A stretch of 64,000 nt of DNA, from contig NZ_SUMF01000001.1 in NCBI RefSeq assembly GCF_005048205.1, forward strand, positions 186,001 through 250,000. The letters run 5' to 3'. Shown piece after piece: positions 1 to 64,000 of this stretch (position 1 is the first letter of the stretch; each line of letters begins with the position of its first letter). The notes beneath the pieces are model-generated. The model did no database searches. It saw only the letters and a program-made list of their open reading frames with translations, and had not been told where the DNA came from. The position numbers and the translations under genes were made by a program. This DNA is from Chitiniphilus eburneus (GTDB lineage: Bacteria; Pseudomonadota; Gammaproteobacteria; Burkholderiales; Chitinibacteraceae).

Positions 1-299
1 GCCTGCTGCCGCGCCACGGTATCGGCCAGGAAGCTGTCGGCCAGCGTGATATTGATGAAGCCCGGCCCGGCGATCTCCACCTTGTCCGCGATGCGGTCCA
101 GTTGCAGCGCCGCCACCACCTTGGCCGCCAGCTCGCGCGGATTGGTCTTGAGCGCCTTGGCCGCGCCCATCACGCCGTTGGCCTGGTAGTCGCCGAACTC
201 CGGCTTGGACGAAGGTTGCACCACAGGCGGCGCATCAGGGGCGCCTGCGGCGGCCAGCGCCTCGGCAACGCGCGCGGAAAGGAGTTCGTGGACAGTCAT
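1..299 (-). CDS. argS: arginyl-tRNA synthetase, N-terminal fragment (runs off left edge)
   Basis: Charges tRNA-Arg with arginine in the cytoplasm. Only the first ~99 codons are present; the gene continues past the left edge. The reverse strand reads from an ATG at 299 ([19 protein letters not shown]) into the additional N-terminal domain of class I ArgRS, with the typical stretch [17 protein letters not shown] near residue 32 followed by the GPGFINITL motif. The catalytic HIGH and KMSK signatures lie outside the window. Recognition rests on the N-terminal domain alone, but that domain is characteristic. Confidence 0.9.
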
Positions 300-383
300 C
301 GGTGAATCTCGGGCTTGCTGGGAAAGAGCGCCATTCTACCGGATCGAGCTGGGAGGCCACGAGGGTAGTCATACGGCTGACCC

Positions 384-541
384 CCAAATCTTGAAACACA
401 GAGAATACGAAGAACACAGAGAGGCACCGAGAAAACCGAAATCGACTTCTCGGCACGACCCGCGGTGCCCCCTCGCGCCTTGCCTTTCTCCGTGATCCTC
501 TGTGCTCTCGGTGTTCCCGGTGTTTCAAGATTTGGAATTTG
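384..541. repeat. intergenic CACAGAG-type imperfect inverted repeat, copy 1
   Basis: The left arm (about 384-436) reads CCAAATCTTGAAACACAGAG and continues with CACAGAG-like words. The right arm (about 484-541) is its inverted complement, with a 16-bp perfect outer match (CCAAATCTTGAAACAC). Two more copies occur at 2440-2583 and 44082-44217. Short frames through it translate as simple FSVFFVFSVFQDLG-type peptides and are not genes. It fills most of the 323-bp argS-recQ gap. Confidence 0.8.
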
Positions 542-622
542 TTGTCCTACCCCAGCAAGCCCCCAACCGTCCGCAAGAGTACAATCCCGGCTTTGGTTCC
601 CGCCTCAGCCCTTTCTGGCCGC

Positions 623-2419
623 ATGTCCGCTCCATCCCCCGCCCTGCATCTTCTCGAACACGTCTTCGGCTATCGCGCCTTTCGCGGTGAGCAGGCCGCC
701 ATCGTCGACCATGTCGCGGCGGGCGGCGATGCGCTGGTGCTGATGCCCACCGGCGGCGGCAAGTCGCTGTGTTATCAGGTGCCGGCTTTGCTGCGCGAGG
801 GCTGTGGCGTGGTGGTATCGCCGCTGATCGCGCTGATGCAGGACCAGGTGGATGCGCTCAAGGAACTGGGCGTCGCCGCCGCCTTCCTCAACTCCACGCT
901 GGACGCCGACGAAGCACGTGAAGTGGAGCGTGCCTTTGTCGCGGGCGAACTCAAGCTGCTGTACGTGGCGCCGGAACGGCTGGTGACGCCGCGTTTCCAG
1001 AATCTGCTGCAACGCGCGCATGTCGGGCTGTTCGCCATCGACGAGGCGCATTGCGTCTCGGCCTGGGGCCACGACTTCCGCCCGGAATACCTGGCGCTGT
1101 CGGTGCTGGCCGACGAATTCCCCGGCGTGCCGCGCATCGCGCTCACCGCCACGGCCGACCACGCCACCCGCCAGGAAATGATCACCCGGCTGCGGCTGGA
1201 ACAGGCGCGGCAATTCGTCTCCAGCTTCGACCGCCCCAACCTGCGCTACACCATTGTCGAGAAAAAGAGTGCGCGCGAGCAGTTGCTCACGTTTATCCGC
1301 CGCGAGCACGAAGGCGACTCGGGCATCGTCTACTGCCTGTCGCGCAAGAAGGTGGAAGACACCGCCGCGTGGCTGCGCGACAAGGAAATCAAGGCACTAC
1401 CCTACCATGCGGGCATGGATGCGCAGACCCGCGCCCGCAACCAGCAAACCTTCATCCGCGACGAAGGCGTGGTAATGGTGGCAACCATCGCCTTCGGCAT
1501 GGGCATCGACAAACCCGACGTGCGCTTCGTCGCCCACCTGGACCTGCCCAAAAGCATCGAAAACTACTACCAGGAAACCGGGCGCGGCGGGCGCGACGGC
1601 CTGCCGGCCGACGCCTGGATGGCGTATGGCCTGAACGACGTGATGCTGCTGACCGAGATGATCGAGGGCGGCGCCAGTGGCGAAGAACAGAAGCGCGTGG
1701 AGCGCAACAAACTGTCCGCGATGCTGGGCCTGTGCGAAGCCACCGGCTGTCGCCGTGTGGCGATCCTGGGCTATTTCGGTGAAGAAACCCACGCCTGCGG
1801 CAACTGCGACAACTGCCTGAACCCACCCAAGCTGATCGACCGCAGCGAGGCCGCGCAAAAGGCATTGTCCTGCGTGTTCCGCACCGGTAACCGTTTCGGC
1901 GTCGGCCACCTGGTGGATGTGTTGCAGGGCAAGCTCTCACCTAAGGTGAAGGAATTCTGCCACGACCGCGTTTCCACCTTTGGCATCGGCAAGGACATCG
2001 ACGAGCCGACCTGGCGAGCGGTATACCGGCAACTGCTGGCGCGCGGCGCGCTACGGCTCAATCCGGAAGGCCACGGCGGGCTGGAAATGACCGACAGCGC
2101 CCGCGTCTTCCTGCGCGGCGACGAACCGCTCTACCTGCGTGCGCGCACCGAGAAATTCCATTACCGGGGCGAGCGCGACAGCGGCTTCGACAACCCCGCC
2201 GACACCGCCTTGTGGCAGGCGTTGCGCAAGCGCCGCAAGGAACTGGCCGACGACCAGAACGTCCCGGCCTACGTGATTTTCGGCGACGCCACGCTCAAGG
2301 AAATGGTGCGCCAGCGCCCGGGCGACCATTACGAACTATCACGCATCTCAGGCGTGGGCGACCGCAAGCTGGAAAAATATGGCGACGACTTCCTGGCGGT
2401 GATCTCGCAGCATCTGTAG
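623..2419 (+). CDS. recQ: ATP-dependent DNA helicase RecQ
   Basis: 3'-5' superfamily 2 DNA helicase acting in recombination and replication-fork repair. The 598-residue protein has the full RecQ layout: Walker A (PTGGGKS, about residues 44-50), DEAH box (DEAHCVS), helicase C domain with ARGFGMGID-like motif (ATIAFGMGIDKPDVRF) and QETGRGGRDG, a zinc-binding Cys cluster (CGNCDNC), winged helix, and a C-terminal HRDC domain (YELSRISGVGDRKLEKYG). The frame is open from 539, but the ATG at 623 gives the family's normal start and length, because MSAPSPALHLLEHVFGY leads directly into the Q motif. Confidence 0.95.
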   Translation: MSAPSPALHLLEHVFGYRAFRGEQAAIVDHVAAGGDALVLMPTGGGKSLCYQVPALLREGCGVVVSPLIALMQDQVDALKELGVAAAFLNSTLDADEAREVERAFVAGELKLLYVAPERLVTPRFQNLLQRAHVGLFAIDEAHCVSAWGHDFRPEYLALSVLADEFPGVPRIALTATADHATRQEMITRLRLEQARQFVSSFDRPNLRYTIVEKKSAREQLLTFIRREHEGDSGIVYCLSRKKVEDTAAWLRDKEIKALPYHAGMDAQTRARNQQTFIRDEGVVMVATIAFGMGIDKPDVRFVAHLDLPKSIENYYQETGRGGRDGLPADAWMAYGLNDVMLLTEMIEGGASGEEQKRVERNKLSAMLGLCEATGCRRVAILGYFGEETHACGNCDNCLNPPKLIDRSEAAQKALSCVFRTGNRFGVGHLVDVLQGKLSPKVKEFCHDRVSTFGIGKDIDEPTWRAVYRQLLARGALRLNPEGHGGLEMTDSARVFLRGDEPLYLRARTEKFHYRGERDSGFDNPADTALWQALRKRRKELADDQNVPAYVIFGDATLKEMVRQRPGDHYELSRISGVGDRKLEKYGDDFLAVISQHL

Positions 2420-2439
2420 TGGGTGGGGAACGGGATTGA

Positions 2440-2583
2440 AACCCTGAATCTTGAACCACAGAGAATACTGAGGGATCACTGAGAAATCCGTCGGGATACA
2501 CGCGATAGCGCACTCTCGCTATATATTTTTCCTCAGCGAAACGCTGTGCTCGCTGTGTCCTCTGGGGTTCAAGATGTGGGGTT
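2440..2583. repeat. intergenic CACAGAG-type imperfect inverted repeat, copy 2
   Basis: Directly downstream of recQ. The left arm contains ATCTTGAACCACAGAGAATAC; the right arm contains GTGTCCTCTGGGGTTCAAGAT, which is its inverted complement with mismatches. It is the same repeat family as 384-541 and 44082-44217. It could fold as a long hairpin in recQ read-through RNA, but lacks a terminal T tract. Confidence 0.75.
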
Positions 2584-2608
2584 TACTGCGTGCACGTCAC
2601 GCCCCTAG

Positions 2609-2872
2609 GGCGTGTCATCCAATGTTTCACGACAGCGTTCGGTGCCGTTCGGGATGCCGTGCCAAGAGCTGGACGCGCGGCGGTATGGATACCGCAAGCG
2701 GCCGGCGATGCCGCGCCGCGCCCCAAATGCCCCGAACCCGCAGGGCTGGGCCGAAAAAACACCATCCACTGCGTTGCACTCCTTGGCAATAACCGGTTAT
2801 TGCCTGCGTCGCGCGCCTGGTGCCTGGTGCTTTTTCGGCCCAGCGCTGTCGCGAAACATTGGATGACAAACC
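2609..2872. mobile_element. MITE-like 264-bp element with ~29-bp terminal inverted repeats and CTAG target duplication
   Basis: The ends are near-perfect inverted repeats (core TGTCATCCAATGTTTC, then CGACAGCG), at 2609-2637 and 2844-2872. They differ at three positions. Each end is flanked by CTAG (2605-2608 and 2873-2876), which fits a 4-bp target-site duplication like that of IS5-family elements. The inside holds a nested hairpin (GCTGGGCCGAAAAA against TTTTTCGGCCCAGC) around a perfect 20-bp palindrome at 2785-2804. There is no transposase gene, so it would be a non-autonomous element. The IS5-family link is inference from the target site only. Confidence 0.7.
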
Positions 2873-3196
2873 CTAGATAAAGAATCCCCCCAGGAACACC
2901 GTCAGCGACAGCACGCCCACCCAGCCGATCACCTTGTTGGCGACGAACAGGCGGCGCCAGAATGAACTCTCGATCCGGCGCCAGGTGCCGCTGCGGCTGA
3001 TATCGCCCAGCGTGGTGACAAAGCCCATGGCGATGTCGTCGCCATGCACCCAGCTCTCGCGCTTGGGCAGCAGATCGCCGTAATTGCGCGAGATGTAATC
3101 GAACAGCACACGCGCCACCAGCGTGTAACACACCAAACAGACTATCGCCGCCGCTATCAGCAGCGGCACTACGTTATCCACGTACCAGTTGGGCAT
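2873..3196 (-). CDS. small membrane protein of unknown function
   Basis: A 107-residue protein with two predicted membrane segments: PLLIAAAIVCLVCYTLVARV near the N-terminus and VIGWVGVLSLTVFLGGFF at the C-terminus. A charged loop between them contains YGDLLPKRESW and a GDI motif. I do not recognise the family. The ATG at 3196 is preferred over the upstream in-frame start at 3310 because GGAG sits at a good distance and the hydrophobic segment follows quickly. Its TAG stop lies within the CTAG that flanks the neighbouring MITE-like element. Confidence 0.7.
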   Translation of the reverse strand: MPNWYVDNVVPLLIAAAIVCLVCYTLVARVLFDYISRNYGDLLPKRESWVHGDDIAMGFVTTLGDISRSGTWRRIESSFWRRLFVANKVIGWVGVLSLTVFLGGFFI

Positions 3197-3310
3197 CGTC
3201 GTTCTCCGTCGCTCCGTGACAACAGCATAAATCAAACTGGCCCATCCCATTGTTCCGCGATTGTGCATGGCCGATATGCTTGGGAGGCATGAGGGGGGTG
3301 CCCCCCTCAA

Positions 3311-5779
3311 CTAAGAAGGATCACGCAACAATCCCAGTGCCGATTCACGCGATAGCCGACGCCGCTCCCACAGCGTCACACCGCCGGCGAGTACCAGGCC
3401 GGCCACCAAGCTGGCCAGTGGCAGCCAGGCGTTGAAACCCACCGGCAATTCCAGCACCTGCCGCCCCACCGCCCAGCCGGTGATGCTGGCTGCCAGGCCG
3501 GCGACCAGCCCTGCAGTGGCCCCAATCAACGCGCCTTCCCACCACTGGATGGCGGCGATCTGGCGACTGTGTGCGCCCAGCGCGCGCAGCACCGCGGCCT
3601 CGCGCCGTCGCTCCGGCGCCGACGTTTCCAGCGCGGCCAGCAACACCACCACGCCGGCCGCCAGGCAGAACACGAATACCAGCCGCAGCACGCTGGCCGA
3701 CAGGCCCAGCACGCGCCGCACCTCGCCCAGCACCTCGCCGACGTCGATGAAGGTCACGTTGGGGAAGGTGCGTGACCACTGTGCCACGTCGGCGCGGCGC
3801 TCCGGCGGGAGGTGGAAGCTGGTGATCAGGCTGGTCGGCGCATCCGCGAACATGGCCGGCGAGCCGACGACGAAGAAGTTCACGCGGAAGGAATCCCACT
3901 CGACCGTGCGCAGGTTGACCACCTTGCCGCTCACGCGCGTGCCGGCCACATCGAAGGTCAGCGTATCGCCCAGCCGGATGCCCAGCGTTTCCGCCAGCCC
4001 AGCCTCTACCGACCAGCCATCGTCGGTCAACGGCCGGCCCGCGGTCAGTCGGTTGTCCTCGCGCAGCATCTCGCCCCACGACAGGTTGAACTCGCGCTCA
4101 GCCAGCCGGCGTGCACGGTCGTCATCGTAGCGCTCCGGCGCCACCGGCTTGCCGTTCAGCTCGGCCCAGCGTCCCCGGATCATCGGTTGCAGCACCGCGC
4201 CGTTCACCTGCCCCGCCACCAGCGCGGCCTTGAAGTTGCTAGCCTGGTCGGGCTGGATGTTGAAGGCGAACACATTGGGCGCGTCGACCGGCAGGCGGCG
4301 CTCCCAGGCGGACAACAGATCGCGCTCGACCGCGGTCAGCAGCCACAGCCCCAGCAGCCCGACCGCCAGTGCACCCAGTTGTGCCGCCGACAGCCAGATG
4401 CGCCGTGCCAGTTGCCGCAAGGCGATGCGCGCGGCGAACCCCTTGGCGAAGCGCGCCACCAGCCACAGCAGCAGCCAGCCCACGAGGCCGGACACGGCCA
4501 CCGCGCCGACGATGCCGCCCGCGACGTACAGCGCCAGCCTGGCGCTACCGGCCACCCAGAAGAACACGGCGGCCGCCGCGCCCAACGTGACCAGCAGGCT
4601 GAGCCACAACCGCGCCGGTGCCGTCAGTTCGCGCCGCAGCACCCGCGCGGGGGGCGTGCGCGCCAGTTGCATCAGCGTCGGCCCGGCCACGCCGGCCAGC
4701 AGCACCAGCCCCAGCGCGCATGCGGCCAGCCAGGGCCATGCCGTGGGCAATGGCAGCGCGTCGGGCAGGCTGTCGCGGATCAGCAGCGCCAGCACCTCCT
4801 GCGTCGCCCAGCCAATCACTCCGCCTAACAGGGCAGCCAGACCGAAGATCAGCGCCAGCTCAGCCAGCAGCAGGCCACGGATATGCGCCCGGGTGGCGCC
4901 CAGCGTGACGAACAGCGCCACCGCGTCGGCCTGTTTGGCGCTATAGCGGCGTGCCGCCAGCAGCACTGCCGTACCGGCCAGCGTGGCGGCCAGCAATGTG
5001 ACCAGCCGCAAAAAGGTTTCCGCGCGTTCCAGCGCGCGCCGCACCTGCGGTTGCGATTCGCGCACGTCCTCCAGCCGCTGGCCGCGCGCCAGTTGCCGGT
5101 CCACCTGCGCACGCCATTGCGCCACCGCCTGCGGCTCACCGGCCACCAGCAGGCGATAGCGGATGCGGCTACCGAAGCCGATCAGCCCCGATTGCGGCAG
5201 CTCGGCGGCGTTCATGATCAGGCGCGGTTGCAGGCCGGCGAAGTCGATGGCGATATCCGGCTCGCGCACGATCAGCGCACCCACCTTCATTTCGAGCCTG
5301 CCGACGCGCACCGCGTCGCCCACCTTGAGTCGCAGGCGGTTGGCCAGCCGGTCGTCCACCCAGACCACGCCCGGCGCGGGCCCCGCCTCGACGGTGTAGT
5401 CGTCACGCCCGGCGTTGAGCGTCAACGTGCCACGCAACGGATATGGCCCGTCGATGGCCTTGAGCGTGGACAGCGCGGCGTCGCCGTTGGCGGACACCAT
5501 GGAAGGAAAAGTCTGCGTCTGGGCAGCCGTCAGCCCCCTCTGCCGTGCGGCCTGCAGCAAGGCGGGCGGCAACGGCTGGTCGGCGGAAAGCACCGCATCG
5601 GCGGCCAGCAGGTTGTTGGCTTCGGAATTGAGCAGCCCGCTCACACGCCCGGCGAACAACCCCACGGCGGTGAGCGCGGCGATGGTCACCGTCAGCGCGG
5701 CAATCAGCGTACGGTGCTCGCCCGCGCGCAGGCCGCGCAGGAACTGGCGCCACGCCAGCGCCATCGATGCGGCGTTCAT
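3311..5779 (-). CDS. ybbP: YbbP-type ABC transporter permease (FtsX/MacB-like)
   Basis: An 822-residue integral membrane protein built from two FtsX-type permease modules. An N-terminal anchor (TLIAALTVTIAALTAVGLFAG) precedes a large periplasmic domain. Membrane clusters lie around residues 250-440, and a second periplasmic domain and a C-terminal bundle end near ASLVAGLVLAGGVTLWE. Length matches E. coli YbbP (~800). Its start overlaps the stop of the ATPase gene by 4 nt, so the two are translationally coupled. The conserved arrangement with divergent tesA supports the assignment. The substrate of this family is not established. The frame is open to 6082, but that extension is antisense-like Arg/Ala-rich sequence over ybbA. 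Confidence 0.9.
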   Translation of the reverse strand: MNAASMALAWRQFLRGLRAGEHRTLIAALTVTIAALTAVGLFAGRVSGLLNSEANNLLAADAVLSADQPLPPALLQAARQRGLTAAQTQTFPSMVSANGDAALSTLKAIDGPYPLRGTLTLNAGRDDYTVEAGPAPGVVWVDDRLANRLRLKVGDAVRVGRLEMKVGALIVREPDIAIDFAGLQPRLIMNAAELPQSGLIGFGSRIRYRLLVAGEPQAVAQWRAQVDRQLARGQRLEDVRESQPQVRRALERAETFLRLVTLLAATLAGTAVLLAARRYSAKQADAVALFVTLGATRAHIRGLLLAELALIFGLAALLGGVIGWATQEVLALLIRDSLPDALPLPTAWPWLAACALGLVLLAGVAGPTLMQLARTPPARVLRRELTAPARLWLSLLVTLGAAAAVFFWVAGSARLALYVAGGIVGAVAVSGLVGWLLLWLVARFAKGFAARIALRQLARRIWLSAAQLGALAVGLLGLWLLTAVERDLLSAWERRLPVDAPNVFAFNIQPDQASNFKAALVAGQVNGAVLQPMIRGRWAELNGKPVAPERYDDDRARRLAEREFNLSWGEMLREDNRLTAGRPLTDDGWSVEAGLAETLGIRLGDTLTFDVAGTRVSGKVVNLRTVEWDSFRVNFFVVGSPAMFADAPTSLITSFHLPPERRADVAQWSRTFPNVTFIDVGEVLGEVRRVLGLSASVLRLVFVFCLAAGVVVLLAALETSAPERRREAAVLRALGAHSRQIAAIQWWEGALIGATAGLVAGLAASITGWAVGRQVLELPVGFNAWLPLASLVAGLVLAGGVTLWERRRLSRESALGLLRDPS

Positions 5780-6447
5780 ACGTTCACCTGCTCGACCACC
5801 CGCCCCGCCGCCAGCCGCAGACGCGCGCCGCAACGCGCCGCCAGCCGCTCGTCGTGCGTAACCAGCACCAGCGTGGCGCCGGTGGATGTGTTCAGTTCGA
5901 ACAGCAGGTCGGCGACGCGCTCGCCGGTATGCGTATCCAGGCTGCCGGTGGGCTCGTCGGCGAATAACACCTGCGGCCCGGGGGCAAAGGCGCGCGCCAA
6001 GGCCACGCGCTGTTGTTCGCCGCCTGACAGCGTGCGCGGCGTGTGGTCGCGCCGCGACGCCAGCCCCACCCGATCCAGCCATTGGCCTGCCACCTGCGCC
6101 GCATCGCGTCGGCCGGCCAGCTCCAGCGGCAACATCACGTTCTCCAAGGCGGTGAGTTCCGGCAACAACTGGAACGACTGGAACACAAAGCCGGATACCC
6201 GGCCCCGCAGCAGCGCGCGGCCATCTTCATCCAGCGAGCCCAGCTCCTCGCCCGCCAGCCGTACCGTGCCGCGCGTGGGCGCATCCAGCCCGGCCAGCAG
6301 CGACAACAAGGTAGACTTACCGGAGCCGCTGGCGCCGACGATGGCCAGACTGGCCCCTGCGGGCAGGCTGAACGAAACGTCGGCGAGGATGTCGAGTTCT
6401 TCTGCGGCAGCGACGACGTGCTTGCCCAGGTCCTGGGCTTGAAGCAT
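5776..6447 (-). CDS. ybbA: YbbA-type ABC transporter ATP-binding protein
   Basis: The ATPase partner of the adjacent permease (LolD/MacB-type class). It shows Walker A (GASGSGKST), Q-loop (VFQSFQLLPELTALENV), signature LSGGEQQR, Walker B with VLFADEPTGSLD and the H-loop VLVTHDE. About 223 residues from the ATG at 6447; a GTG at 6477 behind GAAGG is a possible alternative and would nearly touch the divergent tesA start at 6479. The gene ends 4 nt inside ybbP. The ybbAP/tesA divergon is conserved in enterobacteria. Confidence 0.9.
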   Translation of the reverse strand: MLQAQDLGKHVVAAAEELDILADVSFSLPAGASLAIVGASGSGKSTLLSLLAGLDAPTRGTVRLAGEELGSLDEDGRALLRGRVSGFVFQSFQLLPELTALENVMLPLELAGRRDAAQVAGQWLDRVGLASRRDHTPRTLSGGEQQRVALARAFAPGPQVLFADEPTGSLDTHTGERVADLLFELNTSTGATLVLVTHDERLAARCGARLRLAAGRVVEQVNV

Positions 6448-6478
6448 GAAGGATGAACGATCAGCAACGGAATTCACG

Positions 6479-7120
6479 ATGGATAGCCTTCGCGGGGTGT
6501 GGCGGTTTTGGATGAGCCTGCTGGCTCTGCTTGTTCTGGTGACGGCAACGGGCGCGCGCGCGGCGGACCCGGTGCTGCTGGTATTCGGCGACAGCCTCTC
6601 CGCCGGTTACGGCATCGAGGCCAAGGCGGCATGGCCCAACCTGCTGGCCGGGGAGCTGGCGCGCCAGGGTCAGCGTTATCGCGTGGTGAACGCCAGCGTC
6701 TCCGGCGAAACGACCGCCGGAGGCCGCACCCGGTTCCCCAACGCATTGAAACAGCATAGTCCCAGTATCGTCATCATCGAGCTGGGCGCCAACGATGGTC
6801 TGCGCGGGCTACCCGTGAACGCGGCGCGCGACAACCTGGCGGCAATGATCGTGGCGGCGCAGCGATCCGGCGCCAAGGTACATCTGGTCGGCATGCAGAT
6901 GCCGCCCAACTACGGCCCCGACTACACCGCCAGCTTCGCCGAGGTGTTCCCCGCGCTGGCGAAGCAATACCGCACCGGTCTGACGCCCTTCCTGCTAGCG
7001 CCGGTGATCGCGCGACCCACGTTATTCCAGAACGATCAGTTACACCCCACCGCCGAGGCGCAACCCTTGCTGGCGAAAATGATTGCGGCGGACCTCAAGC
7101 CATTGCTGGCCAAACAGTAA
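6479..7120 (+). CDS. tesA: TesA-type SGNH arylesterase / acyl-CoA thioesterase I
   Basis: Periplasmic GDSL/SGNH hydrolase that cleaves aryl esters, acyl-CoA thioesters and lysophospholipids. The 213-residue protein has a signal peptide (SLLALLVLVTATGARAA) followed by block I GDSLSAGYG with catalytic Ser39, the oxyanion Gly and Asn in later blocks (VSGETTAGG; LGANDGLRG), and the Asp-His pair in DQLHPTAEAQP near the C-terminus. The ATG at 6479 follows GGAATT at normal spacing; the in-frame ATG at 6446 would add 11 residues. Divergent from ybbA-ybbP. Confidence 0.9.
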   Translation: MDSLRGVWRFWMSLLALLVLVTATGARAADPVLLVFGDSLSAGYGIEAKAAWPNLLAGELARQGQRYRVVNASVSGETTAGGRTRFPNALKQHSPSIVIIELGANDGLRGLPVNAARDNLAAMIVAAQRSGAKVHLVGMQMPPNYGPDYTASFAEVFPALAKQYRTGLTPFLLAPVIARPTLFQNDQLHPTAEAQPLLAKMIAADLKPLLAKQ

Positions 7121-7145
7121 GCCAGACACTGTGGATCACCAAACA

Positions 7146-7172
7146 AAAACACGGAGCAACGCTCCGTGTTTT
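7146..7172. terminator. bidirectional rho-independent terminator between tesA and dolP
   Basis: A stem of AACACGGAGC and GCTCCGTGTT around an AAC loop, with A-rich left and T-rich right flanks, sits between two convergent genes. Confidence 0.8.
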
Positions 7173-7191
7173 GCCATGGCCGTGGCCCTGC

Positions 7192-7779
7192 CTATTTGTT
7201 CTTCGCGTCGGGCAGCACTTCCACATATTTCACCACCCGTTCCACGCCACCGACAAAGCTGACAGCGCGGGCCGCACGCTCGGTGAGGCTGGCACTGGCC
7301 AGCCCCATCAGGTAGACCACCTTGCGCTCGGTCGTGACCAGAAAGTGCACGGAGGTGACGTCACCTGCCTCCGACAGAATCGCGGTCTTGGCGCGCGCGG
7401 TCAGTTGAGTGTCGTTCAGGCGATCGGTATTGGACGACGGTGGCGCCACCACTGTCTCGTTATACACCGCGCGCACGCCCGGCCAGGTGGCGGCGACCTG
7501 CGCCACGTTCTGGCGCGCGGCATCGTCCGGTAACTCGCCGGTAAGCAGTACGTGCGCATTGAATACGTTGACGTTGACGTGTGCCCGTTCCTTATAGGTG
7601 TCGATCACGCGCGCCGAGATATTGGCGCCGATGTCCACGTCGCCCTTCATCGTCTGCGCATTGCGCGGGTCGGACCCGACCAGCGCGCCCACGGCCGCGC
7701 CCGCCACGAACACCACCGGCACGCAGGCCGACAATCCGACCACGCCCGCCAGGGCGATGGCGACCAGTTTTCTCTTCAT
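7192..7779 (-). CDS. dolP: DolP/YraP-like dual BON-domain outer-membrane lipoprotein
   Basis: Supports outer-membrane integrity at the division site in E. coli. The 195-residue protein starts with a lipoprotein signal ending in the lipobox LSAC (Cys19), followed by a short hydrophobic glycine-rich stretch and two BON domains, about 47-115 (VIDTYKERAHVNVNVFNAHVLLTGEL) and 122-190 (LTARAKTAILSEAGDVTSVHFLV). It is the last gene of the conserved rsmI/lpoA/yraN/diaA/dolP block. Its ATG directly follows the TAA of diaA without a gap, so co-translation is likely. Confidence 0.9.
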   Translation of the reverse strand: MKRKLVAIALAGVVGLSACVPVVFVAGAAVGALVGSDPRNAQTMKGDVDIGANISARVIDTYKERAHVNVNVFNAHVLLTGELPDDAARQNVAQVAATWPGVRAVYNETVVAPPSSNTDRLNDTQLTARAKTAILSEAGDVTSVHFLVTTERKVVYLMGLASASLTERAARAVSFVGGVERVVKYVEVLPDAKNK

Positions 7780-8370
7780 TTATTCGCCTCCCAGCAACAG
7801 GTAATCCACGGCATCGCACAAGGCGTGGATGATGGTGATGTGGACTTCCTGAATCCGCGCCGTCCGGTTGGACGGCACACACAAGTGGATATCGTCGCCC
7901 GCGAGCAGTTCCCCGATCTGACCCCCATCGCGCCCGGTCAGCGCGATCACGCCCATCTGGCGGTCATGTGCGGCGTGGATGGCGGCGATCACATTGGCCG
8001 CGTTGCCCGACGGCGAGATCGCCAGCAGCACATCCCCGGCACGGCCCAGCGCATGCACCTGCTTGGAGAACACCAGGTCGAAGTCATAATCGTTGCCGAT
8101 GGCGGTGAGCGACGAACAATCGGTGGAAAGTGCCAGCGCCGCGAGGCCAGGCCGCTCGCGCTCGAAGCGCCCGACCATCTCGGACGCAAAATGCTGCGAA
8201 TCGGCGGCCGAGCCGCCATTGCCGCAAGCCATCAATTTGCCGTCCATGATCAGCGACTGCATCATTTTTTCCGCCGCCGCCGCGATGGCAGGCGACAGCA
8301 GATCCATTGCCGCCTCTTTGGCGGCAATGCTGTCGAAAAAGTGCTGGCGCACCCGTTCGGTCAATTCCAT
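7780..8370 (-). CDS. diaA: SIS-domain protein, DiaA/GmhA-like (DnaA-associating or phosphoheptose isomerase family)
   Basis: A single SIS domain of 196 residues with the sugar-phosphate binding signature GNGGSAADSQHFASE and the ISPSGNAANV loop. Sequence alone does not separate DiaA (binds DnaA and promotes initiation) from GmhA (sedoheptulose-7-phosphate isomerase for LPS heptose). Its place between yraN and dolP matches diaA in E. coli, so that name is preferred. The C-terminal helix (VHITIIHALCDAVDYLLL) is typical for both. Confidence 0.8.
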   Translation of the reverse strand: MELTERVRQHFFDSIAAKEAAMDLLSPAIAAAAEKMMQSLIMDGKLMACGNGGSAADSQHFASEMVGRFERERPGLAALALSTDCSSLTAIGNDYDFDLVFSKQVHALGRAGDVLLAISPSGNAANVIAAIHAAHDRQMGVIALTGRDGGQIGELLAGDDIHLCVPSNRTARIQEVHITIIHALCDAVDYLLLGGE

Positions 8371-8412
8371 TGAAACGATTCCTTTATGGTGTCGCTACCC
8401 AAGGCAACGCGA

Positions 8413-8751
8413 TCAACCCGCGTCGAAGCAGCCCTTGAGCCATTGCAGCCGCCCGCCATCCACGCACACGGCGTCGAAACGGCAAGGCGGCAACGGAGAA
8501 ATGGTTTGCAGATAGTGCCGCGCAGCCATGACCACCCTGGCCTGCTTGGCGGCAGTGATGCTGGCGGCAGCGCCGCCGAAACGCGCATCCGCGCGGGCGC
8601 GCACCTCGACGAACACCAGCGTATCGCCGTCGCGCGCGATCAGATCGATCTCGCCCTGGCGGCAGCGCCAGTTGCGCGCCACGATCTTTAGACCGTGACG
8701 CGTCAGATAATCGGCGGCCTGCGTTTCCGCCGCCGCACCGCGTACGATCAC
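8413..8751 (-). CDS. yraN: YraN-family endonuclease-like protein (UPF0102)
   Basis: A 112-residue protein of the YraN family, which has a predicted Holliday-junction-resolvase/restriction endonuclease-like fold. Key residues are visible: [21 protein letters not shown] carries the E-x-D...E-x-R/K core. The GTG at 8751 is chosen because it gives the family's normal length and overlaps the lpoA stop as GTGA. The longer in-frame reading to 8934 is antisense-like Arg/Ala-rich sequence within lpoA. The function of the family is uncertain. Confidence 0.88.
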
Positions 8752-9998
8752 TGCGGTAACGGCTCCACCAGCGGGGCCTCGGGCGGCAGATCGGCACGCC
8801 CGGCCGACAAGGTACGCGGCACCAGCGTCCGCTGTACCACGCCATCCGGCCCGATCGACAAGCGCCCGGTCAGGCCATCGTCGATGCGCACATTGCCGGG
8901 CGGCGTATCGCGTAGCGCCATCGCCAGCCGCCACGCATCCACGCCCAGCGCGAACAGGCGCTCCAGATCGTTGGATTTACCGCGCGTGCGTTTGTAGAAG
9001 TCGTAAGTGGGGTTGTCCGGATCGGCCAGCCAGGGGATGTCCAGGAAGCGGATACCGGCCAGATCGACCAGCGCCGTCGCGCCCAGGCCGCCCGGATCGA
9101 TCTGGCTGGTGGCGAACACCGGCAGCATATTGCCGAGGAACGGCCGGATCCGCCGTGCATTGCGCGTATCGGCGGCGAGGAAGATCGCGTCTGCGCCGCT
9201 GCTGTCCAGTTGCGCGCGCAGGCCGGTGTAATCGGTGCCCTGCACCACCAGCGTCGCCGGCAGCGTATTACGGTCGAGCCGCCAGCCCTCGCTGAACCCT
9301 TGTGCCATGCGCTTGGCGAGCACGCCGTCGGCCAGCACCACCACCGGCCGGTTCACGCCCTGCTCGGCAACGAAACGTGCGGCCTGCTGAGCCTCGGTCT
9401 CCACCGACAGGCTGAAGCTGTACAGGTGGGGACGACGTAGCGTTTCTTCCGAAAAGCTGTTCAGCGCGATGACTGGAAAGTCGAACTGCGCGTTGTCGGC
9501 GATATAGCTCACCGCCGTTTTGGTCAGCGGCCCGATCACCGCCACGGCCCCCTCGGCCTGCGCCCGCTGGAACGCCGCCAGGATGTCCTGCTCGTTGTCC
9601 GAGGTATCCACTGTGCGTACCTGCGGCATGCCACTGGCACTGAGCGTGCGCTCGGCCGACAGCACGCCAGCGCGGATCGTCTCAGCGGCGGTACGCCACG
9701 ATTTGGACTGGGTGGGCAGTAACAGCGCGACGAACGCCGGACCGCGCTGCGGCGCCGGCGTGGGGGCAGCGCCCGCTTCGGGGAGCGGTGTGGATTGAGG
9801 CGGCGCCTCATCCTGCAATGGTCGCAGTTCCACCACCGGCGTCGGCATTGGCGTAGGCAGTGGCTGCAACACCAATGGCGTATCCGTCTGTGGCTTGGGC
9901 GACGAGGCACAACCGCTGGCCGCCACCAGGACCGCGCCGTATAGTGCGAACGCGATCAGGCGCCTACAGCGCCGCGCGAGGAGACCGAGAGCGTGCAT
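8748..9998 (-). CDS. lpoA: LpoA-like lipoprotein, penicillin-binding-protein activator (short form)
   Basis: An outer-membrane lipoprotein related to LpoA, which activates PBP1a for peptidoglycan synthesis. The 416-residue protein has a lipoprotein signal ending VAASGC, a Pro/Thr-rich linker (about residues 30-75), then a periplasmic-binding-protein-like domain beginning [15 protein letters not shown]. It lacks the N-terminal TPR domain of the E. coli protein, as is usual in betaproteobacteria. The ATG at 9998 follows GGAAGG at good spacing. It is adjacent head to head to the rsmI start and overlaps yraN by 4 nt. Confidence 0.85.
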
Positions 9999-10868
9999 AA
10001 CGAGCCCTTCCAAATCACAAGGCCTGCATTATATGTGGTGGCCACACCCATCGGGAACCTGCGGGATTTCTCCGCCCGCGCGCGCGAGGTGCTGGCGCAG
10101 GTGGACGTGATCGCCGCCGAGGATACCCGCGTCACCGGGCAACTGCTCAAGCACTTCGGCATCGGCACGCCCATGGTCAGTCTGCGCGAGCACAACGAAC
10201 GCGCCATGGCCGAAAAACTGATCGCACGCCTGGCCGCCGGCGAAGCCGTAGCGCAGGTGTCCGATGCCGGCACCCCCGCGATTTCCGACCCCGGCGCCCA
10301 ACTGGTCGCGGCGGTGCACGCCGCTGGCTACCCCGTGGTGCCCATTCCCGGCGCCAGCGCGCTGACTACCGCGCTCTCCGCCGCCGGCTTCACTTGCCCG
10401 CATACCTTGTTCTACGGCTTTCTGCCACCGAAGCGCAAACAACGCCAGGACGCCCTGGCGCCACTGGTTGCCCTGCCCTACGTCACCGTGTTCTACGAAG
10501 CGCCTCACCGCATCCTCGACACGCTCGCCGACCTGGCAACGGCCTTCGGCGGAGCGCGCATCGCCGTCATGGCGCGTGAACTGACCAAGACCTTCGAAAC
10601 GATCCGCCGCGCACCGCTGGCCGAACTGGCCGCCTTCGCCGAAACCGACGCCAACCAGCAGCGTGGCGAGTTCGTCCTGCTGATCGACGCAGCCCCCACC
10701 GACAGCCCGGCCCAGGAAGCAGGCGAACACGACGCCATCCTGGCCCCACTGGTTGCCGAGCTGCCGGTCAAGCAGGCCGTCGCCCTTGCCCAGACCATCA
10801 CCGGCGCGCCGCGCAACGTACTGTACGCAAGGGCGCTGGCACTCAAGCAGGGCGCCGACGACGAATAA
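9993..10868 (+). CDS. rsmI: 16S rRNA (cytidine1402-2'-O)-methyltransferase RsmI
   Basis: 2'-O-methylates C1402 in the decoding centre of 16S rRNA using S-adenosylmethionine. The 291-residue protein carries the tetrapyrrole-methylase fold and RsmI signatures: LYVVATPIGNLRDFS at the N-terminus, AEDTRVTGQLL, VSDAGTPAISDPG, and ELTKTFETI. The GTG at 9993 has GAGGAG upstream and gives the expected N-terminus. This start codon abuts the lpoA start codon on the other strand (GTG then CAT at 9993-9998). Divergence from lpoA-yraN-diaA-dolP is the conserved arrangement. Confidence 0.93.
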   Translation: MHNEPFQITRPALYVVATPIGNLRDFSARAREVLAQVDVIAAEDTRVTGQLLKHFGIGTPMVSLREHNERAMAEKLIARLAAGEAVAQVSDAGTPAISDPGAQLVAAVHAAGYPVVPIPGASALTTALSAAGFTCPHTLFYGFLPPKRKQRQDALAPLVALPYVTVFYEAPHRILDTLADLATAFGGARIAVMARELTKTFETIRRAPLAELAAFAETDANQQRGEFVLLIDAAPTDSPAQEAGEHDAILAPLVAELPVKQAVALAQTITGAPRNVLYARALALKQGADDE

Positions 10869-10875
10869 CCTCCGC

Positions 10876-10905
10876 TTGCCAGCCGCCGCGCGCTTCGGCC
10901 ATAAT
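10876..10905 (+). promoter_or_regulatory. putative sigma-70 promoter of tRNA-Leu
   Basis: TTGCCA (10876-10881) and CATAAT (10900-10905) are spaced by 18 nt and end 13 nt before the tRNA. Recognised by similarity to consensus only. Confidence 0.55.
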
Positions 10906-10918
10906 TGCGCCCTTCCCT

Positions 10919-11003
10919 GCCCGGGTGGCGAAATCGGTAGACGCAGGGGATTCAAAATCCCCCGCCGCAAGGCGTGTCGGTTCGAGTCCGACCCCGGGCA
11001 CCA
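10919..11003 (+). tRNA. tRNA-Leu (anticodon CAA)
   Basis: The acceptor stem GCCCGGG pairs with CCCGGGC, with discriminator A and an encoded CCA at 11001-11003. The anticodon stem GGGGA/TCCCC surrounds the loop TTCAAAA, with CAA at 10953-10955. It has the long variable arm of a class II tRNA (CGCCGCAAGGCG region) and the T loop TTCGAGT. It reads UUG codons. Confidence 0.97.
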
Positions 11004-11007
11004 TCAA

Positions 11008-11036
11008 GAAAAACGCGGCTTCCAGCCGCGTTTTTT
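11008..11036 (+). terminator. rho-independent terminator of tRNA-Leu
   Basis: The stem AAACGCGGCT and AGCCGCGTTT around a TCC loop is followed by a T tract, starting 5 nt after the tRNA CCA end. Confidence 0.9.
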
Positions 11037-11363
11037 GCTTTCTGGCGCCCTTGTGCAAAGCTCGAGTACTTCCAAATTGCAAATACTCGACGGATCGGCA
11101 ATGCAGCCGGTCGCCACAGACGGTGATACCACTTGAGCGGCACGCCGGCCTTCTCGATCCGCCGGTCAGTTGGAATAGACGGGGCCAAGCCTTCAAATGC
11201 GCCCATGCCGGCCCGGCATAATTTGCGCGTCTACACCCGCATAAGTCCGCAAGTTTTGACCTCGACACCCGGATTCTTCATGCTTATTCGTCTGTAAGAC
11301 GTGGTCCACCGCAAACGATAGACTCTCAGCAGTTGTTCAATAATTTTTTACTCAGGCATACAA

Positions 11364-11612
11364 ATGATTTGGATTCCATTGGTTTTTGGCCTGATAGCGT
11401 TGATGCTAAGCGTCGTCGGCTTGATATTTGGCCTGATGGCTGTGCCAACAATTAACGAAAAGCTGGGCTTGGTATGCATCCTCTTCCCCATACTTGTTCC
11501 GCTTGTGTGTCTGCTTAACTATCGGAAAACGAAGTACGCCAGCAACTTCTTTTTGGGTGGATCGGGCTCCCTGTTGTTGGCAGGTATTTCAGCAGTGATC
11601 GTTTTAGCTTAG
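11364..11612 (+). CDS. small hydrophobic membrane protein, unknown function
   Basis: An 82-residue protein, nearly all membrane segments: IPLVFGLIALMLSVVGLIFG, LGLVCILFPILVPLVCLL and GGSGSLLLAGISAVIVLA. I do not recognise the family. It lies 17 nt before the DUF4262 gene on the same strand, so the two are probably co-transcribed. Base composition is less GC-rich than the surrounding core genes, in keeping with the accessory nature of the region between the two tRNA-Leu 3'-end copies. No clear ribosome binding site is visible, so the start is uncertain. Confidence 0.55.
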   Translation: MIWIPLVFGLIALMLSVVGLIFGLMAVPTINEKLGLVCILFPILVPLVCLLNYRKTKYASNFFLGGSGSLLLAGISAVIVLA

Positions 11613-11629
11613 CCCTACTCGGAGTCGTA

Positions 11630-12094
11630 ATGGATGCTGCTGAAGAAAAGGCACTGTCGGACATAGAACAATACGGGCTGCATGTCCTGCATGTATTGGA
11701 GGAGGAAGACCTACCCCCATTCACCTACACGATTGGGGTCGAGAAAACAATAGGGCATGCTGAATTTATTGTGATTGGGCTCAAGCAGGAATTGGCTCAG
11801 TTTGTGGTGAATGAATGTTATGCCAAGCTCCAGGCTGGTGAGTCAATCGAGCCAGGTGATTCGGTTGGTGGTTTGCTGGAAGGTTTCGATTGCAAGGTTG
11901 TAGAGTTCCCTAAAGACTCGTATAGGGACTACTTAGGCTGGGCTTTGTGGCTGTACAAAGGCTCCAACTTTCGCGCGTATCAAATCGTGTACCCGAATAC
12001 ATCTGGAGTGTGGCCTTGGGAGAAAGAGGCTGATGATTGGTTCAAGAGCTGGCAGCCAATACCGGGAGGCGCTCCGTGTGGCCAAGTGCGTTAG
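11630..12094 (+). CDS. DUF4262 domain protein
   Basis: A 154-residue protein resembling the DUF4262 family. The N-terminal part contains the family's pattern of a histidine-valine strand followed by PPFTYTIGVEKT, then a strand-rich core with HAEFIVIGLKQELAQFVVN. The C-terminal half (DYLGWALWLYKGSNFRAYQIVYP) also fits. No signal peptide or membrane segment is seen. The function of DUF4262 is unknown. The gene is moderately AT-shifted and lies in accessory DNA bounded by the tRNA-Leu and a partial copy of its 3' end. Confidence 0.75.
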   Translation: MDAAEEKALSDIEQYGLHVLHVLEEEDLPPFTYTIGVEKTIGHAEFIVIGLKQELAQFVVNECYAKLQAGESIEPGDSVGGLLEGFDCKVVEFPKDSYRDYLGWALWLYKGSNFRAYQIVYPNTSGVWPWEKEADDWFKSWQPIPGGAPCGQVR

Positions 12095-12267
12095 TCGCCG
12101 GCTTGGTGGTCGCAAGGGCACGGCCGCAGCGGTGATGCGGTAGTAGCGGCAGTACTTCCCCTGTTCTCGAATCGCGTTGGCACAGACATTCTTAGGTATA
12201 CAGGTAGGTATACGAAACTGGGTTTTTGAGTGCTGAACCTAATATTAATGCGGTTTGCAGGGTCATT

Positions 12268-12325
12268 TTCGAGTTCGACCCGGGCACCAGCAACAAAAAC
12301 GCGGCTTAGAGCCGCGTTTTTGTTG
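12268..12325 (+). repeat. degenerate copy of the tRNA-Leu 3' end plus terminator (possible att remnant)
   Basis: TTCGAGTTCGACCCGGGCACCA at 12268-12289 repeats the T-arm, acceptor and CCA end of the tRNA-Leu at 10981-11003, with one substitution and one missing C. It is followed, as at the tRNA, by a hairpin built on ACGCGGCT; here the stem is 16 bp and perfect (CAACAAAAACGCGGCT, loop TAG, 12291-12325). No complete tRNA can be folded upstream. It could be the distal attachment site of a past insertion at tRNA-Leu or the relic of a duplicated tRNA gene. Confidence 0.65.
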
Positions 12326-12573
12326 CCGGCAGTGTGGTGGTTCGTTCCGCAAAATGTACTCAGTGCAGCGGCTTGGCCAGCTTTCCAAAGCACTCTGGAT
12401 TTGTCCTGGGCCATCTGCGGAGCAAAGCGGCCAAGCGAGGGCCGAGCGGCCATTCCGTCGCCATTTCGGGCTACTTGGTATTTCCCGTTGAAGCATTGAA
12501 TCGATGAGCCGGATATAAAGTATTTGGCAATACATCGCCCCCCTACATCCATCATCTATCATCTATCAAGCGC
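12326..12573. other. intergenic stretch with no supported gene
   Basis: Open frames exist on both strands, but they are short, mutually overlapping, and lack start signals or recognisable motifs. The right end has a short tandem CATCTATCATCTATC. Confidence 0.5.
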
Positions 12574-12623
12574 AAGCCGAAAACCTGCGCCCGGTTCAAC
12601 GCCGGGCGCAGGTTTTCAGGCTT
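12574..12623 (-). terminator. strong rho-independent terminator
   Basis: A 15-bp perfect stem (AAAACCTGCGCCCGG with CCGGGCGCAGGTTTT) and short loop has T-rich flanks on both sides. It is placed to end transcription of the leftward secreted-protein gene starting at 13528. Confidence 0.85.
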
Positions 12624-12697
12624 TAGCTTCCGACTGCCCACCTCTTGAGTAGCCAGTCTTTTGCGGGGCCATTTCCGTCAACAATCAGCACCGGGAA

Positions 12698-13528
12698 TCA
12701 GTTGGCCGGAATGGTGTATGTACCAGAGTGGCCAAGCAGAGAGTTGTTACCGCCAGTGGTAGAGATACCATGAACGTAAATGCCCATGCCAGGGTAGGAG
12801 CGCCAGTTGTAGATCGGGAAGGAAAAGCGATGAGGGACGTTTGACGTACCGCATGCTGCGCTCACCGCGGATTCGGCCGGAACCGATGCAGGGCCGCCCG
12901 TGACGATGGTACCGGTAGGCCATGCGCCGCCCAGGTAGACATGCACGTCGATGGACCGGGCAACGCGCTGCTGGCATGCCCATCCATAGACGGTGGGGAT
13001 ACCCGAAGCATCCTTGTATACACCATCGATCCAGCCCGTGATTTCACCCGGCGGCTGAGGCTGCGGCTGTTGCGGGGCAGTAACGGTGATGCTGACCACC
13101 GAGGAGCGGCGATACTGCGGCGAGTTGCTTGCCGGTACGACGTATTTGCCTTCCAGGAAGATCTGGTGAGTGCCAGGTGCCAGGCGGAAGGTATTGTCGA
13201 ACTGCCAATTGATATCCGCGCCTGAAACGATCGAGGGGCTACCGTCGATGTAAACGGTATAGGACGGCGAGAAATAGAGCCTCACGCAGTCCGCCGGATA
13301 ACCAATGATGCCGCTGTTGAAGGTGCCGGCCCCACTGATCCGAACCAGGGCAGTGCCGTTGCCATCGGCCTGGAAGGTTTGTTGTGGGGACGGTGTATAG
13401 AGATTGGTGCCCATGGTCGTTGTGAATGTGCCCGAGATAAGTGGGCAGTTCGCAGCCATGGCCGATGACGCTGCGATCAAAGCGATCACCGCTGCAGCGT
13501 TGTGGGCGAATCGAACTAACAAGGACAT
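12698..13528 (-). CDS. secreted two-domain beta-rich protein with Pro/Gln linker
   Basis: A 276-residue exported protein. A signal peptide (VIALIAASSAMAA) precedes a Cys-containing N-terminal beta domain (about 26-152) that resembles an Ig-like or carbohydrate-binding fold, with YTVYIDGSPSIVSGADINW and GTHQIFLEGKYVVPA. A PQQPQPQPPGE linker leads to a C-terminal domain (about 165-276) with GWIDGVYKDASGIPTVYGWAC, SIDVHVYLGG and IYVHGIS. I know this C-terminal pattern from surface or secreted proteins of proteobacteria but cannot name a function. No catalytic motif is seen. It lies between the two tRNA-flanked accessory zones. Confidence 0.7.
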   Translation of the reverse strand: MSLLVRFAHNAAAVIALIAASSAMAANCPLISGTFTTTMGTNLYTPSPQQTFQADGNGTALVRISGAGTFNSGIIGYPADCVRLYFSPSYTVYIDGSPSIVSGADINWQFDNTFRLAPGTHQIFLEGKYVVPASNSPQYRRSSVVSITVTAPQQPQPQPPGEITGWIDGVYKDASGIPTVYGWACQQRVARSIDVHVYLGGAWPTGTIVTGGPASVPAESAVSAACGTSNVPHRFSFPIYNWRSYPGMGIYVHGISTTGGNNSLLGHSGTYTIPAN

Positions 13529-13685
13529 GCTCTCTCCAGGAGTAAGTGGTGTGGTTTAGCAGGGCAAAGCAATTACTGAAGCTGCCACCTCAATAATTTC
13601 TTCTAAATTACACAAAAATACAAATATTTGTAAAATTAATAGAATTTAATGGTCAGCATCGTGCTTTCGTGTATATGCCTACGGA
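13529..13685. other. AT-rich upstream region of the secreted-protein gene
   Basis: The stretch from 13580 to 13660 is strikingly AT-rich against the neighbourhood (runs such as ATTTGTAAAATTAATAG). It probably contains the promoter of the leftward gene at 13528, but no single promoter can be picked. Confidence 0.4.
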
Positions 13686-13712
13686 CGTAAAAAAGCCGCC
13701 CGGGGGCGGCTT
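13686..13712 (-). terminator. leftward rho-independent terminator
   Basis: The stem AAGCCGCC / GGCGGCTT is followed on the minus strand by a run of T. It would terminate leftward transcription arriving from the AT-rich accessory genes. Confidence 0.7.
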
Positions 13713-14123
13713 GGCGTCTCACTGTAGCGATGATCAGGATTCGCGATCGCTCGCTGCGGCCATTGATGGCGCGAAGCGGCTCGAACGTGATCGCAACCTT
13801 CTCGAGCCAGTTGTTCTGCTCCGCGAACCGCTTCTGTGACAGCTTCGCTACGTAGCTTTCAATAACTTTGCGGGCCTGCCGAGTCTGCCGGCGCGGTGGA
13901 AATGATGCCCACCAATGGAGGCATCAGGCCAAGGGGGCGTGGAGCCCGTTTGCATGCGCCATCGCTTGGCGGATGAAGGCAGAATCATCGCGGGATCATT
14001 CAGACAGCAGTCATGCCAAAGCCGGCGACGGGGGGCGCGCACAGCCCATCGATTGCGTCGGCAGGGGCGCACTCTGCATTGATCAATGGCCCGCCCCCCA
14101 GGATTGCACCAGCGTAAGCGCCT
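13713..14123. other. accessory intergenic stretch, no supported gene
   Basis: No frame has a credible start and family match. The minus strand around 13715-13865 is open and could be the tail of a degraded gene, but I cannot identify it. Confidence 0.4.
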
Positions 14124-14713
14124 CTAGCTACCCGGCTGTATTGCCTTCCCAATTAAATCAGAAACTGGGGTTTCCCAACCTTTTTCTGCCCATAGATGAG
14201 AATACGCTTCTTTTTCCATTGAATAATGGAAAGAGCCTTCTTTATTATTTTGCGGTTCCGCCTCTATTTTTCCATTCAAAATATTCTTGCAATTATTAAT
14301 AAATAAAAACTCCATCACTCGTGATAATTTATCATACGACGAGCTTAATGTATCATGCCAAACATCTATATCAACATGCCTTTGCATCAGTATCGGTCCA
14401 GTGTCGATACCATCATCTATGATATGAATAGTTACCCCTTTTGGTGTATTTTCCAAATAACTCCATATATTTGGATCCGCCCCTCTCCCAAAAGGAAGGA
14501 CGGCTATATGCAAATTAATTAATTTACCACAAAACCAGTCTATTTCTTTTTTCTTAATAATGTGTCTATACCTATAGCTGACACCAAATTTTATATTATT
14601 TTTTCCAAAAATTCAATATCAAATTTTTTTTCTGTCCGCACAACAGAATATCCGATATTCATTAAATAATTTTCAATCGACACACATTTCGGGCCAAGAT
14701 ATAAGACTGTCAT
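14124..14713 (-). pseudogene. frameshifted formyltransferase-domain protein (Fmt/WbkC-like), AT-rich
   Basis: Two adjacent minus-strand frames together make one formyltransferase of about 195 residues. The N-terminal part starts at the ATG at 14713 (MTVLYLGPKCVSIENYLM) and reaches FDIEFLEK, then hits TAA at 14591. The next frame continues KFGVSYRYRHIIKKKEIDWF, then NLHIAVLPFGRGADPN, the folate-binding-type motif TPKGVTIHIIDDGIDTGPIL, and ends at 14124. One missing A in the run at 14599-14604 (six instead of seven) explains the break. Such stand-alone domains formylate amino sugars or other amines; the substrate here is unknown. Composition is far more AT-rich than the genome, pointing to horizontal transfer. 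Confidence 0.75.
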
Positions 14714-14864
14714 ACACCACTCTAAGATATATAACCTATCGCAGAGTACGCACTCCCTGCGACAGGCAAAATTGTTATAGGTATCCATGCAAGGAGCGCG
14801 CCGAGGAAATAGCAAAAACCAATCCATCAGGCAATCCCAAAGCCGGGCGGTTGCGCGCACCTTC

Positions 14865-15163
14865 TCATCTCTGCCTCTTTATAAGATTTTGAAGGTTATA
14901 GCCAAGCTCGTTGAGCCGCGTCAAAGCCATTGACCGGAGCCGTGGAAGGTAAGCTCCCCTCTGGCATAGCCGATCTGCCGCAAAGCCCGGATAAATGTTG
15001 TGGTTTGCAGATGAGACGCGCCCTCGCCATTCCTTGCTGTGGGTAAGACGCACTGCTTACTTTCGGATATCGCCTGCAATTCATTCAGAATCACCAGAGC
15101 TTGACGGGAAAGCGGGACGATGTGCATCTGCTTTATTTTCATCTTTAAGGCCGGCATGTGCAA
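14865..15163 (-). pseudogene. remnant of a P4-type tyrosine recombinase (integrase)
   Basis: Only the catalytic core survives. One frame reads KMKIKQMHIVPLSRQALVIL, then GYARGELTFHG, matching the conserved MK...HxVPLSxQA and TxHGFR core of P4-type phage integrases. A single missing T near 14938 shifts the frame, after which RSMALTRLNELGYN continues the HGFR-MA-T-LNE-GYN motif. The N-terminal arm and the catalytic tyrosine end are missing. It lies on the 3' side of tRNA-Arg(CCG), the usual place for an integrase of an island at a tRNA. Confidence 0.7.
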
Positions 15164-15826
15164 TTCAGTGGCCTTGAAATCGACTCGGCCTTGGCCGGTT
15201 CCCCAACCCGGGCAAAAACCAAAGGCGCGGGAGACAAAAAACTCATACGCATCTATGCGGCGGAATTGGTGATGGCCGCTCGGTGGCCCCTGAGATCCGG
15301 GGCAAAGGCGCCGCGCAAGTTAGCGGCAACATCCCGCCCGGATCTGCCAGTGACGATGGCGTAGCGGAATATCCACCCGCATTCCGCAAGGCCAGAGGGA
15401 CAACAAAAAAAGCGTCCCGTCCTCGGCGCGGCGCGGCGCAGCGCACCCAAAAGTTCTCTGGCGGTGATGCCGCCCAGGAGGGTCGGGTGTCTTAAAATGC
15501 ACGAAAAAGGTTCTTATTCAAGACGTTGCATCTTTCCGGCGAAGCGGTAGGCCATTCGCCAGGATTTTTAGCAGGTAGACGTGACTTACAGGAACGGCCC
15601 GCCGTCCGGGTGTTTTTGCACCTTGCCGTTGCCGCTCACGCGCCAGGCAATGCGAGACTGTCTGAAATTGAATGTCTGACTATCACCGCTTATCACCGCT
15701 TTTTAAACGGCTCTGGATGGAGTAGCCAAGAGAAAACTCGTCCCGCTCGCTCCAGACGAACACCATGCTGGTGGGGCCGGGATAAGCAGAGGGAAGAGTT
15801 GGATTGGCGCAAGGCCTTGATTTGAT
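15164..15826. other. degraded island DNA between integrase remnant and tRNA-Arg
   Basis: No intact gene. The minus strand around 15185-15450 translates in broken frames to SFLSPAPLVFARVGEPAKAE and GGYSATPSSLADPGG, which recall Ash/Icd-like proteins of P4-type prophages; this is a memory-based resemblance at low confidence. A 10-bp word TATCACCGCT is directly repeated at 15681-15700. Confidence 0.35.
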
Positions 15827-15903
15827 TGGCGCACCCGACAGGGATCGAACCTGTGACCTTCAGCTTCGGAAACTGACACTCTATCCAACTGAGCTACGGG
15901 TGC
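15827..15903 (-). tRNA. tRNA-Arg (anticodon CCG)
   Basis: On the minus strand GCACCCG pairs with CGGGTGC, with discriminator G and an encoded CCA at 15827-15829. The anticodon stem TCAGT/GCTGA encloses TTCCGAA, giving CCG (reads CGG). D-arm GCTCAGTTGGATAGAG and T-arm CAGGTTCGATCCCTG are regular. Degraded integrase sequence lies beyond its 3' end. Confidence 0.97.
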
Positions 15904-15956
15904 GGAGAGAGGAAGCGGATCATATCGCGTTTCTCCAGGGGCGTCCATGCGCGGCT

Positions 15957-15984
15957 TTGTGGGGCCAGTGTTTGCCGGTATAAT
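15957..15984 (+). promoter_or_regulatory. putative sigma-70 promoter of the cytochrome c gene
   Basis: A perfect TATAAT at 15979-15984 has a weak -35 (TTGTGG, 15957-15962) 16 nt upstream. The start codon of the cytochrome gene is ~68 nt downstream. Confidence 0.5.
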
Positions 15985-16051
15985 CCGCGCGGTTATCACC
16001 GGACCCCAGTCCGGCCTAAAACGAATCAACTCAATGACAAGGGATGGCAGC

Positions 16052-16804
16052 ATGAGCGGTTCCAATGTCGCCGGCGGCGCACAAAAGGTAGTCGGCATGA
16101 TTTTGGCAGCGGTAATCGGTTTCCCGCTGCTGATCTTTCTGGTGGCCAAGTTGTTTACATCCGGTTCCGGCGTGGACCTGGGCCTGTCCACCATGACGGG
16201 CGAAGCGATTTCCGCGCGGTTGCAACCGATCGGGGCGGTCAAGGTGGTCGAAGGCGGCCCACCGGGATCGCGTAGCGGCAAGGCCGTCTATGAAGCGGTC
16301 TGTATGTCCTGTCACGCCACCGGCATGGCCGGTTCCCCGAAGTTCGGCGACGCGGGCGCCTGGGCGGCCCGGATCGCCAAGGGCTTCGAAACCCTGTCCA
16401 AGCACGCCATCGAGGGCTTCAATGCAATGCCCGCGCGCGGTGGCGCATCCGATCTGACCGACGATGAAGTGAAGCGCGCGGTGGCCTACATGGGCAACGC
16501 GGGCGGCGCCAAGTTCGAAGAGCCGAAGGTTGTGGGCGCGGCAGCGGGTGGTGCGGTCGATCCGGCCACCAAGGGCAAGGAAATCTACGATTCGGTCTGC
16601 ATGGCCTGCCACGCCACCGGCATTTCCAATGCGCCCAAGTTCGGCGACAAGGCCGCCTGGGCGCCGCGCCTGAAGGATGGCGTGGATGCCGCCGTCGCCA
16701 TTGGTATCAAGGGCCTGAACGCCATGCCGCCCAAGGGTGGCTATCAAGGCTCGGACGATGAGTTCAAGGCTGCTGCGCTGTACATGATCAACGCCGCCAA
16801 GTAA
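16052..16804 (+). CDS. membrane-anchored diheme cytochrome c (cytochrome c5-like)
   Basis: A periplasmic electron carrier tethered to the inner membrane. The 250-residue protein has an N-terminal anchor (MILAAVIGFPLLIFLVAKLF) and two homologous cytochrome c domains. Each has a CxxCH heme site (CMSCH at residue 84; CMACH at residue 183) and a downstream methionine ligand in GFNAMPARGG / GLNAMPPKGG. This is the tandem cytochrome c5 arrangement. The ATG at 16052 has AAGGGA 8 nt upstream; earlier in-frame starts at 15947 and 16034 would extend over the promoter. It is followed directly by a terminator, so it is monocistronic. Confidence 0.9.
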   Translation: MSGSNVAGGAQKVVGMILAAVIGFPLLIFLVAKLFTSGSGVDLGLSTMTGEAISARLQPIGAVKVVEGGPPGSRSGKAVYEAVCMSCHATGMAGSPKFGDAGAWAARIAKGFETLSKHAIEGFNAMPARGGASDLTDDEVKRAVAYMGNAGGAKFEEPKVVGAAAGGAVDPATKGKEIYDSVCMACHATGISNAPKFGDKAAWAPRLKDGVDAAVAIGIKGLNAMPPKGGYQGSDDEFKAAALYMINAAK

Positions 16805-16820
16805 GCGGCTTGCAGCAGAT

Positions 16821-16846
16821 CAACGGGCGGCCTGGCCGCCCGTTTT
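16821..16846 (+). terminator. terminator after cytochrome c
   Basis: ACGGGCGGCC / GGCCGCCCGT stem followed by TTTT, 20 nt after the stop codon. Confidence 0.85.
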
Positions 16847-16861
16847 CATTGGAGTGAACGG

Positions 16862-17341
16862 ATGTCCTTCCTGATCCGCCCCGCCGTGCCGGCCGACGTG
16901 CCCGCCATCCTGGCGATGATCCGCGAACTGGCGGAATTCGAGCGCCTGACGCATCTGCTGGAAAACACCGAGGCGATGTTGCACGACACGCTGTTCGGCG
17001 CCCACCCAGCGGCGGAATGCGTGGTCGGCGTCGAGGATGGCGCCCCCATCGCGTTCGCGCTGTTCCTGCATAACTACTCCACCTTCGTCGGCCGACGTGG
17101 GCTGTACCTGGAAGACCTGTACGTCCGCCCCGCCGGGCGTGGCAAGGGCTATGGCGGCGCCTTGATCCGCCATCTGGCGCGGCTGGCGGAGGAACGCGGT
17201 TGCGGTCGCTTCGAGTGGGCGGTGCTGGACTGGAACGAAAACGCCATCGGCTTCTACCGGGGGCTGGGCGCCGATGTCATGCCGGACTGGCGCATCTGCC
17301 GCGTCACCGGCGACGCGCTCAAGGCCCTGGCGGCGGGCTGA
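16862..17341 (+). CDS. GNAT-family N-acetyltransferase (SSAT/thialysine-acetyltransferase-like)
   Basis: A 159-residue single-domain GNAT enzyme that would transfer an acetyl group from acetyl-CoA. The N-terminus (FLIRPAVPADVPAILAMIRELA) and the AcCoA-binding motif A (YLEDLYVRPAGRGKGYGGALI) are clear. Motif B follows as WAVLDWNENAIGFYRGLGA. The LEDL-(Y/F)-V-x-P stretch and NxxAIxFYxxLGA end are typical of spermidine/thialysine acetyltransferases, but the substrate cannot be set from sequence. The next gene, a guanidinium-type SMR exporter, starts 74 nt downstream on the same strand. Confidence 0.85.
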   Translation: MSFLIRPAVPADVPAILAMIRELAEFERLTHLLENTEAMLHDTLFGAHPAAECVVGVEDGAPIAFALFLHNYSTFVGRRGLYLEDLYVRPAGRGKGYGGALIRHLARLAEERGCGRFEWAVLDWNENAIGFYRGLGADVMPDWRICRVTGDALKALAAG

Positions 17342-17415
17342 TCATCAAACGGGATGGCGCCTCTTTCGGGTTTCCGGCGCCCCCGTCCTGTCCGAGCCCG
17401 AACAGGAGCAATGCA

Positions 17416-17739
17416 ATGTTCAACTATTGGCTGGTCCTTGGCCTCGCGGTGTTCACCGAGATCATCTGGGCCTTGTCGCTCAAATACGTGCAGACCCACC
17501 CCAGCCCCTGGGTCATCGCCGGTTCGGTGGCGCTGTCGTTCGTCAATATGGCGCTGCTGTCGTTCGCGATGCGCGGCATTCCCGCCGGCACCGCCTACGC
17601 CATCTGGACCGGGCTGGGCGCCGTGGGCGTGACCGTCGGCGGCATCATCTGGTTTGGCGATCCGCTCGGCGCCGCCCGCGTGGCATTTCTGGGGCTGATC
17701 GTGGTCGGGGTGGTCGGGCTGAAGGCCGTCTCGCCCTGA
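17416..17739 (+). CDS. sugE: SMR-family transporter, SugE/Gdx-like
   Basis: A 107-residue, four-helix small multidrug resistance protein. The key glutamate lies in VFTEIIWALSLKY, and the GTAYAIWTGLGAVGVTVGG segment matches SugE/Gdx more closely than EmrE. SugE/Gdx proteins export guanidinium in exchange for protons; quaternary ammonium export is the alternative for this subfamily. The ATG at 17416 follows AGGAGC. I looked for a guanidine riboswitch in the short leader and found none. A strong terminator follows. Confidence 0.85.
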   Translation: MFNYWLVLGLAVFTEIIWALSLKYVQTHPSPWVIAGSVALSFVNMALLSFAMRGIPAGTAYAIWTGLGAVGVTVGGIIWFGDPLGAARVAFLGLIVVGVVGLKAVSP

Positions 17740-17756
17740 TGGCGAAGCATCCTTGG

Positions 17757-17784
17757 AAAAAGCCGGCTTGCGCCGGCTTTTTTT
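17757..17784 (+). terminator. terminator between sugE-like gene and dienelactone hydrolase gene
   Basis: AAAAGCCGGC / GCCGGCTTTTTTT hairpin with a 4-nt loop and a long T tract, between convergent genes. Confidence 0.9.
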
Positions 17785-17794
17785 GCTTTGCGAA

Positions 17795-18643
17795 CTACAC
17801 GCCGTGGCGCTTGAACCACTGCGTCATTTCCAACCAGCCATCCTGCGCGGCGGCGCGGTGATAACTGGGTCGGTAGTCCGCGTTGAAGCCGTGCCCGGCA
17901 TCTTCATAGACGACGATACGCGAAGGCCGTGCCGAACGCTTGATTGCCACCCGCATCCGCTCCACGCCATCGAGCGGAATACCCTGATCCTTGCCACCGT
18001 ATAGTCCGAGCACCGGTACCTTCAGTTGTGCCGCGACATCGATCGGCTGCAACGGCGTATTGTCGCTGGCCTTGCCCTCCACCCGGCCGTACCACGCCAC
18101 GATCGCCTTCAGCGCCGGGTTATGCGCCGCATACAGCCAGGCAATGCGCCCGCCCCAGCAGAAGCCGGTCAGCGCCACACGCGCCGGATCGCCGCCATGG
18201 GCGGCCGCCCACGCCACCATACCATCCAGATCCCCCATCACCTGCGCATCGGGCACCTTGGTCACCACTTCGCGCTGCAATGTCTCGATATCCGTGTATT
18301 TACGCGGGTCGCCCTGACGGAAATACAGATCGGGCGCGATGGCCAGGTAACCCGCCTTCGCCAGACGGCGGCACAGGTCCTGGATGTGTTCATGCACGCC
18401 AAAGATCTCCTGCACCACGATCACCGTGGGCAGCGGCCCGCTGGCATTGGCGGGGCGCGCAACATACGCCGGCAACTCCACATCGCCACGTTCGATGAAT
18501 GCCGGGCCGACCTCCAGGCCGTCGCTATCGGTCACGATGGTCGATGCGGCCACTGGCCGTACCGCCAGGGCAAAACCCGTGGCCAGAGCGGCGGCCAGGA
18601 AGCCACGGCGTTCGTGCAGAAAGGATGTGGGCTGATCAGGCAT
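17795..18643 (-). CDS. Tat-exported dienelactone hydrolase family protein
   Basis: An alpha/beta hydrolase of 282 residues. The N-terminus has a twin-arginine motif (ERRGFLAAALATGFALA), suggesting folded export. The catalytic Cys is in GFCWGGRI, the acid residue in GLYGGKDQGIP and the His in EDAGHGFNADYRPSYH, which is the Cys-Asp-His triad of carboxymethylenebutenolidase-type enzymes. The N-terminal VVQEIFGVHEHIQDLCRRLA strand-helix is diagnostic for the family. The substrate is unknown; the isolated position does not suggest an aromatic-degradation operon. Confidence 0.88.
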   Translation of the reverse strand: MPDQPTSFLHERRGFLAAALATGFALAVRPVAASTIVTDSDGLEVGPAFIERGDVELPAYVARPANASGPLPTVIVVQEIFGVHEHIQDLCRRLAKAGYLAIAPDLYFRQGDPRKYTDIETLQREVVTKVPDAQVMGDLDGMVAWAAAHGGDPARVALTGFCWGGRIAWLYAAHNPALKAIVAWYGRVEGKASDNTPLQPIDVAAQLKVPVLGLYGGKDQGIPLDGVERMRVAIKRSARPSRIVVYEDAGHGFNADYRPSYHRAAAQDGWLEMTQWFKRHGV

Positions 18644-18776
18644 GGAAACTCCTCGATAGGAAAAGGCAGCTCGGCTGCGGATGGCTACGGATGCGCGATA
18701 CCGAATACAGGCAAAAATCGGCGCGGCGGACGTCTATGCTGAACGCCATGTCCGTCACATATTAGCAACCGTTCTC

Positions 18777-19451
18777 ATGCAGAAAACCCTTTTACTCACA
18801 GGCGCCAACCGGGGCCTCGGGCTGGAGTTCGTCCAGCAATACCTGGCAGCGGGCTGGCGGGTGATCGCCATTGCGCGCCAGCATGCCGATGCATTGACAG
18901 CGGCGCCCCCGCCATCGTTGCGCCTGCTCTCGCTGGACGTCACCGACTGGCATGCCGTGGCCACGCTGGGTGACCGCCTGGCGGACGAGCGCATCGACCT
19001 GCTGCTGAACAACGCAGGCCGCTACGGTGGCGATGCACAGGAGCTGGGAAAGCTGGACGCGGAGGAATGGTTACGCGTGCTGGCAGTCAATACCATCGCG
19101 CCAGCCATGCTGGTGCAGGCATTGCTGCCACGACTGGCCACGGGTGCGGTCATCGCCTCGATCAGCAGTAAGATGGGCAGCATCGAGCAGAACACCAGCG
19201 GTGGCGCCTACCTCTATCGCTCATCGAAAGCAGCGCTGAATGCGGCCAACCGCAGCCTTGCGCTCGACCTGCGCGGACGGCATACCTGCGTCGTGCTGCA
19301 CCCCGGCTGGGTGCAAACCGATATGGGTGGCGCCAGCGCGCCGCTGACACCACACGAATCGGTGCGCGGCATGCGGGCGGTACTGGAACGCGTCATGCCA
19401 GCCGACAGCGGCGGATTTTTCGATTACGACGGCGCGCCGCTCCCCTGGTGA
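18777..19451 (+). CDS. short-chain dehydrogenase/reductase
   Basis: A 224-residue classical-type SDR with Rossmann motif TGANRGLGLEF at the N-terminus, NNAG at about residue 78, catalytic Ser in ASISSKMGS and the YxxxK motif as YRSSKAAL, followed by the PGWVQTDMGG substrate-loop motif. These residues are all in place, so it should be an active NAD(P)-dependent oxidoreductase. It resembles the C-factor/sniffer-type group, but the substrate is not known. The ATG at 18777 is chosen because the glycine motif follows directly; the frame is open upstream to 18681. The gene is convergent with the OYE-family gene. Confidence 0.85.
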   Translation: MQKTLLLTGANRGLGLEFVQQYLAAGWRVIAIARQHADALTAAPPPSLRLLSLDVTDWHAVATLGDRLADERIDLLLNNAGRYGGDAQELGKLDAEEWLRVLAVNTIAPAMLVQALLPRLATGAVIASISSKMGSIEQNTSGGAYLYRSSKAALNAANRSLALDLRGRHTCVVLHPGWVQTDMGGASAPLTPHESVRGMRAVLERVMPADSGGFFDYDGAPLPW

Positions 19452-19482
19452 GCAGCCCGGCCAAGGTTGCCGGCTGCGGGAT

Positions 19483-20595
<1,113 letters not shown>

Positions 20596-20711
20596 TCAAT
20601 CGCGATTACCCATGGGGTGCACGATCAACCCGGGTTTGCACTGCACATTGGGGGCCACTGCGCAAGTTGCAAGCGAGCCGGTAATTTTGGCACCAGGGTA
20701 TTTCGTGCTCC

Positions 20712-20822
20712 TCAATCCAGTGGTGAAACCCCATAAATCAGTAATGTGCACATCGACGCTACGCAAGCGGCGGCCATACCGATCCACAGCGCCTTGCTCC
20801 AGGCAGCCTTCATTTCTTCCAT
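20712..20822 (-). CDS. putative 36-residue single-pass membrane microprotein
   Basis: MEEMKAAWSKALWIGMAAAC opens a 36-codon frame with one hydrophobic segment (ALWIGMAAACVASMCTLLIYG). The ATG at 20822 has GGAG seven nt upstream, which is a proper ribosome binding site. The frame is also open upstream to 20966, but that part is AT-rich and lacks a start signal. It is isolated between the OYE and RquA-like genes. Function unknown; small membrane proteins of this kind often modulate larger membrane complexes, which is only inference here. Confidence 0.5.
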   Translation of the reverse strand: MEEMKAAWSKALWIGMAAACVASMCTLLIYGVSPLD

Positions 20823-21137
20823 GCCGAACTCCTCCAGTGGAACTTCCCATGCTTTTTTCGGCGCGGTGATTTGTTGCGGCGCAGCAGCAAATCCATTGAA
20901 TTTTATGGATATACAAGCATTCTCGCCATTGTTTTTCCGTGCCGTGACCGGCTTTTTTTCTGGCAAAACCGGTCGCGCACCACTATGCCGTAGGCATGGT
21001 CAAAACGGAGTTTTCATGCGATAAGCGGTAGTTTTCAGCGGAAGACTACACAAAACCAACTTTGGGCCAAGACAAGATGCCAACATCGTCAAACCCGTAG
21101 ATTGGAACTCAATTTCATCCAGTCCCCCGAGGCAGCC
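20823..21137. other. intergenic region upstream of the RquA-like gene
   Basis: A mildly AT-rich stretch between divergent genes that presumably holds both promoters. No clear -35/-10 pair or palindrome could be chosen. Confidence 0.4.
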
Positions 21138-21848
21138 ATGCGCCGAATCCCGCCCGAGCAATTGCAACGCCCTGTCCAAGCCTATTACGACGGCGTACCG
21201 AACTACCTGGTCGATGTTTACGACTGGTGCTATGTGAACCCGCGGCGCGCCCGGCTGCTTGATCGCAACATCGTGGTTCGCACGTTGTTGTTCCTCCAGG
21301 ATCAGCGGCTGATGCGCAGCTACCTGGAGCGCATCCGCCCTGGCTCCCGCGTATGGCAGGTGGCGCACGTCTACGGCGACCTGGTCACGCGCGCGGCGCG
21401 CGCCGTGGGGCCGCATGGATCGTTCCACCTCTCGGACATCACGCCGATCCAGGTGGAGCGTGGCCTGCTCAAGCTGGGTCGCATGCCCTGGGCCCGCGTG
21501 TTCCGTGCCGACGCCGGTAGCTTCGGAGGCCAGGGCAAATACGACATGGCATGCAGCTTCTTCCTGCTGCATGAAATCCCCGAGGACAAGAAGCGCGAGG
21601 TGGTCGATCGCATGCTGGCGTCGCTGGCCGAAGGCGGCGAAGCGGTATTCGTCGATTACCACCGTCCCCGGCCCTGGCAGCCGATCGGCTGGTTGCTGCG
21701 CGGCGTGAACGCACTCTTGGAGCCGTTCGCCTACGCACTGTGGCAGCACGAGATCCAGGAGTACGCCACGAATGCCGATGACTACACCTGGGAGAAGCGC
21801 ACCTTCTTCGGTGGTGTCTACCAACGCGTGGTGGCGCGCAAGAAATGA
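21138..21848 (+). CDS. rquA: RquA-like SAM-dependent enzyme (rhodoquinone biosynthesis)
   Basis: A 236-residue class I SAM-dependent methyltransferase-fold protein of the UbiE-derived RquA type. Known RquA converts ubiquinone to rhodoquinone, used for fumarate respiration at low oxygen. Family marks: PNYLVDVYDWCYVNPRRARL at the N-terminus, a modified SAM motif I QVAHVYGDL in place of the UbiE DVAGGTGD type, FFLLHEIPEDKKREV, VDYHRPRPWQP and the C-terminal FFGGVYQRVV. The ATG at 21138 is preferred to a TTG at 21102. A UbiH-type monooxygenase gene lies ~0.9 kb away. The name is from motif recognition, not from a search. Confidence 0.75.
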   Translation: MRRIPPEQLQRPVQAYYDGVPNYLVDVYDWCYVNPRRARLLDRNIVVRTLLFLQDQRLMRSYLERIRPGSRVWQVAHVYGDLVTRAARAVGPHGSFHLSDITPIQVERGLLKLGRMPWARVFRADAGSFGGQGKYDMACSFFLLHEIPEDKKREVVDRMLASLAEGGEAVFVDYHRPRPWQPIGWLLRGVNALLEPFAYALWQHEIQEYATNADDYTWEKRTFFGGVYQRVVARKK

Positions 21849-21875
21849 AAAACGCGGCCTCGGCCGCGTTTTTTC
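21847..21875 (+). terminator. terminator between rquA-like gene and dsbC
   Basis: AACGCGGCC / GGCCGCGTT stem with a TC loop and six T, directly after the stop codon of the rquA-like gene. Confidence 0.88.
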
Positions 21876-21931
21876 CGGTTACCACAGCGGCCGGGGCACC
21901 TCTTGGACAAGGTGCCCCGGCCGTTTACCGC

Positions 21932-22690
21932 TTATTTCTTCGCCGGCGTGGCCAGCATGGCTTCCAGTTGTTCCTTGGGAATCGCGCCGGACACGATGCG
22001 CCCATTGCCGAAGATCAGCGCTGGCGTGCCGCTGATGCCCAGTTTTTCGCCCAGCGCCAGATTGTCGTTGATCGGGTTGGCGCAATCGGCATTGCTGTCC
22101 TCGGGCAACTTCTCGTCGTGCACCCAGGTTTGCCAGGCGGCGGTACGATCTTTCGCGCACCAGATCAGCTTGGACTTGCGATCCGCGTCCGGGTGGATCG
22201 ACAGCGGGAACAGGAAGGTATAGATCGTCACGTTGTCCACACCGTTCAGGCTGTCTTTCTCCAGCCGCTTGCAGAACGGACAATCCGGATCGGAGAATAC
22301 CGCCAGCTTGCGGCTGCCGTCGCCGCGCACTTCCTTGATCGCCTTGTCCAGCGGCAGCTTGGAGAAATCGGTGACCGCCAGCTCGGCGATGCGATCCTGC
22401 GTCAGGCTGCTCTTGCGGGCCACGTCCACCAGATCGCCGACCAGGATGTAGTCGCCCTTGGCATCGGTGTAGACGATCTGGCGGCCTTCCAGTACCACTT
22501 CGTACAGCCCCTTGATCGGCGTGGCGCCGATGCTGACGACACTGCGACCATCCAGCGACTTTTGCAGCTTGGCGCGCAGCGCCGTGGCTTCCTTGGGTTC
22601 CTTGGCCGTGTCGGCAGATGCCGAACATGCGGTCAGCGCGATCATGCCGGTGGCGATCACGGTACGGATGAAACGAGCGGGAGCATGCAT
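21932..22690 (-). CDS. dsbC: DsbC-type thiol:disulfide isomerase, possible lipoprotein
   Basis: Periplasmic disulfide isomerase that reshuffles wrong disulfides. The 252-residue protein has an N-terminal dimerisation domain (VVSIGATPIKGLYEVVLEG, YILVGDLVDV), a linker helix, and a thioredoxin domain with the active site DPDCPFCKRL (Cys137 and Cys140), a second Cys pair in WCAKDRT and NADCANP, and the cis-Pro loop GISGTPALIFGNG. The signal sequence contains a lipobox-like LTAC (Cys22) as well as a possible ASA-D cleavage site, so lipid anchoring is possible. It lies 21 nt downstream of the UbiH-type gene on the same strand and is probably co-transcribed. Confidence 0.92.
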   Translation of the reverse strand: MHAPARFIRTVIATGMIALTACSASADTAKEPKEATALRAKLQKSLDGRSVVSIGATPIKGLYEVVLEGRQIVYTDAKGDYILVGDLVDVARKSSLTQDRIAELAVTDFSKLPLDKAIKEVRGDGSRKLAVFSDPDCPFCKRLEKDSLNGVDNVTIYTFLFPLSIHPDADRKSKLIWCAKDRTAAWQTWVHDEKLPEDSNADCANPINDNLALGEKLGISGTPALIFGNGRIVSGAIPKEQLEAMLATPAKK

Positions 22691-22711
22691 CTTGTTATTC
22701 CTCTAACGGGG

Positions 22712-23887
22712 TCAGGCATCCATCGCGTGGCGAACCAACCGGTGCTTGAGCCAGGACTGCCGGTCGGTCAACCCAAGGCCGAGATTGCGCGCGGCCTTGA
22801 GCAACGGGTTGGGGTTGTTGAACAGTTTCTGCAATCCGTCGCAGACGGTCTGCATCAGGTACACCGGCTCGCGGCGCGCCCGTTCGTAGCGGCGCAATAC
22901 CAGATAATCGCCGCAGCGCTGCGGCGATTCGGCAATCAATATCCGCGCAAGTTCAGCCACGTCACCGAAACCCAGGTTCACGCCCTGTCCGGCCAGCGGA
23001 TGTACCGTATGCGCGGCGTCGCCCACCAGTGCCAGCCGTGCTTCGACCAAGTGAGCGACGTGATTCAACTGCAAAGGAAAGGCCGCGGTCTTGCCGATCT
23101 GATGCAAGTACCCCAGCCGCCGACCGCCGGCCACCGCCACCCGTTCCGCCAGCGCAACGGCATCCAGCGCCAGCAACTCGTCGCGCAGCGCATCGCCGCA
23201 GGACCACACCATCGACATGCGCTGGCCAGCCAAGGGCAGCCAGGCCAGTACGCCATCCTCGAAAAACCATTGGTGCGCCACGCCGCGATGCGGCTTTTCG
23301 CATTCGAAATTGGCCACCACGCCCGATTGCCCGTAGGGCCGCTTTGCCACCTGGATGCCACGCTGCCCGCGCACCCAGGAATGGGCGCCGTCGGCGCCGA
23401 CCACCAGCCGTGCACTCAACGTAGCGCCATCGGCCAGCGTCAGGTGTGCCGCATCGGCATCAATTTGAAGTGCCGCCGGCTGGGCCGGGCACAGCACGCG
23501 GACATTGGGCGCTTCATTCACCGTCAGCCACAATGCGCGTTGCAGCGCGCGGTTCTCCAGGATCACCGCCAGTTCGTCGACACCGGCTTCGGGCGCGGCG
23601 AAGCCCAGTTGGGCGCGCCCGTCGTCGCCGAAGATGCGCATCTCGGCCACCGGCTGCAAACGGGCCGGATCCAGGCGCCCCCAGGCGCCGATATCGGTCA
23701 GCAGACGCCGGCTGGCGCGGCTGATGGCATAGATGCGCGCATCCCAGGTATCGGCGGGAAAATCGAGAGCGGGCGGCCGGCCTTCCAGCAGCAGCACCGA
23801 CAGCGGCGTATTGGCCAACGCCGCGGCCAGCGCCGCGCCGACCAGCCCGCCACCAACGATGATGAGATCGGCGTCGAGAGATTTCAT
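22712..23887 (-). CDS. UbiH/UbiF-family FAD-dependent monooxygenase
   Basis: Flavoprotein hydroxylase of ubiquinone ring positions. The 391-residue protein has the N-terminal FAD motif DLIIVGGGLVGAALAAALA, the DG motif LVVGADGAHSWVR, and the second FAD motif LALVGDAAHTVHPLAGQGVNLGFGD. These define the UbiH/F/I/VisC group, but which ring carbon is oxidised cannot be told from sequence. It sits in a leftward pair with dsbC and is divergent from comEC, whose possible first start lies 8 nt away. Together with the nearby RquA-like gene it makes a quinone-related neighbourhood. Confidence 0.88.
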   Translation of the reverse strand: MKSLDADLIIVGGGLVGAALAAALANTPLSVLLLEGRPPALDFPADTWDARIYAISRASRRLLTDIGAWGRLDPARLQPVAEMRIFGDDGRAQLGFAAPEAGVDELAVILENRALQRALWLTVNEAPNVRVLCPAQPAALQIDADAAHLTLADGATLSARLVVGADGAHSWVRGQRGIQVAKRPYGQSGVVANFECEKPHRGVAHQWFFEDGVLAWLPLAGQRMSMVWSCGDALRDELLALDAVALAERVAVAGGRRLGYLHQIGKTAAFPLQLNHVAHLVEARLALVGDAAHTVHPLAGQGVNLGFGDVAELARILIAESPQRCGDYLVLRRYERARREPVYLMQTVCDGLQKLFNNPNPLLKAARNLGLGLTDRQSWLKHRLVRHAMDA

Positions 23888-23931
23888 GCCGGGCAGTGTA
23901 CCGGCTCACGCCGTGCCATGCGAGTTGCGGC

Positions 23932-26214
23932 GTGAACGGACTGGGCCGCTATCTACTGACCCTGGGTGCCTTCGTCGCCGGCGTGTGCCTGTTGCAACAG
24001 CAGGCGACGTTACCCCCGCTGCTTCCGCTGCTGTTGGCAGCGGCGCTCGCCGCTGGCATGGCCTGGCGCGCACCGCGACTGCGCCTGCCGTGCCTGGCGC
24101 TGGCCGCGCTGCTCATCGGAATGGTCTGGGCGGGTTGGCATGCGCAGGTGCGCCTGGCCGATCGGCTGTCCGTCGCGACGGAAGGCCGGACCGTGGTCGC
24201 CAATGGCCATATCGACACCCTGCCCCACGCCACACGCCATGGCATGCGCTTCGGCTTTCGGCCCGATTCCGGTAGCGGCCTGCCGAGTCGCGTCCAGGTC
24301 AGTTGGTATGGCGAGCCGCCACCGCTGGGCGTGGGCGAGCGCTGGCGACTGACGCTCAGGCCCAAGCGCCCGCACGGCGTCGTCAACCCCGGTGGCCACG
24401 ATCTGGAACGCTGGATGCTGCAAAACAACCTCGGCGCCACAGCCACCGTGCGACACGGCGAGCGCCTGCCCGGCCACGCCTGGCGCGCGGGCATCGACCG
24501 CATTCGCGCACAACTGGGCGAGCGTATCCGCCACACGCTGGGCGACGCCCCCCATGCCGGCGTGATCGTGGCGCTGGCGGTGGGCGAGCAATCGGCCATC
24601 ACTCCCGATTTGTGGCAGCGCTTTGCCCGCACCGGCATCACGCATCTGGTCAGCATCTCCGGCCTGCATGTCACCTTGCTGGCGACGCTGGTCGGCGGTG
24701 CCGTCGGCGCGCTCTGGCGGCGCGTGCCCTGGCTGGCGTCGCGCTGGGCCACGCCGCGCGCCCGGCTCGCCGCGGGCCTGTTCACCGCATTGTGCTACAG
24801 CCTGCTGGCGGGGTTCGGGGTTCCGACGCGCCGCACCCTGCTGATGTTGCTGGTGGGCGGCATCTGCCTGTGGCGAGCCGCCCCCATGGCCACGAGCGCG
24901 GTCTGGATCACCGCCCTGGCTGCAGTGGTGCTGTTCGATCCGTTCGCCGTGCTGGCGCCGGGCTTCTGGCTGTCGTTCCTCACCGTCGGCGCGCTGTTGT
25001 GGCTGGCCGGCAACCGCGATGGCCGGCCGCACTGGGCGCGAGCCTGGGCAGGAACACAATGGGCAGCAACGCTGGCCACATTTCCGCTGCTCGTGCTCTG
25101 GTTCCAGCAGGTTCCGCTGGCATCGCCGCTGGCCAACGCGGTGGCGATCCCCCTGGTCAGCCTGGTGGTAACGCCGCTGACGCTGCTCGGCCTGCTCGAC
25201 CCCAGCGGCCTGTTGCTATGGCTGGCAGAACGCGTGTTCGCCGGGACCGACTGGCTGCTCGGCTGGCTGGCCGCCCTGCCCTACGCCACCTGGAACCTGC
25301 CGACGCCACCGGCCTGGATGCTGGCACCAGCCGCGATCGGCGTGCTGCTGGCGCTGCTGCCGACCGGCGTACCCGGCCGCTGGCTGGCGCCACTGTTCCT
25401 GTTGCCGCTGTTCCTGATCCGGCCAGAGCCACTGCCGCCCGGCCATTTCCGCGCCACCGTGCTCGACGTGGGCCAAGGGTTGTCGGTGCTGGTTCAGACA
25501 CGCCACCACGCCCTGCTGTATGACACCGCCACGGAAGGCATGGCCGAACGCGCCATCCTGCCCAGCCTGCGCGCGCTGAATGTGCGCCGGCTGGATACGC
25601 TACTGGTGTCGCACGACGACAACGACCACGCCGGTGGCGTGCAGGCCATCCTCGACGGTCTGCCCGTGGAGCGCTGGTCGGGCAGCCTACCACCGACGCA
25701 TCCGGCCCGCGCCGCATCCGTGCCTTATGCGCCCTGCATCGCCGGGCAACGCTGGCAATGGGATGCCGTGCACTTCGAAGTCGTCTGGCCGCCCGCCGGC
25801 CACTCGGCACGGGATGACAATGGCGCCAGTTGCGTGCTTCGCGTCGCCAACGGCCAGACCAGCCTGCTGCTGCCCGGCGACATCGGCCGGCATCAGGAGG
25901 CCGCGCTGCGCGACACGGCGCTCGCCCCCGCCACGGTGGTGGTCGCCCCCCACCATGGCAGCCGTTCTTCGTCGGGAGGCACCTTCGTCGCCGCCACCGC
26001 GCCGGAATGGGTTGCGTATTCGGCAGGCTATCTCAACCGTTTTCGCCATCCCAACCGCATCGTGGTCGACCGCTACGCGGCGCACGGCGCACAGGCCCTG
26101 CGAACCGATGCCGATGGGGCACTGGTGTTCGATTTCGCAGAAACCGTGCTGGCACACGGCTGGCGCCAGCGGGTGCCGCGCTACTGGAGTTCAGCGCTGG
26201 TCACGCCCCAATGA
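23932..26214 (+). CDS. comEC: ComEC/Rec2 DNA-uptake channel protein
   Basis: Inner-membrane channel that brings single-stranded DNA into the cytoplasm during natural transformation. About 760 residues in three parts: an N-terminal membrane/OB-type region, a competence domain with the HLVSISGLHVTLLA signature and several helices, and a C-terminal metallo-beta-lactamase-like domain (VLDVGQGLSVLVQ, then LLVSHDDNDHAGG, and the late APHHGSRSSSGG). The metal-binding HxxxDH core reads HDDNDH, as in active-type versions. GTG at 23932 gives a normal N-terminus; GTG at 23896 is the alternative. Its presence implies competence, provided the pilus and comEA genes exist elsewhere. Confidence 0.92.
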   Translation: MNGLGRYLLTLGAFVAGVCLLQQQATLPPLLPLLLAAALAAGMAWRAPRLRLPCLALAALLIGMVWAGWHAQVRLADRLSVATEGRTVVANGHIDTLPHATRHGMRFGFRPDSGSGLPSRVQVSWYGEPPPLGVGERWRLTLRPKRPHGVVNPGGHDLERWMLQNNLGATATVRHGERLPGHAWRAGIDRIRAQLGERIRHTLGDAPHAGVIVALAVGEQSAITPDLWQRFARTGITHLVSISGLHVTLLATLVGGAVGALWRRVPWLASRWATPRARLAAGLFTALCYSLLAGFGVPTRRTLLMLLVGGICLWRAAPMATSAVWITALAAVVLFDPFAVLAPGFWLSFLTVGALLWLAGNRDGRPHWARAWAGTQWAATLATFPLLVLWFQQVPLASPLANAVAIPLVSLVVTPLTLLGLLDPSGLLLWLAERVFAGTDWLLGWLAALPYATWNLPTPPAWMLAPAAIGVLLALLPTGVPGRWLAPLFLLPLFLIRPEPLPPGHFRATVLDVGQGLSVLVQTRHHALLYDTATEGMAERAILPSLRALNVRRLDTLLVSHDDNDHAGGVQAILDGLPVERWSGSLPPTHPARAASVPYAPCIAGQRWQWDAVHFEVVWPPAGHSARDDNGASCVLRVANGQTSLLLPGDIGRHQEAALRDTALAPATVVVAPHHGSRSSSGGTFVAATAPEWVAYSAGYLNRFRHPNRIVVDRYAAHGAQALRTDADGALVFDFAETVLAHGWRQRVPRYWSSALVTPQ

Positions 26215-26240
26215 AAGAAGGCGACCGGAGCCGCCTTCTT
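26215..26240 (+). terminator. hairpin directly after comEC
   Basis: AAGAAGGCG / CGCCTTCTT stem immediately following the comEC stop. The T content is modest, so its strength is uncertain. Confidence 0.5.
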
Positions 26241-26291
26241 CGCCTTCTCTGTCCTTCAAGGCTGCCGTCTGAAGCTCGCCGAAGCGAAGCG

Positions 26292-26312
26292 CCCGGCGCG
26301 GCCGGGTTTTGT
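26292..26312 (+). terminator. second hairpin after comEC
   Basis: CCCGG CGCG CCGGG followed by TTTTGTT, between convergent comEC and ybiT. Confidence 0.5.
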
Positions 26313-26348
26313 TACCGGGCAATCGACGACAGCAACGACCCTTCGCCG

Positions 26349-27953
26349 TTACGCCACCCCACGGCTTTCCAGGTAGTCCTCATAGCCGCCGAGGAAGTGG
26401 TTATAGGTACCGTCACCGTTCAGTTCCAGCACCTGCGTAGCCAGCGAGGACACGAACTGGCGGTCGTGCGAAACGAAGATCAGCGTGCCGGCATACAGCT
26501 CCAGCGCCATGTTCAGCGATTCGATCGATTCCATGTCCATGTGATTGGTCGGCTCGTCCATCACCAGCACGTTGCTGCGTTGCAGGATCAGCTTGCCGTA
26601 CAGCATCCGGCCCTTCTCGCCGCCCGACAGCACCTTGACCGACTTCTTGGCGTCATCGCCGCTGAACAGCAGCTTGCCGAGCACGCCACGGATCACCTGG
26701 TCGTCATCGCCTGGCTGGCCCCATTGCTTGAGCCAGTCGGTCAGCAACATGTCCTCGGCGAAGTCTTCCTCGTGGTCCTGGGCGAAATAGCCGATCTCGG
26801 CCTTTTCCGCCCACTTCACGATGCCAGCGTCCGGCTTGAGCACGCCGACCAGCAGCTTCATCAGCGTGGATTTACCAACGCCGTTGCCGCCGATGACCGC
26901 CAGCTTCTGCCCGGCTTCCAGGATCAGATCCAGACTCTGGATCAGCGGCTTGTCGAACGATTTGGAGAGATTGCTCAGCTCGAATGCCTGGCGGTGCAGC
27001 TTCTGCTTGCCATCCAGATCGAAGCGGATATAGGGGTTCTGCCGGCTGGAGGGCTTCACCTCCACCATGTTTTCCTTGATCTTGTCGGCCAGCTTCAGGC
27101 GGCTGGTGGCCTGTCGGCTCTTGGATTTGTTGGCGGCGAAGCGCGAGGCGAACGCCTGCAGTTCGGCGACCTTTTCCTTGGCCTTGCTGTTGTCGGCCAG
27201 CAGGCGCTGTCGTGCCTGGGTCGATGCCAGCATGTAATCGTCGTAGTTGCCCGGGTAGATGCGGATCTCACCGTAATCGACGTCGGCGATGTGGGTACAC
27301 ACCTGGTTCAGGAAGTGGCGATCGTGGGAAATGATCAACATGGTGGATTCGCGCGTGTTCAGCGTGTCCTCCAGCCAGCGGATGGTGTTGATGTCCAGGT
27401 TGTTGGTCGGTTCGTCCAGCAGCAGCACGTCCGGATCGCTGAACAGCGCCTGCGCCAGCAGCACCCGCAGCTTCCAGCCCGGCGCCACTTCCGACATCGG
27501 GCCGGTATGCAGCTCGATCGGAATCCCGGCGCCCAGCAGCAATGCACCGGCACGCGCCTCGGCGGTGTAGCCGTCGTATTCCGCCACCTTGCCTTCCAGC
27601 TCGGCGGCGTGCATGTAGTCGTCCTCGGTCGCGTCGGGGTTGGCGTAGATCGCGTCGCGCTCGTGGATGGCGTCCCACAATTCGGTGTGGCCTTGCAGCA
27701 CCACGTCGATCACGCGCTGATCTTCATACGCGAACTGATCCTGCTTCAGCTTGCCCAGGCGCACGCCCGGCTCCAGGCTGACGTTGCCCGCGCTCGGCTC
27801 CAGGTCGCCACCCAGTATCTTCATGAACGTGGATTTGCCGCAGCCGTTGGCGCCGATCAAACCGTAGCGGTTGCCATCGCCGAACTTGACGCTGACTTTT
27901 TCGAACAGCGGCTTGGCGCCGAACTGCATCGTGATATTGGAAGTACTGATCAT
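26349..27953 (-). CDS. ybiT: ABC-F ATPase, YbiT subfamily
   Basis: A ribosome-associated ABC-F protein without membrane domains, 534 residues. Two nucleotide-binding domains: Walker [10 protein letters not shown] and GGNGVGKST, Walker [12 protein letters not shown] and [11 protein letters not shown], signature LSGGEKGRM in the second. A P-site tRNA-interaction linker lies between them ([16 protein letters not shown]). Near-complete agreement with E. coli YbiT in the opening ([20 protein letters not shown]) sets the subfamily. The ATG at 27953 matches that N-terminus; the longer frame to 27992 is not needed. ABC-F proteins adjust translation elongation; the exact role of YbiT is not well settled. 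Confidence 0.93.
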
Positions 27954-28238
27954 GGGTAGTCTCGTCCTTGCCCCAACGGCCGCACTGGCCATTGGTAATA
28001 AAATCGTCCAGCCGCCCTGGTCACCGGCCCTGCCATTCCCATGCCATCCACCACTTCTCTTGGGGGGCTATGCAAGGGAATCGGACTTTCCTGATATACA
28101 CGGCAAGGCCAAAAGCGGAACTTCTTATTGAAGTGGGGTACCCCGCGGAGCGCATTGCGTGCCCTGGCACGCGGCATCCACGGCAAGGCATTGAAGCGAT
28201 TCCGAAAACCCCGCACTTTATCACAGCGAGCCACAGCC

Positions 28239-29411
28239 ATGCTTTCCAAGCCCCGTGCCGCCTCACGACTGGCGCAGATCGAGCCGTTCCAGGTGATGCG
28301 TATCCTCGAAGCCGCCAAAACCCTGGAAGCCCAAGGGCGCGACGTGATCCATCTGGAGGTCGGCGAACCCGATTTCCCCACGCCGCCGACCATCGTCCAG
28401 GCCGGGATCGAGGCCATGACCGCCGGGCATACCTTCTACACCCCCGCCACCGGCCTACCCGCGCTGCGCGACGCCATCGCACGCTTCCATGAAGAGCGTT
28501 TCGGCGTGCAGATCGATCCGCGCCGCATCATCGTCACCCCCGGCGCATCGGGAGCGTTGCAGTTGATCCTGGCGCTGCTGGTGGGGCGCGACGACGAAGT
28601 GCTGCTGGCCGACCCCGGCTATCCCTGCAATCGCCACCTGATCAGCCTGTTCGAAGGGCGGCCGGTCACGATTCCGGTTGGCGCCGACACCCGTTTCCAG
28701 CTCAATGCCGGACATGTGGCGCAACATGCCTGCGCGCGCAGTGTCGCGGCGCTGGTCGCCAGCCCCGCCAACCCAACCGGCACGGTGCTGGAACCCGCCG
28801 AAATCGCCGCGCTAGCGCAAGCATGCCGCGAACGCGGCATGGCGCTGATCGTCGACGAAATCTACCAGGGACTGGTCTACGACCGCCCCCATGAAACCGC
28901 GCTGTCGGTGGTGGACGACGCCTTCGTCGTCAATAGCTTCTCCAAGTTCTTCCAGATGACGGGCTGGCGCCTCGGCTGGCTGATCGCGCCGGAATGGGCG
29001 GTACCCGATCTGGAAAAACTGGCGCAGAACCTGTTTCTCGCACCACCCACCATCGCCCAGCACGCGGCCTTGGCAGCGTTTTCAGACAAGACGCTGGCTT
29101 TACTAGACAACCGCAGGTTGGAACTTGATAACCGAAGGCGCCACCTTTACCGGCTGATTTCCGACATGGGGCTGACAGTGCCTTGCATACCCCAAGGTGC
29201 GTTTTACCTTTGGGTAGATTTTTCACGGTTTACTGACAACGCTGAGGCCTTCGCACAGCGCCTGCTCCATACCGAAGGAGTGGCCATTACACCCGGCTCC
29301 GATTTCGGCGGAAACCCAGCATTCGTACGGCTTGCATATACCCAATCCGTCCAGCGGCTGGAAGCCGCCTGCGAGCGGCTAGGCCGTTCGTTCCGTGGCA
29401 GTTGCACGTAG
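28239..29411 (+). CDS. PLP-dependent class I/II aminotransferase
   Basis: A fold-type I aminotransferase of 390 residues. Motifs: VIHLEVGEPDFPTPPTI near the N-terminus, TPGASGALQL cofactor loop, SPANPTGTVL, IVDEIYQGLVYD with the PLP-ring aspartate, Schiff-base lysine in NSFSKFFQMTGWRLGW, and the substrate-binding arginine in FVRLAYTQS. It is close to the aspartate/aromatic aminotransferase (Iβ/Iγ) group; substrate not assigned. The ATG at 28239 is preferred because the frame's upstream extension to 28128 is not conserved-looking. It stands alone after a ~285-nt gap with no other gene. Confidence 0.88.
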   Translation: MLSKPRAASRLAQIEPFQVMRILEAAKTLEAQGRDVIHLEVGEPDFPTPPTIVQAGIEAMTAGHTFYTPATGLPALRDAIARFHEERFGVQIDPRRIIVTPGASGALQLILALLVGRDDEVLLADPGYPCNRHLISLFEGRPVTIPVGADTRFQLNAGHVAQHACARSVAALVASPANPTGTVLEPAEIAALAQACRERGMALIVDEIYQGLVYDRPHETALSVVDDAFVVNSFSKFFQMTGWRLGWLIAPEWAVPDLEKLAQNLFLAPPTIAQHAALAAFSDKTLALLDNRRLELDNRRRHLYRLISDMGLTVPCIPQGAFYLWVDFSRFTDNAEAFAQRLLHTEGVAITPGSDFGGNPAFVRLAYTQSVQRLEAACERLGRSFRGSCT

Positions 29412-29475
29412 CGTGCCACTGACATAACCTGAAGAAATATGACAAGAATTAGCTGACACGGGAGGTACCCCTGCC

Positions 29476-31176
29476 ATGTTCGATTTCAAAGGACTGATCG
29501 GCGCATTGTTCAGTCGGGAACAACAGCAAGGCGTCCACGACTACAAATCCGCCACCATGTTCATGCAGGAGTTGCCCGAGAGCGACATCCTGCAAGCGCA
29601 TATCGAGATCGTGAAGGCGTTGCGGCAACTGAACGGCAACGCTCGCATCAGCCTGAAAGAGCGGATGCGCACCGTGCCCTACCTGGATGAAAAAGCACGC
29701 AGCCTTCAGGATCACCTGATCGAGGTGTATTCGGGCAGCCTGATCGACGATCACGCCGCGCCACACCAGGTGCTGCCATCCATCCTGGCCTACTGGCACC
29801 AGATGGCCGAAGCCTACCGGCTGTGCATCAAGCAGGCACTGCAGGCCGGCACGCGCCACTTGGAACAGCAACTGCACCTGTTCCTGGTGCGCTCGCTGCT
29901 GCACTACAACCAGGAAGTGAAATGGGGCTACCTGCGCTACATGGAGATCGACGGCCGTGTCTGGCGCAACCTGAACCGCGTCTACCACTATGCGGAACAC
30001 CTCAAGGTCACCACCACGCCGGTGCAGCCCTACCCCGAAGCGGAGCTGACCGACGCGCGCCGCGAGTACCTGCAACCGCTGATGCTGGCGCTGTCCAATC
30101 CGGAAAAGCTGCAACCGTCGCAGATCGAACTGGTCTGGCACTGGTTGCGCCGCTGGAGCGGCCGCATTGAACTGGAGCTTCAGATCCGCCCCAACCGCCA
30201 GTTGTTCGCGGTGAACATCGCCGGCTCCACCCCACCCAAGCGGCTCCGCCGCGACATGGTGGGCGACAACTGGCGCTACTGGTTCACCGAAGCGCTTGTG
30301 CAGCACGCCCGTGACGTGCACGACCAACTGGACCGCGGCGCCAAGCCCGAGGCGCATGGGCTGCCGATGGAATCCGCCGACCCGGTCCACCTGGAGCTGA
30401 TGCACAAGCTGCTGAACCTGTGGTCGCGCGATATTCCGCCGCCGGTGCGTCGCTTCGAACGCCAGGACATCCGCAAACGGGTGCAGGTGGTGCGCGGGCT
30501 GGACGACGTGATCCGCTTCCTGCGCGGCCAGAACGGCGGCGGGCATCGCCTGATCGATGCCGAACACTGGGTGCTGGAAAACGAAAGCAGCGGTGGCTAC
30601 GGCATGAACTACAGCGGCAAGGGCGACGACAAGCTGCTGGTGGGCGAGGTCGTGGGGCTGGGCCAGACCGAGGGCCGATCCTTCACCGTCGGCATCATCC
30701 GGCGCATCACCAAGCACCGTAACGGCCATGTGCACGTGGGCATCGAACGATTGTCCGCCAACCCGGTGGTGGTGGAACTCAGCCAGCTCCAGGGCGGGCG
30801 CGCCTTCCACGGCCTGTATGCCGCAGATGCGGGTACCAACGCCAGCGATCGCTTCCTGATGCTGCCGCACACGTTCTTTGCCGCACATCGCGAGTTCCAC
30901 CTCGCCGCGCAAGGCAAGAGCTATCGCATCCGGCTGGACCCGGCGCTGGAGCACGGCGGCTACACCGCCATCTCGCGCTTCTCGGTGCTGGAACGGCTGG
31001 AAACGCAGCCCGTGTCACATCCCGGCGCCAACGGCGCGGGTATCAACGGCGCAGGGCTGAACGGCGCGGCGCATGGTCATCATCCGACCCACACCGAGGC
31101 CGGCGTGAACGGCAACGCCGTCAATGGCCACTCGCCGCACACCACCCTGCCCGGCGCGGGCCCGACGATGCACTGA
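29476..31176 (+). CDS. conserved cytoplasmic protein of unknown function with PilZ-like C-terminal region
   Basis: A 566-residue soluble protein. The N-terminal two thirds look helical and charged (ALRQLNGNARISLKERMRTV; a repeated RxxxLRYMEIDGRVWRNLN-type core). The region at about 365-500 is beta-rich, with HWVLENESSGGYGMNYSG, LVGEVVGLGQTEGRSFTVG and VHVGIERLSANP, which recalls PilZ-type c-di-GMP-binding barrels. I do not see a complete RxxxR + D/NxSxxG motif, so binding is unproven. The last ~45 residues are a low-complexity tail rich in Asn, Gly and His (NGAGINGAGLNGAAHGHH). GGGAGG before the ATG supports the start. It is transcribed alone. Confidence 0.7.
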   Translation: MFDFKGLIGALFSREQQQGVHDYKSATMFMQELPESDILQAHIEIVKALRQLNGNARISLKERMRTVPYLDEKARSLQDHLIEVYSGSLIDDHAAPHQVLPSILAYWHQMAEAYRLCIKQALQAGTRHLEQQLHLFLVRSLLHYNQEVKWGYLRYMEIDGRVWRNLNRVYHYAEHLKVTTTPVQPYPEAELTDARREYLQPLMLALSNPEKLQPSQIELVWHWLRRWSGRIELELQIRPNRQLFAVNIAGSTPPKRLRRDMVGDNWRYWFTEALVQHARDVHDQLDRGAKPEAHGLPMESADPVHLELMHKLLNLWSRDIPPPVRRFERQDIRKRVQVVRGLDDVIRFLRGQNGGGHRLIDAEHWVLENESSGGYGMNYSGKGDDKLLVGEVVGLGQTEGRSFTVGIIRRITKHRNGHVHVGIERLSANPVVVELSQLQGGRAFHGLYAADAGTNASDRFLMLPHTFFAAHREFHLAAQGKSYRIRLDPALEHGGYTAISRFSVLERLETQPVSHPGANGAGINGAGLNGAAHGHHPTHTEAGVNGNAVNGHSPHTTLPGAGPTMH

Positions 31177-31196
31177 CCGGGTTCCGCGACCACGGC

Positions 31197-31232
31197 GACG
31201 GCGCCCACCCCATCGCGGGGCCGGGCGCCGTC
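31197..31232. other. 10-bp perfect stem-loop between convergent genes
   Basis: GACGGCGCCC pairs with GGGCGCCGTC around a GC-rich loop, overlapping the stop codon of the leftward gene. There is no T tract on either side, so it may slow transcription from both directions without being a classic terminator. Confidence 0.5.
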
Positions 31233-31566
31233 AACGTTTGGCGCGCGGTTTTGGTGTGGGGGTCGGCGTGGGCAACGGCGTGGGCGTGGGGGTCGGCATC
31301 ACCTGGGCGCAGCGGCCGTAGCGGTCGTACTCGGCGTTCACCTCGGTCAGCCTGGCATTCAGCTTCTCGATGTTGTAGCGATAGGTTTCGCGCGTGAGCC
31401 GGGTCTTGATCAACTGGCGCTCACGCACCAGCTTTTCGCAGCGCTCCCGCTCCAGCCGCAACAGCTTGTCCGGATCGGCCCGATAAGGGGCTGGCGTGGG
31501 AGCAGCGGCCAGCGCTGTCGAGGCGGCCAGCGCCAGAATCAGCAGGGCACGGAATTTTACAACCAC
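31231..31566 (-). CDS. exported small protein with Pro/Thr-repeat tail
   Basis: A 111-residue protein with a signal peptide (KFRALLILALAASTALAAAP), a charged helical middle (LLRLERERCEKLVRERQLIK) containing two cysteines, and a C-terminal tail of alternating Pro and Thr ending in a basic KPRAKR. The GTG at 31566 overlaps the last 10 nt of pabC, suggesting coupled translation. I do not know the family. The repetitive tail may extend through or bind the cell wall, but that is only inference. Confidence 0.65.
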   Translation of the reverse strand: MVVKFRALLILALAASTALAAAPTPAPYRADPDKLLRLERERCEKLVRERQLIKTRLTRETYRYNIEKLNARLTEVNAEYDRYGRCAQVMPTPTPTPLPTPTPTPKPRAKR

Positions 31567-32372
31567 GTCGTTTCGTCCTTTTCCAATTGAGCCAGCTTGG
31601 CGGCCACGCCGATATCCAGCGCGTGCGCGCCCCAATGCTGTCCGGCCAGCTCGCGCACCGGCACCAGCCCGATCACGCTGTTGCATAGCCACAGCCGATC
31701 CGCTGCCATCAGCGCGGCCGGCGTCAGCAGCGTCTCGCGCACGGCCATGCCCATCTGCGGCGCGGCCTCCATCATCACTTCGCGCATCACGCCGGCCACG
31801 CCGCCGCTATCCAGGCGCGGCGTGAACAGCACGCGGCCCGACAGCGCCAGCAGATTGCTCATCACACCCTCCACCACGTGGCCGTCGCGATCGAGCAGCA
31901 GGCCTTCGAAGATGGCCGGATCGTGCCATTCGGCGCGCGCCAGCACGTTTTCCAGCCGGTTCAGATGCTTGATGCCCGCCAGACGCGGCTGCCAGCTCGC
32001 GCGCGTTTCGCACCAGCGCACGCGCACGCCATCCATGGGTGGGCGTTGCGGTAGCGGCGCTGCCTGCACCATGCGGTTGGGCGCGCAATGTTCCGGCGCG
32101 GCATAGCCACGCTCGGAATCGCCGCGTGTGACGATGATCTTGATCACCGCATCATTGGGCTCCAGCGTGGCGATGTCGGCCAGCAGCGTGGCTTCGTCCG
32201 GCGCGGCGATGCCGAGCGCGGTGCAATCGTGCACCAGCCGGGCATACTGGCGCGACCAGAAACGCAGGCCACCACTCTCGCAACGCAGCGTGCAGAACAC
32301 GCCATCGCCGAACTGGTAGCCCCGGTCGAGCAGCGTGATGGAATCGGCGGGAACCCCATTGACCAGTCTCAT
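31557..32372 (-). CDS. pabC: aminodeoxychorismate lyase PabC
   Basis: PLP enzyme that releases pyruvate from 4-amino-4-deoxychorismate to give p-aminobenzoate for folate. The 271-residue fold-type IV protein begins LVNGVPADSITLLDRGYQFGDG, has the PLP lysine in GIKHLNRLENVLAR, and the EGVMSNLLAL stretch typical of PabC/branched-chain transaminases. It overlaps pabB by 4 nt (ATGA), which fits a shared role. Branched-chain or D-amino-acid transaminases share the fold, but the context decides for PabC. Confidence 0.9.
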   Translation of the reverse strand: MRLVNGVPADSITLLDRGYQFGDGVFCTLRCESGGLRFWSRQYARLVHDCTALGIAAPDEATLLADIATLEPNDAVIKIIVTRGDSERGYAAPEHCAPNRMVQAAPLPQRPPMDGVRVRWCETRASWQPRLAGIKHLNRLENVLARAEWHDPAIFEGLLLDRDGHVVEGVMSNLLALSGRVLFTPRLDSGGVAGVMREVMMEAAPQMGMAVRETLLTPAALMAADRLWLCNSVIGLVPVRELAGQHWGAHALDIGVAAKLAQLEKDETTWL

Positions 32373-33658
32373 GCTTCCACTCCCAGCGCGCGCAGCAGGC
32401 CGCGTGCCTTGTGCCGGGTCTCGGCCAGCTCGCGCACGGGATCGGAGTCGGCGACGATGCCGGCGCCGGCGCGAAACGCCAGTTGCCTGCCCTGCATGAC
32501 GAAACTGCGGATCAGGATGTTGAAATCGGCCTGGCCGTCATGGCCGACGTAACCGAGCGCACCGGTGTAGGCATGGCGCGGGCGGTCTTCCAGCTCACGG
32601 ATGATTTGCATGCAGCGTACCTTGGGGCAGCCGGTGATCGTGCCGCCCGGAAACAGCGCGCGAAGCAGATCGCGCGGCGTGAGGCCCGCACGCAACCTGG
32701 CGCGCACATTGGATTCGATGTGATGGACATAAGCGTAACTCGCCACGGCCATCAATTCATTGACCTGGACCGTGCCGGGCACTGCGATCCGCCCCAGATC
32801 GTTGCGTTCCAGGTCCACCAGCATGATGTGCTCGGCGCGTTCCTTCACCGTCCCGAGCAGCCGCGCCTTCAGCGCATCGTCTTCCTCGGGAGTGGCGCCG
32901 CGCGGATGGGTACCGGCGATGGGCCGGGTCTGCACCAGGCTGCCGCGCACGCTGACCAGCCGCTCCGGCGAGGAGCTGACCACGTGACGCCCCCCACCCA
33001 GGTCGAACAGCCCGGAAAACGGCGCGGGGTTGGCCGCCCGCAACCGCGCGTACAGATCGTGCGCATCGCCCTCGCCCAGTATCACCTCCCAGCCGCGCGA
33101 CAGGTTTACCTGGAATACGTCGCCCTCGACGATGTAACGCTTGCACGCGGCCACGCCGTCCAGGAATGCTTGGGGATCGTCCTCCGCGACCTGCGCCACT
33201 GTCAGCGGCGCGGCGGTCCAGGCCGGTCTCTCGACCAGATGCTGGCGCAGCGCCTCCAGGTGATCGACGGTTTCCGCCGTCAGCCACGCCTGCCCCGTGG
33301 CACGATCGAGCAGCACCGCCGCCGGGCAGTACACCAGCGCGGCACGGGGGAAATCGTCCTCGGGACGCGCATCGACCGTGGGCTCGAACGCCTCCAGCAA
33401 CTCGTAGCCGGCATAGATCACCCAGCCGCCGTAGAACGGCAGCGGCCCGGCCGGCGTCCCGCCCAACGGCAGTCCCGCCAGATCGCCAAGAAAGGCGCGC
33501 TGCCCCGCTGCGGCGTAATCCAGGCGCGCCTGCGGCAACGCGAACAACAGGTCCCAGCCGCTATCGCCCGAAGATTGGTACAACGCGGGAAACAAATCGG
33601 GATGGCAGGCGGCCAGGGCCGGCAGATCGGGAGGGGTATCGAGGGCAAATGAGAACAT
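32369..33658 (-). CDS. pabB: aminodeoxychorismate synthase component I
   Basis: Makes 4-amino-4-deoxychorismate from chorismate and glutamine-derived ammonia, together with a PabA amidotransferase not found here. The 429-residue protein has the anthranilate-synthase-I fold with GDVFQVNLSRGWEV, PIAGTHPRGATPEEDDAL, VKERAEHIMLVDLERNDLGRI, YVHHIESNVRARL and GTITGCPKVRCMQII. Length is typical for PabB. It is followed by pabC with a 4-nt overlap and then by the Pro/Thr-tail gene, so these three probably form an operon. Confidence 0.92.
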   Translation of the reverse strand: MFSFALDTPPDLPALAACHPDLFPALYQSSGDSGWDLLFALPQARLDYAAAGQRAFLGDLAGLPLGGTPAGPLPFYGGWVIYAGYELLEAFEPTVDARPEDDFPRAALVYCPAAVLLDRATGQAWLTAETVDHLEALRQHLVERPAWTAAPLTVAQVAEDDPQAFLDGVAACKRYIVEGDVFQVNLSRGWEVILGEGDAHDLYARLRAANPAPFSGLFDLGGGRHVVSSSPERLVSVRGSLVQTRPIAGTHPRGATPEEDDALKARLLGTVKERAEHIMLVDLERNDLGRIAVPGTVQVNELMAVASYAYVHHIESNVRARLRAGLTPRDLLRALFPGGTITGCPKVRCMQIIRELEDRPRHAYTGALGYVGHDGQADFNILIRSFVMQGRQLAFRAGAGIVADSDPVRELAETRHKARGLLRALGVEA

Positions 33659-33977
33659 TCCGCGATTGTACCAAGGGCCTGCTTTAGCGCGGCGAACGCC
33701 TTGCAGCTATCTGCCTGGACACGTGCCACCGGGATCTCCACCGCGAACCGGTGGCTCGAACCGATTTTGTTTAGTGATGACAACGGTCGTTGCCAACCAG
33801 CTTTTTTTCTTCGCTTGCGCAATCGCTGGTGGATACCCGACGGGGGATCAGGCAGCCAGCGGGGTACGGCCATGCACGCGATCGATCGGGGATTTCCCTT
33901 GATTTACTAAACAGGATGACGATTCTACGGTGTGCCCATTGAATAGCCCTTCGGCTATCGCCCCTCGGGAGCCCCCC
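33659..33977. promoter_or_regulatory. divergent promoter/operator region between pabB and the mannoside locus
   Basis: 319 nt with two dyads that could serve LacI-type control: CAACGGTCGTTG at 33781-33792 (perfect 5+5 arms) and CCACCG-N5-CGGTGG at 33738-33754. A short hairpin, ATAGCC-CTTC-GGCTAT (33942-33957), lies just before the ribosome binding site GGGAG of the binding-protein gene. The operators are candidates only. Confidence 0.35.
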
Positions 33978-35216
33978 ATGAAACCGCGCATTCTCCTCGG
34001 CATGCTCGTTCTGGCCTTCGCTGGCGCCGCCCAGGCACAGACCACCGTCGAGTACTGGTCCAACAGCCTGTCGCCCAAGTTCGACGGGGTGATGAAATCG
34101 CTCACCGCGCAGTTCAACGCCTCGCAAAGCGACGTCAAGGCAGTGTGGGTGGACGTACCCTGGGACAGCTATCAGGCGCGCGTGATCGCCGCCGTGGCAG
34201 GCGGCAAGCCACCCGGTCTCGTCAACCTGACGGTGCCATGGATGGCGTCGATGGCACAGCAAGGCCTGCTGCAACCGCTGGATGCCGGAATGGCCGGCTT
34301 CAAACAGGTGTACACCCAAGGTGCGCTGGCCGATGTGAGCTACGGCGGCAAGCTCTACGGCCTGCCCTGGTACAACCAGGTGGCGGTGCTGGCCTACAAC
34401 CGGGCCTTGTTCGACAAGGCCGGTGTCAAGATGCCGCCCAGGACCACCGCCGAAACCTTCGCCGCCGCCCGCCAGATCAAACAGCGCACCGGCGTCACCG
34501 GCTTCATTCCCAAGCTGAACGAGGAAGGCATCACCCAGGTGTTCCTGCTGGAAGGCCTGCCGCTGGTGAAGGATGGCCGCGCCGTGTTCAACAGCCCGGC
34601 ACACGTCAGGCTGCTGGAGCAATATGCCCGCGCCTACCAGGATGGCTCGATCCCGCGCGATGTGTTCAGCATCGATTTCGAAGCGCTGATCGCCCAGTAC
34701 GGCGCCGGCAAGGTGGCAATGCTGAATACCGCGCCATCGGCGCTGATGCGCATCAAGACCGACTCGCCCGCCATCTATGCGCGGACCGCCGTGGCGCCGC
34801 ACCCGGTGGGCGCGGCGGGCGTGCCCCCGGGGAACCTGTTCATGTGGTCGGTTCCCAAAGGCTACCGCGATGTGGACGCGGCAGTGGCACTGGGTCGCTT
34901 CCTCACCAGCGACGCGGCGCAGCTGGCGTTCTCGCGCGCCACGGAAACCACGCTGGCGTCCTCACGCGGTGCGCTGGCCGATCCATACTTCCAGGCAGGC
35001 GCGGCCTCGGGCGATCCGGCGGCCAAGGGCCGGGCCACCGCCGCCAATTCGGGCGCGACCGCGCGCACGCTGGTGCAGACCGGTCTGCCCGATGAGGCGG
35101 CGATGATCCAGCGGCTGGCGCAGGCGCTGGAAGAAGCCGTCACCGGACGCAAGCCGGTGAAGCAGGCGCTGGACGGCGCGGTGGCGTACTGGAACGAACG
35201 CCTCGGCAAGAAGTAA
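33978..35216 (+). CDS. extracellular solute-binding protein of a sugar ABC importer (family 1, MalE/UgpB-like)
   Basis: A 412-residue periplasmic sugar-binding protein. The signal peptide KPRILLGMLVLAFAGAAQA is cleaved before QTTVEYWSNS, and the mature part has the family 1 hallmarks: VDVPWDSYQARVIAAVAGGKPPGL, YGGKLYGLPWYNQVAVLAYN, and VAMLNTAPSALMRI. GGGAG lies 6-7 nt before the ATG at 33978; the frame is open upstream to 33930. It leads an operon-like run with two glycosidases and a LacI regulator, so a manno-oligosaccharide is the likely ligand. Permease and ATPase genes do not follow, and would have to be supplied from elsewhere. Confidence 0.88.
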   Translation: MKPRILLGMLVLAFAGAAQAQTTVEYWSNSLSPKFDGVMKSLTAQFNASQSDVKAVWVDVPWDSYQARVIAAVAGGKPPGLVNLTVPWMASMAQQGLLQPLDAGMAGFKQVYTQGALADVSYGGKLYGLPWYNQVAVLAYNRALFDKAGVKMPPRTTAETFAAARQIKQRTGVTGFIPKLNEEGITQVFLLEGLPLVKDGRAVFNSPAHVRLLEQYARAYQDGSIPRDVFSIDFEALIAQYGAGKVAMLNTAPSALMRIKTDSPAIYARTAVAPHPVGAAGVPPGNLFMWSVPKGYRDVDAAVALGRFLTSDAAQLAFSRATETTLASSRGALADPYFQAGAASGDPAAKGRATAANSGATARTLVQTGLPDEAAMIQRLAQALEEAVTGRKPVKQALDGAVAYWNERLGKK

Positions 35217-35277
35217 CCCCCTCGCCCCGCCGGCCCGGCGCCGACGGGGCGAAACGCATCGACGCAGGAACCCCATC

Positions 35278-38200
35278 ATGACCGTGCTCGTCTTTCACGA
35301 TCCGCAACTGCCCTTCGACGGCACCGCCCCCGATGCCGACGCCTTGGCCCACTGGCGCCGCCACGCTGTCACGGCGGATGCCGCCCAACTGGCCGAACAG
35401 CTCGCCACACTGGGCGCGGGCGATGCGGTGCTGCATGCCCACGGCCGCTATTTCCCGCTGGCCGCCCACCCGGCGCTGCTGGCCTTCCTGCAACGGGGCG
35501 GCGGCCTGGTGTCGCTGGGCCGGCAGCCCCTGTCGCAGCCGATCCACGATGGCACGACCATGGCACCGCAGGCCGCGCTGTTCCGCGACCTGGACATCCA
35601 CGAGATGCTCGCGGTCGATGCCGGAAACGCGGTGCGGCTGACCGTCGGCGAGGAGTTCTCGCTACTGGCCGGCGCCGAAACGCTGTTCGAACCGGGTGCG
35701 GCCACCGACGGTTTCGTGCTGATGCCGACCAAGCACAAGGACCAGCCAGCCGACTCCGGCTCGGCCGGCCCTATGGATGCGCACATCTACCCGTTGCTGC
35801 TGGCCCGCAATGCCGCCGACGCGCCCATTGCCGCGCCGGTGGTGCTGATCGAACGCCATCGTGGTGTCGGTGCCGGCGGGCGCTGGTTATTCGTCAACGT
35901 CGATCCGACCCCGGCGTTCTGGGGCAATGGCGGCGCCCGCACCCTGCTGGACTGGGCGTCATTCGCCGCGCACGGTGCCACCGAATGCTGGCTCAAGCCC
36001 GATTTCGCCTGCTATCTGCCGGGCGAGGTACCGACGCTGACACTACAACTCGAAGCCCTTTCGCCGGCCGCCAGCCGCGAATGGCGCGTGGAACTGACCA
36101 TCGCCGGCCCGAACGGCGCGCGCTGCTTCGCCACCGCGCTGACGCTGCGTCCCGCGCACGGCCCGGTTTCCCAACGGCTGACGCTGCCGTTCGCCGTGGT
36201 CGCCGGCCCCTATGCCATCACAGCCACGCTGCGCGCCGACGATGGCGAAACCCGCCAGTTGCGCCAGGGCTTCTGGGGCTGGGACGACACCTTGCTCACG
36301 CGCGGCAGCCGGCTGAAAGCCGGCCGCGATTATTTCGAGCGCGATGGCGAACCGCTGCCCATCGTCGGCATGACCTACATGGCCAGCGACGTACACCGCA
36401 AGTTCCTGCAACTGCCCAACGTGGCGGCGTGGGACGACGACCTGCGCGACTTCGCCGCGCTGGGCATCAACTACGTGCGCACCGGCATCTGGAGCGGCTG
36501 GCGCCACGCCATGTTCGTCGATGGCCATGCCAACGAGGCGGTGTTGCGCGCCATCGACGCCTTCATCCTCACCGCCGCGCGCTACGGCCTGGAAACCTGC
36601 TTCAACTTCTTCGCCTTCACGCCCGAAGCCTGGGAAGGCGCCAACCCCTACCTGGACCCGCGCGCCCGCGCCGCACAGAAGCGCTTCATCGGCGCGGTGG
36701 TGGCACGCCACGCGCACAGCACCTGCGTGCACTGGGACCTGATCAACGAACCGTCGCTGTTCGACCCGGCGCGCATCTTCCTGGGACCGCGCACGCTACG
36801 CGACCCATACGAAGTGGCCGCGTTCCGCCACTGGCTGCAAACCCGGGAGCCGGAGCTCGCCGTGTGGCGCAACCGCTGGGATGTCTCGCCGACGCAATTG
36901 CCGTCGTGGGACGCGCTGCTGCCGCCGCAACCCGAGGACATCGGCTTCAACCCCACCGAGATCGCGCCGCGCCAGCACGGCATCTGGCTGGACTACACGC
37001 TGTTCACCCAGGCCATGCACAACGAATGGGCCGCCGACCTGACCGAACATATCCGCGCCCTCACCGGCGATGCGCTCGTCACCGTGGGCCAGGATGAAGC
37101 GCTGGGCCAGCAACGCCCGGCACCATTCTTCTACGACCGTGTGGTGGACTACACCACCGTGCATAGCTGGTGGCTGAACGACGCACTGGCGTGGGACACG
37201 CTGTTCAACAAGACGCCATGCAAGCCGCTGCTGATCCAGGAAACCGGGATCATGCATGTCGAGAATCCGAACGGCCGCAGCAAGCGCGGCGAGGCGGAAC
37301 TGGCCGCGCTGCTGGAGCGCAAGTACGCCTATGCCTTCGCCGGCGGCGGCGCGGGCGCGGTGCAGTGGATCTGGAACATCAACTACCACATGGACAACAT
37401 CAACGAGTCGCACATCGGCGCGGTCCGCGCCGACGGCTCGCGCAAGCCCGAGACAGCGGTAAGCGGCGATTTCGGCGCGTTCTTCGCCAAGGTGGCGCCA
37501 TTGATGCGCGAGCGCAGCCTACCGCAGGTGGCCGTGGTCCACCCATACGCCAACGATTATGGCAATCGCCGCAGCGCGCAGGAAGCCACGCAGCGGCTGG
37601 TCCGCGTGCTGCACTACCAACTGGGCGTGCCGCTACGCGCCGTGAGCGAATATCACCTCGATGCACTGTACGACGACCCCGCGTCGCTGGTCCTGGTACC
37701 CAGCCCGCAGGCACTGTCCAACCAGGCGCGGCAGCAACTGCGCCAGTTGCTGTCGATCCAGCCGGTGAAGGTGCTGCTGACCGGGCCCGCGTCACTGGAC
37801 GAATACTGGAACCCGGCCGATTCGCTGTTCGACAGCAACGGCGTGGACGTCGCCAACGTGATGCGCGAGGAAGCCTGCGACATCGACGGCCAGCGCCATC
37901 GCGCCGCGTTCGGCGGCGAAAAGATCGCCCGTGTGCTCAAGGGACGGCTGGACGGCGCGGCGCTGGCGCAGGTCCACGCGCAGCCCTGCGGGGCGGGTAC
38001 ATTGCTGTGGTGCCCACTGCCGCTGGAGCTGTCCGACAGCGAGGACACGCTGGCCGCGCTGTACCGCCACGCGCTGGCGCAAGCCGATGTGACCGCGCCG
38101 TTGCGGTGTGATGGCGGCATTCCCCACGGCATCTACCTGGAAAAACTGCCTTATGCCCAGGGTGCGCTGTGGATCGCGGTAAACGAATCCGCGCTGAACG

Positions 38201-38337
38201 AAACGCTCTCGGTACACGATGCGCGACAGGGCTATTGCTTCGAACTGCCCGCCGGGCGAGCGCTGCTGTTCGCCACGGACGCCCAGGGCGCAGTGCTGGC
38301 CAGCTTGCGCGACCAACCCGTGGCCTGCCTGTCATGA
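35278..38337 (+). CDS. large cytoplasmic clan GH-A glycoside hydrolase (GH5/beta-mannosidase-like)
   Basis: 1019 residues without a signal peptide. A ThuA/glutamine-amidotransferase-like N-terminal region (HGRYFPLAAHPALLAFLQRGGG) and a beta-sandwich precede a TIM barrel at about 350-750. The barrel shows the acid/base in HWDLINEPS (Glu491) and the nucleophile in LIQETG (Glu655), as in clan GH-A. A C-terminal flavodoxin-like domain (about 760-900) resembles the beta-galactosidase trimerisation domain. The substrate is inferred to be a beta-mannoside or related oligosaccharide from the adjoining GH125 gene. The stop overlaps that gene's ATG (ATGA). Confidence 0.8.
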   Translation: MTVLVFHDPQLPFDGTAPDADALAHWRRHAVTADAAQLAEQLATLGAGDAVLHAHGRYFPLAAHPALLAFLQRGGGLVSLGRQPLSQPIHDGTTMAPQAALFRDLDIHEMLAVDAGNAVRLTVGEEFSLLAGAETLFEPGAATDGFVLMPTKHKDQPADSGSAGPMDAHIYPLLLARNAADAPIAAPVVLIERHRGVGAGGRWLFVNVDPTPAFWGNGGARTLLDWASFAAHGATECWLKPDFACYLPGEVPTLTLQLEALSPAASREWRVELTIAGPNGARCFATALTLRPAHGPVSQRLTLPFAVVAGPYAITATLRADDGETRQLRQGFWGWDDTLLTRGSRLKAGRDYFERDGEPLPIVGMTYMASDVHRKFLQLPNVAAWDDDLRDFAALGINYVRTGIWSGWRHAMFVDGHANEAVLRAIDAFILTAARYGLETCFNFFAFTPEAWEGANPYLDPRARAAQKRFIGAVVARHAHSTCVHWDLINEPSLFDPARIFLGPRTLRDPYEVAAFRHWLQTREPELAVWRNRWDVSPTQLPSWDALLPPQPEDIGFNPTEIAPRQHGIWLDYTLFTQAMHNEWAADLTEHIRALTGDALVTVGQDEALGQQRPAPFFYDRVVDYTTVHSWWLNDALAWDTLFNKTPCKPLLIQETGIMHVENPNGRSKRGEAELAALLERKYAYAFAGGGAGAVQWIWNINYHMDNINESHIGAVRADGSRKPETAVSGDFGAFFAKVAPLMRERSLPQVAVVHPYANDYGNRRSAQEATQRLVRVLHYQLGVPLRAVSEYHLDALYDDPASLVLVPSPQALSNQARQQLRQLLSIQPVKVLLTGPASLDEYWNPADSLFDSNGVDVANVMREEACDIDGQRHRAAFGGEKIARVLKGRLDGAALAQVHAQPCGAGTLLWCPLPLELSDSEDTLAALYRHALAQADVTAPLRCDGGIPHGIYLEKLPYAQGALWIAVNESALNETLSVHDARQGYCFELPAGRALLFATDAQGAVLASLRDQPVACLS

Positions 38338-39677
38338 ACGCGCCGCATCGCCCCGAAACACCGCGTTTTCGCAGCGCGGCGGTCGAAGCCCGGCTGGCGC
38401 AAGTGGCCGCGTTGATCGACGACGAGGCGCTGCGCCGCATGTTCACGCAGTGCTATCCCAACACGCTGGACACCACGGTCCGGCATACACCCGACGATGG
38501 CAGTGGTCAGCCCGACACCTTTGTCATCACCGGCGATATCCACGCGCTGTGGTTGCGCGACAGCGCGGCGCAGGTGTGGCCCTACCTGCCGCTGCTGCGC
38601 GAGGACGATGCGCTGCGCCACATGGTGGCCGGGCTGGTACGGCGCCACGCGCGCTGCCTGCTGCTCGATCCGTATGCCAACGCTTTCAACGACGGCCCCG
38701 GCGACAGCGAATGGGCCAGCGACCAGACCGAGATGCGCCCCGAACTGCATGAGCGCAAGTGGGAGCTGGATTCACCCTGCTACGCAATCCGTCTGGCGCA
38801 TGGTTACTGGCACGCCAGCGGGGACGCCGCGCCATTCGATGCAGACTGGCTGGCGGCGATGCGCGCGGTGCTGGACACGCTGCGCGCGCAGCAGCGCAAG
38901 CGGGATCGCGGCCCATACCGCTTTCGCCGCCTGACCGCATGGCAATCGGATACGCTGCCGTGCGACGGCTGGGGCAACCCCGCACGCCCGGTCGGGCTGA
39001 TCGCATCGATGTTCCGGCCGTCCGACGACGCCTGCGTGCTGCCATTCCTGGTGCCGTCCAACTGCTTTGCCGTGGTCGCGCTGCGGCAACTGGCCGAGCT
39101 GGTGGATGCGCTGTATCGCGATCCGTCCTTCGCCGCCGAATGCCGCGCGCTGGCCGACGAGGTGGATGAGGCGATCCGCCGTCATGCCATCGTGCACCAT
39201 CCGGTGCACGGCGAGGTGTTCGCCTTCGAGGTGGACGGCTTCGGTAACGCGCTGTTCATGGATGACGGCAACGTGCCCAGCCTGCTGTCGCTGCCCTACC
39301 TGGGTTACGTGACGGCGGACGATCCGGTCTACCGCGCCACGCGCGCGCTGGCGCTGTCGCACGATAACCCGTGGTATTTCAGCGATGCCGCGCTCGGGCT
39401 GGCCGGCGTCGGCAGCCCACATACGCTGGCGCCGATGGTGTGGCCGATGGGCATCGTCATGCGCGCGCTGACCAGCGATGACGACGCCGAGATCGCCGAC
39501 TGCCTGCGCATGCTGCGCGCGAGCGACGCCGGCACTGGCTTGATGCACGAATCGTTCGATGTGCACGACCCCGCGCACTACACCCGCGCCTGGTTCGCCT
39601 GGGCCAACACCCTGTTCGGCGAACTGATCGTCACGCTGGCGGGGCAACGCCCTCATCTGCTGAAAGGCAGGTATTGA
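38334..39677 (+). CDS. GH125 exo-alpha-1,6-mannosidase
   Basis: A 447-residue enzyme of glycoside hydrolase family 125, which removes alpha-1,6-linked mannose with inversion. The (alpha/alpha)6-barrel signatures are visible: TFVITGDIHALWLRDSAAQV, LLDPYANAFND, ELHERKWELDSPCYAIRLA, GLIASMFRPSDDACVLPF, FGNALFMDDGNVPSLLSLP and FAWANTLFGELI. There is no signal peptide, so it acts on imported oligosaccharide. The ATG at 38334 overlaps the preceding hydrolase by 4 nt, and the LacI gene begins 1 nt after its stop, showing tight co-expression. Confidence 0.9.
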   Translation: MNAPHRPETPRFRSAAVEARLAQVAALIDDEALRRMFTQCYPNTLDTTVRHTPDDGSGQPDTFVITGDIHALWLRDSAAQVWPYLPLLREDDALRHMVAGLVRRHARCLLLDPYANAFNDGPGDSEWASDQTEMRPELHERKWELDSPCYAIRLAHGYWHASGDAAPFDADWLAAMRAVLDTLRAQQRKRDRGPYRFRRLTAWQSDTLPCDGWGNPARPVGLIASMFRPSDDACVLPFLVPSNCFAVVALRQLAELVDALYRDPSFAAECRALADEVDEAIRRHAIVHHPVHGEVFAFEVDGFGNALFMDDGNVPSLLSLPYLGYVTADDPVYRATRALALSHDNPWYFSDAALGLAGVGSPHTLAPMVWPMGIVMRALTSDDDAEIADCLRMLRASDAGTGLMHESFDVHDPAHYTRAWFAWANTLFGELIVTLAGQRPHLLKGRY

Positions 39678-39678
39678 G

Positions 39679-40662
39679 ATGGCGGCCACCGTGCGCGACA
39701 TCGCCCATGCAGCGGGCGTCTCGGTCGGCACCGTATCGCGGGCACTCAAGGGCCAACCGGGCCTGACCGAGACCACGCGTGCCCATGTCTGCGCCGTCGC
39801 CGCGCAACTGAGTTACGACATCGGGCGGCTGCGGCGCAAGCCGTTGCGGCGCGTGCTGTTCCTGCTGCACCGGCAACACAGCCCGCTGTCGGCCAACCTG
39901 TTCTATTCGGAGGTACTGCACGGCGCCGAGGAAGCATGCCGCGACGCCGGCATGGCGCTGAGCTTTCTCTCGCTCGGCCCGACCGACCCAGTGCTGGAGC
40001 AGGTGGAACTGCATGCACCCGACGCGCTGCTGTGCGCCGGCTTTTTCGAGCCGGAACTGCTGCACCTGTTGCGCGGCACCGGCCTGCCGCTGGCACTGAT
40101 CGACATGTGGGCCGATGGCCTGCCAAGCGTGAATCCCGACCACCGCCAGGGCGGCTATCTGGCGACGCGCCATCTGCTGGAACAGAGGCGGCGCAACATC
40201 GCCTATCTCTCCGGCTCGCCCGCGCATTACAGCGTGCGCCAGCGGGCGCTGGGCTATCGGCAGGCGCTGTACGACGCCGGCATCCTGGCGGACCCGCAAC
40301 TGGAAGTGCTGGTCGCCGACGGCGAGGCGCTGGAACAGGATGCGGCGGCCGCGCTGCGCGCGTTGCTGGCCCTGCCCCATCCGCCCGATGCGGTGTTCGC
40401 CTTCAACGACGCGGCCGCGCTGGCGGCGCTGCGCACCTGTGCGGAGCTGGGCGTGCGCGTGCCGGAACAACTGGCCATCGTCGGCTTCGACAACATCGCC
40501 GCCGCGGCGCAGGCCAATCCCGGCCTGAGCAGCGTGGCGGTGGACAAACCGGGGCTGGGCCAGGCCGGCATCCGCCGCTTGCTGCATCCCGATGGCACAG
40601 GAGCCGACGAGGTGATGCCAGTGCGGTTGATAGTACGCGGTAGCAGCCGCACGGGAGCTTGA
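39679..40662 (+). CDS. LacI/GalR-family transcriptional regulator
   Basis: A 327-residue regulator with the LacI-type N-terminal helix-turn-helix (TVRDIAHAAGVSVGTVSRAL) and a periplasmic-binding-protein-like effector domain (DALLCAGFFEPELL; PDAVFAFNDAAALAALR; AIVGFDNIAAAAQANPGLSS). The hinge region after the HTH is somewhat unusual (LSYDIGRLRRKPLRR). It is the last gene of the run and most likely regulates the locus in response to the sugar; candidate operators lie ahead of the binding-protein gene. Confidence 0.9.
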   Translation: MAATVRDIAHAAGVSVGTVSRALKGQPGLTETTRAHVCAVAAQLSYDIGRLRRKPLRRVLFLLHRQHSPLSANLFYSEVLHGAEEACRDAGMALSFLSLGPTDPVLEQVELHAPDALLCAGFFEPELLHLLRGTGLPLALIDMWADGLPSVNPDHRQGGYLATRHLLEQRRRNIAYLSGSPAHYSVRQRALGYRQALYDAGILADPQLEVLVADGEALEQDAAAALRALLALPHPPDAVFAFNDAAALAALRTCAELGVRVPEQLAIVGFDNIAAAAQANPGLSSVAVDKPGLGQAGIRRLLHPDGTGADEVMPVRLIVRGSSRTGA

Positions 40663-40864
40663 ACCCGTTGTCCACGCAAGGGATTGCCTCAACCCACCCT
40701 GTGGGAAGCCACCGGGTGGGAAGCGCGTCGGCCTTACCCACCATCCCGAGCGCATCAGCAGGGCCATCCACGCGCGCCATCCCGGCATCGGCCGCGACGG
40801 CAGCCCCGCCGTCGGGCGGCGCCACAAATGACAATGGCAAACGGTAGTCGATGCACGGCCGGCC
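40663..40864. other. intergenic region between lacI-type gene and feo promoter
   Basis: Contains a 7-bp inverted repeat (CCCACCC at 40693-40699 with GGGTGGG at 40714-40720) without a T tract. No gene is supported. Confidence 0.4.
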
Positions 40865-40878
40865 TTGACTCATATCAA
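40865..40878 (+). promoter_or_regulatory. putative FNR/Anr box upstream of feo
   Basis: TTGACTCATATCAA fits the TTGAY-N4-RTCAA palindrome of FNR/Anr-type oxygen regulators and lies 68 nt before the feoA start. Activation of ferrous iron uptake under low oxygen is known for E. coli feo. Confidence 0.6.
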
Positions 40879-40894
40879 GTCCCCCACAGCCTGC

Positions 40895-40913
40895 GGCAAT
40901 GAGAATCATGGTC
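40895..40913. promoter_or_regulatory. putative Fur box upstream of feo
   Basis: GGCAATGAGAATCATGGTC matches 14 of 19 positions of the classical Fur consensus GATAATGATAATCATTATC and lies between the FNR-like box and feoA. Confidence 0.6.
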
Positions 40914-40945
40914 ATTACTGACCTCACTCGCCACGGAACCTCCCC

Positions 40946-41212
40946 ATGGCCGCCGATCCGCTCCACTTTCCCCTGCCCCTGGCCGCGCTCGATGTCCCGT
41001 TGCGCGTGGTGCGGCTGACCGCCAGCGGCAATGCCTGCGAGCGACTGGCTGGCATGGGCCTGTTTCCCGGTTGTGAAGTGCGCCTGACGCAACGTCAGGG
41101 CGGCAACCTGGTGGTCGCCGTGGGCAACAGCCGGCTGGCGCTGGGCCGTGGCCTGGCGCAACAGGTGCTGGTGACGTCCGAACCCCTTTCCAATTCCCCG
41201 GAGCAATCATGA
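40946..41212 (+). CDS. feoA: FeoA-domain protein (first copy)
   Basis: An 88-residue SH3-like FeoA-domain protein that would support FeoB at the inner membrane. The body shows the FeoA pattern RVVRLTASGNACERLAGMGLFPG followed by GGNLVVAVGNSRLALGRGLA, the last strand being the ...R.AL....A... region common to FeoA. It is the more divergent of two FeoA paralogues in tandem. Its stop overlaps the start of the second feoA by 4 nt (ATGA). It is the first gene behind the FNR-like and Fur-like boxes. Confidence 0.85.
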   Translation: MAADPLHFPLPLAALDVPLRVVRLTASGNACERLAGMGLFPGCEVRLTQRQGGNLVVAVGNSRLALGRGLAQQVLVTSEPLSNSPEQS

Positions 41213-41448
41213 ACCTCGATCAGATGAAGGTTGGCCAGCGCGGCCGCGTGCAAGGGTTTGCCCCTGGTGGCCGGGCCTATCGCCAGCGCCTGCTCGCCAT
41301 GGGCCTGACACCTGGCACGCCGTTCACCGTGACCCGCCTGGCACCGTTGGGCGATCCGGTGGAAATCAGCGTGCGCGGCTTCGCACTGAGCCTGCGCCGC
41401 GCCGAAGCCGCCGCACTGAACATCGATCTGGACGAGGCCATGGCATGA
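41209..41448 (+). CDS. feoA: FeoA-domain protein (second copy)
   Basis: A 79-residue FeoA, with GQRGRVQGFAPGGRAYRQRL, LLAMGLTPGTPFTVTRLAPL, and GDPVEISVRGFALSLRRAEA, which is the classical FeoA signature. Overlaps of 4 nt on both sides couple it to the first feoA and to feoB. Two FeoA proteins before one FeoB is a known but less common arrangement; the two copies have diverged strongly, so they may have different roles. Confidence 0.92.
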   Translation: MNLDQMKVGQRGRVQGFAPGGRAYRQRLLAMGLTPGTPFTVTRLAPLGDPVEISVRGFALSLRRAEAAALNIDLDEAMA

Positions 41449-43784
41449 AAAACCAGACGCTGGTGGTCGCCCTGCTGGGCAACCCGAACTGTGGCAAGAC
41501 CACGGTATTCAACGCACTGACCGGCGCCCGCCAACGGGTGGGCAACTGGCCCGGCGTGACGGTGGAGCGCAAGTCCGGCCAGTTGCGCCATGCCGGCCGC
41601 GAGATCGAAGTGATCGACCTGCCGGGCATCTACACGCTGGACAGCCTGGGCGACGACAGCTCGCTGGACGAAGCGATATCCCGCGATTACGTGCTGTCGC
41701 GCGAAGCCGACGTGATCGTCAACATCGTCGATGCCGCCAATCTGGAACGCAATCTGTACCTGACCACCCAGTTGCTGGAAATGGACGTCCCGGTGCTGAT
41801 CGCGCTGAACATGACCGACATGGCCGACGACAAGGGCATCGTCATCGACCTGGATGCGCTGGCCCGCGAAACCGGCTGCCCGGTGATCCCGATGGTGGCC
41901 GCGCGCAACAAGGGCATCGGCGCCTTCAAGGATGTGCTGGCCAAGGCCGGCGAGATCGTGCCTTCCGCCGCACGCCCCACTTATCCGGACGCGCTGACCG
42001 TCGCCGTCGATCGCCTGCGCGAAGCAGCGGCCCCCGAAGGCAACGCCGACGCCCGCTGGCTGGCGCTGAAGGCGCTGGAAGGCGATGCCATGGCCTGCAA
42101 AGCGATCGGCCCCACGCTGGCGCAACAGGCCACCACGCTGCGCGAGCAGGTGGAAACCGACCTGGGCGACGAGCTGGACATCGTCACCGCCGACGCGCGC
42201 TATGCCTTCATCGACCGGATCGGCAAAGCCGCCGTACGGCGCTCCAGCCAGTTGTCGCGCACGCTGTCCGACCGCATCGATCAGGTGGTGCTGAACCGCG
42301 TGCTCGGTATTCCGCTGTTCCTGGTAATGATGTATCTGATGTTCATGTTCACCATCAACATCGGCGGCGCCTTCATCGACTTCTTCGACGTGGCCGTCGG
42401 CACCGTGCTGGTCGATGGCCTGGGCCACGCGCTGGGGGCGATCGGCACGCCGCAATGGCTGATCGTGCTGCTGGCGCAAGGCATCGGTGGCGGTACCCAG
42501 ACCGTGGCTACCTTCATCCCGGTGATCGGTTGCCTGTTCATCTTCCTGTCCATCCTGGAAGATTCCGGCTACATGGCACGTGCCGCCTTCGTGATGGATC
42601 GCTTCATGCGCGCCATCGGGCTGCCGGGCAAGTCGTTCGTGCCGCTGATCGTCGGCTTCGGCTGCAACGTGCCGGCGGTGATGGCGACCCGCACGCTGGA
42701 AAACGAGCGCGACCGCCTGATGACCATGGCGATGACGCCATTCATGTCGTGCGGTGCGCGATTGCCGGTGTACGCGCTGTTCGCCGTGGCGTTCTTCCCC
42801 ACCGGCGGTCAGAACATCGTATTCCTGCTCTACCTGATCGGCATCGCCGCCGCCGTGCTTACCGGGCTGGCGCTCAAGCGCACGTTGCTGCCGGGCGAGA
42901 ACACCCCCTTCATCATGGAGTTGCCCAGCTACCACCTGCCCGCCTTCAAGGGCGTGCTGATCCACGCCTGGAGCCGCCTGCGCAGCTTCATCTTCAAGGC
43001 TGGGCGCATCATCGTGCCGATGGTGCTGGTGCTGAACGTGCTGAACGCCACCGGCATGGACGGCAGCTTCGGCCACGAGGACACGCAGGATTCGGTGCTG
43101 TCGCACATCGGCAAGACCATTGCCCCGGCGTTCTCGCCGATGGGTGTGACCGAGGAAAACTGGCCCGCCGCCGTCGGCATCTTCACCGGCGTGCTGGCCA
43201 AGGAGGCCGTGGTCGGCACGCTCAACTCGCTTTACGACCAACTGGACGCCGCCGCCGCAGACACCGCCGCGGAGCCCGAAGTGCCGTTCGATCTGGTGGC
43301 CGGTCTGAAGGATGCAGTGATGACCATCCCGGATAACCTGGCCAGTGTGGCGGACAAGCTGACGGACCCGCTCGGCATCAAGCTGGGCGAAACCGGCGAC
43401 GCCACCGCCGCCGCCTCGGAGCAGGAAGTCTCGGTCGAAACCTTCGGTGCGATGGCGCACCTCTTCGGCACCCCGGCCGCCGCCTTCGCCTACATGCTGC
43501 TGATCCTGCTGTATTTCCCGTGCGTGGCGGTGCTGGGCGCGGTGCATCGCGAAGCCGGCCTGCGCTGGGCGATGTTCATGGCGGCCTGGACCAGCGGCTT
43601 CGGCTACGGCGTGGCGGTGCTGTTCTATCAGGTGGCGACATTGTCCGCGCATCCGGCCAGCTCGCTGACCTGGATCATCGCCATCGCCCTGTGCGCGGTG
43701 CTGGCGCTGGGCGCCATGTATCGACGCGGCCGGCGACTGCGCCTGGCCATGCTGGCGGGCATCCAGCTGGGAGAAGCGGCATGA
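41445..43784 (+). CDS. feoB: ferrous iron transporter FeoB
   Basis: The main Fe(II) permease: 779 residues with a cytoplasmic G domain and a membrane channel. G1 is GNPNCGKTTVFNALTG (about residues 12-27), G3 DLPGIYTLDSL, G4 NMTD. It is followed by the GDI helical domain and about ten membrane segments carrying two Gate motifs (GCNVPAVMATRTLENERDRL; a late VGTLNSLYD segment). The GDP-dissociation and Gate features are all in place and the length is typical. Overlaps feoA and feoC by 4 nt. Likely induced by low iron and low oxygen. Confidence 0.97.
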   Translation: MKNQTLVVALLGNPNCGKTTVFNALTGARQRVGNWPGVTVERKSGQLRHAGREIEVIDLPGIYTLDSLGDDSSLDEAISRDYVLSREADVIVNIVDAANLERNLYLTTQLLEMDVPVLIALNMTDMADDKGIVIDLDALARETGCPVIPMVAARNKGIGAFKDVLAKAGEIVPSAARPTYPDALTVAVDRLREAAAPEGNADARWLALKALEGDAMACKAIGPTLAQQATTLREQVETDLGDELDIVTADARYAFIDRIGKAAVRRSSQLSRTLSDRIDQVVLNRVLGIPLFLVMMYLMFMFTINIGGAFIDFFDVAVGTVLVDGLGHALGAIGTPQWLIVLLAQGIGGGTQTVATFIPVIGCLFIFLSILEDSGYMARAAFVMDRFMRAIGLPGKSFVPLIVGFGCNVPAVMATRTLENERDRLMTMAMTPFMSCGARLPVYALFAVAFFPTGGQNIVFLLYLIGIAAAVLTGLALKRTLLPGENTPFIMELPSYHLPAFKGVLIHAWSRLRSFIFKAGRIIVPMVLVLNVLNATGMDGSFGHEDTQDSVLSHIGKTIAPAFSPMGVTEENWPAAVGIFTGVLAKEAVVGTLNSLYDQLDAAAADTAAEPEVPFDLVAGLKDAVMTIPDNLASVADKLTDPLGIKLGETGDATAAASEQEVSVETFGAMAHLFGTPAAAFAYMLLILLYFPCVAVLGAVHREAGLRWAMFMAAWTSGFGYGVAVLFYQVATLSAHPASSLTWIIAIALCAVLALGAMYRRGRRLRLAMLAGIQLGEAA

Positions 43785-44056
43785 CCCCGAGCGATATCCG
43801 GCAATACCTGCGCGAGCGCGGCCAGGCCAGCCTGGCCGACCTGGCCGCCCGCTTCGACAGTGACCCCGAAATGGTGCGCGGCGTGATCGCCCACTGGATA
43901 CGCAAGGGAAAGGTCACCGAAATCGGCGGCGGCGATTGCGGCAAAAGCTGCTGCGCCTGCGGCACCACGGCCAGCACCGCTTACCGCTGGCAGGAACAGG
44001 ACACCCCGACGATCCCACTGCATGCGACGACGGGGACTGGTTGCGGGGGGCACTAA
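43781..44056 (+). CDS. feoC: FeoC-like winged-helix protein
   Basis: A 91-residue FeoC-like protein. The N-terminal winged helix (SDIRQYLRERGQASLADLAA, then MVRGVIAHWIRKGKVTEI) is followed by a cysteine cluster CGKSCCACG, which could bind an iron-sulfur cluster as shown for some FeoC proteins. It ends in a short tail with an additional Cys (TGCGGH). The ATG overlaps the feoB stop. It is a little longer than E. coli FeoC (78), mainly at the C-terminus. Confidence 0.85.
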   Translation: MTPSDIRQYLRERGQASLADLAARFDSDPEMVRGVIAHWIRKGKVTEIGGGDCGKSCCACGTTASTAYRWQEQDTPTIPLHATTGTGCGGH

Positions 44057-44081
44057 AAAACAGGCAACCGAGAATCCCAAA

Positions 44082-44217
44082 CCTTGGATCACAGAGAACG
44101 CAGAGAAAACCCGGAGAAAGATACCAACACACAGAACGGGACCTGCCCGGGCCTTGCTTTCTCTGTGTGACTCCGTGTTCTCTTTGCTCTCCGTGTTTCA
44201 GGATCTGGGGTTGGCCT
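44082..44217. repeat. intergenic CACAGAG-type imperfect inverted repeat, copy 3
   Basis: The left arm has CTTGGATCACAGAGAACGC and the right arm TCTCCGTGTTTCAGGATCTG in inverted orientation. It is the same family as 384-541 and 2440-2583, and again lies just after a rightward gene (feoC). Confidence 0.75.
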
Positions 44218-44237
44218 TCCATTTCGGCCACAAATGA

Positions 44238-44272
44238 AAAACGGCCCAGCATTACTGCTGGGCCGTTTTTTA
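44238..44272 (-). terminator. terminator of the tRNA-Arg/tRNA-Glu transcript
   Basis: ACGGCCCAGCA pairs with TGCTGGGCCGT, with T runs on both sides. It lies just beyond the 3' end of tRNA-Glu on the minus strand and may also stop rightward transcription from feo. Confidence 0.88.
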
Positions 44273-44274
44273 AC

Positions 44275-44350
44275 TGGCGTCCCCACGGGGATTCGAACCC
44301 CGGTAGTCACCGTGAAAGGGTGGTGTCCTAGGCCTCTAGACGATGGGGAC
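44275..44350 (-). tRNA. tRNA-Glu (anticodon TTC)
   Basis: On the minus strand TGGGGAC/GTCCCCA-type acceptor pairing, with an encoded CCA at 44275-44277. The anticodon arm CACC-CTTTCAC-GGTG gives TTC. D-arm GTCTAGAGGCCTAGGAC and T-arm CGGGGTTCGAATCCCCG are regular. Confidence 0.97.
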
Positions 44351-44390
44351 GAGGCGCGCTGTCGGTGCTGCTGACAACGTGACGAAAAAG

Positions 44391-44467
44391 TGGCGCACCC
44401 GGAGCGATTCGAACGCCCGACCCTCTGGTTCGTAGCCAGATACTCTATCCAACTGAGCTACGGGTGC
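44391..44467 (-). tRNA. tRNA-Arg (anticodon ACG)
   Basis: The acceptor GCACCCG/CGGGTGC has encoded CCA at 44391-44393. The anticodon stem TCTGG/CCAGA holds CTACGAA, giving ACG (A34 would be edited to inosine to read CGU/C/A). The first 26 bases equal those of the tRNA-Arg(CCG) at 15827-15903. It lies 40 nt before tRNA-Glu in the same transcript. Confidence 0.97.
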
Positions 44468-44599
44468 GCGGTGCATTGCTGCATGCAATGCCAAAACCTG
44501 CATTGCAACTCCTAAGTCTTTGATTTTTAATCAAAATCGCAAACTGGAGAAAAGGCATTCTACGCATTTGCGGCGGCCTGCGCAAGCCCCGCCGCGCGC

Positions 44600-44773
44600 T
44601 TATCGCCGAAATGAATGGCGGGCAACGGTCCACAGCGGCCATGCCAGCGCCAGCCAGCCCAGCACGTGCCAGATACCGGTGGCCAGCAGACAGGCGAGCA
44701 AGCCGAACAACGTGGCGCCGGACAGCGCCAAAGGCATGCCCCAGACACGCCGCACGGTGGACAAGGTGCTCAT
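44600..44773 (-). CDS. 57-residue two-helix membrane protein next to PepSY protein
   Basis: MSTLSTVRRVWGMPLALSGA opens a 57-residue protein with hydrophobic segments ALSGATLFGLLACLLATG and WHVLGWLALAWPLW and a basic end (ARHSFRR). The ATG at 44773 overlaps the stop of the PepSY gene by 4 nt, so it is the last gene of the receptor/PepSY locus. Small membrane proteins often accompany PepSY proteins in siderophore loci. I cannot assign a family with confidence. Confidence 0.7.
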   Translation of the reverse strand: MSTLSTVRRVWGMPLALSGATLFGLLACLLATGIWHVLGWLALAWPLWTVARHSFRR

Positions 44774-45942
44774 GGCGCCACCTCCACCGCCACATTGCGG
44801 GCTGCCGTGGCCGGGCGCGCGGCGCGATGCCTCACCCACCACAGGTACAGGCCACTGCCGAGTACCACCAGCGTGATCAGGTCGAGCAGGCCCCAGATGA
44901 TCTTCAGCGGCATGCCGCCGTAGTCGCCGAAATGCAACGGCTTGGACACCAGCAATGCCGTCATGTACCACGGCAGCTCACGGCGATCGGTCAGGCCTGC
45001 GGTTTCGGCATCGACCAGCATCGGCTTGAGCAGATGCCGCGTCAGCGGCGCCTCGCCGCGCATGAACACCGCGTAATGATGCGGGCTGGAAAAGCGGGTA
45101 CCGGGGAAGGCGATGAACGACGGCACCATACCGTCGGCGGCCGCGACCGCGCTGGCCATCGAACGATCCAGCGACGCCGGGTTTTTCGGCAACGGCTTGC
45201 CCGCGTAGGGCGCAATCATCGCGGCGAGCTGGTCGTAACGCCAAGCCTGCAATGCCAGGTCGGCCAATGAGGCAATCACGCCAGTACCGCCGACCACCAG
45301 CACCCACGCCATGGTGGCGATACCCAGCAGGTTGTGCAGGTCCAGCCACTTGATTCGCCGCGCCTTGTGCCGGCGCACCGTGCCGAAATCCAGCTTGCGC
45401 ATCAGCGGCCCATACACGGCAATGCCCGATACCACGGCGACGACGAACAGCAGCCCCATGAACCCCAGGAACAGCTTGCCTGGCAGCCCGAGGAACAGAT
45501 CGGTATGCAGCTTGAGCAGGAAAAAGATGAGCGTCTCGTTGAAATTGGGCGCGCCCAGCACCTGTGCGGTCCGCGCGTCGAGCACCACGGTCTGCGTATC
45601 GTCCGGTGGCGTATCGGCACGCTGGCCGATCACCACCTGCACCAGATCGGGTTCGTCGGCCTCCCAGATCATGTACTGGATCGCCTCGCCCGGCCGCTGC
45701 GCCAGCGCCGCCGCCGCCACGCGGTCGAGTGGCGCATGGGGTGTCCCCGCCGCCATCGCCGGCGCCTCGATCCCATTGCCGAGCGCGTGGTCGATCTCGT
45801 GATGGAAAACCAGCGGCAAACCGGTCAGGCACAGCACGAACAGGAACAACGTACAGGCCAGGCTGGACCACTTGTGGAGCCAGTACCAGCGCTTGTAGGC
45901 CGCGCCGCCAACGGCTTGCGACGAGGAACGATCAGATTTCAT
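44770..45942 (-). CDS. PepSY-TM (PiuB-type) membrane protein, putative siderophore-iron reductase
   Basis: A 390-residue inner-membrane protein of the PepSY-associated TM family. Membrane segments: WSSLACTLFLFVLCLTGLPL near the start, LFLGFMGLLFVVAVVSGIAV, LLGIATMAWVLVVGGTGVIA and a final LLDLITLVVLGSGLYLWWV. The signature W.HKW at the beginning (RWYWLHKWSS), H-rich sites (LVFHHEIDHAL; LDLHNLLG) and GPLMRKLDFG are typical. Relatives near TonB receptors reduce or release iron from siderophores at the inner membrane. It lies downstream of the TonB receptor on the same strand, across the 131-bp repeat tract. Confidence 0.87.
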   Translation of the reverse strand: MKSDRSSSQAVGGAAYKRWYWLHKWSSLACTLFLFVLCLTGLPLVFHHEIDHALGNGIEAPAMAAGTPHAPLDRVAAAALAQRPGEAIQYMIWEADEPDLVQVVIGQRADTPPDDTQTVVLDARTAQVLGAPNFNETLIFFLLKLHTDLFLGLPGKLFLGFMGLLFVVAVVSGIAVYGPLMRKLDFGTVRRHKARRIKWLDLHNLLGIATMAWVLVVGGTGVIASLADLALQAWRYDQLAAMIAPYAGKPLPKNPASLDRSMASAVAAADGMVPSFIAFPGTRFSSPHHYAVFMRGEAPLTRHLLKPMLVDAETAGLTDRRELPWYMTALLVSKPLHFGDYGGMPLKIIWGLLDLITLVVLGSGLYLWWVRHRAARPATAARNVAVEVAP

Positions 45943-46140
45943 TCAGGCCAGCCCTGAAAATGGAAACGCCCTCGCAAAGCGAGGGATGAGAGGGATATGC
46001 AAAGCGCAATGGTTTTGCCATGGCAGCGACAGGAGAATCGACCTGAACCGCCATCTCCCGGAAAATTCCACCTGCCACCATGCCCCACCCCGCCGCCGAT
46101 CAAGCCACCCGCGAGCGCAGCGAGGCTCCCTCGCGGCGGC
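45943..46140. other. intergenic stretch left of the tandem repeats
   Basis: No gene is supported. It contains a related word (GAATCGACCTG at 46034) that echoes the GAATCGACCAGG of the tandem repeat units, suggesting an older, diverged unit. Confidence 0.4.
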
Positions 46141-46436
46141 GAGGGCGGGGGGAGTGGAATCGACCAGGAAGCACCGTTCCTTGCATGCCACCATGGCGAG
46201 CGCCCGGCTTGGCCGGGGGCCCGTATCACGGCAGCACACTTCGCGATGCCCAAGTACATAAAGGTGTGTGCGAGGGCGGGGGGAGTGGAATCGACCAGGA
46301 AGCCCCATTCCTTGCATGCCGCCTTGGCGAGCGCCCGGCTTGGCCGGGTGCCCGTATCACGGCAGCACACTTCGCGATGCCCAAGCACATAAAGGTGTGT
46401 GCGAGGGCGGGGAAAGTGGAATCGATCAGGATGGGC
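46141..46436. repeat. 131-bp tandem repeat, two full units and a partial third
   Basis: Units begin with GAGGGCGGGG at 46141, 46272 and 46403, an exact period of 131 bp. Units 1 and 2 are almost identical over their length; the third breaks off after GGAATCGATCAGG at about 46436. Each full unit contains GTATCACGGCAGCACACTTC and a GC-rich dyad around GCCCGGCTTGGCCGGG. They lie between the TonB receptor and PepSY genes. Confidence 0.85.
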
Positions 46437-46459
46437 CTCTGCCGGCAGCCATCGATACA

Positions 46460-46482
46460 GCGCCCCCGGCTTCGCCGGGGGC
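46460..46482 (-). other. GC-rich hairpin downstream of the TonB receptor gene
   Basis: GCCCCCGGC-TTC-GCCGGGGGC is a strong stem-loop ~45 nt past the receptor stop. Without a T tract it is not a classic terminator but may stabilise the mRNA end. Confidence 0.45.
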
Positions 46483-46526
46483 ATACATCGATCAGCACAC
46501 CAGCCAGGATTGCGTCCCCCCAGGCA

Positions 46527-48893
46527 CTACCAGCGATACCGCGCCGACAGCGTCGTGGTGCGCGGATAGCCGTAGTAGCACCAGTTGATGCTATTGCACG
46601 CAGAGACGTATTCCTTGTCGGTCACGTTGTTCACGTTGAGCTGGAAACGCCAGTCGCGCACGTCGTAATGCGCCACCAGATCCAGCAGCGTGTAGGCGTC
46701 CGACTTCCATTCGTTGGCCGCGTCGCCGTACGACGAACCGACGTAGCGCACGCCGCCGCCGAAGCCCAGGCCGGCCAGCGTACCGGACAAGGTGTAGTCG
46801 GCCCAGAGGGAGCCCTGATGGCGCGGCAGCAGGGCAACCTGCTTGCCCAGGGTGGCCGGGTCGTTGCTCTTGGTCACTTCGCTGTCGCTGAAGGTGTACG
46901 ACGCCATGACATTGAAGCCGTTGCCGAAGTTGAACTTGCTCTCGAACTCGACCCCGCGTACCTGCGTCTCGCCCTGTTGCACCGAGTTGAACAGGTGATC
47001 CGGGTCGACGGTCAGCGCGTTGCTCTGCACCGTGCGATAACCCGCGAGCGTGATCATGTGGTTGGTGCCGGTCGGCTGGTACTTCACGCCGGCCTCCACC
47101 TGCTCGCCGGTGGTGGGCTTGAACGCCGCGCCGTCGAACGCGCGCTCCAGCGTGGGCTGGAACGAGCGCGAATAGGCGACATAAGGCGCTACACCCGAAT
47201 CGAACAGGTAGTTCAGGCCGACACGGCTGGAAAATGCATTGTCATGCTGCGTGGTGGAGGTGCCGGCGATCTTGTTGTCGGCATCGGTGCTCACCCAGTC
47301 CTGGCGCCCGCTCAGTGTCAGCACCCAGTTCGCGTACTTCAGTTGGTCCTGAAGATACAGCCCGGTCTGACGCTGCTGCTGGACGATGTGATAGCTGTCG
47401 GCAGGCATGGTGATCGGCGCACCGTAGACCGGGTTGAACACATCCAGCGTCGGCGCGGTGCCAAAGCCGGAGGAATAATCGTCGTCAGTGGTGCGGTAAT
47501 CCAGGCCCAGCAGCAGCGTATGCGCCACCGCGCCGGTGGCGAAACGCGCTTCGGCCTGATTGTCCACGGCGAAGATCTTCGACTTGTCGTGCGGGGTGTA
47601 AGTGTAGCGGTTGAGCGTGCGCAGGTCGGGTTGCAGCCCCAGGCTGCCGACCACGTCGTGGATCACCTTGGTTTCGGCGTAGCGCAGGTTCTGCCGCACG
47701 GTCCAGGTTTCGTCGAACACGTGGGCGAACTCGTAGCCCACCGACGTCATTTCCTTTTCGTATTTGTCGAAATCGGGCTCGCCGGTATTGAGCGACGGCG
47801 AAATGGTGCCGTTGGGATTGGGCAACACGGTGCCCTGCGCGGGCAGGAAGCCGCCAGCGTTGCCGGTATCCGCCTTCTGGTAGCGGGCCAGCAACGTCAG
47901 CGAGGTGCGCTCATCCGGCTTCCAGGTCAGCGCGGGAGCGATGAAATAGCGCTTGTCGTCGCTGTAATCGACATTGGTCTCGCTGTCGCGCGCCAGCGCC
48001 GTCAGGCGGTAGAACCAGGTGCGGTCCTCATTGAGCGGCCCGCTCAAATCGAGCGTCGCCTGCTTGTGGTCGAAATTGCCCAGCTCCAGGCCGATCTCGT
48101 GCAACGGGTCTTCGGTGGGCCGCTTGCTCACCAGGTTGACCATGCCGCCCGGCGGCAACTGGCCGTACAGCACCGACGACGGCCCCTTCAGCACTTCCAC
48201 CCGCTCCAGCCCATAGGGTTCGACGCGCGAAGCGCCGGTCCAGGTACCGCTGGGCATGCCCAGGCCGTCCATGAAGATGGCGGGCGTGAAGCCGCGCACC
48301 AGCAGCCAGTCGCTACGCGCATCCGGGCCGTAGGCGCCCCCCATCACGCCGGAGCTGTAGCGCAATGCCTGATCCACGCCCTGGATCGCCTGATCCTGCA
48401 ATTGCTCCTTGGTGATCACGGTGACCGACTGCGGGATTTCCAGCAGCGGGGTATCGGTCTTGCTGCCGGTGCGGCTGCGCTTGGCGACGTAGCCATACAC
48501 CGGCCCCTGGGCATCCTCCAGCGCGCTGGCGCTCACCGTCACCACCGGCAGCGTCGCCTCGCGCGGCGCCACCGCCGTCCGCACCACCACCGTGCCCTGA
48601 TCGTTGCTCGCCTCCAGGCCGCTACCGGCCAGCAGACGCTTGAGTGCCTCGTCCGCCGACAACTTGCCCTGCACCGCCGGCGCGGTCTTGCCCGCCACCA
48701 GTTCGGGCGCGACGATCAGTTGCAGCCTGGCCTGCCGTGCCAGTTCGTTCAGCGCCTGTCCCAATGGCTGGGCGGCGATGTTGATTTCCACCGGGGCGCC
48801 GGCATCCGCCGCACTCCCGATGGGCGATGCGAGCAACAGGCCCAGGGCCAGGGCTAGCGGGGTCAGTCGATGCAGGGTTGCGGTACGGCGCAT
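46527..48893 (-). CDS. TonB-dependent siderophore receptor with N-terminal STN signalling domain
   Basis: A 788-residue outer-membrane receptor of the FhuA/FpvA/FoxA group. A signal peptide (LALALGLLLASPIGSAADA) precedes an STN domain (about 35-85; INIAAQPLGQALNELARQAR), a plug domain (LEIPQSVTVITKEQLQDQAI, VEPYGLERVEVLKGPSSVLY) and a 22-strand barrel ending in the aromatic TTLSARYRW. The STN domain implies it signals to an anti-sigma factor/ECF sigma pair, not found in the window. The ATG at 48893 gives the signal peptide; the frame is open to 49040. A perfect Fur-like palindrome lies 22 nt upstream. The ligand cannot be told from sequence. Confidence 0.92.
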   Translation of the reverse strand: MRRTATLHRLTPLALALGLLLASPIGSAADAGAPVEINIAAQPLGQALNELARQARLQLIVAPELVAGKTAPAVQGKLSADEALKRLLAGSGLEASNDQGTVVVRTAVAPREATLPVVTVSASALEDAQGPVYGYVAKRSRTGSKTDTPLLEIPQSVTVITKEQLQDQAIQGVDQALRYSSGVMGGAYGPDARSDWLLVRGFTPAIFMDGLGMPSGTWTGASRVEPYGLERVEVLKGPSSVLYGQLPPGGMVNLVSKRPTEDPLHEIGLELGNFDHKQATLDLSGPLNEDRTWFYRLTALARDSETNVDYSDDKRYFIAPALTWKPDERTSLTLLARYQKADTGNAGGFLPAQGTVLPNPNGTISPSLNTGEPDFDKYEKEMTSVGYEFAHVFDETWTVRQNLRYAETKVIHDVVGSLGLQPDLRTLNRYTYTPHDKSKIFAVDNQAEARFATGAVAHTLLLGLDYRTTDDDYSSGFGTAPTLDVFNPVYGAPITMPADSYHIVQQQRQTGLYLQDQLKYANWVLTLSGRQDWVSTDADNKIAGTSTTQHDNAFSSRVGLNYLFDSGVAPYVAYSRSFQPTLERAFDGAAFKPTTGEQVEAGVKYQPTGTNHMITLAGYRTVQSNALTVDPDHLFNSVQQGETQVRGVEFESKFNFGNGFNVMASYTFSDSEVTKSNDPATLGKQVALLPRHQGSLWADYTLSGTLAGLGFGGGVRYVGSSYGDAANEWKSDAYTLLDLVAHYDVRDWRFQLNVNNVTDKEYVSACNSINWCYYGYPRTTTLSARYRW

Positions 48894-48914
48894 GAAACAG
48901 GCTCCAGATGAGAA

Positions 48915-48933
48915 AACAAGAATCGTTCTTGTT
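48915..48933. promoter_or_regulatory. putative Fur box of the TonB receptor
   Basis: AACAAGAATCGTTCTTGTT is a perfect 8+8 palindrome around TCG and keeps the AGAAT-N-RTTCT core of Fur sites. It overlaps the expected promoter region of the receptor gene. Confidence 0.7.
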
Positions 48934-49068
48934 AAGACGCACCACCCGGGCAAAACCTGACATCGCCCACGAAAAAAAAAAGCGCCCACTTCCCTCGGCA
49001 ACAAGCCGATGCGGCAGAACACGCTACCGACATCGCTCACGGATCAGCAACAGCCCTAAAATGCCGCC

Positions 49069-49932
49069 ATGCCGATCCGCCCCCCCTCCCCATTCCAGCC
49101 CCGCCCGTTCGATGACGGCGAGCGCGCCGCGCTGTTGCGGCGGCTGTCCGATCTGGATGCGGGAACGCCACGGCAATGGCTCTGGCTGGAACTCGCGGCC
49201 GGCACCGCCACCGGCGAAACCCCGCGCACCCGCCGCATCGGCCGGCTGCTCGCACTGGGCGGCCCCTGGCTGGCCTGGCGCTGGCTGCGCCGCGCCGAGC
49301 TGCCCGGCCTGACGCTGTATGCACGGCTGGCCGGATCGCTACGCGCGCGCCTGCGCCATGCGCGCCAGGACGGCCTGCTCTGCGTGCTGTGCCTGCCCGC
49401 GCTGTTGGCCGGGTTCGAACGCCTGCCCGCCATCCAGGCCATGAGTGCCTGGCTGGTCGTGCTGCTGGGGACGCTCTGGCAAGCCTGGCGACAACCCGGC
49501 GCGCAGGCGTCCACACACACCGCCGACGACGACGGCGATGGCGAGGAAGAACTGCCCGGCCCGGAGGCTGCGCTGGGCCTGGCAGGGATGCTGATCGGCG
49601 CCGGACAGGCCCCGCTGGCCGCGCAACGGCTGGTGGTACAACTGCGCGCCGCCCCCGATGCCACGCTACCGGCCCTGCTGGCTGTCCTGCCCACGCTGGC
49701 CCCGTCGCCCCCGCCACCCGCCACCCGCCGCTGGCTGACCTGCCTGCACTGGCTGGCCGCCACGCTGCCCCCCGCCTGGCTGATCGGCGCCCTGCCCACG
49801 CCCTGGGGGCTGGGTGCGGCCGTGGCCTACGGCGTGCTGCTGGCGGCGAAAGCCAGCCGGGGCACGGCGCTGCTGGTCGCCGTGGCCACGCTGCTGGCCC
49901 ATGCGCTGGGACGGCTGGGACATTGGCTGTAG
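49069..49932 (+). CDS. hypothetical membrane protein, Ala/Leu-rich
   Basis: A 287-residue protein I do not recognise. The N-terminal ~60 residues are hydrophilic (PFDDGERAALLRRLSDLDAG), followed by hydrophobic segments (LLALGGPWLAWRWL; LLCVLCLPALLAGF; AMSAWLVVLLGTLW), an acidic loop (DDDGDGEEELPGPEAALGLA) and a C-terminal bundle (LGAAVAYGVLLAAKASRGTA). Codon usage fits the local genes and the frame is long, but no clear ribosome binding site is seen and opposite frames are also open. It lies 107 nt before yebC. Confidence 0.55.
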   Translation: MPIRPPSPFQPRPFDDGERAALLRRLSDLDAGTPRQWLWLELAAGTATGETPRTRRIGRLLALGGPWLAWRWLRRAELPGLTLYARLAGSLRARLRHARQDGLLCVLCLPALLAGFERLPAIQAMSAWLVVLLGTLWQAWRQPGAQASTHTADDDGDGEEELPGPEAALGLAGMLIGAGQAPLAAQRLVVQLRAAPDATLPALLAVLPTLAPSPPPPATRRWLTCLHWLAATLPPAWLIGALPTPWGLGAAVAYGVLLAAKASRGTALLVAVATLLAHALGRLGHWL

Positions 49933-50039
49933 TCGTCACGCCCGGCCTTGCGCCAGCACAACGCCGACAGCGATGGTGTCCGGCCGCGCCGTGCTAAAAT
50001 CCGGCGTCATTTCAACCTACCCACGCAGGAAATCGCATC

Positions 50040-50771
50040 ATGGCCGGCCATAGCAAATGGGCGAATATTCAACACCGCAAGGGGCGTCAGGACGCCAAGC
50101 GCGGGCAAGTCTTCACGCGGTTGATCAAGGAAATCACCGTGGCCGCCAAGATGGGCGGTGGCGATCTCAACATGAATCCGCGCCTGCGGCTGGCGGTGGA
50201 CAAGGCCCTGGCGGCCAACATGCCGAAAGACAACATCAGCCGCGCCGTCGACCGGGGCACCGGCAATCTGGAAGGCGTGGACTACGTCGAAACCCGCTAT
50301 GAGGGCTACGGCATCGGTGGCGCGGCGGTGATGGTCGATTGCCTGACCGACAACAAGACCCGCACCGTGGCCGACGTACGCCATGCGTTCTCCAAGTATG
50401 GCGGCAACATGGGCACCGACGGCTGCGTGAGCTTCCAGTTCAAGCATTGCGGTTACCTGGTGTTCGCACCCGGCACCAATGAGGACGCGCTGATGGAAGC
50501 CGCCCTGGAAGGCGGCGCCGAGGACGTGATCACCAACGACGACGGCTCGATCGAAGTCATCACCCCGCCGTACGAGTTCGTCACCATCCGCGAAGCGCTG
50601 GAAGCTGCCGGCTTCAAGGCGGAGATGGGCGAAGTCACGATGAAGCCCCAGGCCGAGACCGAGCTGGCCGGCGACGACGCTGCCAAGATGCAGCGCCTGC
50701 TGGACGCGCTGGAATCGCTGGATGACGTACAGGATGTGTACACCACGGCGGTGATGGACGACGTGGAGTAA
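50040..50771 (+). CDS. yebC: YebC/PmpR-family protein (TACO1-like)
   Basis: A 243-residue member of the YebC family. It begins with the diagnostic [20 protein letters not shown], then [20 protein letters not shown], the [19 protein letters not shown] stretch and a central acidic [18 protein letters not shown]. YebC proteins were first described as transcription regulators, while recent work shows that they relieve ribosome stalling at proline-rich motifs; the cytoplasmic role here is probably translational. A terminator follows. In many bacteria yebC precedes ruvC, but that is not the case here. Confidence 0.95.
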
Positions 50772-50790
50772 CCCACGCTGCCGACGAAAC

Positions 50791-50815
50791 AGGCGCCCTG
50801 CGGGGCGCCTTTTTC
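50791..50815 (+). terminator. terminator after yebC
   Basis: AGGCGCCC-TGC-GGGGCGCCT stem followed by TTTTC, between convergent genes. Confidence 0.85.
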
Positions 50816-50822
50816 ATGGCCG

Positions 50823-51785
50823 TCACGCCGAACCCGATCGCAATGCCTCCAGCGCGCGATAGGACGGCATTGCCCATTGCTCGATGGCTTCGATCAATGC
50901 AGCCGGCGCCTCGGCACGTTTGCTGGCGCCATCCTCCGCAAAAGTGGCTTGCGGCTGCTTGGCGTGATGTGCGGCTTGCGCCAGCACCGCTTCATTGCAT
51001 GCGGGTGGCACGCCCAGCAGGTCGCCCAGCCGGCCGCAGACCGCGTGCGGCAGTTCGAGATAATTCACCGGTAGCAGGTGGCGCGCCTCGCATTGCGCCA
51101 GCCCGGCCGCGAGCAGCCGTCCCAGCGTCCTGGCGATGAACTGCACCCGAGGCATCGCGGCCGCCTCGTCCGGCGCGAACGCCAGCGGCGATGCGCCGAT
51201 CAGGCCCGGCACCATATGCCGCCCCGGCTGGCGCAGGTGCGAGACGGCGATTTCCAGCGGATGGCGATACAGGTAAATGCCCGGCACATCGGGGAACGCA
51301 GCGCGCATCCGGTCAGCCTCGAAGATGTTCCAGGCGTCCAGCTTGATCACGACACACTGCTCGGCGCCCTGCCGCCGCTGGCCCAGCGCCGATACCAGGT
51401 CGCGCAGCCAGGCGCCTTGATGCGCTTCGGCGGTGGCATCGCGCCAGGGTGCGCGCAGCACCGCATCCAGCGGTGGCGGTTCAGCGTAGACCGCATGGCT
51501 GTCGAGCGCGCACAGCATCCGGGTGATCAGCGTGGAACCACAGCGCGACGCATGATAGACCAGCGCCTGCAACGGCACGCCCGGGCTGGCCTCGCGCCAG
51601 CGCGACAACTCGGCCATGGCGGTCTGTCGGCGCAGCGCCTGGTTGAACGGGCGCCGCAACGCCGCTTCGATGCTGTCCTGGAAAAAAGGCTCCGTCAGCG
51701 GTGCCGCGCCGAACCAGGCCCAGTCGATCGACCAGCCCCCCTCCGCGCCCCACGCGCGGATCGGCAGCCAGTCACGATAATCCAT
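50823..51785 (-). CDS. sulfotransferase family protein
   Basis: A 320-residue PAPS-dependent sulfotransferase-like enzyme. The 5'-phosphosulfate loop is YHASRCGSTLITRML (about residues 80-95) and the 3'-phosphate motif is PGIYLYRHPLEIAVSHLRQ. A VIKLDAWNIFEADRMR segment lies between, as in the family. The start ATG at 51785 overlaps the upstream hydroxylase stop by one base (TGATG); an ATG at 51797 is also possible. The neighbourhood with an Asp/Asn hydroxylase and an APS kinase suggests sulfation of a hydroxylated product. The acceptor is not known. Confidence 0.8.
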   Translation of the reverse strand: MDYRDWLPIRAWGAEGGWSIDWAWFGAAPLTEPFFQDSIEAALRRPFNQALRRQTAMAELSRWREASPGVPLQALVYHASRCGSTLITRMLCALDSHAVYAEPPPLDAVLRAPWRDATAEAHQGAWLRDLVSALGQRRQGAEQCVVIKLDAWNIFEADRMRAAFPDVPGIYLYRHPLEIAVSHLRQPGRHMVPGLIGASPLAFAPDEAAAMPRVQFIARTLGRLLAAGLAQCEARHLLPVNYLELPHAVCGRLGDLLGVPPACNEAVLAQAAHHAKQPQATFAEDGASKRAEAPAALIEAIEQWAMPSYRALEALRSGSA

Positions 51786-52588
51786 CACGCCATCCATTGT
51801 TCGCTCCAGGCGCGCCGGCCCTGCCGCATCGCGTTCCGGACATCGTCCGCCCCCAGCTTCAGGCCGATCTCCCCCGCCAGTTGCAGCAGCGTATCGGTGA
51901 ACTCGGCGGCGGATTCCAGCCGGGCCAGTTGCGCGATCAGCGTGGGGTCGGCATGGATATGCGCGCGCAGTCGGGCGAACTCGCGCGCGCCCCGCGCCGG
52001 GCGGGATGGCGGCGTATCGCCCAGGCCGGCCGCGATGGCGGTGGACAGCCAGTCGCAACGGGCCACGTCGATGACCAGGTGCACGCGCTCGAGCGCGCTG
52101 TCGTTGTCCACCCGGTGCGGGCGCGACAGATCCAGCATCCAGCATTCACCCGCCACCATCGGCACCGCCTCGCCATCCAGCACGAATTCCACCTGCGGAT
52201 GGGTGCGCAGCGGAATATGTAGGCGCACGTCACCATCGGGCGCACCCAGGTCCGGGTCGCGATGCTCGCGGATGCGCGCGCCCGCCGCCAGTGACAGTAA
52301 CCGCGCGCTACGGATGGGCGCCTTGATGCGGTCCAGTACCGTTTGCCATGCGGGGAACCGTTGCAGCCATTCGGTAGCGATTACCGACTGGCATCGCTCC
52401 GGCGGGGCCAGCGGAGTCAGCGCTCCGGCTGGCGCGATCAGCGCGATGCCCCGCCACTCACCTTCGTAGTGCTCGGTATTGAAGTGGCGGCTCCAGGCCG
52501 CATCGGGCATGCGATCCAGCCAGATCGCCAGTTCGGCGGCATCGAAACGCAGTGGCAGGCGGGCATGGCGTGGCAGTGGCGAAGACAT
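51785..52588 (-). CDS. aspartyl/asparaginyl beta-hydroxylase with C-terminal Nif11-like domain
   Basis: A 267-residue cytosolic cupin-fold hydroxylase. The 2-oxoglutarate/Fe(II) region is LLSLAAGARIREHRDPDLG with the metal pair His109-x-Asp111. RLHIPLRTHP follows, then MLDLSRPHRVDND with a likely third ligand His158. Residues 203-256 (FARLRAHIHADPTLIAQLAR, then LLQLAGEIGLKLGADDV) resemble the Nif11 domain, best known as leader of some peptide natural products. There is no Gly-Gly cleavage site. It is the first gene of a two-gene unit with the sulfotransferase, divergent from the APS kinase gene by 48 nt. The substrate is unknown. Confidence 0.8.
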   Translation of the reverse strand: MSSPLPRHARLPLRFDAAELAIWLDRMPDAAWSRHFNTEHYEGEWRGIALIAPAGALTPLAPPERCQSVIATEWLQRFPAWQTVLDRIKAPIRSARLLSLAAGARIREHRDPDLGAPDGDVRLHIPLRTHPQVEFVLDGEAVPMVAGECWMLDLSRPHRVDNDSALERVHLVIDVARCDWLSTAIAAGLGDTPPSRPARGAREFARLRAHIHADPTLIAQLARLESAAEFTDTLLQLAGEIGLKLGADDVRNAMRQGRRAWSEQWMA

Positions 52589-52636
52589 CGGCGTCGATGG
52601 CGTTAAAATGATGACGCCGAATTCTAGACGTCCACG

Positions 52637-53215
52637 ATGATCCTACCCAATTCCATTTCGTTATCAGCGTATCCCGGGAATGGCGCGGTACTGCTGTTCA
52701 CCGGCCTGCCGGGTGCCGGCAAATCGACGCTGTCGCAACAACTGCACGCGCAGCTCACCGCGCAGGGGCACGCGGCGGCGATCCTGGATGGTGATGTCCT
52801 GCGGCGCGGTCTGTGCGCCGACCTGGGATTTTCCGAGGCGGATCGTAGTGAAAACGTACGCCGCGCCGGTGAAGTGGCGCGGCTGATGGCAGAAGGCGGG
52901 CTGTTGGTGCTGCTGGCGCTGATCGCGCCGTTGGCACGGCAACGCGCCATGTTGCGGGAGCGGGTCGGCGCACCGTTCCTGGAAATCTGGTGTGCGGCGC
53001 CACTGGCAGCCTGCGAGGCCCGAGACCCGAAAGGGCTGTACGCGCGGGCGCGGGCTGGGGCGCTGCCAGGGCTGACCGGTATCGATGCGCCCTACGAAGC
53101 GCCACGCCAGCCCGACCTCATGCTCGACACCGATCGCCTGACGCCGCAGCACTGCCTGCAACAGGTAACGGCACTGCTGGAAGCACGGCTACCGCATCTG
53201 ACACGGCGCGGCTGA
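52637..53215 (+). CDS. cysC: adenylylsulfate (APS) kinase
   Basis: Phosphorylates APS to PAPS, the sulfate donor of sulfotransferases. The 192-residue protein has Walker A GLPGAGKST (residues 23-31), the DGDVLRRGLCADLGFSEADR stretch typical of CysC, ENVRRAGEVARLMAEGG, and the late DPKGLYARARAG and GIDAPYEAP motifs. All family marks are present, though LLALIAPLARQRAMLRE shows some drift from the SFISP motif. Divergent from the hydroxylase-sulfotransferase pair, and not linked to cysDN. This supports a dedicated PAPS supply. Confidence 0.9.
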   Translation: MILPNSISLSAYPGNGAVLLFTGLPGAGKSTLSQQLHAQLTAQGHAAAILDGDVLRRGLCADLGFSEADRSENVRRAGEVARLMAEGGLLVLLALIAPLARQRAMLRERVGAPFLEIWCAAPLAACEARDPKGLYARARAGALPGLTGIDAPYEAPRQPDLMLDTDRLTPQHCLQQVTALLEARLPHLTRRG

Positions 53216-53232
53216 TCCCGCGCCGCACCCAT

Positions 53233-53262
53233 GAAAAACCCCACCCGAAAACAGGGGTGGGG
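53233..53262 (-). terminator. terminator of phaC
   Basis: CCCCACCC / GGGTGGGG stem with a run of T on the minus-strand side (GGGGTTTTTC), between convergent cysC and phaC. Confidence 0.85.
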
Positions 53263-53284
53263 CGGTCGGCGATGCGGATCGCGC

Positions 53285-55009
53285 TCAGGATTCGCGCACG
53301 TAGAGGCCCGGGGCGGCGTCGATGACCGGGTACTTGCGGCTGGCCGTTCTGGGCTTCACCTGGTCGCCCGAACGCGGACGCAGCCATTCCACCCAGCTCG
53401 GCCACCAGGAGCCGGGTTGCTTGGTCTGGGCGCTCTTCCATGCTTCGTCCACCGTGCCTTGCGGCACGTCGCCCTGCCAGTAGCTCCGCTTGGAGTCGGG
53501 GCGCGGCGGGTTGACGATACCGAGGATGTGGCCGGAGGTGGACAGCGTGAACCTCACCGGCGCGCTCACCCGTTCGGTCAGCTTCCAGGTCTGTTTCCAC
53601 GGCGCGATGTGGTCTTCCTCGGTGCTCACCATGAACAGCGGCGAACCGATGCGCCCCAGGTCGATCGGCTGGCCGGCAATGGTCAGCGCGTCGGGCTGGG
53701 TCAGCCGGTTGTTGAAGTAGAACTCGCGCAGGTAGTAGCAGTGCATGCGCTCCGGCATGCGCGTGGTGTCCATGTTCCAGTAAAGCACGTCGAACGGCAT
53801 CGGCGTTTCGCCCATCAGGTAGTTGCCCACCCAGTAGTTCCACACCAGGCTGTTGGCGCGCAGCATGCGGAAGCTGGCCGCCATTTCCTTGCCGTCCAGG
53901 TAGCCCTTGCGCTTCATGGTGTTCTCGACGAACGCCAGGCCCTCTTCATCCAGGAAGACTTCGATGTCGCCCGGCCAGGAGAAATCGGTGAGCGAGGTCA
54001 GCAGCGTGGCGCTGGCGACGAGCTTCTGCTCTTCTTCACGCTTGGCCAGCCACGCCAGGTAGGTGGCCACCAGCGTGCCGCCGATGCAATAGCCGACGAG
54101 GTTGACCTGTTCGCTGCCAGAGATTTCGCGCGCCACTTCGACAATGCGCGCCACGCCATCGGTCAGGTAATCGTCGAATGCGACGTCGCGCGAATCACCG
54201 TCCGGGTTCTTCCAGCTGGTGATGAAGACCGAGAAGCCCTGGTCGACCAGGAACTTGATCATGCTCTTCTTGGCATCCAGGTCGAGCACATAGAACTTGT
54301 TGATCCACGGCGACACGATGACGATGGGCACCTTGTGCACGTTCGGCGTGGTGGCCTCGTAATGGATCACCTCGAGCAATTTGCCACGATAGACCACCGC
54401 GCCGGGCGTGGTTCCCAGATTCTCGCCCACCTTGAAGGCGGACATGTCGGTCATGGCGATGTCGCCGCGGGCCACGTCGCGCGAGTAATTGATGAACCCT
54501 TCGAACACGCTTTCGCCGCGCGTGGCCAGCGCCTTGACCATGGCCACCGGGTTGAGGAAGAAAAAATTGGTGGGGGCGACCGCGTTCAGGTACTGCCGCA
54601 ACCAGAATGCGGCGCGCGAACGGTCATGCTCGTCCAGTTCCGGCGTGGCGTAGAGCGCATCCTGCAACCAGCGGGTGTTGAACAGGTACCACTCCTTGAC
54701 CATGTCCCAGTACGGCGAATCGTTCCAGATGGCATCGGCGAAACGCGTATCTTCGGGGTTTGGCACGAAGGGATCGTTTTCGGGCAACCCCAGCGCACGG
54801 CCCGCCGCCGCGTTGCACCAGCGGATGTAATCGTTGGTCCAGTCACCGAGCGTGGCGGCGAGTTGGTCGGGATGGGACAGCCACGCACGTTGTGCGTCGA
54901 ACCCGGTCTGCATCAGGCCGAACGGGTCGAAGGCCTGCCGCAACGCATGCTGCATCTTGTTGTACCGAGCTTGTTGCTCAGAGAGAAAGCTGGATTGCGA
55001 CAACGTCAT
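53285..55009 (-). CDS. phaC: class I poly(3-hydroxyalkanoate) synthase
   Basis: Polymerises (R)-3-hydroxyacyl-CoA into PHA granules. The 574-residue protein has the N-terminal domain with NPFVPNPEDTRFADAIWNDSPYWDMVKEWY-type core (here NDPFVPNPEDTRFADAIW) and an alpha/beta-hydrolase domain with lipase-like box GYCIGG (Cys308). The catalytic Asp lies in the STEEDHIAPWKQ segment and the His in STSGHILGIVNPP. Length and motifs fit class I. AGGAG lies before the ATG. No phaA, phaB or phasin gene is near, so the gene is on its own here. Confidence 0.95.
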   Translation of the reverse strand: MTLSQSSFLSEQQARYNKMQHALRQAFDPFGLMQTGFDAQRAWLSHPDQLAATLGDWTNDYIRWCNAAAGRALGLPENDPFVPNPEDTRFADAIWNDSPYWDMVKEWYLFNTRWLQDALYATPELDEHDRSRAAFWLRQYLNAVAPTNFFFLNPVAMVKALATRGESVFEGFINYSRDVARGDIAMTDMSAFKVGENLGTTPGAVVYRGKLLEVIHYEATTPNVHKVPIVIVSPWINKFYVLDLDAKKSMIKFLVDQGFSVFITSWKNPDGDSRDVAFDDYLTDGVARIVEVAREISGSEQVNLVGYCIGGTLVATYLAWLAKREEEQKLVASATLLTSLTDFSWPGDIEVFLDEEGLAFVENTMKRKGYLDGKEMAASFRMLRANSLVWNYWVGNYLMGETPMPFDVLYWNMDTTRMPERMHCYYLREFYFNNRLTQPDALTIAGQPIDLGRIGSPLFMVSTEEDHIAPWKQTWKLTERVSAPVRFTLSTSGHILGIVNPPRPDSKRSYWQGDVPQGTVDEAWKSAQTKQPGSWWPSWVEWLRPRSGDQVKPRTASRKYPVIDAAPGLYVRES

Positions 55010-55068
55010 GGTTCAGCTCCTGAAAGGCGTTCAAGCCAGATTACGCCGCACTGCAACATGCCAGCAAG

Positions 55069-55788
55069 TTACAAATCCGGCATATTTGATGGCACTTCGA
55101 CCACTCGCCGATTAGCTTCATCCAGCCGTTCCACGGTTCCTACATCCAGCCAGCACCCGTCGAAGCGCTCCGCGCTGACCTGTCCGCGCGCCATCGCATC
55201 CAGGAAGCACGGCAGCAAGGGCTTGGGTGCAGCGGGTGCAACATCGGCGAAGAATTCCGGCCGGTAGAGCGCGATGCCCGAAAACGTCAGCGGCGCATCA
55301 CCGTCCTCGCAGGGCCTGGCCCGGCCATCCGCGTCCAGCGTCAGATCGCGCCCTGTCGGATAACCCGCCTTGGGTACCAGCACCAGATGGGCCGTGGCAC
55401 CGGCAGGCATCTCACCCAGCCGGGCGGCAAGACCGGCAAGCCTGTTGAAATCGTAGTCGGTAAAAATGTCGCCGTTGATCACGGCAAAGGGCTGCCCGCC
55501 GAGCAACGGCAGCGCATGCGCGATGCCCCCCGCCGATTCCAGCGCCCGGCGTTCCGGCGAATAACGGATCGATACCCCGTAATCGCCACCATCGCCCAGC
55601 CGCGCTTCGATCAGGTGACCGAGCCAGGCATGGTTGATGACCACATTGGTGATCCCCGCCGCAGCCAGCCGTCTCAGGTGCCAGCCGATCAACGGTATGC
55701 CCGCCACTTCCAGCAGCGGCTTGGGGCAGGTATCGGTCAGCGGGCGCATGCGTTCGCCGCGGCCGGCGGCAAGGATCATTGCTTTCAT
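55069..55788 (-). CDS. murU: MurNAc-1-phosphate uridylyltransferase MurU
   Basis: A nucleotidyltransferase of 239 residues that converts MurNAc-1-P to UDP-MurNAc in the peptidoglycan recycling shortcut. It begins with KAMILAAGRGERMRPLTDTC, followed by PKPLLEVAGIPLI, VINGDIFTDYDF with metal-binding Asp, and a C-terminal WLDVGTVERLDEANR. Neighbouring amgK, 61 nt upstream on the same strand, is its known partner and raises confidence above the general sugar nucleotidyltransferase class. Confidence 0.9.
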   Translation of the reverse strand: MKAMILAAGRGERMRPLTDTCPKPLLEVAGIPLIGWHLRRLAAAGITNVVINHAWLGHLIEARLGDGGDYGVSIRYSPERRALESAGGIAHALPLLGGQPFAVINGDIFTDYDFNRLAGLAARLGEMPAGATAHLVLVPKAGYPTGRDLTLDADGRARPCEDGDAPLTFSGIALYRPEFFADVAPAAPKPLLPCFLDAMARGQVSAERFDGCWLDVGTVERLDEANRRVVEVPSNMPDL

Positions 55789-55849
55789 TGGGGCGTGTGC
55801 TCAAGGGATGGGGGCGACGGTCTTCCGTCACATGGCGTTGCTCGCGCGA

Positions 55850-56881
55850 CTAAAAGGTGTAGCCCACCGTCTCGCGTTCGCCGTGCAGGTCGAGCAACAG
55901 GCGGCCGAGCGGCGTCAGTTCACTGTAGCGGCGACAGACCGCCCTGACGTAGCCGAACACGCGCGGGATATCGGCGAGATAGCGATCCTTGCCGTCGCGA
56001 TGCTTCAGCCGCGCAAACAGGCCCAGCACTTTCAGGTGACGCTGCAAACCCTGCCACTCGAAGGCGGCGTAGAAATCGCCGAAGTCGGCGTGGACCGGCA
56101 CACCCTCGGCGCGAGCACGCTCCCAGTAACGGATGGCGAGATCGAGCACGAAATCCTCGCTCCAGTCGATGTAGGCATCGCGCAGCAGCGACATCAGGTC
56201 GTAGGCGACAGGGCCATGCACGGCATCCTGGAAATCCAGCACCGCCAGCTCGTTGCCCACCACCATCAGATTGCGCGAGTGGTAGTCGCGATGCATGAAC
56301 AGCATGGGTTGCGCGGTGTTGCGTGCCACGATCAGGGCAAGCGAACGCTCCCATACCGCGAGCTGGCGCTCGTCGAGCTGGCACCCGAGGTGCACGCCGA
56401 CATACCACTCGCGGCAGATTTCCATTTCGCGACGCTGGAACCCGGCGTCGAACACGGGCAGATGTGCGCTGGCAAGGCCCGCCTGCATCCGCACCAGCAG
56501 GTCGATGGCCTTCAGGTACCAGTCACGTGCGACAGCGGGGCCATCCAGTAGCGGCGTCAATTCCTGGGTGCCGAGATCTTCCAGCAGCACGAAACCCTGC
56601 GCCGCATCCTGCGCCAGCACCGCCGGCACGCGGATGCCAGCGGCCACCAATTCGGCCTGCCGCGCCAGGAAAGGGGCAACGTCGAACTGCGCCGGGTCGG
56701 CATCCATGACCAACACGCTGCGGTCGGGCAACCGGGCACGCCAGTAGTGCCTGACGCTGGCATCCGAGCCGCCCGCCTCCAGCGACAATGGCTGGGTGTC
56801 GGTCACCGTGGCCAGCCAATGGCGCAAGGTCTGTCGGCGCGCATCGGCGTTCGGGGAGTCATTCACATTGGTTTGCTGCAT
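55850..56881 (-). CDS. amgK: anomeric MurNAc/GlcNAc kinase AmgK
   Basis: An aminoglycoside-phosphotransferase-fold kinase, 343 residues, that phosphorylates MurNAc/GlcNAc at C1 to feed MurU. Motifs: VLLEDLGTQELTPLL, the catalytic loop FMHRDYHSRNLMVVG and the metal site VLDFQDAVHGPVAYDL, with a C-terminal helical part. Order amgK-murU next to divergent lptD is the Pseudomonas/betaproteobacterial arrangement. The route bypasses de novo UDP-MurNAc synthesis and is linked to intrinsic fosfomycin resistance in other bacteria. Confidence 0.92.
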   Translation of the reverse strand: MQQTNVNDSPNADARRQTLRHWLATVTDTQPLSLEAGGSDASVRHYWRARLPDRSVLVMDADPAQFDVAPFLARQAELVAAGIRVPAVLAQDAAQGFVLLEDLGTQELTPLLDGPAVARDWYLKAIDLLVRMQAGLASAHLPVFDAGFQRREMEICREWYVGVHLGCQLDERQLAVWERSLALIVARNTAQPMLFMHRDYHSRNLMVVGNELAVLDFQDAVHGPVAYDLMSLLRDAYIDWSEDFVLDLAIRYWERARAEGVPVHADFGDFYAAFEWQGLQRHLKVLGLFARLKHRDGKDRYLADIPRVFGYVRAVCRRYSELTPLGRLLLDLHGERETVGYTF

Positions 56882-56900
56882 GGCGCCAGGGACATTGGGG

Positions 56901-56906
56901 TAGAAT
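56901..56906 (+). promoter_or_regulatory. putative -10 element of lptD
   Basis: TAGAAT lies 28 nt before the lptD ATG in the 52-nt gap to divergent amgK. No convincing -35 is seen. Confidence 0.35.
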
Positions 56907-56933
56907 CCGCGAATTCTATCAGTTGCCCGGCCT

Positions 56934-59123
56934 ATGTTCGCCTTCCCGCCGCTCCGACTTTCAGCCCTTACGCTCGCCCTTCTGGCCGTTCACGCGATCG
57001 CGGCGGAGGAAGTGCCCGAGCCCGCGATCCAGATCGAAGCCGACGAGGCCATCGCCCGCTCCCGCACCGAGGCGGAAGCGCACGGCAACGTGATCATTCA
57101 GCGCGATACGACCGAAGTGCGCTCCGAATGGGCGCAGTACGATTCGGCAACCGATCACCTGAAGGCCGGCGACGCGGTGCGCATGACGCGCGACGGCGAC
57201 GTCCTCACCGGCAACAATCTCGACTACTACCTCGGGCCGCGCCGCGGCACGCTGGACAACCCGGACTATCACGTGGCGCAAGGCGTGGCGCGCGCCGACG
57301 CGGTGAAGCTGCTGTTCGACGGCCCCGATCGCTACAAGATGCGCAGCGCCCGCTTCACCACCTGCCCGGCCGACCGGGATGACTGGTACCTGCGCGCCAG
57401 CACGCTGTCGCTCGACTACGCCAACAACGTCGGCATGGCCTACAACGGCTGGATCCAGTTTTACGGCGTGCCGATCCTGTACTCGCCCTGGCTGAATTTT
57501 CCGCTGTCGGGCAACCGGCAGACCGGCTTCCTGGCCCCGTCGATCGCCTTCGACAACCGTAACGGCATCGACATCCAGACCCCGTTCTACTGGAACATCG
57601 CGCCCAATTACGACGCCACCTTCTATCCGCGTTACCTGACCGATCGCGGCACCATGCTGGGAGCGGAGTTCCGCTACCTGCAACCGTCCTATAACGGCCA
57701 GATCCGTGCCGAGCGAATCAGCGATCACAAGGAAGAAGAGGATCGCTACAGCATTTCCTTCCTGCATCGGCAACAGATCACGCCGCGACTGTCGATGTCG
57801 GCGCAGGTGGAAAAAGTATCGGACGACGATTACTTCAACGATTTCGGCGATCAGGTGGCGGTGGCTTCGCAAACCAACCTGCCGCGCGAGCTGGCGTTCA
57901 ATTACGCCGGCGACGGCTGGAGCGGGCTGGCACGCTGGCAACGCTTCCAGACACTGCAAAGCGAATCCGACCCGGTCGATATTCCCTATGCGCGGCTGCC
58001 GCAGCTTTACTATTCGAGTTCGCCTCACTGGATCAAAGGCGCACAGATCAGCCTGACCGGCGAATACACCGATTTCAGCCACCCGACCAAGATCGACGGC
58101 CAGCGGATGTGGGTCAATCCCACCATCACCTATCCGTTGTTGCAGACGTCGTATGCCTTCATCAAGCCCAAGGTCGGCGTGCACGCCAGCTACTACATGC
58201 TGAACGACAACGGCAACATCGAAGGCGATAACATCAGCCGCGTCCTGCCCACTTTCAGCCTCGATTCCGGCCTGATCTTCGAACGCGACGACACCTTCAA
58301 GGGCTGGGATTACACACAAACGCTGGAACCCCGCGCCTACTACGTGTACATCCCGTACAAAGACCAGTCCAACCTGCCGAATTTCGATTCGGCGCTGACC
58401 GATTTTTCGCTGGCGCAGATTTTTTCGGAAAACCGTTATTCCGGCAATGACCGGATCAACGATGCCAACCAGATCACCTTGGCGCTGACCACCCGTTTCT
58501 TCGAAGGGGATAGTGGCGAGGAACGGTTCAACGCCACCATCGGCCAGCGTTTCTATTTCCAGGACCAGCGGGTGACGCTGGATGCCTATGAAAAGCCCGC
58601 CGATGTGCAGGAGTCGGACCTGCTGATCTCGTTCGGCGGCCGGTTATGGCGGCAGTTCATCGCGAACTATTCATTGCAATACAACGTCAATGAAGGCGCC
58701 ACCGCCCGGGCCGACGCCGGGCTTGGCTGGGCGCCCGGCGAGGGCCGCGCGCTCAATCTGCGCTACGTGATGAACCGCAATGTCAGCCCGATCATCGAGC
58801 AGATCGATATTAGCGGCCAATGGCCCATCACGCGCAACTGGTATGGCGTAGCCCGCTATAACTACTCGCTGAAAGACCATAGCTCGTTGGAGGCCCTGGC
58901 GGGGCTTGAGTACAATGCCGGTTGCTGGGCGCTGCGGCTGGTGGCCCAGCGCTACGTCAACGACGACAGCGATACGGCCGAAGACGAAGACAAATACACT
59001 GTCACCTATTTCGCCATGCTCGAACTTGGCGGACTGGTCGGCCTGGGGAGCAATCCCGTTGCCACGCTGCGCCAGTCCATTCCCGGTTATACCGATGTCG
59101 TTGCACCAACCTCGATCAAGTAA
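56934..59123 (+). CDS. lptD: LPS-assembly protein LptD
   Basis: Outer-membrane barrel that inserts LPS with LptE. The 729-residue protein has a signal peptide (LALLAVHAIAAEE), an N-terminal beta-taco OstA domain (IQIEADEAIARSRTEAEAHG) and a barrel with GWIQFYGVPILYSPWLNFPL and SGNRQTGFLAPSIAF. Only two cysteines fall in the conserved positions, one after the taco domain (Cys144) and one near the end (Cys664), allowing a single interdomain disulfide instead of the two of E. coli. The operon order lptD-surA-pdxA-rsmA is as in E. coli. Confidence 0.95.
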   Translation: MFAFPPLRLSALTLALLAVHAIAAEEVPEPAIQIEADEAIARSRTEAEAHGNVIIQRDTTEVRSEWAQYDSATDHLKAGDAVRMTRDGDVLTGNNLDYYLGPRRGTLDNPDYHVAQGVARADAVKLLFDGPDRYKMRSARFTTCPADRDDWYLRASTLSLDYANNVGMAYNGWIQFYGVPILYSPWLNFPLSGNRQTGFLAPSIAFDNRNGIDIQTPFYWNIAPNYDATFYPRYLTDRGTMLGAEFRYLQPSYNGQIRAERISDHKEEEDRYSISFLHRQQITPRLSMSAQVEKVSDDDYFNDFGDQVAVASQTNLPRELAFNYAGDGWSGLARWQRFQTLQSESDPVDIPYARLPQLYYSSSPHWIKGAQISLTGEYTDFSHPTKIDGQRMWVNPTITYPLLQTSYAFIKPKVGVHASYYMLNDNGNIEGDNISRVLPTFSLDSGLIFERDDTFKGWDYTQTLEPRAYYVYIPYKDQSNLPNFDSALTDFSLAQIFSENRYSGNDRINDANQITLALTTRFFEGDSGEERFNATIGQRFYFQDQRVTLDAYEKPADVQESDLLISFGGRLWRQFIANYSLQYNVNEGATARADAGLGWAPGEGRALNLRYVMNRNVSPIIEQIDISGQWPITRNWYGVARYNYSLKDHSSLEALAGLEYNAGCWALRLVAQRYVNDDSDTAEDEDKYTVTYFAMLELGGLVGLGSNPVATLRQSIPGYTDVVAPTSIK

Positions 59124-59127
59124 AGCC

Positions 59128-60414
59128 ATGAAGCTGCTCCAATCCGTTCTACCCGCCCTGGCCCTGTGCCTGACCGCCCTGGCCGCACCGGCCCAGGTGA
59201 CCACCGTCGATCGTGTCGTCGCGGTGGTCAATCGCGGCGCGATCACCGAGGGCGAACTCGACGCCCGGATCGCCTCGGTCAAGAAGAACCTGCAAGGCAA
59301 GAGCGTGCAGTTGCCACCCGATGACGTACTGCGGCAACAGGTGCTCGAACGCATGGTCCTGGACCAGATCCAGATCCAGTACGCCAACCAGATCGGCATC
59401 CGCGTGGACGATGCACAGCTGGAACGCGCCATTTCGCGCATCGCGGAGCAGAACAAGCTGTCGATGGCCGAGTTCCGCGGCAAGCTGGAAGCCAGCGGCA
59501 TGAGCTGGAAGGCGTTCCGCGAGGATATCCGTAACGAAATCACCATCGCCCGGCTGCGCGAGCGCGAGATCGACAACAAGGTGTTCGTCTCCGAAAACGA
59601 GGTGGACGACTACCTCAAGCTGAATGCCGGCAAGGCAGAGCAGGAATTCCAGTTGTCGCAGATCATGGTGTCGATCCCCGAAAACGCCTCCGCCGACCAG
59701 ATCCAGGCCCGGCGGGCGCGCATCGTGGCCGCCCGGCAGGAACTGGCTGACGGCAAGGCATTCTCCGCCGTTGCCGCCAGCTATTCCGACGGCAAGGAGG
59801 CCATCAGCGGTGGTTCGCTGGGCTGGCGCCAGTCGGGCAGCCTGCCGCCCGCAATGCTGCAACTGCTGGACAAGATGCAGGTCGGGCAGGTCACCGAGAT
59901 CATCCGCAGCCCGATCGGTTTCCACATGTTCAGGCTGGATGAAAAACGCGAGGCCAACCACCGCGAGGTGGTCCAGCAGACCCACGCCCGCCATATCCTG
60001 ATCAAGACCAGCGAGCTGGTTTCGGAAAGCGATGCCCACCAGAAGCTGCAACAGTTGCGTGACCGCATCGTGGCCGGCGCATCGTTCGCCGAGGTGGCGC
60101 GCGGCTTCTCCGAGGACGGCAGCGCCGCCAACGGCGGCGACCTGGGCTGGGTCAACCCTGGTGAAACCGTGCCCGAATTCGAACAGGCGATGAATGCGCT
60201 CAAGCCGGGCGAAGTCAGCGCCGTGGTGCGCTCGCCGTTCGGTGTCCACCTGATCCAGGTGCTGGAGCGCCGCCAACAGGACGTCACGGAAGAACGCGAG
60301 CGCTTCCGCGTGCGGATGGCGCTCAAGCAACGCAAGTCCGACGAAGCCTTCGACGACTGGCTGCGCCAGGCGCGCGACCGCGCCTACGTGAACATCCGCC
60401 TGAACGACGATTGA
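59128..60414 (+). CDS. surA: periplasmic peptidyl-prolyl isomerase/chaperone SurA
   Basis: Chaperone for outer-membrane proteins such as LptD. The 428-residue protein has a signal peptide (VLPALALCLTALAAPA), an N-terminal SurA domain (VDRVVAVVNRGAITEGELDA, IRVDDAQLERAISRIAEQN) and two parvulin domains, about 172-275 (FQLSQIMVSIPE...GGSLGWRQSG) and 282-382 (THARHILIKTSE...GGDLGWVNPG). The ATG lies 4 nt after the lptD stop, and the stop overlaps the pdxA start. Confidence 0.95.
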   Translation: MKLLQSVLPALALCLTALAAPAQVTTVDRVVAVVNRGAITEGELDARIASVKKNLQGKSVQLPPDDVLRQQVLERMVLDQIQIQYANQIGIRVDDAQLERAISRIAEQNKLSMAEFRGKLEASGMSWKAFREDIRNEITIARLREREIDNKVFVSENEVDDYLKLNAGKAEQEFQLSQIMVSIPENASADQIQARRARIVAARQELADGKAFSAVAASYSDGKEAISGGSLGWRQSGSLPPAMLQLLDKMQVGQVTEIIRSPIGFHMFRLDEKREANHREVVQQTHARHILIKTSELVSESDAHQKLQQLRDRIVAGASFAEVARGFSEDGSAANGGDLGWVNPGETVPEFEQAMNALKPGEVSAVVRSPFGVHLIQVLERRQQDVTEERERFRVRMALKQRKSDEAFDDWLRQARDRAYVNIRLNDD

Positions 60415-61403
60415 TGCGCCCAGCCCTCGCGCTCACCACCGGCGAACCCGCCGGCATCGGCCCGGAGATTGCGGCCGCCCTGGCGGCCGGCAATCACGAG
60501 GCGCGGCTGGTCTTGCTGGGTGACCGCGATCTGCTGACCCAGCGCGCGCAGGCGGTCGGGGTCACTGCCGCGTGGCCGGACTTCGATCCGGCGCGTGACG
60601 ACGACGTCGCCATCCTGCATTGCCCACTGGCCGTTCCGTCACAGCCCGGCCAACTGAATCCGGCAAACGCCGCATATGTACTGAAGCTGCTGGACACTGC
60701 CATCGACGGCTGCCTGGATGGCACCTTCGGCGCCATCGTCACCGCTCCCATCCACAAGGGCGTGATCAATGATGCCGGCGTAGCCGAGGGTTTCTTTTTC
60801 GGCCACACCGAGTACCTAGCGGTACGTACCGGCACCGAACAGGTGGTGATGATGCTGACCGGTGGCGGAATGCGCGTAGCGCTGGCGACCACGCATCTAC
60901 CATTGGCGGAAGTGCCGGATGCCATCACACCCGAGACGCTCAGCCGCACGCTGCACATCCTGCATGCCGATCTGAAAACCAAGTTCGGGCTGACCGCACC
61001 GCGCATCCTGGTTGCCGGGTTGAATCCCCATGCCGGCGAAGGCGGCCATCTGGGTCGCGAGGAAATCGACGTCATCGAACCAACGCTGGCCGCGCTACGC
61101 GCCGAAGGCATGACGCTGATCGGCCCGCTACCCGCCGATACGCTGTTCAACCGCAAGCAACTGGAACAAGGCGATGCCGTGCTGGCGATGTATCACGACC
61201 AGGGCCTGCCGGTCCTGAAGTTCGCCAGCTTCGGCCACGGTATCAATGTCACGCTGGGCCTGCCACTGATCCGCACTTCGGTGGACCATGGCACCGCGCT
61301 GGACCTCGCCGGCACGGGCAAGGCCGATCCAGGCAGCCTGCAAGCCGCGCTGGCACTGGCCCGGGAACTGGCCACCGCTGGCGCCGACCGTCAATCCCGC
61401 TAA
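60414..61403 (+). CDS. pdxA: 4-hydroxythreonine-4-phosphate dehydrogenase PdxA
   Basis: NAD-dependent enzyme of pyridoxal-5'-phosphate synthesis. The 329-residue protein has LALTTGEPAGIGPEI at the start, the metal-binding histidines in APIHKGVINDAG, GHTEYLA and LATTHLPLAEV, then NPHAGEGGHLGREE and AMYHDQGLPVLKF. The ATG at 60414 overlaps the last base of surA (TGATG). Its position between surA and rsmA is conserved. Confidence 0.95.
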   Translation: MRPALALTTGEPAGIGPEIAAALAAGNHEARLVLLGDRDLLTQRAQAVGVTAAWPDFDPARDDDVAILHCPLAVPSQPGQLNPANAAYVLKLLDTAIDGCLDGTFGAIVTAPIHKGVINDAGVAEGFFFGHTEYLAVRTGTEQVVMMLTGGGMRVALATTHLPLAEVPDAITPETLSRTLHILHADLKTKFGLTAPRILVAGLNPHAGEGGHLGREEIDVIEPTLAALRAEGMTLIGPLPADTLFNRKQLEQGDAVLAMYHDQGLPVLKFASFGHGINVTLGLPLIRTSVDHGTALDLAGTGKADPGSLQAALALARELATAGADRQSR

Positions 61404-61408
61404 ATTCC

Positions 61409-62209
61409 ATGGCACATATTCCCCGCAAGCGCTTCGGCCAGAACTTCCTGCAAGACCAGGGCGTCATCGCCGATATCGTCAATGCCGTCGATCCGCATCC
61501 AGGCGATGCGCTGGTCGAGATCGGCCCTGGGCTGGCGGCACTGACCGGCCCCCTGATCACCCGTGCCGGACGCCTGCACGCAGTGGAAATCGACCGCGAC
61601 ATCGTCGCCCATCTGACTCAGCGTTACAGCGCCGAGGAACTGGTGATCCACAACGTCGATGCGATGAAGTTCGACTTCGGCCAACTGGCCGACGAGATCG
61701 CGCCTGGCGGCAAGCTGCGGCTGGTCGGTAATCTGCCGTACAACATCTCGACGCCACTGCTGTTCCATCTCGCCAGCTTTGCGCCGCGCATCGCCGACAT
61801 GCACTTCATGCTGCAAAAGGAAGTGGTCGATCGCATGGTCGCCGAGCCTTCGACAACCGACTACGGGCGGCTGTCGGTGATGCTGCAACTGCGTTTCTAT
61901 ATGGAACGGGTGCTGGATGTGCCTCCTGGCGCGTTCTACCCGCCACCCAAGGTGGACTCCGCCGTGGTACGGCTGCTGCCGTGGCCGGAGCCACGCTATC
62001 TGGTAAACGATCTGGGGCGGCTGGAAGATCTGGTCGTCGCGGCCTTCGCCCAGCGTCGCAAGACCCTGCGCAACAACCTGAAGGGCATTGTGGACGACAC
62101 CTTGTTCGCCACCCTGGGAATCAATCCCGGCCTGCGCCCGGAAAACCTGGAAGTCGGCCAGTTCGTCGCACTCGCCAACGCGCTGGACACGGTTCCCTCC
62201 CGCCGCTAG
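61409..62209 (+). CDS. rsmA: 16S rRNA dimethyladenosine methyltransferase RsmA (KsgA)
   Basis: Dimethylates A1518 and A1519 of 16S rRNA in late 30S assembly. 266 residues with RKRFGQNFLQDQGVIADIV, SAM motif I EIGPGLAALTGPLI, acidic loop AVEIDRDIVAHL, catalytic NLPYNIS, and FYPPPKVDSAVVRL. The C-terminal helical domain ends AFAQRRKTLRNNLKG. Starts 5 nt after pdxA. Loss of the enzyme gives kasugamycin resistance in other bacteria. Confidence 0.95.
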   Translation: MAHIPRKRFGQNFLQDQGVIADIVNAVDPHPGDALVEIGPGLAALTGPLITRAGRLHAVEIDRDIVAHLTQRYSAEELVIHNVDAMKFDFGQLADEIAPGGKLRLVGNLPYNISTPLLFHLASFAPRIADMHFMLQKEVVDRMVAEPSTTDYGRLSVMLQLRFYMERVLDVPPGAFYPPPKVDSAVVRLLPWPEPRYLVNDLGRLEDLVVAAFAQRRKTLRNNLKGIVDDTLFATLGINPGLRPENLEVGQFVALANALDTVPSRR

Positions 62210-62305
62210 CCGCGCGCGCCCATGGCGCGCGATTCAGGGATTTCCCGTCTTGCGCACGTGCCAGCGCCCACACACACTGCTGGCAATCCAAGGCGAGACA
62301 ATCCC

Positions 62306-63046
62306 ATGATCCGCTTCAGCAATGTCGATAAGTGGTACGACCGCGAGCACCACGTGCTCAAGAACATCAACCTCAAGGTGAACGTCGGCGAGGTGGTGGT
62401 GGTCTGTGGCCCCTCCGGCTCGGGCAAATCCACCCTGATCCGCACCATCAACCAGCTCGAACCGGTGGAACGCGGCGAGATCTGGGTGGACGAGGTGCAG
62501 GTGAACAATCCGCGGACCAACATCAACCGTATCCGCGAGGAAGTCGGCTTCGTCTTCCAGCACTTCAATCTCTATCCGCACCTGTCAGTGCTGGACAACA
62601 TCACCCTCGCGCCGATCAAGGTCAAGAAACTCGCCCCCGCCGTGGCGCGCGAACGCGCGCTGGAACTGCTCAACCGCGTGGGACTGGCGCACAAGCGCGA
62701 TGCCTATCCGGCCAATCTGTCCGGTGGCCAGCAACAGCGCGTGGCCATCGCGCGCGGGCTGGCGATGCAGCCCAAGGTGATGCTGTTCGACGAGCCCACC
62801 AGCGCGCTCGACCCGGAAATGATCGGCGAGGTGTTGCAGGTCATGCAGGACCTGGCCAAATCCGGCATGACCATGATGGTCGTCACCCACGAAATGGGCT
62901 TTGCCCGCGAAGTGGCGGATCGCGTGATCTTCCTCGATCACGGCGAAATCCTGGAAGACACCCAGCCGGAATGGTTTTTCACCCGCCCCCAGCACGAGCG
63001 CTCGCGCCAGTTCCTGCGTCAGGTGCTGGCCCCGATGCACGGCTGA
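62306..63046 (+). CDS. amino-acid ABC transporter ATP-binding protein (GltL-like)
   Basis: The 246-residue ATPase of a polar amino-acid importer. Walker [11 protein letters not shown]-loop [16 protein letters not shown], signature [17 protein letters not shown], Walker [16 protein letters not shown] and the H-loop VVTHEMGFA are complete. The opening [20 protein letters not shown] is like GltL/GlnQ. It precedes the glutamate/aspartate-type binding protein by 147 nt, so it most likely energises that importer. The ATG at 62306 is chosen over an upstream start at 62222 because it fits the family's N-terminus. Confidence 0.9.
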
Positions 63047-63152
63047 TTCCAAGAATTTCACGGAATTTGCCGCATTTTGGCAACATCTCGATGCGAATGG
63101 CGCTTCCCCAGCGCTAGGGATATCACTGAGAGCAGCAGGGAATCGACCTGCC

Positions 63153-63158
63153 TATACT
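63153..63158 (+). promoter_or_regulatory. putative -10 element ahead of the binding-protein gene
   Basis: TATACT, 35 nt before the start codon, in a 147-nt gap; no clear -35. It would give the binding protein its own promoter, allowing higher expression than the ATPase. Confidence 0.4.
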
Positions 63159-63193
63159 AGCGTTCACGCTGTTCCCACCCACTGGAGTGTGAG

Positions 63194-64000
63194 ATGAAGA
63201 AAATGTTGCGCCTCAGCATTGCCGCCACAGCCCTGATCGCCATCGGCGCCCAGGCCGAAGAACTTTCCGGCACGCTGAAGAAGATCAAGGACAACGGCGT
63301 GATCGTCATCGGCCACCGCGATTCGTCGATTCCGTTTTCCTATCTGAACAACCAGAAACCCATCGGCTACTCGATGGATCTGGCCGACAAGATCGTCGCC
63401 AATGTAAAGAAAGAACTGAAGATGCCCAATCTTCAGGTCCGCTATAACCTGGTGACCTCGCAAACCCGCATTCCACTGGTACAGAACGGCACGGTCGATT
63501 TCGAATGCGGCTCCACCACCAACAATCTGGAACGCCAGAAGCAGGTGTCATTCTCGGTCGGTATCTTCGAGATCGGCACCCGCCTGCTGACCAAAAAGAC
63601 CTCCGGCGTGAAGGATTTCGCCGATCTGTCCGGCAAGAACGTCGTCACCACCGCCGGCACCACCTCGGAACGGCTGATCAAGGCGATGAACGCCGAGAAG
63701 AAGCTGGACATGAACATCATCAGCGCCAAGGATCACGGCGAATCGTTCCTGATGCTGGAATCGGGCCGCGCCGTGGCATTCATGATGGACGACGCGCTGC
63801 TGGCCGGCGAAATGGCCAAGGCCAAGAACCCCAACGACTGGGTGATCGTCGGCAAGCCGCAATCGTACGAAATCTACGGTTGCAGCCTGCGCAAGGACGA
63901 CCCGCAGTTCAAAAAGGTGGTGGACGATGCGCTGAAGGCCACCTTCAAGTCGCCGGAGATGGCCACCATCTACAAGCGCTGGTTCCAGAGCCCGGTTCCG
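63194..64000 (+). CDS. glutamate/aspartate periplasmic binding protein (GltI/DEBP-like), cut by right edge
   Basis: A family 3 solute-binding protein. The first 269 codons are present. The signal peptide KKMLRLSIAATALIAIGAQA is followed by EELSGTLKKIKDNGVIVIGH, RDSSIPFSYLNNQKPIGYS, the ligand-contact region TSQTRIPLVQNGTVDFECGS, the TTNNLERQKQVSFS stretch and DHGESFLMLESGRAVAFMMD. These match GltI of the Glu/Asp importer. GTGTGAG lies before the ATG at 63194. The permease genes gltJ/gltK are expected beyond the window. Confidence 0.92.
   Translation, partial: MKKMLRLSIAATALIAIGAQAEELSGTLKKIKDNGVIVIGHRDSSIPFSYLNNQKPIGYSMDLADKIVANVKKELKMPNLQVRYNLVTSQTRIPLVQNGTVDFECGSTTNNLERQKQVSFSVGIFEIGTRLLTKKTSGVKDFADLSGKNVVTTAGTTSERLIKAMNAEKKLDMNIISAKDHGESFLMLESGRAVAFMMDDALLAGEMAKAKNPNDWVIVGKPQSYEIYGCSLRKDDPQFKKVVDDALKATFKSPEMATIYKRWFQSPVP

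Follow-up and report, generated by a model that had tools for sequence, protein, structure and literature searches.

A hydroxylase with a Nif11-like tail, its partner sulfotransferase and an APS kinase in Chitiniphilus eburneus: a candidate protein-modifying cassette associated with an export operon

Three genes of Chitiniphilus eburneus, lying together in the 64,000-nucleotide stretch of DNA analyzed here (the window), encode a putative hydroxylase, a sulfotransferase and an APS kinase, and the question they raise is what, if anything, is hydroxylated and then sulfated, and with which partners. The three genes are as the first-pass annotation had described them: a PF05118 hydroxylase, a sulfotransferase whose gene shares a single base with it, and an APS kinase in divergent orientation. 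Base 51785 is common to the TGA stop codon of the hydroxylase and the ATG of the sulfotransferase. The features are as follows.

50823..51785, minus strand: PAPS-dependent sulfotransferase, 320 aa (PF13469 below cut-off; PSB and 3'-PB motifs conserved)
51785..52588, minus strand: 2-oxoglutarate/Fe(II) hydroxylase of 267 aa that ends in a Nif11-like domain (PF05118, conserved metal residues, AlphaFold model)
51791..51994, minus strand: C-terminal helical Nif11-like domain, hydroxylase residues 199-266 (PF07862 in homologues, AlphaFold helices)
51821-51982, minus strand: residues 203-256, the segment originally likened to Nif11
52589..52636, no strand: intergenic 48 bp separating the divergently oriented hydroxylase and APS kinase genes
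52637..53215, plus strand: APS kinase (PAPS supply), divergently transcribed (TIGR00455 193 bits; PF01583 E 1.6e-54)

The trio's neighbors in the window are yebC, a PHA-synthase-like gene and a nucleotidyltransferase. A substrate gene beside the trio was considered and rejected, as the neighbors are housekeeping genes and differ between genera. Elsewhere in the window, positions 46139-46482 hold a tandem repeat (131 bp unit, ~2.6 copies) beside a TonB-receptor-like gene.

The hydroxylase matches PF05118 with an E-value of 4.7e-16 (59.5 bits against a cut-off of 22.6). His109-x-Asp111 and His158, which had been proposed as the metal site, are invariant in an alignment of 43 homologues, as is Arg168. 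In the AlphaFold model (43 sequences; mean pLDDT 92.9, pTM 0.88), the DSBH core ends near residue 178, and residues 179 to 266 form a helical domain of their own at the C-terminus. The best match is L-proline cis-4-hydroxylase both by Foldseek (1.5e-11) and by sequence in the PDB (3.4e-7); the closest solved structures also include proline 3-hydroxylase and a nucleoside-antibiotic hydroxylase, and by Z score the nucleoside-antibiotic hydroxylase, the proline hydroxylases and AspH (Z ~16.7) are nearly tied, these PDB structure searches probing mainly the DSBH part. L-proline cis-4-hydroxylase (PDB 4p7w/4p7x) has the same PF05118 fold and HxD...H metal site as the window enzyme, but it is only 23% identical to it, acts on a free amino acid and has no known partner sulfotransferase. 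Matches to the hydroxylase on plasmids were only partial and below 50% identity. Automatic annotation presumably names such hydroxylases "Nif11 domain/cupin domain-containing".

An Asp or Asn target, as first suggested, is not borne out. AspH (PDB 5apa, 5jqy) shares the PF05118 DSBH fold, but its iron is held by two histidines only, His679 and His725 (PMC6817910), and the family name therefore does not imply Asp/Asn hydroxylation. Whereas AspH lacks an acidic ligand and carries TPRs, the window family has an Asp ligand, D111, in all 43 sequences, together with its Nif11-like tail; the nearest structures, moreover, include proline hydroxylases. Assignment as AspH proper was thus rejected, as was assignment as an LpxO lipid A hydroxylase (NF033391, 25.6 bits against a cut-off of 500).

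Taken alone, the window hydroxylase gives no match to PF07862 (Nif11) in the Pfam profile search, the result that the first-pass annotation had itself named as telling against its Nif11-like segment. The claim is rescued by the homologues: PF07862 is matched by 9 of 12 in the first set (best 6e-5) and by 38 of 43 in the larger one (best E 1.5e-7). In the AlphaFold model, the separate C-terminal domain has tail helices at 199-212, 215-222, 227-240 and 247-266. No second Nif11 protein was found when the organism's own genome was searched for Nif11 at 1e-3. The same PF07862 domain occurs in the Nif11-related leaders of RiPPs (N11P, TIGR03798; PMC2887384), but in the hydroxylase it stands at the C-terminal end of an enzyme and is not followed by a core peptide. 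The protein was accordingly rejected as a Nif11-type RiPP precursor; only ~10 residues follow the domain, and these have a conserved R..W..QW end.

The window sulfotransferase scores weakly against PF13469, at 22.5 bits where the cut-off is 27. Its 5'-PSB (HASRCGSTL) and 3'-PB (YRDPLEIxVSHLRQPG) motifs are nonetheless conserved, and orthologues, taken with their neighbors in the frame, do reach the cut-off in genomes G002, G003, G004, G014 and G016. The APS kinase passes TIGR00455 (193 against 138.7 bits) and is, as judged by profile, a canonical one, divergent in direction and not in kind. A second, weaker APS-kinase-like gene in the same genome (L172:7026-7649 on contig C67; 84.6 bits) adjoins a nucleotidyltransferase-like gene and is probably not there for PAPS supply.

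The linkage of hydroxylase and sulfotransferase recurs far beyond chance, as had been anticipated for related genomes: the sulfotransferase adjoins the hydroxylase in all 49 genomes read. A protein search found the hydroxylase in 7 further genomes of the window's taxonomic family, with 4 Pseudomonadaceae added from the genome collection; overall, a full-length hydroxylase is present in 60 of 298 Pseudomonadaceae genomes. The APS kinase is adjacent to the pair in the window's genome and in G014, G015 and G016, and it lies directly upstream of the pair on the same strand in five Pseudomonadaceae. Among genomes of the window's family, 8/8 that are pair-positive have a strong APS kinase, vs 3/35 others. 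Two irregular loci were noted: in L105 (G520), the hydroxylase gene is in two frames, by frameshift or sequencing error, and the operon described below is otherwise complete; in L103, the second hydroxylase copy of G703 is a divergent PF05118 gene without a sulfotransferase, beside asparagine-synthetase-like and ligase-like ORFs.

Five distant proteobacterial relatives are single proteins in which PF05118 is followed by PF13469. Universal pairing, these five gene fusions and the distribution of the APS kinase support the idea of a coupled hydroxylation and sulfation with local PAPS supply. One fusion (L162, in G298) lies in a cluster with an Asn synthetase, an HPr-kinase-like protein, another sulfotransferase and PqqD, with a B2-like ORF upstream by sequence reading; by its gene content, this cluster is lasso-peptide-like. 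The same cluster (L176/L162; G298:C3, ~365-377 kb) also contains a JmjC-like gene. TPR-sulfotransferase genes lie close to the fusions of L157, L158 and L160, immediately beside the fusion in L157 and at a distance of ~0.8 kb in L158. No Nif11 tail is detectable in the distant and fused hydroxylases, and an M50 match (see below) was absent from the 11 genomes with such hydroxylases, in a search that had no positive control; the enzyme pair is thus not tied in general to the exporter described below.

The first-pass annotation had also proposed a neighborhood survey for a conserved substrate gene; the pair does recur with conserved partners, but they form an export operon, with giant DUF4347 and collar proteins, that the annotation had not seen. 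By neighborhood clustering and tblastn, 32 of the 35 Pseudomonadaceae genomes read have the pair inside this one operon (in G667, a divergent version of the pair). Its order is HlyD, GAF-like/HlyD, M50/HlyD, hydroxylase, sulfotransferase, GNAT, DUF6916, at least one tail-collar gene, giant DUF4347 and TolC, sometimes with a second sulfotransferase between the tail-collar and giant DUF4347 genes; the domain names are from Pfam, except for GAF in the second adaptor, which was assigned by reading the sequence and has no Pfam match behind it. The DUF4347 giant has an N-terminal LEPRxMFDGA motif and Ig/cadherin-like repeats. The motif was rejected as a specific substrate: it is conserved both with and without the hydroxylase and is not diagnostic. 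The operon resembles the type I secretion of giant adhesins in combining TolC and HlyD-type adaptors with a giant repeat protein, but that system employs an ABC ATPase, whereas no ABC ATPase gene was seen in the 17-19 kb operon stretches read, which instead carry the M50/HlyD and GAF-like/HlyD proteins. Nor did the operons read contain further biosynthetic genes, such as NRPS, carrier or ligase.

At least three gene orders exist. One is M50-HYD-SULF-GNAT-DUF6916-collar-DUF4347; in five genomes the order is TolC-APSK-HYD-SULF, downstream of DUF4347 where the contig shows it; and G667 provides the third. An M50 orthologue is present in 60/60 hydroxylase-positive Pseudomonadaceae vs 29/238 others (p 4e-41, uncorrected for phylogeny), and in G411, G413 and G414 hydroxylase and M50 are both present though unlinked. 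Repeated rearrangement with the same partners is a better argument than the co-occurrence counts, all of which ignore phylogeny. The pair is an optional cassette of the operon because some operons lack it (G440, G561 and others), the M50 and GNAT genes there being cleanly joined.

The trio had been described as self-contained; its partner genes in fact sit elsewhere in the window's genome. The operon core is on the same contig at C1:510-529 kb, ~275 kb from the trio, and comprises GNAT, collar, a second sulfotransferase, DUF4347 (~2,700 aa), TolC, two HlyD proteins and M50, the part from collar to M50 occupying C1:511.5-529 kb. TolC, the two HlyD-type adaptors and M50/HlyD are directly behind DUF4347 (L147:7970-15070), and no ABC transporter was seen there. 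The second sulfotransferase (L146:15325-16167, C1:512324-513166), beside the DUF4347 giant, scores 63 bits against PF13469 and is 65-78% identical to the copies in Pseudomonadaceae operons; a Sulfotransfer_3 search of the genome gave only this copy, plus the sub-threshold one of the trio. Linkage of pair and operon was found in 0/8 pair-positive genomes of the window's family; M50 is present in 6/8 of these vs 1/35 other genomes of the family. In G004 it is the APS kinase that adjoins the operon (GNAT-DUF6916-collar-DUF4347-TolC-HlyD-HlyD-M50), the pair being elsewhere in the genome. G002 and G003 contain the pair, the APS kinase and collar genes but neither the M50 exporter nor DUF4347, a weak hint that the collar proteins, and not the giant protein, are concerned.

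No Pfam family matches residues 1-110 of the M50/HlyD protein. When this N-terminus was modeled (pLDDT 84.5), the nine top Foldseek matches were all RRE-bearing RiPP proteins (TbiB1, lasso B1, CteB), with Z scores of 10.1 to lasso B1 and 8.2 to PqqD. It is therefore predicted to have an RRE fold, found by fold and not by HMM: the PqqD/RRE profile PF05402, which is known to miss many RREs (PMC7470986), was unmatched in 24 M50/HlyD members. The best NCBIfam match of the protein is a daptide intramembrane metalloprotease, at 162 bits, below the cut-off of 300. RRE-dependent RiPP systems (PqqD, lasso B1, CteB) would then share this fold with the operon, but they act on a short precursor peptide, whereas in the operon the candidates for modification are a giant protein or a collar protein. 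The earlier suggestion that the Nif11-type part recruits a peptide or protein survives in outline, now joined by the predicted RRE fold on the partner protein.

We propose that the hydroxylase would add a hydroxyl group to a protein, and that the sulfotransferase would then sulfate this new hydroxyl with PAPS supplied by the APS kinase. The substrate would most likely be a component of the export operon, either the giant DUF4347 protein or the neighboring small tail-collar/DUF6916 proteins, handled by the HlyD, GAF-like/HlyD, RRE-M50-HlyD and TolC proteins; the Nif11 tail would probably serve in recognition, docking on the predicted RRE of M50/HlyD or on the substrate. We lean, with some reserve, toward this reading of the cassette as one that hydroxylates and then sulfates a protein of the export system. 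A more specific version, tentative at best, is that RiPP logic is applied to a giant secreted surface protein: the RRE-bearing M50 protease/adaptor may recognize the leader-like LEPRxMFDGA or else the hydroxylase's Nif11 tail, and the pair may add sulfated hydroxyls to the adhesin, or to its collar-domain partners, before export.

It is somewhat unlikely, although deserving of serious attention, that the pair makes instead a sulfated small molecule (a hydroxylated free amino acid, lipid or nucleoside), its position in the operon reflecting co-regulation or metabolite export. The closest structures are indeed hydroxylases of free amino acids (4p7w, 1e5r) and of a nucleoside antibiotic; PF05118 includes LpxO-type lipid hydroxylases (cf. 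the weak NF033391 match), TolC and HlyD could export small molecules, and two genomes carry the pair without M50 and DUF4347. However, the Nif11-like tail and the partner's predicted RRE are peptide-recognition parts, the operons read offer no NRPS, carrier or ligase, and a fused relative sits in a lasso-type ribosomal-peptide cluster. That same cluster, the Nif11 domain, and a predicted RRE fold on an M50 protein whose best NCBIfam match is a daptide protease could suggest a hidden RiPP: a short, uncalled precursor would be hydroxylated and sulfated, the RRE would recognize it, and the M50 protease would cleave it ahead of export. We consider this improbable because clustering of ORFs of at least 45 aa, under one codon-composition filter, found no small conserved ORF by the pair except DUF6916/collar, and the window's own genome lacks a second Nif11 protein.

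The least probable explanation, in our judgment, is linkage without shared function, i.e., a mobile accessory cassette in a permissive operon. The optional presence of the pair between M50 and GNAT, and its separation from the operon in the window's family, would fit such a cassette. It accounts poorly for the same partners being kept together in different gene orders, for the presence of M50 in every one of the 60 hydroxylase genomes, even those where the two are unlinked, and for the APS kinase having been independently drawn to the same operon (G004, G621). Modification of a protein of the export system remains our preferred reading.

The enzyme classes are known, but their combination and their association with the export operon appear to be undescribed in the literature searched: the open-access papers covered contained neither Nif11 nor an asparaginyl hydroxylase combined with a sulfotransferase in such a sense, nor anything on LEPR-XLL or DUF4347 export with M50. 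Bacterial proteins and peptides are rarely sulfated, and few examples of this modification are understood. If our proposal is correct, a pair of enzymes that creates the very hydroxyl group it goes on to sulfate, and that in some lineages is fused into one protein, would constitute a new route to protein sulfation. Through its association with an apparently undescribed RRE-M50-HlyD-TolC export operon, the pair comes with a short and concrete list of candidate substrates, and the operons with and without the pair would be ready natural controls.
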